From positions 1 through 13,849 of the forward strand of contig JAJBTS010000218.1 of assembly GCA_020860885.1 (NCBI GenBank): 13,849 nt of DNA. Direction: 5' to 3'. This document shows, in pieces, positions 1 through 13,849 of this stretch; the first letter of the stretch is position 1; every line of letters starts with the position of its first letter. Under the pieces are notes generated by a model, which saw only the letters and a list, made by a program, of their open reading frames with translations, ran no database searches and had not been told where the DNA came from. The DNA is from Bacteroidales bacterium (GTDB taxonomy: Bacteria > Bacteroidota > Bacteroidia > Bacteroidales > Azobacteroidaceae). The position numbers and the translations under genes are program-made.

Positions 1-1629
1 GTATACGTTGGAGTTCTATCCGAAAGTAAAGGAATATTATACATACTTCAAAGTCTTAGAAAAGTACGGGAAAAAGGATATAAAGTTACATTATATATAG
101 CAGGAGGTTACTCTTCTTCTGTGAAATCGTTTATTGAAAAAAACTTTAAAGACTTATCTCTTGAGATATTAGGGCGTATTTCCTTTGAAGAATTACAACA
201 CTACTATAAGGAAAGCGATATCGGTATTATCGCCTCTCTCCAGGAGCAATGTAGTTACGTCGCCATTGAAATGGCTATGTTCGGATTACCTATTGTAACT
301 ACAGCTGTCGACGGTTTGGATGAAATGTTTACCGATGGTGTGAATGCTTTAAAAGTCAATACCCGTTTCTCTAAAGTCTTCGGTTTAAGTGTAGATACAG
401 ACAGCCTGGCTGAGAAGATAATTACCTTGATTGAAAACGGTGAGTTACGCCAACGTCTTTCTGCCAATGTCCGGCAATTGTATAAAGAGCGGTTTAATCT
501 GGAAACAATGATGCAGCAAACCCTGGCGGTTTACCGGAAGTTATCCGGTCATTTTGAGGAGGTACAACAAACAAAAAAGAAATCCCTCCTTTTTTGTATC
601 GACTCTTTGAATAGTGGCGGAGCGGAAAAATTACTGCTCAACATTATTGAATGTATGGATTATGATCGATGTGATATTGATTTATTAATTATCCATGAAC
701 ACGGTGTTTACTTTAAAGACATTCCCGAACAAGTCAACTGGTTTACGCTGAAAGAAGCAGACAGTTACTTATTCAAAAAATACGATGTAGAAATTGCTTT
801 TCAGGAAGGTTATTCAACCAAACATATTGCGCATAGGAACAGTGGAGCATTGAAAATTGCCTGGGTGCATTGCGACTTTTCCTCTTTTCACTGGACAACC
901 GGTTTTTACAAAGACAATGCGGAAGAACAGTGGTGCTACTCGCAACTGGATAAGATCGTATTTGTTTCCGGACAAACACTTAAAAGTTTCAACCACTTAT
1001 TCCCGGATATTCAGACTGTAAAACAGGTGATTCACAACCCTATTAACCGGGAAGAAATCTTAGCTGCTTCCCAATCGGCAATCATACAAAAAGACAAACT
1101 GACTCTTTGCTGTATGGGTCGCCTGATTGAATGCAAAGGTTACCTTCGCTTGATTCCTATCCTGAGCAAACTGAAAAAGGACGGACTTGATTTTGAATGT
1201 TGGATCATCGGAGAAGGCAAGCAAAAACAAGAAATAGATGAACTTATTCAGCAACATTCTTTAGAGCAAACAGTTCTGATGAAAGGATTTTACTCCAATC
1301 CCTATCCTTATCTGGCCGCCTCGGATTTATTTGTTTCAGCATCCTTTACGGAAGGGTATAGCCTGGCAATCTGTGAAGCCCTCTGTCTGGGAAAACCTAT
1401 GTTGGTAACTGAAGTATCCGGGGCCAAAGAAATTGTAGGTGACTGCGGACTGATTGTTCCGCAGGATGAGCAATCTATATACGAGGGATTAAGAAAATTA
1501 ATCGAAGATAAGAATCTCAGGGAAGGTCTAAGCAAAAAAGCATTTTCCCGTTCAAAGTCCATCTTTGATTACCGTAAAAATATGCAGGAAATTCTAGAAT
1601 TATTAAAAAATGAAATGAGTTATGAGTAA
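1..1629 (+). CDS. Tandem two-domain GT4-family glycosyltransferase (5' end outside window)
   Basis: The frame is open from base 1, so the true start lies upstream; the GTG at 121 is internal to a GT domain and is not a start. The visible 542 residues (numbered from base 1) hold two GT-B units. Residues 1-~180 are the nucleotide-sugar-binding half of a first GT4 domain, opening with VGVLSESKGI and carrying an E-x7-E motif (E82, E90) in SLQEQCSYVAIEM. Residues ~192-540 are a complete second GT4 domain: FCIDSLNSGGAEKLLL near 198-213 is the N-terminal glycine-rich acceptor-side loop, and FTEGYSLAICEALCLGKP holds its E-x7-E (E451, E459). Family knowledge: such enzymes transfer a sugar from an NDP-sugar with retention, in the cytoplasm or at the inner membrane; donor and acceptor are unknown. 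The EQCSYVAIEM signature resembles, from memory, the glycosyltransferases of Bacteroidales GG-peptide/radical-SAM loci. The gene overlaps the following GT2 gene by 8 bp, indicating translational coupling. No signal peptide or membrane segment is visible. Confidence 0.9.
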   Translation, partial: VYVGVLSESKGILYILQSLRKVREKGYKVTLYIAGGYSSSVKSFIEKNFKDLSLEILGRISFEELQHYYKESDIGIIASLQEQCSYVAIEMAMFGLPIVTTAVDGLDEMFTDGVNALKVNTRFSKVFGLSVDTDSLAEKIITLIENGELRQRLSANVRQLYKERFNLETMMQQTLAVYRKLSGHFEEVQQTKKKSLLFCIDSLNSGGAEKLLLNIIECMDYDRCDIDLLIIHEHGVYFKDIPEQVNWFTLKEADSYLFKKYDVEIAFQEGYSTKHIAHRNSGALKIAWVHCDFSSFHWTTGFYKDNAEEQWCYSQLDKIVFVSGQTLKSFNHLFPDIQTVKQVIHNPINREEILAASQSAIIQKDKLTLCCMGRLIECKGYLRLIPILSKLKKDGLDFECWIIGEGKQKQEIDELIQQHSLEQTVLMKGFYSNPYPYLAASDLFVSASFTEGYSLAICEALCLGKPMLVTEVSGAKEIVGDCGLIVPQDEQSIYEGLRKLIEDKNLREGLSKKAFSRSKSIFDYRKNMQEILELLKNEMSYE

Positions 1630-2474
1630 AATATCCGTACTGATGCCCGTATACAATGCGGAAAAATATCTTTCCCAATCGATCGAAAGCGTATTAAAGC
1701 AATCGTATCGCGATTTCGAATTTATTATTGTCGATGACGGTTCGATAGACAATACTCTGCAGATCATTCGATCCTATTCCGATAAACGAATTGTTTTGCT
1801 ACAAAACAATCACGATTTTATCGGTTCCCTGAATCAAGGGTTGCAACAAGCGAAAGGAAAGTACATTGCCCGGATGGATGCCGATGATATTATGCATATC
1901 GACCGGTTAATGATACAACATACTATTATGGAAGAAGAACCCTCCATAACCGTTTGCGGTACCTGGATGAACCGTTTCGGAGAAAATATTAACGCAGGCA
2001 GCATTTCCGGGACAGTAGACGGGCTCATTGAGTATCCGGTAGTGGAGTTATTGAAAAGAAACTTCCTGTTTCACCCTACAGCTTTCATCCGGAAAGATTT
2101 TCTGGAGAAACACGATTTACAATACCAGTATTACGATTGTGCAGAAGATTACAAATTGTGGTTTGAGATAGCTAAAAAGAAAGGCGTATTTTATATAGAA
2201 TCACGAACCTTATTGTTTTATCGTATTTCCGAAACACAAGTTACGCAAGCAAAAAGAAAAGAACAAACCGAAACTGCGGAAAGAATAAAAAAAAGAAATT
2301 GTAGAATACTTAATCAAACAAAATCAAAAGGATTATCCGGAATTGGCAACCACTTACGAGAGCCTTACCTCTCTTGCGGATAAAGGAGCCATGGAATTCG
2401 ATTCGATTTTTTCTTTTTATTTTAATTTCTTTATGCAGAATAAGAATAAATTGAAAAGCAGTGACGATGAGTAA
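1622..2474 (+). CDS. GT2-family glycosyltransferase, frameshifted near the 3' end
   Basis: The product is a GT-A fold family 2 glycosyltransferase. MSKISVLMPVYNAEKYL opens the domain, VDDGS is at residues 37-41, the metal/nucleotide-binding DxD lies in MDADD (85-89), and the ED general-base region is in CAEDYKLW (173-180). YRISETQVT near 200-208 is typical of this subfamily. The ATG at 1622 overlaps the end of the preceding GT gene (stop at 1627-1629), so translation is probably coupled; no Shine-Dalgarno is seen. As written, the frame leaves the family pattern after residue 224, within eight A at 2287-2294, and stops at 2383 (253 residues). Reading seven A instead gives KKEIVEYLIKQNQKDYPEL and a coherent tail to the TAA at 2472-2474, 283 residues in total. 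The catalytic core is intact in both forms. The tail could affect stability, membrane docking or partner binding. Whether the shift is an error, a mutation or slippage cannot be told here. Confidence 0.85.
2287..2294 (+). other. A8 homopolymer: frameshift point of the GT2 gene
   Basis: A run of eight A sits exactly where the GT2 reading frame must lose one base. In the written frame the codons are ATA AAA AAA AGA AAT TGT, giving a tail of 30 residues with no family character. With seven A the frame gives IKKEIVEYL and stays open for about 60 further codons. Runs of A this long are prone to replication slippage, to transcriptional slippage and to sequencing error. Confidence 0.8.
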
Positions 2475-2477
2475 AAA

Positions 2478-2514
2478 CGAAGGGACTATCCGGTATAAAT
2501 GGATAATCCCTTTG
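2478..2514. terminator. Bidirectional intrinsic terminator between convergent genes
   Basis: An inverted repeat pairs 2478-2491 (CGAAGGGACTATCC) with 2501-2514 (GGATAATCCCTTTG) around a 9-nt loop. There is one C-A mismatch and one G-T wobble on the plus strand, and the reverse on the minus strand. Reading minus, the stem is followed directly by TTTTTAC, a good U-tract for ending the protease transcript. Reading plus, a looser T-rich stretch (CTTATTAATTTTT) follows. The hairpin lies in the 74-bp gap between the restored GT2 stop and the protease stop, and overlaps neither restored coding sequence. Confidence 0.75.
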
Positions 2515-2548
2515 TCTTATTAATTTTTACGTTAGATCCTAACCGTCC

Positions 2549-4150
2549 TTATTTTGTTTTCATGGAAGGAACCAGAGGAGCCTTCTTGAAATTATCGATT
2601 CTATCGCTTTGAAGCTGCATCTCTTCAAACAAGATAGCTGTAGGAGTAATCACCGTCAGCAAGTTTCCTGCAAAGGTATTGTAGATAAGTTCATCGTCAG
2701 AAACAGCAACAATTTTCTTAAAGATCTGGGAATCGATATTGTTGATAGTAGCAGACCGGACGCGTTCTTCGCTTCCGTCCATATTCACTTTATACAATTC
2801 TGTAGGATAGCTTCCGCCACCGGCTACATCCCGTACAATATAAGCGTAGTCATAACCTTCCTCTTTCGCACGCTCCAACAATTCCTTTTTCAATTCCTCG
2901 TGTTTTTTCGTACGTGTATCCGACAAACGAACAACGCCTGTATTCAAACTTCCCGAAAGGTTCGCATTAAACAAGGAATGTCCGTTGGAATGAGGTACTT
3001 TCGGAGTCGGGATACGATCGCTTAGCAGCGTTTTAAGAATTCCCTTCTCAACCAGAGTAATTTTTTCAGGAGGAACAACTCCTTGTGCATCGATCGGAGC
3101 ATAACCGATCAGCTTCACTCCTTTGTATTCTTTTGTTCCGGTCATATCCTCTATAGTGATCTCCCGGGCAGTAATACGTTTGTCCATCATTTCTTCGATA
3201 GAATTTCCTCCGTAAGAGAACCCGCTTGAACTAAGAGGTTTTCTGGAAGCCACCAATGAGATATCACCTCCCCAGAAGAAATTGGTATAGAATGTTCCAG
3301 TCACTGCTTTATTCTCGAACAACACAGGGCCCGAATAAGATTCTTTCAGCTTAGGAGCTTTGATATCTTCAATAAGGCTGGCGGCCAGTTTCCTACATTC
3401 TTCTTTCAAAGCATCTACCGAAGGAAGTTCATCCGCGCGGGCAAATACATGGTCAAAACTGGCGTCTATATCTTCACCTTCTTCCGTTTTACCCGACACA
3501 GATCCGTTCATGAATATGAAGGATAGCGGATAAATAAATTCTGTTCCCTCCGTATTGTAGAAATAAGCAGTTCCATCTACTAATTGCATAGATACACTGG
3601 AATCGAATATTTCATTGTAGTCGTTAAATACGGAAGAAGCTGCTTTCACGTATTCTTCGTATTTATTTCTGTCAAAATCAAGAGGTTGACGGGGAAGATC
3701 TTTCATAACCACAACCGGAGTTTTGTCCCAGTCGGGCAATTCCAATTCTTCAGCGGGGATATTCAATTGCTTAATAGTTGCTATTTTCTGCTCATACGTT
3801 TCGGCTGCACTTTTGTAAATTGCATCCAGATCTTTCCATATAGTCGTCCTGATTGCTTTTATATCATTTTCTAAGGTAGGAGAACCATCGTAATAGCCGC
3901 CGGTACTACCTGAACCCTGGAAATTTTCATCCGTACATTGGTAGTCTCCTATCAGCAAACGGGAACCGGAAGATCTTCCGTGATTGATGTTGGATCCCAA
4001 CAAGCTCCCATGAGAAGCAGCTACGGTCATTTGTTTCATATCTCCAATGGTGTAACCAATAAAGAAAGGAGATTGCAATCCATCCATCTTCAGGCCCTGA
4101 AGAGCCCGGTTCACTTCATCCTTTATGGCTTTGAGTATAATTTCATCTCC
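2549..4150 (-). other. Second, degenerate TldD-like unit (TldE-like half) of the protease
   Basis: This is the coding part for residues ~572-1104 of the restored protein. It repeats the order of elements of the first half (an N-terminal region ending in TYEQ, then a beta-rich core with HSNGH and DVAGG) and has about the same length. Every zinc-binding position that can be judged is lost: no HExxxH and no C-terminal Cys (NTFAGNLLTVITP replaces the FNGICGAESG region). This is the pattern of TldE/PmbA relative to TldD, so the role is likely structural or substrate-binding. The link between halves (SQTQPPLLPKPEINASNPNA) is Pro- and Asn-rich, like a flexible interdomain linker. Confidence 0.75.
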
Positions 4151-5864
4151 GGAAGCGTTCGGGTTCGACGCGTTAATTTCAGGCTTCGGTAATAAGGGAG
4201 GCTGAGTCTGGCTCTTGGCTCTTTTCTGCGTTTCTATTTGTTTTACAAATAAGGCAGGAGACACACAAGCTACAGGAACACTTCCTGATTCAGCGCCACA
4301 TATACCATTAAAAACAGCATAATCGTTACTGCAAGCTTCTATTTGTGAAAACATTGCAAGCGGTGTTCCTACCAAATTGACTCCACGCACCAATTCATCC
4401 GGTCTGCCATCGACGTAAACCCGGTAAACAACCAACGGAGTTACATTAAATGAATTGGGAGAATAACGGCTCGTAGTAGTAAATCCACCCGCTACGTCTT
4501 TGAAATAGTAAGCATATTCTTTTCCCTGGTCTTTTGCCTCTTTCCGTAATTTCTTCATTAAATCTTCGTGCGAAAACTTCTGGGTACTTTCTATAAACAT
4601 ATTCGACTGGCGAGATATGGGACTATTTCCGACAGAAGATCTGCCATGTCCGTTGGAATGAAGGAAACCTTCAATCGGCGTACGGCTCATTAAAAAGTTT
4701 TTGAGCACCCCGTTTTTCACAACTTCGACTTTTTGCGCCTTTATCCCTTCATCGTCAAAAGCATAGGCTCCCGCCAAAGGAGTGGTTTGAAAATATTTCT
4801 GAGTAGGATCAAAAGTTACGGATAAGTGTTTCGGCAGAACGGTTTCTCCTACTTTCTTTTTAAAAGTCTGTGCATCGGTTTCCTGTTTCAGGCGTGAGCC
4901 TTCCACCCGGTGTCCGAAAATTTCATGGAAGAAGACTCCCGAAGCTGCAGGAGAAAGAATAGCTGGTCCTGTGAAGGATTCTACCACAGGAGCTTTCTTT
5001 AATGCAGAAAGCATAGAACTCATTTCTTCTGCGGCCTTTATCACTACTTCATCCGACGGCAATTCATCGGCAGAAAAAGCCATCCAGGACTTGGAAAGAG
5101 GTAAATACATCCCGTCATCTGCTAAAACATTAGCCGTTAAGAACAACTGTATATTCACTGTATTCTGGGCCATTTCCCTTCCTTCCGTATCGATGAATAT
5201 CCTTCTGTTGAGAGAGGCGACAATGTATGCCGAACCATCTCTTATTTCATCGTTTTTATCAAATACAGCCGAATACTTCCTTACTTTCTCTTCCAAAGCT
5301 TTTGGGTTCAGGTTTAAGTCTTTCCAAAGAACCGGATTCTCATAATAATTCTCTACCTTTTCTATGGAGAAATCGGGAGACTTATCTTCCTGTTCTACTT
5401 TGACAGCCATATTGGCTTTCACCTGCTCGTAGGTTTTGAACCCCTTCTTTATATAGATCGTCCAGCAACAACCAGATATTATTTTTTATAATTCTTGTAT
5501 TATCTTCGTAAGGAATATAACTTCCTCTCACGCTGATACCCTGCGATCCTCCCCAACCGGATTCGCGGATCTCATGAGAATTATCTAAATTATTGTCGCC
5601 TACCCGCAATCCTATCGACATAACACGGTTAGGCGAATTTAATATCGCCTCCGACTGCAACTTTCCAAGGCTTGCCGCTGTTGTAATAGCTTGCATTTCA
5701 TCCAGCCGCACAAACCCATAATAAGCGGGTACGGTTTGTTGTTTCAATACTTCAAAGTTTCGATTCAATTCTGTTTTTACTGTGTTAAAGACTGGATCTT
5801 GAGCATAAATGAAAATTGTTCCAAACAGCAGGAACAAAATAGAGGGCCAAATACGTTTATTCAT
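2549..5864 (-). CDS. Secreted TldD/PmbA-family metalloprotease, duplicated TldD-TldE-like single chain, frameshifted
   Basis: The gene starts at the ATG at 5864 with a Sec signal peptide (MNKRIWPSILFLLFGTIFIYA, cleavage before Q22). With one G removed from the run at 5441-5444 it encodes 1104 residues. Residues ~22-545 form a TldD-like half with the zinc motif HEIFGH at 313-318 and the FNGIC region whose Cys522 matches the third zinc ligand of TldD. Residues ~570-1104 are a second copy: AAASLGKL at 63-70 parallels VAASHGSL, TYEQ recurs at 144-147 and 689-692, HSNGH at 402 and 958, DVAGG at 456 and 1012. In that copy the zinc motif is replaced by sequence around YTNFFWGG (~859-866) and the Cys is gone. 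In characterised systems TldD is the active and TldE the inactive partner of a heterodimer that cleaves small unfolded peptides, including leader peptides. The inference is a pseudo-heterodimer in one chain, exported to the periplasm or cell surface. As written, the frameshift separates the first 141 residues (signal peptide plus the start of the TldD domain) from the rest; a GTG restart at 5422 would give a 957-residue product without export signal. Confidence 0.88.
4910..4927 (-). other. HEIFGH zinc-binding active site of the TldD half
   Basis: The codons CAT GAA ATT TTC GGA CAC on the minus strand encode HEIFGH, followed by RVEGSR. HExxxH is the zinc-binding and catalytic motif of TldD proteins, with one more residue between the ligands than in gluzincins (HExxH). 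It occurs only in the first of the two halves. Confidence 0.9.
5441..5444 (-). other. G4 run: frameshift point of the secreted protease gene
   Basis: On the coding strand the run is GGGG (CCCC on plus). With three G the frame reads LDDLYKEGFKTYEQVKANMA, joining the signal-peptide frame to the long protease frame. The second half of the same protein has LDAIYKSAAETYEQ at the equivalent place, with the same four residues between YK and TYEQ, so the one-base correction is independently supported by the internal repeat. Confidence 0.85.
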
Positions 5865-5900
5865 TATAATATGTTATTTGCTTTAGCTGTTAATAAAAGA

Positions 5901-5931
5901 CAAATATAACAAAATGTACGGGATTATTCAA
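5901..5931 (-). promoter_or_regulatory. Bacteroidota-type promoter for the secreted protease gene
   Basis: On the minus strand a -33 TTG (plus 5929-5931) is followed after exactly 20 nt by TATATTTG (plus 5901-5908). This is a full match to the TAnnTTTG -7 element known for Bacteroides sigma-70-type promoters. Transcription should begin around 5893-5896, giving a leader of about 30 nt before the ATG at 5864. The leader is AT-rich with no Shine-Dalgarno, as is usual in this phylum. The divergent gene has no equally good promoter in the same gap. Confidence 0.75.
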
Positions 5932-5974
5932 TTTATTATTACCTTAGCAAACAACAATTAATAAAAAATAAGAT

Positions 5975-8900
5975 ATGAAACGCTGTTTTTTAATTTTCGT
6001 TACACTAATTTTTATGAGTCCTATTTATTCCCAATATTCAACTCAATGGAAGGAAGTTGAATCGTTCGAAAAACAATCCTTACCGAAATCTGCATTGGAA
6101 GTCGTAGATCAGATTTATCAGGATGCACTGAAGAATAATAATAGTGCCGAGCTGATTAAATCTATTATTTATCAGCTAAAATTCGAAACATCGATCGACA
6201 AGAATAAATTACCGGAAATGATCCGGGAAATAAAATCATTCACCGAAAAAAGCCGGAATAAAACGGAGCAGGCTGTGCTTTACTCTGTATTGGCAAATGT
6301 ATATAAATTGTATTACGATAACTATTCTTATTCAATAAGGCGAAGAACAGCGATAACCGGGTTTGTTCCTGAGGATATCCGGGAATGGCCCGCAAACCTT
6401 TTTATTCAAAAAATATCTGATTTGGTCGATCTATCCGTACTTCCAGCGAAAGAATTACAAAATACTCCGGCTTCAGAATACGAAAAAATCCTTATTGAAG
6501 GGGAAACCTCCAGGAGCTTACGGCCTACTCTCTATGATTTTCTTGTTCACGAAGGAATAGGGATTTTATCTGCATTAAACAGCGATTATCTGATACAAAG
6601 CTTTTTTGAACAATCTCCTTTAACGGATCAAAGATATTTTGCTCCTGTCAATGAATTTATTCAGTTATCTATTCCTCAGCAGGAATATAATTTCTCAACA
6701 AAAATTCTATCCTTATTCCAGCAATTACTTCAATTCAGAAATCAAGACCCGAACCATCCGGCTTTGCTGATAGCGGACCTGGACCGATTGGATTTTGTAA
6801 AGGACAATTATCAGGGAGAATCTCTCAGCCTACTTTATCTGAATGCTCTGGAAGACTTAAAGAATAAATACAATTCTTCGGATTACGTCGTGGAGGTTTT
6901 ATTTAGGGAGGCTTCCTATTATACTATTCCTCGTAATTCGAATGACGAAGAAAGTCAAAAAGAAAATCTACATAAGGCTTATGAAATCTTAAAAAAAGGA
7001 ATAGATCAATATCCTCATTACGAACGGATAGGATTGTTGAAAAACCTTTTAACTCAAATCACACAAAGCAATTTGACCGCAACTGCCAAAGACGTAGTTT
7101 ATCCGGGACAGGATCTTTGCTTACAACTCAATTATAAAAATTTGACCCGGATACATGTCGAAATCTACAAAATAGATGCACCTATCGCTTCTTATAAAGA
7201 TTACTGGGATAGAACAGGAAAATATAAGAAAGAGGGTAAACTGGTGAAAAAAGAAACAATAGATTTAACCAATAATTATCCTTACATATCTTCCGATACA
7301 ACTATTAAGCTCCCAATGGAGGACTTAGGCAATTATGAATATGTAATCAAAGTGGATAAATCGACAGCATATCCTGCTAACAAACAGTTCTCTGTTAGCC
7401 GGTTGGCCAGTATATCCAGATCCATAAACAATCAAAGAGAATTTCTGGTTACAGACAGAATGTCGGGCACACCTATTGAAGGGGCACAAGTCCGTTTATA
7501 CAAAAGGAAAAGCAACAATACCCTGGAATTATATAAAACCGTTGTTACGGATGTTATGGGTCTGGCTACAGAAAACGGAGAAAAAGATATTGCCTTTTAT
7601 AATATTGTAGCGGGTGATGATAAAGACCTTACCATTTCACCGGTTCCCTGGATTTCCAACTATAACAATAATAGGGAACAAAATGCTATAGCGGTAACTT
7701 TATTTACAGACAGAAGTATTTATCGCCCGGGGCAAACGGTTTATTTCAAAGGTATTTCTTATCAAAAGCAAAACAACCGGACCGCCGTTCTTCCTAATAA
7801 GACTTATAATGTATCTTTCAGGGATGCAAATAATAAAGAAATATCCAATAAAAGCATGACTACGAATGAATTCGGTTCTTTTGCGGGTGAATTTGTTATT
7901 CCACAAGGCTTATTAACGGGAAGATACACCATTCGGACGGATGCCGATAATGGCTCTATTCCTATAAGGGTAGAAGAATATAAACGCCCTACGTTCGACA
8001 TAAAATTCGATGAAAATGATAAAACCTACAATCTGGGAGATAGTATCCATGTAACCGGAAGTACGAAAACTTTCTCCGGAGTTAACTTGCAGGAGATACC
8101 GGTAAAATATAAAATCACAAGAAAAAACCACTGGCTGTACAGAGGTCCTTTTTACTCTTCCGTACAAATAGCACAAGGAGAAGTACAAACGGATACTAAT
8201 GGAAATTTCAAAATTTCTTTTACTGCAGAAAAATCTTTCGATGACCGAAACAATCCCAATGTATTTTATACGTATACCATTGAAGCCACAGTTACGAGCA
8301 CGAACGGTGAAACACAAACCTCCAATACTTACCTGAGTATTGGAGAAAAATCTATGTATCTTTCTTTGGATGGCCTTCAAGATATTGTAGATAAAAATAA
8401 TATCCCCGACATTAAAATCAATTCGTTGAATCTGAACAATAAAAAAGTCGATACATCAGGAACTTTCGAAATCTATCGGTTGGATATAAAAAATAAAGAT
8501 AAATGGGAAGACGATCCGGAGAACTGGACGGTTAATAGATCGGTTTTATCCGGAAACTTCACATCGGGAGAAACTCTGGATAAAGGAAAAATAGCGAACT
8601 TACCTTCCGGCAGATATAGGATAATTGCTAAAGCGAAAGATTTACAAAACAGGGAAATTGAAACCCAGCAGGATTTTACTTTAGCTTCAACAAAGGACAA
8701 ACAACCTCCTGTTCCGACTTATAAATGGGTAATGACTCCTAAAATTAATTGTTTACCCGGAGAAAAAGCAGAAATTATTCTGGGAAGTTCGGTAAAAGAA
8801 GTGTATGTATTGTACGAAATATTTAAGGATAATAAGAAATTATCAGCTTCCCGTTTTGTATTGAATAATGAAAACAGAAAAATAGAAATACCTTATCTTG

Positions 8901-11866
8901 AATCTTATGGAGAAGGTATTACTGTAACTTTTACGTATGTAAAAGATGAAAAATTCTTTACAGAAAATATTGAGGTCAGGAGGAAACAGGAAGATAAATC
9001 ATTAAATCTAACGATGGCAGTGTTTCGCGACCGACTTCTTCCCGGACAGCAGGAAGAATGGAAAATATCCGTTAAAGATACAGAAAACAATCAAGTTCTG
9101 GCGGAAGTATTGGCCGGGATGTACGATGCTTCCCTGGATAAAATATACACCCACTCATGGAGATTTAATCCTGTGAGGGTTTCTTCATTATGGAGTGTTT
9201 CAAATAGTGTGGGATCGGAATTTAACACTTCTACCAGTTGGTTGAATAACGGAAAAAAATACATAACAGTGCCTGACTTTGAATATGATTCTTTCAATTG
9301 GTTCGGTTTTGGACCGGGGATGGATCAACTATTATATGGATATGCAACAGGAGGCTCTGGAAATCTCTCATCAAGAAAAAACAGTATGGTACAAGAAGAA
9401 GGTATTGAAATTGCCGATCTGGAAGATAGCCAGGCTTATATTTCTGTTGTTGAAGTAGTTGTTACTCAGAAGAAGACAGTCAGAGACGGTAGTTTTACCA
9501 TACCTGAATCTTCCACTGAATCAGAGATGAAGGAAAGCGGAAGTGAAGTGCAAATTCGCCAGAATTTCAACGAAACAGCTTTCTTCTACCCTCAGTTAAA
9601 AACAAATGAAGCGGGTGAAACCATCCTCTCCTTTACCGTCCCTGAAAGCAACACAACCTGGAAGTTTATGGCTTTGGCTCATACAAAAGATCTGAAATTC
9701 GGTCAACTCGTAAAAGAAGCGATCAGTCAGAAAAAACTTATGGTTGCTCCGAATGTTCCGCGATTTATCCGTACAGGAGACAGAATGACTCTCTCAGCTA
9801 ATATTTCCAATTTATCGGAAGAGAGTATTTCCGGTTCGGTGTATATTGAGTTTTTAGATCCTTCCAATAACCAACCGCAGATAGAAGTAAAAGATGTATC
9901 TAAGACGTTTGCTGTGGAACCCGGTAAAACAACTTCCGTGAACTGGTCGTTCGAAGTTCCTTCGGGAATCGATCTGACTACCTTCAAGATCGTAGCCCAA
10001 TCTGCAACTTTCAGCGATGGAGAACAGCATTTAATCCCTGTTCTTCCTAACCGTATTATGGTTACGGAAAGTATGCCTCTGAATGTGACCGGTAACCAAC
10101 AGAAGGAATATACTTTTGAGAAGTTAGCAAATCCGTCACCCTCTTTAGAGAATTATCGCCTTACACTGGAATTTGCAAGCAATCCCACGTGGTATGCTGT
10201 TCAGGCATTGCCTTCTATCACGACCCCTCAAAATGAAAACGTTTTATCCTGGTTCGGAGCCTATTATTCAAACGTTATGGCAACTAATATTGCAAACAGC
10301 ACACCGAAGATCAAACAGATCATTGATGCATGGACGAAACAAGGAGAAAATAAAGAAACGCTGTTATCGAATCTGGAGAAAAATCAGGACTTAAAAAATG
10401 TATTGCTTGAAGAAACTCCCTGGGTGATGGAAGCAGAGGACGAGACATCGCAACAACAACGTTTATCTTTGTTATTTGATCTGAACAGGGCAGCCAATCT
10501 AAACAATCAGGCATTGGATAAACTGAAAGCACTTCAGGCTTTCGATGGAGGCTGGTCCTGGTTCAAAAACATGAATAGTGATGTATCTATCACTCAATGG
10601 ATATTATACGGAATGGGAGAATTATCGCAATGGAACGGAAATAAGAATCCGGATAACATAGCAGGCATGCGAAACTCAGCCATCGGTTTTATTGACAATG
10701 CTTTTATCCGTCATTACGAAGATCTTAAGAAGAACAATAAAGATTGGAAAAAGCTCAAAACGGTCTCTACCTATGAACTGGAATATTTGTTCGTCAGATC
10801 CTATTATAAGAACATTGATCCGATAGGAACAGGCGAAGCTGTTGAATTCTACTCCAATCTTTTGAAGAATTACTGGGCAAACTCTACCCGCTTGTACGAT
10901 CGGGCTCTTGCAGCCATCGTTTTACAGAGAAACGGAAATACGGCTATTGCCAAAAACATTCTGAAATCTTTATCGGAACATGCGACTCATGATCCGGAAC
11001 TAGGCATGTATTGGGCAAACAATAATACCTATTCATTCATGACACAAAGTGCTACGTGTGTGCATACATTTATTATGCAAGCTTTCAAAGAAGTAGGGGC
11101 TACGGCACAAGAAATGGATGAAATGAAACTTTGGTTACTGAAACAAAAACAAACCCAGATGTGGGAAAGCGTTCCCGCAACGGTTGCTTCGATCAATATT
11201 CTACTGAATACGGGATCGGATTGGTTGAGCAATACTGGAAATGTTGAAATCAAATTAGGCAAGCAGACCATAGACTCGAAGGACGCCGTAGCCGGAACCG
11301 GTTATATCAAAAAAACATACGACGCTTCTTCTATTCAAAAAAATATGGCAAATGTGAAAGTAAATAAATCGGATAATGGTCCTGCATGGGGGGCTCTTTA
11401 CTGGCAGTATTTTGAAGACCTGGATAAGATTAACGATGCGAAAACCGATTTGAATGTTCAGAAAGAAATTTATAAAGAACAAACAACGGCTAACGGAAAA
11501 ACGTTAGTTCCTGTCTCAGAAAACAGTCCTTTGAAAGTCGGGGATAAAGTCACCATAAGATTAACCATCCGTACAAACCGGGATATGGAATTTGTTCATT
11601 TGAAAGATATGCGGGCATCTTGTTTTGAATTAACAGAGCAACTATCCGGTAATCAATGGAGTCAGGGATTGATCTACTATCAGGCACCTAAAGATGCCTC
11701 TATGAATTTCTATTTTCATGCAATGCCCAAAGGTACGTATGTGTTAGAATACAATTTATACGCTTCGGCTTCCGGAAACTATTCCAATGGAATAGCTACT
11801 ATACAATGTTTGTATGCTCCTGAGTATATCTCCCATACCCCCGGCGGACGTGTAAATGTAGAATGA
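5975..11866 (+). CDS. Secreted alpha-2-macroglobulin-family protein lacking the thioester
   Basis: This complete protein of 1963 residues has a Sec signal peptide (MKRCFLIFVTLIFMSPIYS, cleavage before Q20); there is no lipobox Cys. The N-terminal ~450 residues are the family's helical/MG1-like region. FTDRSIYRPGQTVYFKG (577-593) marks MG2, VEEYKRPTFDI (666-676) the following MG domain, and NETAFFYPQL (1199-1208) the alpha-2-macroglobulin core domain. The helical thioester-type domain begins around 1400 (WYAVQALP) and includes FDGGWSWF (1523-1530). A receptor-binding-like beta domain ends in YAPEYISHTPGGRVNVE. At the thioester position, where active relatives have CxEQ, this protein has NVLS (1422-1425), so covalent trapping is impossible. 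Family knowledge: bacterial members are envelope proteins thought to trap proteases; thioester-less ones are less understood. Residues ~1120-1198, low-complexity and Ser/Gly/Glu-rich, are a candidate bait segment. The start is chosen for the signal peptide; the leader is A-rich without Shine-Dalgarno. No pbpC partner is adjacent. Confidence 0.93.
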   Translation: MKRCFLIFVTLIFMSPIYSQYSTQWKEVESFEKQSLPKSALEVVDQIYQDALKNNNSAELIKSIIYQLKFETSIDKNKLPEMIREIKSFTEKSRNKTEQAVLYSVLANVYKLYYDNYSYSIRRRTAITGFVPEDIREWPANLFIQKISDLVDLSVLPAKELQNTPASEYEKILIEGETSRSLRPTLYDFLVHEGIGILSALNSDYLIQSFFEQSPLTDQRYFAPVNEFIQLSIPQQEYNFSTKILSLFQQLLQFRNQDPNHPALLIADLDRLDFVKDNYQGESLSLLYLNALEDLKNKYNSSDYVVEVLFREASYYTIPRNSNDEESQKENLHKAYEILKKGIDQYPHYERIGLLKNLLTQITQSNLTATAKDVVYPGQDLCLQLNYKNLTRIHVEIYKIDAPIASYKDYWDRTGKYKKEGKLVKKETIDLTNNYPYISSDTTIKLPMEDLGNYEYVIKVDKSTAYPANKQFSVSRLASISRSINNQREFLVTDRMSGTPIEGAQVRLYKRKSNNTLELYKTVVTDVMGLATENGEKDIAFYNIVAGDDKDLTISPVPWISNYNNNREQNAIAVTLFTDRSIYRPGQTVYFKGISYQKQNNRTAVLPNKTYNVSFRDANNKEISNKSMTTNEFGSFAGEFVIPQGLLTGRYTIRTDADNGSIPIRVEEYKRPTFDIKFDENDKTYNLGDSIHVTGSTKTFSGVNLQEIPVKYKITRKNHWLYRGPFYSSVQIAQGEVQTDTNGNFKISFTAEKSFDDRNNPNVFYTYTIEATVTSTNGETQTSNTYLSIGEKSMYLSLDGLQDIVDKNNIPDIKINSLNLNNKKVDTSGTFEIYRLDIKNKDKWEDDPENWTVNRSVLSGNFTSGETLDKGKIANLPSGRYRIIAKAKDLQNREIETQQDFTLASTKDKQPPVPTYKWVMTPKINCLPGEKAEIILGSSVKEVYVLYEIFKDNKKLSASRFVLNNENRKIEIPYLESYGEGITVTFTYVKDEKFFTENIEVRRKQEDKSLNLTMAVFRDRLLPGQQEEWKISVKDTENNQVLAEVLAGMYDASLDKIYTHSWRFNPVRVSSLWSVSNSVGSEFNTSTSWLNNGKKYITVPDFEYDSFNWFGFGPGMDQLLYGYATGGSGNLSSRKNSMVQEEGIEIADLEDSQAYISVVEVVVTQKKTVRDGSFTIPESSTESEMKESGSEVQIRQNFNETAFFYPQLKTNEAGETILSFTVPESNTTWKFMALAHTKDLKFGQLVKEAISQKKLMVAPNVPRFIRTGDRMTLSANISNLSEESISGSVYIEFLDPSNNQPQIEVKDVSKTFAVEPGKTTSVNWSFEVPSGIDLTTFKIVAQSATFSDGEQHLIPVLPNRIMVTESMPLNVTGNQQKEYTFEKLANPSPSLENYRLTLEFASNPTWYAVQALPSITTPQNENVLSWFGAYYSNVMATNIANSTPKIKQIIDAWTKQGENKETLLSNLEKNQDLKNVLLEETPWVMEAEDETSQQQRLSLLFDLNRAANLNNQALDKLKALQAFDGGWSWFKNMNSDVSITQWILYGMGELSQWNGNKNPDNIAGMRNSAIGFIDNAFIRHYEDLKKNNKDWKKLKTVSTYELEYLFVRSYYKNIDPIGTGEAVEFYSNLLKNYWANSTRLYDRALAAIVLQRNGNTAIAKNILKSLSEHATHDPELGMYWANNNTYSFMTQSATCVHTFIMQAFKEVGATAQEMDEMKLWLLKQKQTQMWESVPATVASINILLNTGSDWLSNTGNVEIKLGKQTIDSKDAVAGTGYIKKTYDASSIQKNMANVKVNKSDNGPAWGALYWQYFEDLDKINDAKTDLNVQKEIYKEQTTANGKTLVPVSENSPLKVGDKVTIRLTIRTNRDMEFVHLKDMRASCFELTEQLSGNQWSQGLIYYQAPKDASMNFYFHAMPKGTYVLEYNLYASASGNYSNGIATIQCLYAPEYISHTPGGRVNVE

Positions 11867-11876
11867 TATTGATGAG

Positions 11877-11940
11877 GAATGAAGCTATACAAAAGAGAAT
11901 TTAAGTACAGTTCTTTTGTACAGCTTCATTCTTTATTTTA
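11877..11940 (+). terminator. Strong intrinsic terminator after the macroglobulin gene
   Basis: A long inverted repeat pairs 11877-11896 with 11912-11931: 19 of 20 positions pair, with one A-C mismatch, around a 15-nt loop. It begins 10 bp after the stop codon and is followed on the plus strand by TTTATTTTATTAT. The converging DUF5686 gene ends at 11941, so the same hairpin also sits just past its stop. The minus-strand side lacks a good T-tract, so termination is likely better for the plus transcript. Confidence 0.82.
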
Positions 11941-13849
11941 TTATCTAAGATCAAATGCTATTTTGAAACCGACCGAGTCAAACTTCCACTTATTAAGGGA
12001 AAAGAAAATTCCCATATTTCCTAAAAAATTACCTACTCCGTATCCGATTTCGGTATAAGAAGGAAGAACAGGTGTATATAGTTGACTAACATAAATTCTT
12101 TCCTGTAGAACGTCGCGAATGGTGATTCCCTTAAATAATTGCAATAAAAAGAACGGAGATTCATACATAAAATGTGCCTGATAATAGGAGTTGGCAGCAT
12201 TGTACCAATCGCCGCGAAGCAAGTGAAAAATCCCTCCTATCGGATCGTTCCAGGATTCAGGAATATTTCTTTTTCGGAATTTCTTAAAATCGGCAAAATA
12301 GATCGACCGTGTATTGGTAAACCAACCGGCTCCGATATAATAATGAAGAGACTGCATCAAACCCAGGGGAATCTTTTGTTGGATATCTACTTCAATCCTT
12401 TCATAATCACTATTACTCCGAAAGATTCCTTTAATTCCTCTTGCATATTCCGCAGAAACGGTAGGAAATTTGGAATTAAGGTATTCTTTCCGGGTCCCAT
12501 TGAATCGGTAATACTGTCCGGGAGTCCATCTTAATCCGACCACAGGAGAAAATGCGCGGTACTGATCTGAGACCAAATCCTGAAGATCTTCATCCATTCC
12601 GGCCTTCAAATGAAATTTACTATTTTCTCCGTTTACAGGCATATACCAGTTGTAGTCTACTCCTCCATACATTAAAAGACCATTGGTTAATTCATAGCTG
12701 GATTTTACCTCCAAACGGTAATGCCTGAAATAGTCAATATTAAAATCATCGAAATTGATACTATCAGGAATAATCTCATTAATTTTTTCTAAGGTTTTTG
12801 AATTAAACGACTGATTGCTATTACCGACAGAAACATTTAAAGATCCAAATTTTGCAGGAGCAAAGATCCATTCGGCAGGAACATTAAAATAGATTTCATC
12901 TTTCTGAAGGAGAAATCCTATATCCGGTCTGAACTGAAAGATTTGTCCGTTCTTAAAATCTTTCGTTAACCGGAATTGTTGCCAATATACAACTCCATCT
13001 ATCTTAGAATAAGAAAATTTCAATGGATTAATTAATCCCGAATAAATAAGCTGGGTATTATTATAATGGAGCTTTTGAGAAAAAAATATTCCCCGGGAAT
13101 AATTCCAGGTTCTCTTTCCTGAATTCTCATTGGCTATGGAATCTGCCTCGTGCTGTATTCGTAATTGTGCTTCATACAACGTTTCTTCATGATCAGAAAG
13201 GGGTATGGGGCGTTTCTTATTCCAAAACAATGAATCCCGGATGATGGGTAAAGAATCCCTGGCTGCATTAAAATAGTCACTCAGATCGTAAGATAATATT
13301 TTCTCTTTTTCTCGCCAGTCATTCAGTTTAACCGATTCGTACTGAAATAAAGCATGATATGTATTAATTACCTCATTTCCCAATAAATTCAGATGAAAAG
13401 TCAGGCTCGATTTTATAGGTAATAAAAAGTTTTCACTAGGCAATCCGAATTCAGTCTGGATATAAAAATCCGAAAGTTCTATCCTTCCTTTCAAATCTAT
13501 CTTTGAGATGATCCACATATTATCCACTATATGGAAATAACCGGAAACAAGTTGCTGGCTTTGCCGCTTAGGAATGATCTCAATCTGATGTATTTGGTAT
13601 CCGAGAGAATCTGTCGATCCCATGTATTCAAATTGATAATACTTAAATAAATTTTTCTTGTTGGGTAATAGAATCTGATCGTCAAATACGATCGGATTGT
13701 ATATGTTTACATTCAGGAAAGGCATGACACGATCTAAGATATCTTCGGCTTTGACCTCTACCCCATTCAAATCCTTTATCTCCTGAGTATAAAAACTGGG
13801 AGCCGTATAACAAACATCGACTATCGATTCAACAAAAGAATTAACGTTT
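11941..13849 (-). CDS. DUF5686-family outer-membrane protein, C-terminal part (start outside window)
   Basis: The minus frame is open to the window edge, so the 635 visible residues are the C-terminal part; the TTG at 13770 is internal, not a start. The pattern fits DUF5686, a Bacteroidota family that normally has a signal peptide and a carboxypeptidase-regulatory-like domain before the part seen here (perhaps about 200 residues missing). Recognisable stretches are LNGVEVKAEDILDRVMPFLN near the visible N-terminus, SIYFADFKKFRKRNIPESWN, YNAANSYYQAHFMYESPFFL, and a C-terminal YTEIGYGVGNFLGNMGIFFS. The last ~330 residues alternate polar and hydrophobic residues as in an outer-membrane beta-barrel. 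Function is not established for the family; barrel biogenesis or surface display have been proposed by similarity to surface antigens. The gene converges on the macroglobulin gene with 74 bp between stops. Nothing in the visible part is broken. Confidence 0.85.
   Translation of the reverse strand, partial: NVNSFVESIVDVCYTAPSFYTQEIKDLNGVEVKAEDILDRVMPFLNVNIYNPIVFDDQILLPNKKNLFKYYQFEYMGSTDSLGYQIHQIEIIPKRQSQQLVSGYFHIVDNMWIISKIDLKGRIELSDFYIQTEFGLPSENFLLPIKSSLTFHLNLLGNEVINTYHALFQYESVKLNDWREKEKILSYDLSDYFNAARDSLPIIRDSLFWNKKRPIPLSDHEETLYEAQLRIQHEADSIANENSGKRTWNYSRGIFFSQKLHYNNTQLIYSGLINPLKFSYSKIDGVVYWQQFRLTKDFKNGQIFQFRPDIGFLLQKDEIYFNVPAEWIFAPAKFGSLNVSVGNSNQSFNSKTLEKINEIIPDSINFDDFNIDYFRHYRLEVKSSYELTNGLLMYGGVDYNWYMPVNGENSKFHLKAGMDEDLQDLVSDQYRAFSPVVGLRWTPGQYYRFNGTRKEYLNSKFPTVSAEYARGIKGIFRSNSDYERIEVDIQQKIPLGLMQSLHYYIGAGWFTNTRSIYFADFKKFRKRNIPESWNDPIGGIFHLLRGDWYNAANSYYQAHFMYESPFFLLQLFKGITIRDVLQERIYVSQLYTPVLPSYTEIGYGVGNFLGNMGIFFSLNKWKFDSVGFKIAFDLR

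Follow-up and report, generated by a model that had tools for sequence, protein, structure and literature searches.

The window that we analysed, a stretch of 13,849 nucleotides from a Bacteroidales bacterium, carries on its minus strand at positions 2549–5864 a single gene whose frames encode two TldD-fold copies of ~540 residues each behind a Sec-type signal. We consider it likely that the product (in intact relatives) is a zinc peptidase with the TldD/TldE fold that is exported as one chain, in which a dead second half completes the shell, and that the two halves are a paralogue pair separate from TldD/TldE. The family and the fold are already known, and fused entries exist in databases under generic names. 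In the literature that we searched, with coverage that was partial and weak for subscription journals, neither a fused nor an exported TldD-type protease was described, nor a separate origin of its dead half.

As assembled, the gene consists of two overlapping frames on the minus strand, and the window encodes no single chain of this peptidase. The upstream frame (5864..5382, 160 aa) holds the signal peptide and the start of the active half, and aligns to residues 1–142 of the intact relative P0002 with 64% identity. The downstream frame (5422..2549, 957 aa) holds the remaining active half and the entire dead half, and aligns to P0002 residues 147–1100 with 80% identity. Given this coverage of P0002, the reading frame is broken once, with no second discontinuity, and the break falls within the overlap of the two frames (5382..5422), a region that is open in relatives. 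Either an assembly error or a recent lesion could account for it. The first-pass annotation, which placed the gene and its strand correctly, had itself presumed a restored protein. Intact forms of ~1100 aa are abundant, with 114 of the 119 best listed relatives (P0002–P0120) at least 1050 aa long. The 18 named loci come for the most part from MAGs, in records of Bacteroidia, Dysgonamonadaceae, Candidatus Symbiothrix and Candidatus Azobacteroides, the last two being associates of termite-gut protists.

The repetition of one fold within a single polypeptide, as first proposed from shared landmarks, was borne out by profile and pairwise comparisons. In the window, PF19289 (C-terminal domain) exceeded its cut-off of 22 bits in both halves, with 115 bits in the first and 36.8 in the second. 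The halves of P0002 matched each other by BLASTP (E 9e-30, 514 columns, 23% identity), and profiles of the two halves aligned in hhalign with an E of 3e-110 over 506 columns, so that the internal repeat is far above chance. The landmarks themselves were located in the window frames, on the minus strand: HSNGH from 4660 in copy one and from 2992 in copy two, DVAGG from 4498 and from 2830, and TYEQ from 3799 in copy two, its counterpart in copy one falling at the frame break. The Pfam search detected PF01523 (domain 1), which the first-pass annotation had named for an HMM check, neither in the first half nor in the second, and PF19290 (domain 2) scored 19.6 bits in the 957-aa frame, under its cut-off of 20.9; a precomputed PF19290 match is present in some relatives, for example P0028. 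The domain 1 and 2 regions without a Pfam match over cut-off are still covered by the structural match to the TldD fold, which spans the whole subunit.

Only the first copy retains the residues of a zinc site. The motif HEIFGH (4910..4927, minus strand) supplies two putative zinc-binding His and the catalytic Glu of the active half, and its H, E, G and H are invariant in 143/143 aligned fusions; the Cys of CGAESG (4283..4300, minus strand), the equivalent of E. coli TldD Cys454 and the predicted third zinc ligand, is likewise present in 143/143. Both are gone from copy two, where hhalign of the P0002 halves places GTFYTNFFWG (3269..3298, minus strand) opposite the HEIFGH region. The dead half, including the linker, occupies 2552..4225 on the minus strand, and Pfam, the fold match and the trees described below identify it as a TldD/TldE fold without zinc ligands. 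Alignment A1 comprised 23 of the 119 listed relatives of the window gene and all 120 listed relatives of the fusion in genome G086; alignment A2 comprised 117 of 120 listed relatives and the window's half, with the short P0297, P0318 and P0354 left out. Among the sequences of the tree set, in which the zinc Cys was scored by motif, HEXXGH occurs in the first subunit of 24/24 fused and 22/22 split forms and in none of the 24 fused second halves or 22 split C subunits, and the looser HExxxH occurs in 1/46 second halves and C subunits. We also considered a second zinc site elsewhere in copy two and rejected it: HExxxH is found in only 4 of 234 second halves, at P0002 position 752 (three) or 1054 (one), and none lies at the equivalent site near 854–862. 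Among the listed split C matches, HExxxH is found at residue 457 in 1/120. Thus, as the first-pass annotation had anticipated, no functional zinc site was found in the second halves.

To judge the fold of the second half, we predicted its structure alone, because the first half dominated the structural matches of the full-length model. Foldseek matched the isolated half to the TldD/TldE fold, with TldE chains ranked slightly above TldD. The full-length model (pTM 0.89) suggests that the two halves are held in a fixed mutual arrangement. A quick 118-row tree places first and second halves together, separated by a long branch (SH-aLRT 100) from TldD and TldE, and a careful tree of 42 rows gave the same split with support of 100/100. 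We tried placing the second half with TldE by descent and rejected it: forcing that clade costs 110.5 log-likelihood units (p-AU 0.00019). The second half has the TldD/TldE fold and, like TldE, no zinc site; its first-pass identification as TldE is not supported. Both trees require at least two changes of zinc state; they are unrooted, they sample TldD/TldE in Bacteroidota and E. coli alone, TldD does not form one group, and the letter make-up of some rows deviates from that of the alignment. Attraction among fast-evolving rows would be expected to draw the second halves to TldE, contrary to the tree observed. The 118-row tree took 22 of the 24 split loci (L077 and L083 out), 22 listed P proteins plus L085 and L086 as fused rows, and, for six class-level Tat arrays, a single pair per array (L098 and L099 out); the ordinary pair of L111 is not among its rows. 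Judged by the tree, the active/dead pair arose here separately from the TldD/TldE event. For that event, Ghilarov and co-authors assume, in the part of their paper available to us (PMC5810440), that TldE is a copy of TldD with a lost catalytic centre.

These results bear on three other explanations. The first-pass annotation had read the gene as a plain fusion of ordinary TldD and TldE genes with an acquired signal peptide; since the AU test rejects a clade of second halves and TldE, we regard this as quite improbable. The product might instead be exported but without proteolytic activity, its fold serving for binding or for another hydrolysis. The site of the E. coli TldD clamp tether, Lys456, is Ala in 142/143 fusions (site equivalence being taken from the alignment) and the site of Asp272 carries His or Ser in 137/143, so that the cleft is altered and unlike that of TldD; moreover, a review title cited in PMC10885120, a source seen in part, names N-deacetylases of the TldD/TldE family. 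Invariance of all three zinc ligands and of the catalytic Glu across the 143 fusions nevertheless speaks against this reading, and we think a non-proteolytic role unlikely, if a little less so than the plain fusion.

The explanation that retains most weight among the three concerns the source strain alone, and is compatible with an exported peptidase in intact relatives: the gene may be a decaying pseudogene, functionless in that strain. Its frame is discontinuous once, and the product of this frame-broken copy may be absent there. Yet the frame is otherwise open, with the 957-aa frame as similar to an intact relative as stated above, frames of at least 1087 aa are found in 29 of the 32 family genomes that have the gene, and a lone break in a draft assembly of 438 contigs may be an assembly error. 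On balance we doubt that it is a pseudogene.

We surveyed genomes for fused and split forms of this system. Within the family of the source genome, the gene is present in 32/45 genomes and is always a single frame, the frames shorter than 1087 aa being those of G138 (1031 aa), the source genome G000 (978 aa) and G152 (830 aa). An ordinary TldD/TldE pair is also present in 16/45, occurs alone in 9, and both systems are missing from 4. At the level of the order, 24/198 genomes have the system, 3 as a fusion (G000, G122, G338) and 21 as split-type frames of 401–628 aa. The C subunit adjoins the N subunit in 18/18 split loci from 17 of these 21 genomes, a count that omits G317, G208, G244 and G206 and includes one of the three N copies of G184. 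In that genome the active exported subunit occurs three times, with one listed match to the dead partner, and G162 has two weak matches in frames of 722 and 349 aa. In the phylum sample, 10/118 genomes have the system, 2 fused (G000, G086) and 8 split-type, with adjacent N and C genes in 6/6 loci examined of the 8; G023 has two matches on different contigs. All 120 listed relatives of the G086 fusion are 1071–1190 aa long. A class-level search with the fusion alignment matched 6/198 genomes, three of them (G220, G325, G265) weakly and in TldD/TldE-sized frames. G505 carries a fusion of 1086 aa, and in G494 (L119:1689-5093) the N and C genes share one reading frame, parted by a single stop and a few bases, the C subunit keeping its own signal peptide. 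This arrangement is close to a fusion.

Across split loci, the N-to-C spacing is −14 to 120 bases in 22/24 (L081 and L088 are outside the count). The fused/split label changes 6 times per half on the 118-row tree, with at least 5 changes on starred branches of the quick tree, indicating that on the tree the two forms have interchanged at least five times, whichever the direction. Distances among N subunits and among C subunits are correlated (0.895, 46 pairs), so that the pair has evolved together, whether joined or separate. The fusion that the first-pass annotation proposed as the arrangement is therefore the rule in the family, in all 32 genomes with the gene, but is too narrow a description, since split exported pairs are usual in the order sample and fusions recur.

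The Sec-type signal proposed ahead of the copies is visible at the start of the window frame (5802..5864, minus strand), as MNKRIWPSILFLLFGTIFIYA followed by QDP, with the cleavage site between them inferred by eye. By a hydrophobicity rule, which is crude and differs from a proper signal-peptide predictor, 207 of the 226 fusions beginning with Met are signal-bearing (19 fail), as are 22/22 split N and 20/22 split C subunits, the two misses being over-long start choices. Under the same rule the controls E. coli TldD and TldE are negative, and 2/13 TldD and 1/13 TldE rows are positive. The fusion junction resembles a full N-subunit tail followed by the start of a mature C subunit. In the window the linker between the halves (4148..4225, minus strand) has this make-up, with no internal signal and low pLDDT, and a hydrophobic stretch near the junction occurs in 10/226 fusions. 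The product is thus predicted to be exported. For its location, the first-pass annotation had offered the periplasm or the cell surface. The periplasm is the simpler reading; the surface is unsupported, as the Pfam search, taken to an E of 10, listed no C-terminal sorting tail (filters drop weak matches) and no lipobox Cys was present in residues 1–130 of the upstream frame. A lipobox-like start occurs in 3/226 fusions.

The source genome has an ordinary TldD/TldE pair besides the fusion. In many Bacteroidota, the ordinary TldD starts with a Tat-type twin-arginine motif and its partner TldE does not (L102–L106, L093–L100, L121–L140), so that the premise that TldD and TldE are cytoplasmic is not general in this phylum. 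A Tat motif on TldD alone suggests, from sequence, that the folded pair may be exported with TldE as a hitch-hiker. In the source's own family, the motif is present in TldD of 16/22 informative genomes (14/19 fetched, plus G122 and G126; the source genome is without), and the uncounted ones among the 25 family genomes with an ordinary TldD are G128 and G129, cut by contig ends, and G140. TldD of the source genome (L101:89-1489) has no Tat motif, and TatC was not found in that genome, which is 92% complete. We considered whether the Tat signal and TatC were lost together and set this aside, the correspondence being imperfect across the family. In class-level relatives, the tandem arrays L093 and L094 each combine three TldD genes of Tat type with two or three TldE genes, and in G126 (locus L111) an ordinary pair lies within about 10 kb of an exported fusion on one contig.

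Upstream of the peptidase gene and divergent from it, sharing the upstream region, the window carries a gene for a 1963-aa bacterial alpha-2-macroglobulin-like (A2M) protein without a CxEQ thioester motif (5975–11866). Among the 17 other loci of its own clade that extend upstream by at least about 2 kb, and considering frames of at least 150 aa only, an A2M gene is directly divergent in 7 (L009, L011, L014, L016, L020, L021, L110), lies 2.3 kb away in L019 and 4.6 kb away in L008, and was not found in the other 8. We rejected the neighbourhood as a clue to function: A2M adjacency is too patchy, and these loci are all close kin. A DUF5686 protein gene at 11941–13848, which runs past the window end, is outside the finding.

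The closest known system is E. coli TldD/TldE (PDB 5nj5 and kin), the family classed as MEROPS M103 (PMC10885120, seen in part), in which TldD binds metal through HExxxH and Cys residues that TldE lacks (PMC5810440, accessible text). The two systems are alike in the fold of both halves and in having HExxxH and a remote Cys in one copy only, the other being dead. They differ in that E. coli has two chains and the protein described here is one chain with a Sec-type signal, whose second half is of separate descent and which has no Lys456 tether and no detected PF01523. The split exported Bacteroidota pair (L067–L084, L087–L092, L119) has these two subunits as well, in matching order, encoded by two genes that usually carry a signal peptide apiece rather than by one fused gene. 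Database entries of ~1100 aa named 'metallopeptidase TldD-related protein' (for example P0154, P0159, P0185, P0230) have the same fused anatomy and are more distant, with 30–37% identity to P0002; their labels, taken as given, name Gammaproteobacteria, Gemmatimonadales and Vicinamibacterales MAGs. Bacteroides thetaiotaomicron 1vpb is an ordinary TldE, a lone unfused subunit (so named in the consulted part of PMC5810440).

By analogy with TldD/E, the protein is most likely a periplasmic zinc peptidase that acts on unfolded peptides from within one chain. For TldD/E, the proposal is that a narrow channel admits unfolded polypeptides and that short peptides are clipped off their N-termini (PMC5810440, in the text available). 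Here, the first half would bind zinc through HEXXGH and Cys and do the cutting, the second half would close the shell around the active site, and unfolded peptides would be threaded into the inner chamber and shortened from their N-termini in the periplasm. Covalent linkage would set a 1:1 ratio of the halves, and the substrates may be peptides of failed exported proteins or of food protein. The pair would have come from a duplication within an exported TldD-like lineage, apart from the TldD/TldE event. It exists also as two adjacent genes, usually with a Sec-type signal on each, and the fused and split states have been swapped repeatedly. Taken as a whole, we lean towards a second, independently arisen design of TldD/TldE type, in which an exported lineage copied its own TldD-like peptidase, one copy died and became the partner, and repeated welding into one chain gave a periplasmic chamber that clips unfolded peptides.

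If this is right, TldD-type proteolysis would be placed in the cell envelope, for which we found no description in the literature searched. The natural single-chain form may be easier than a heterodimer to express and mutate, and the recurrent switches between the split and the fused state would serve as replicates for study of the passage from heterodimer to single chain. A single fold family would, on at least two occasions, have formed a closed-chamber peptidase by loss of catalysis in one copy, and the role of the dead partner would therefore be open to test on two separate cases.
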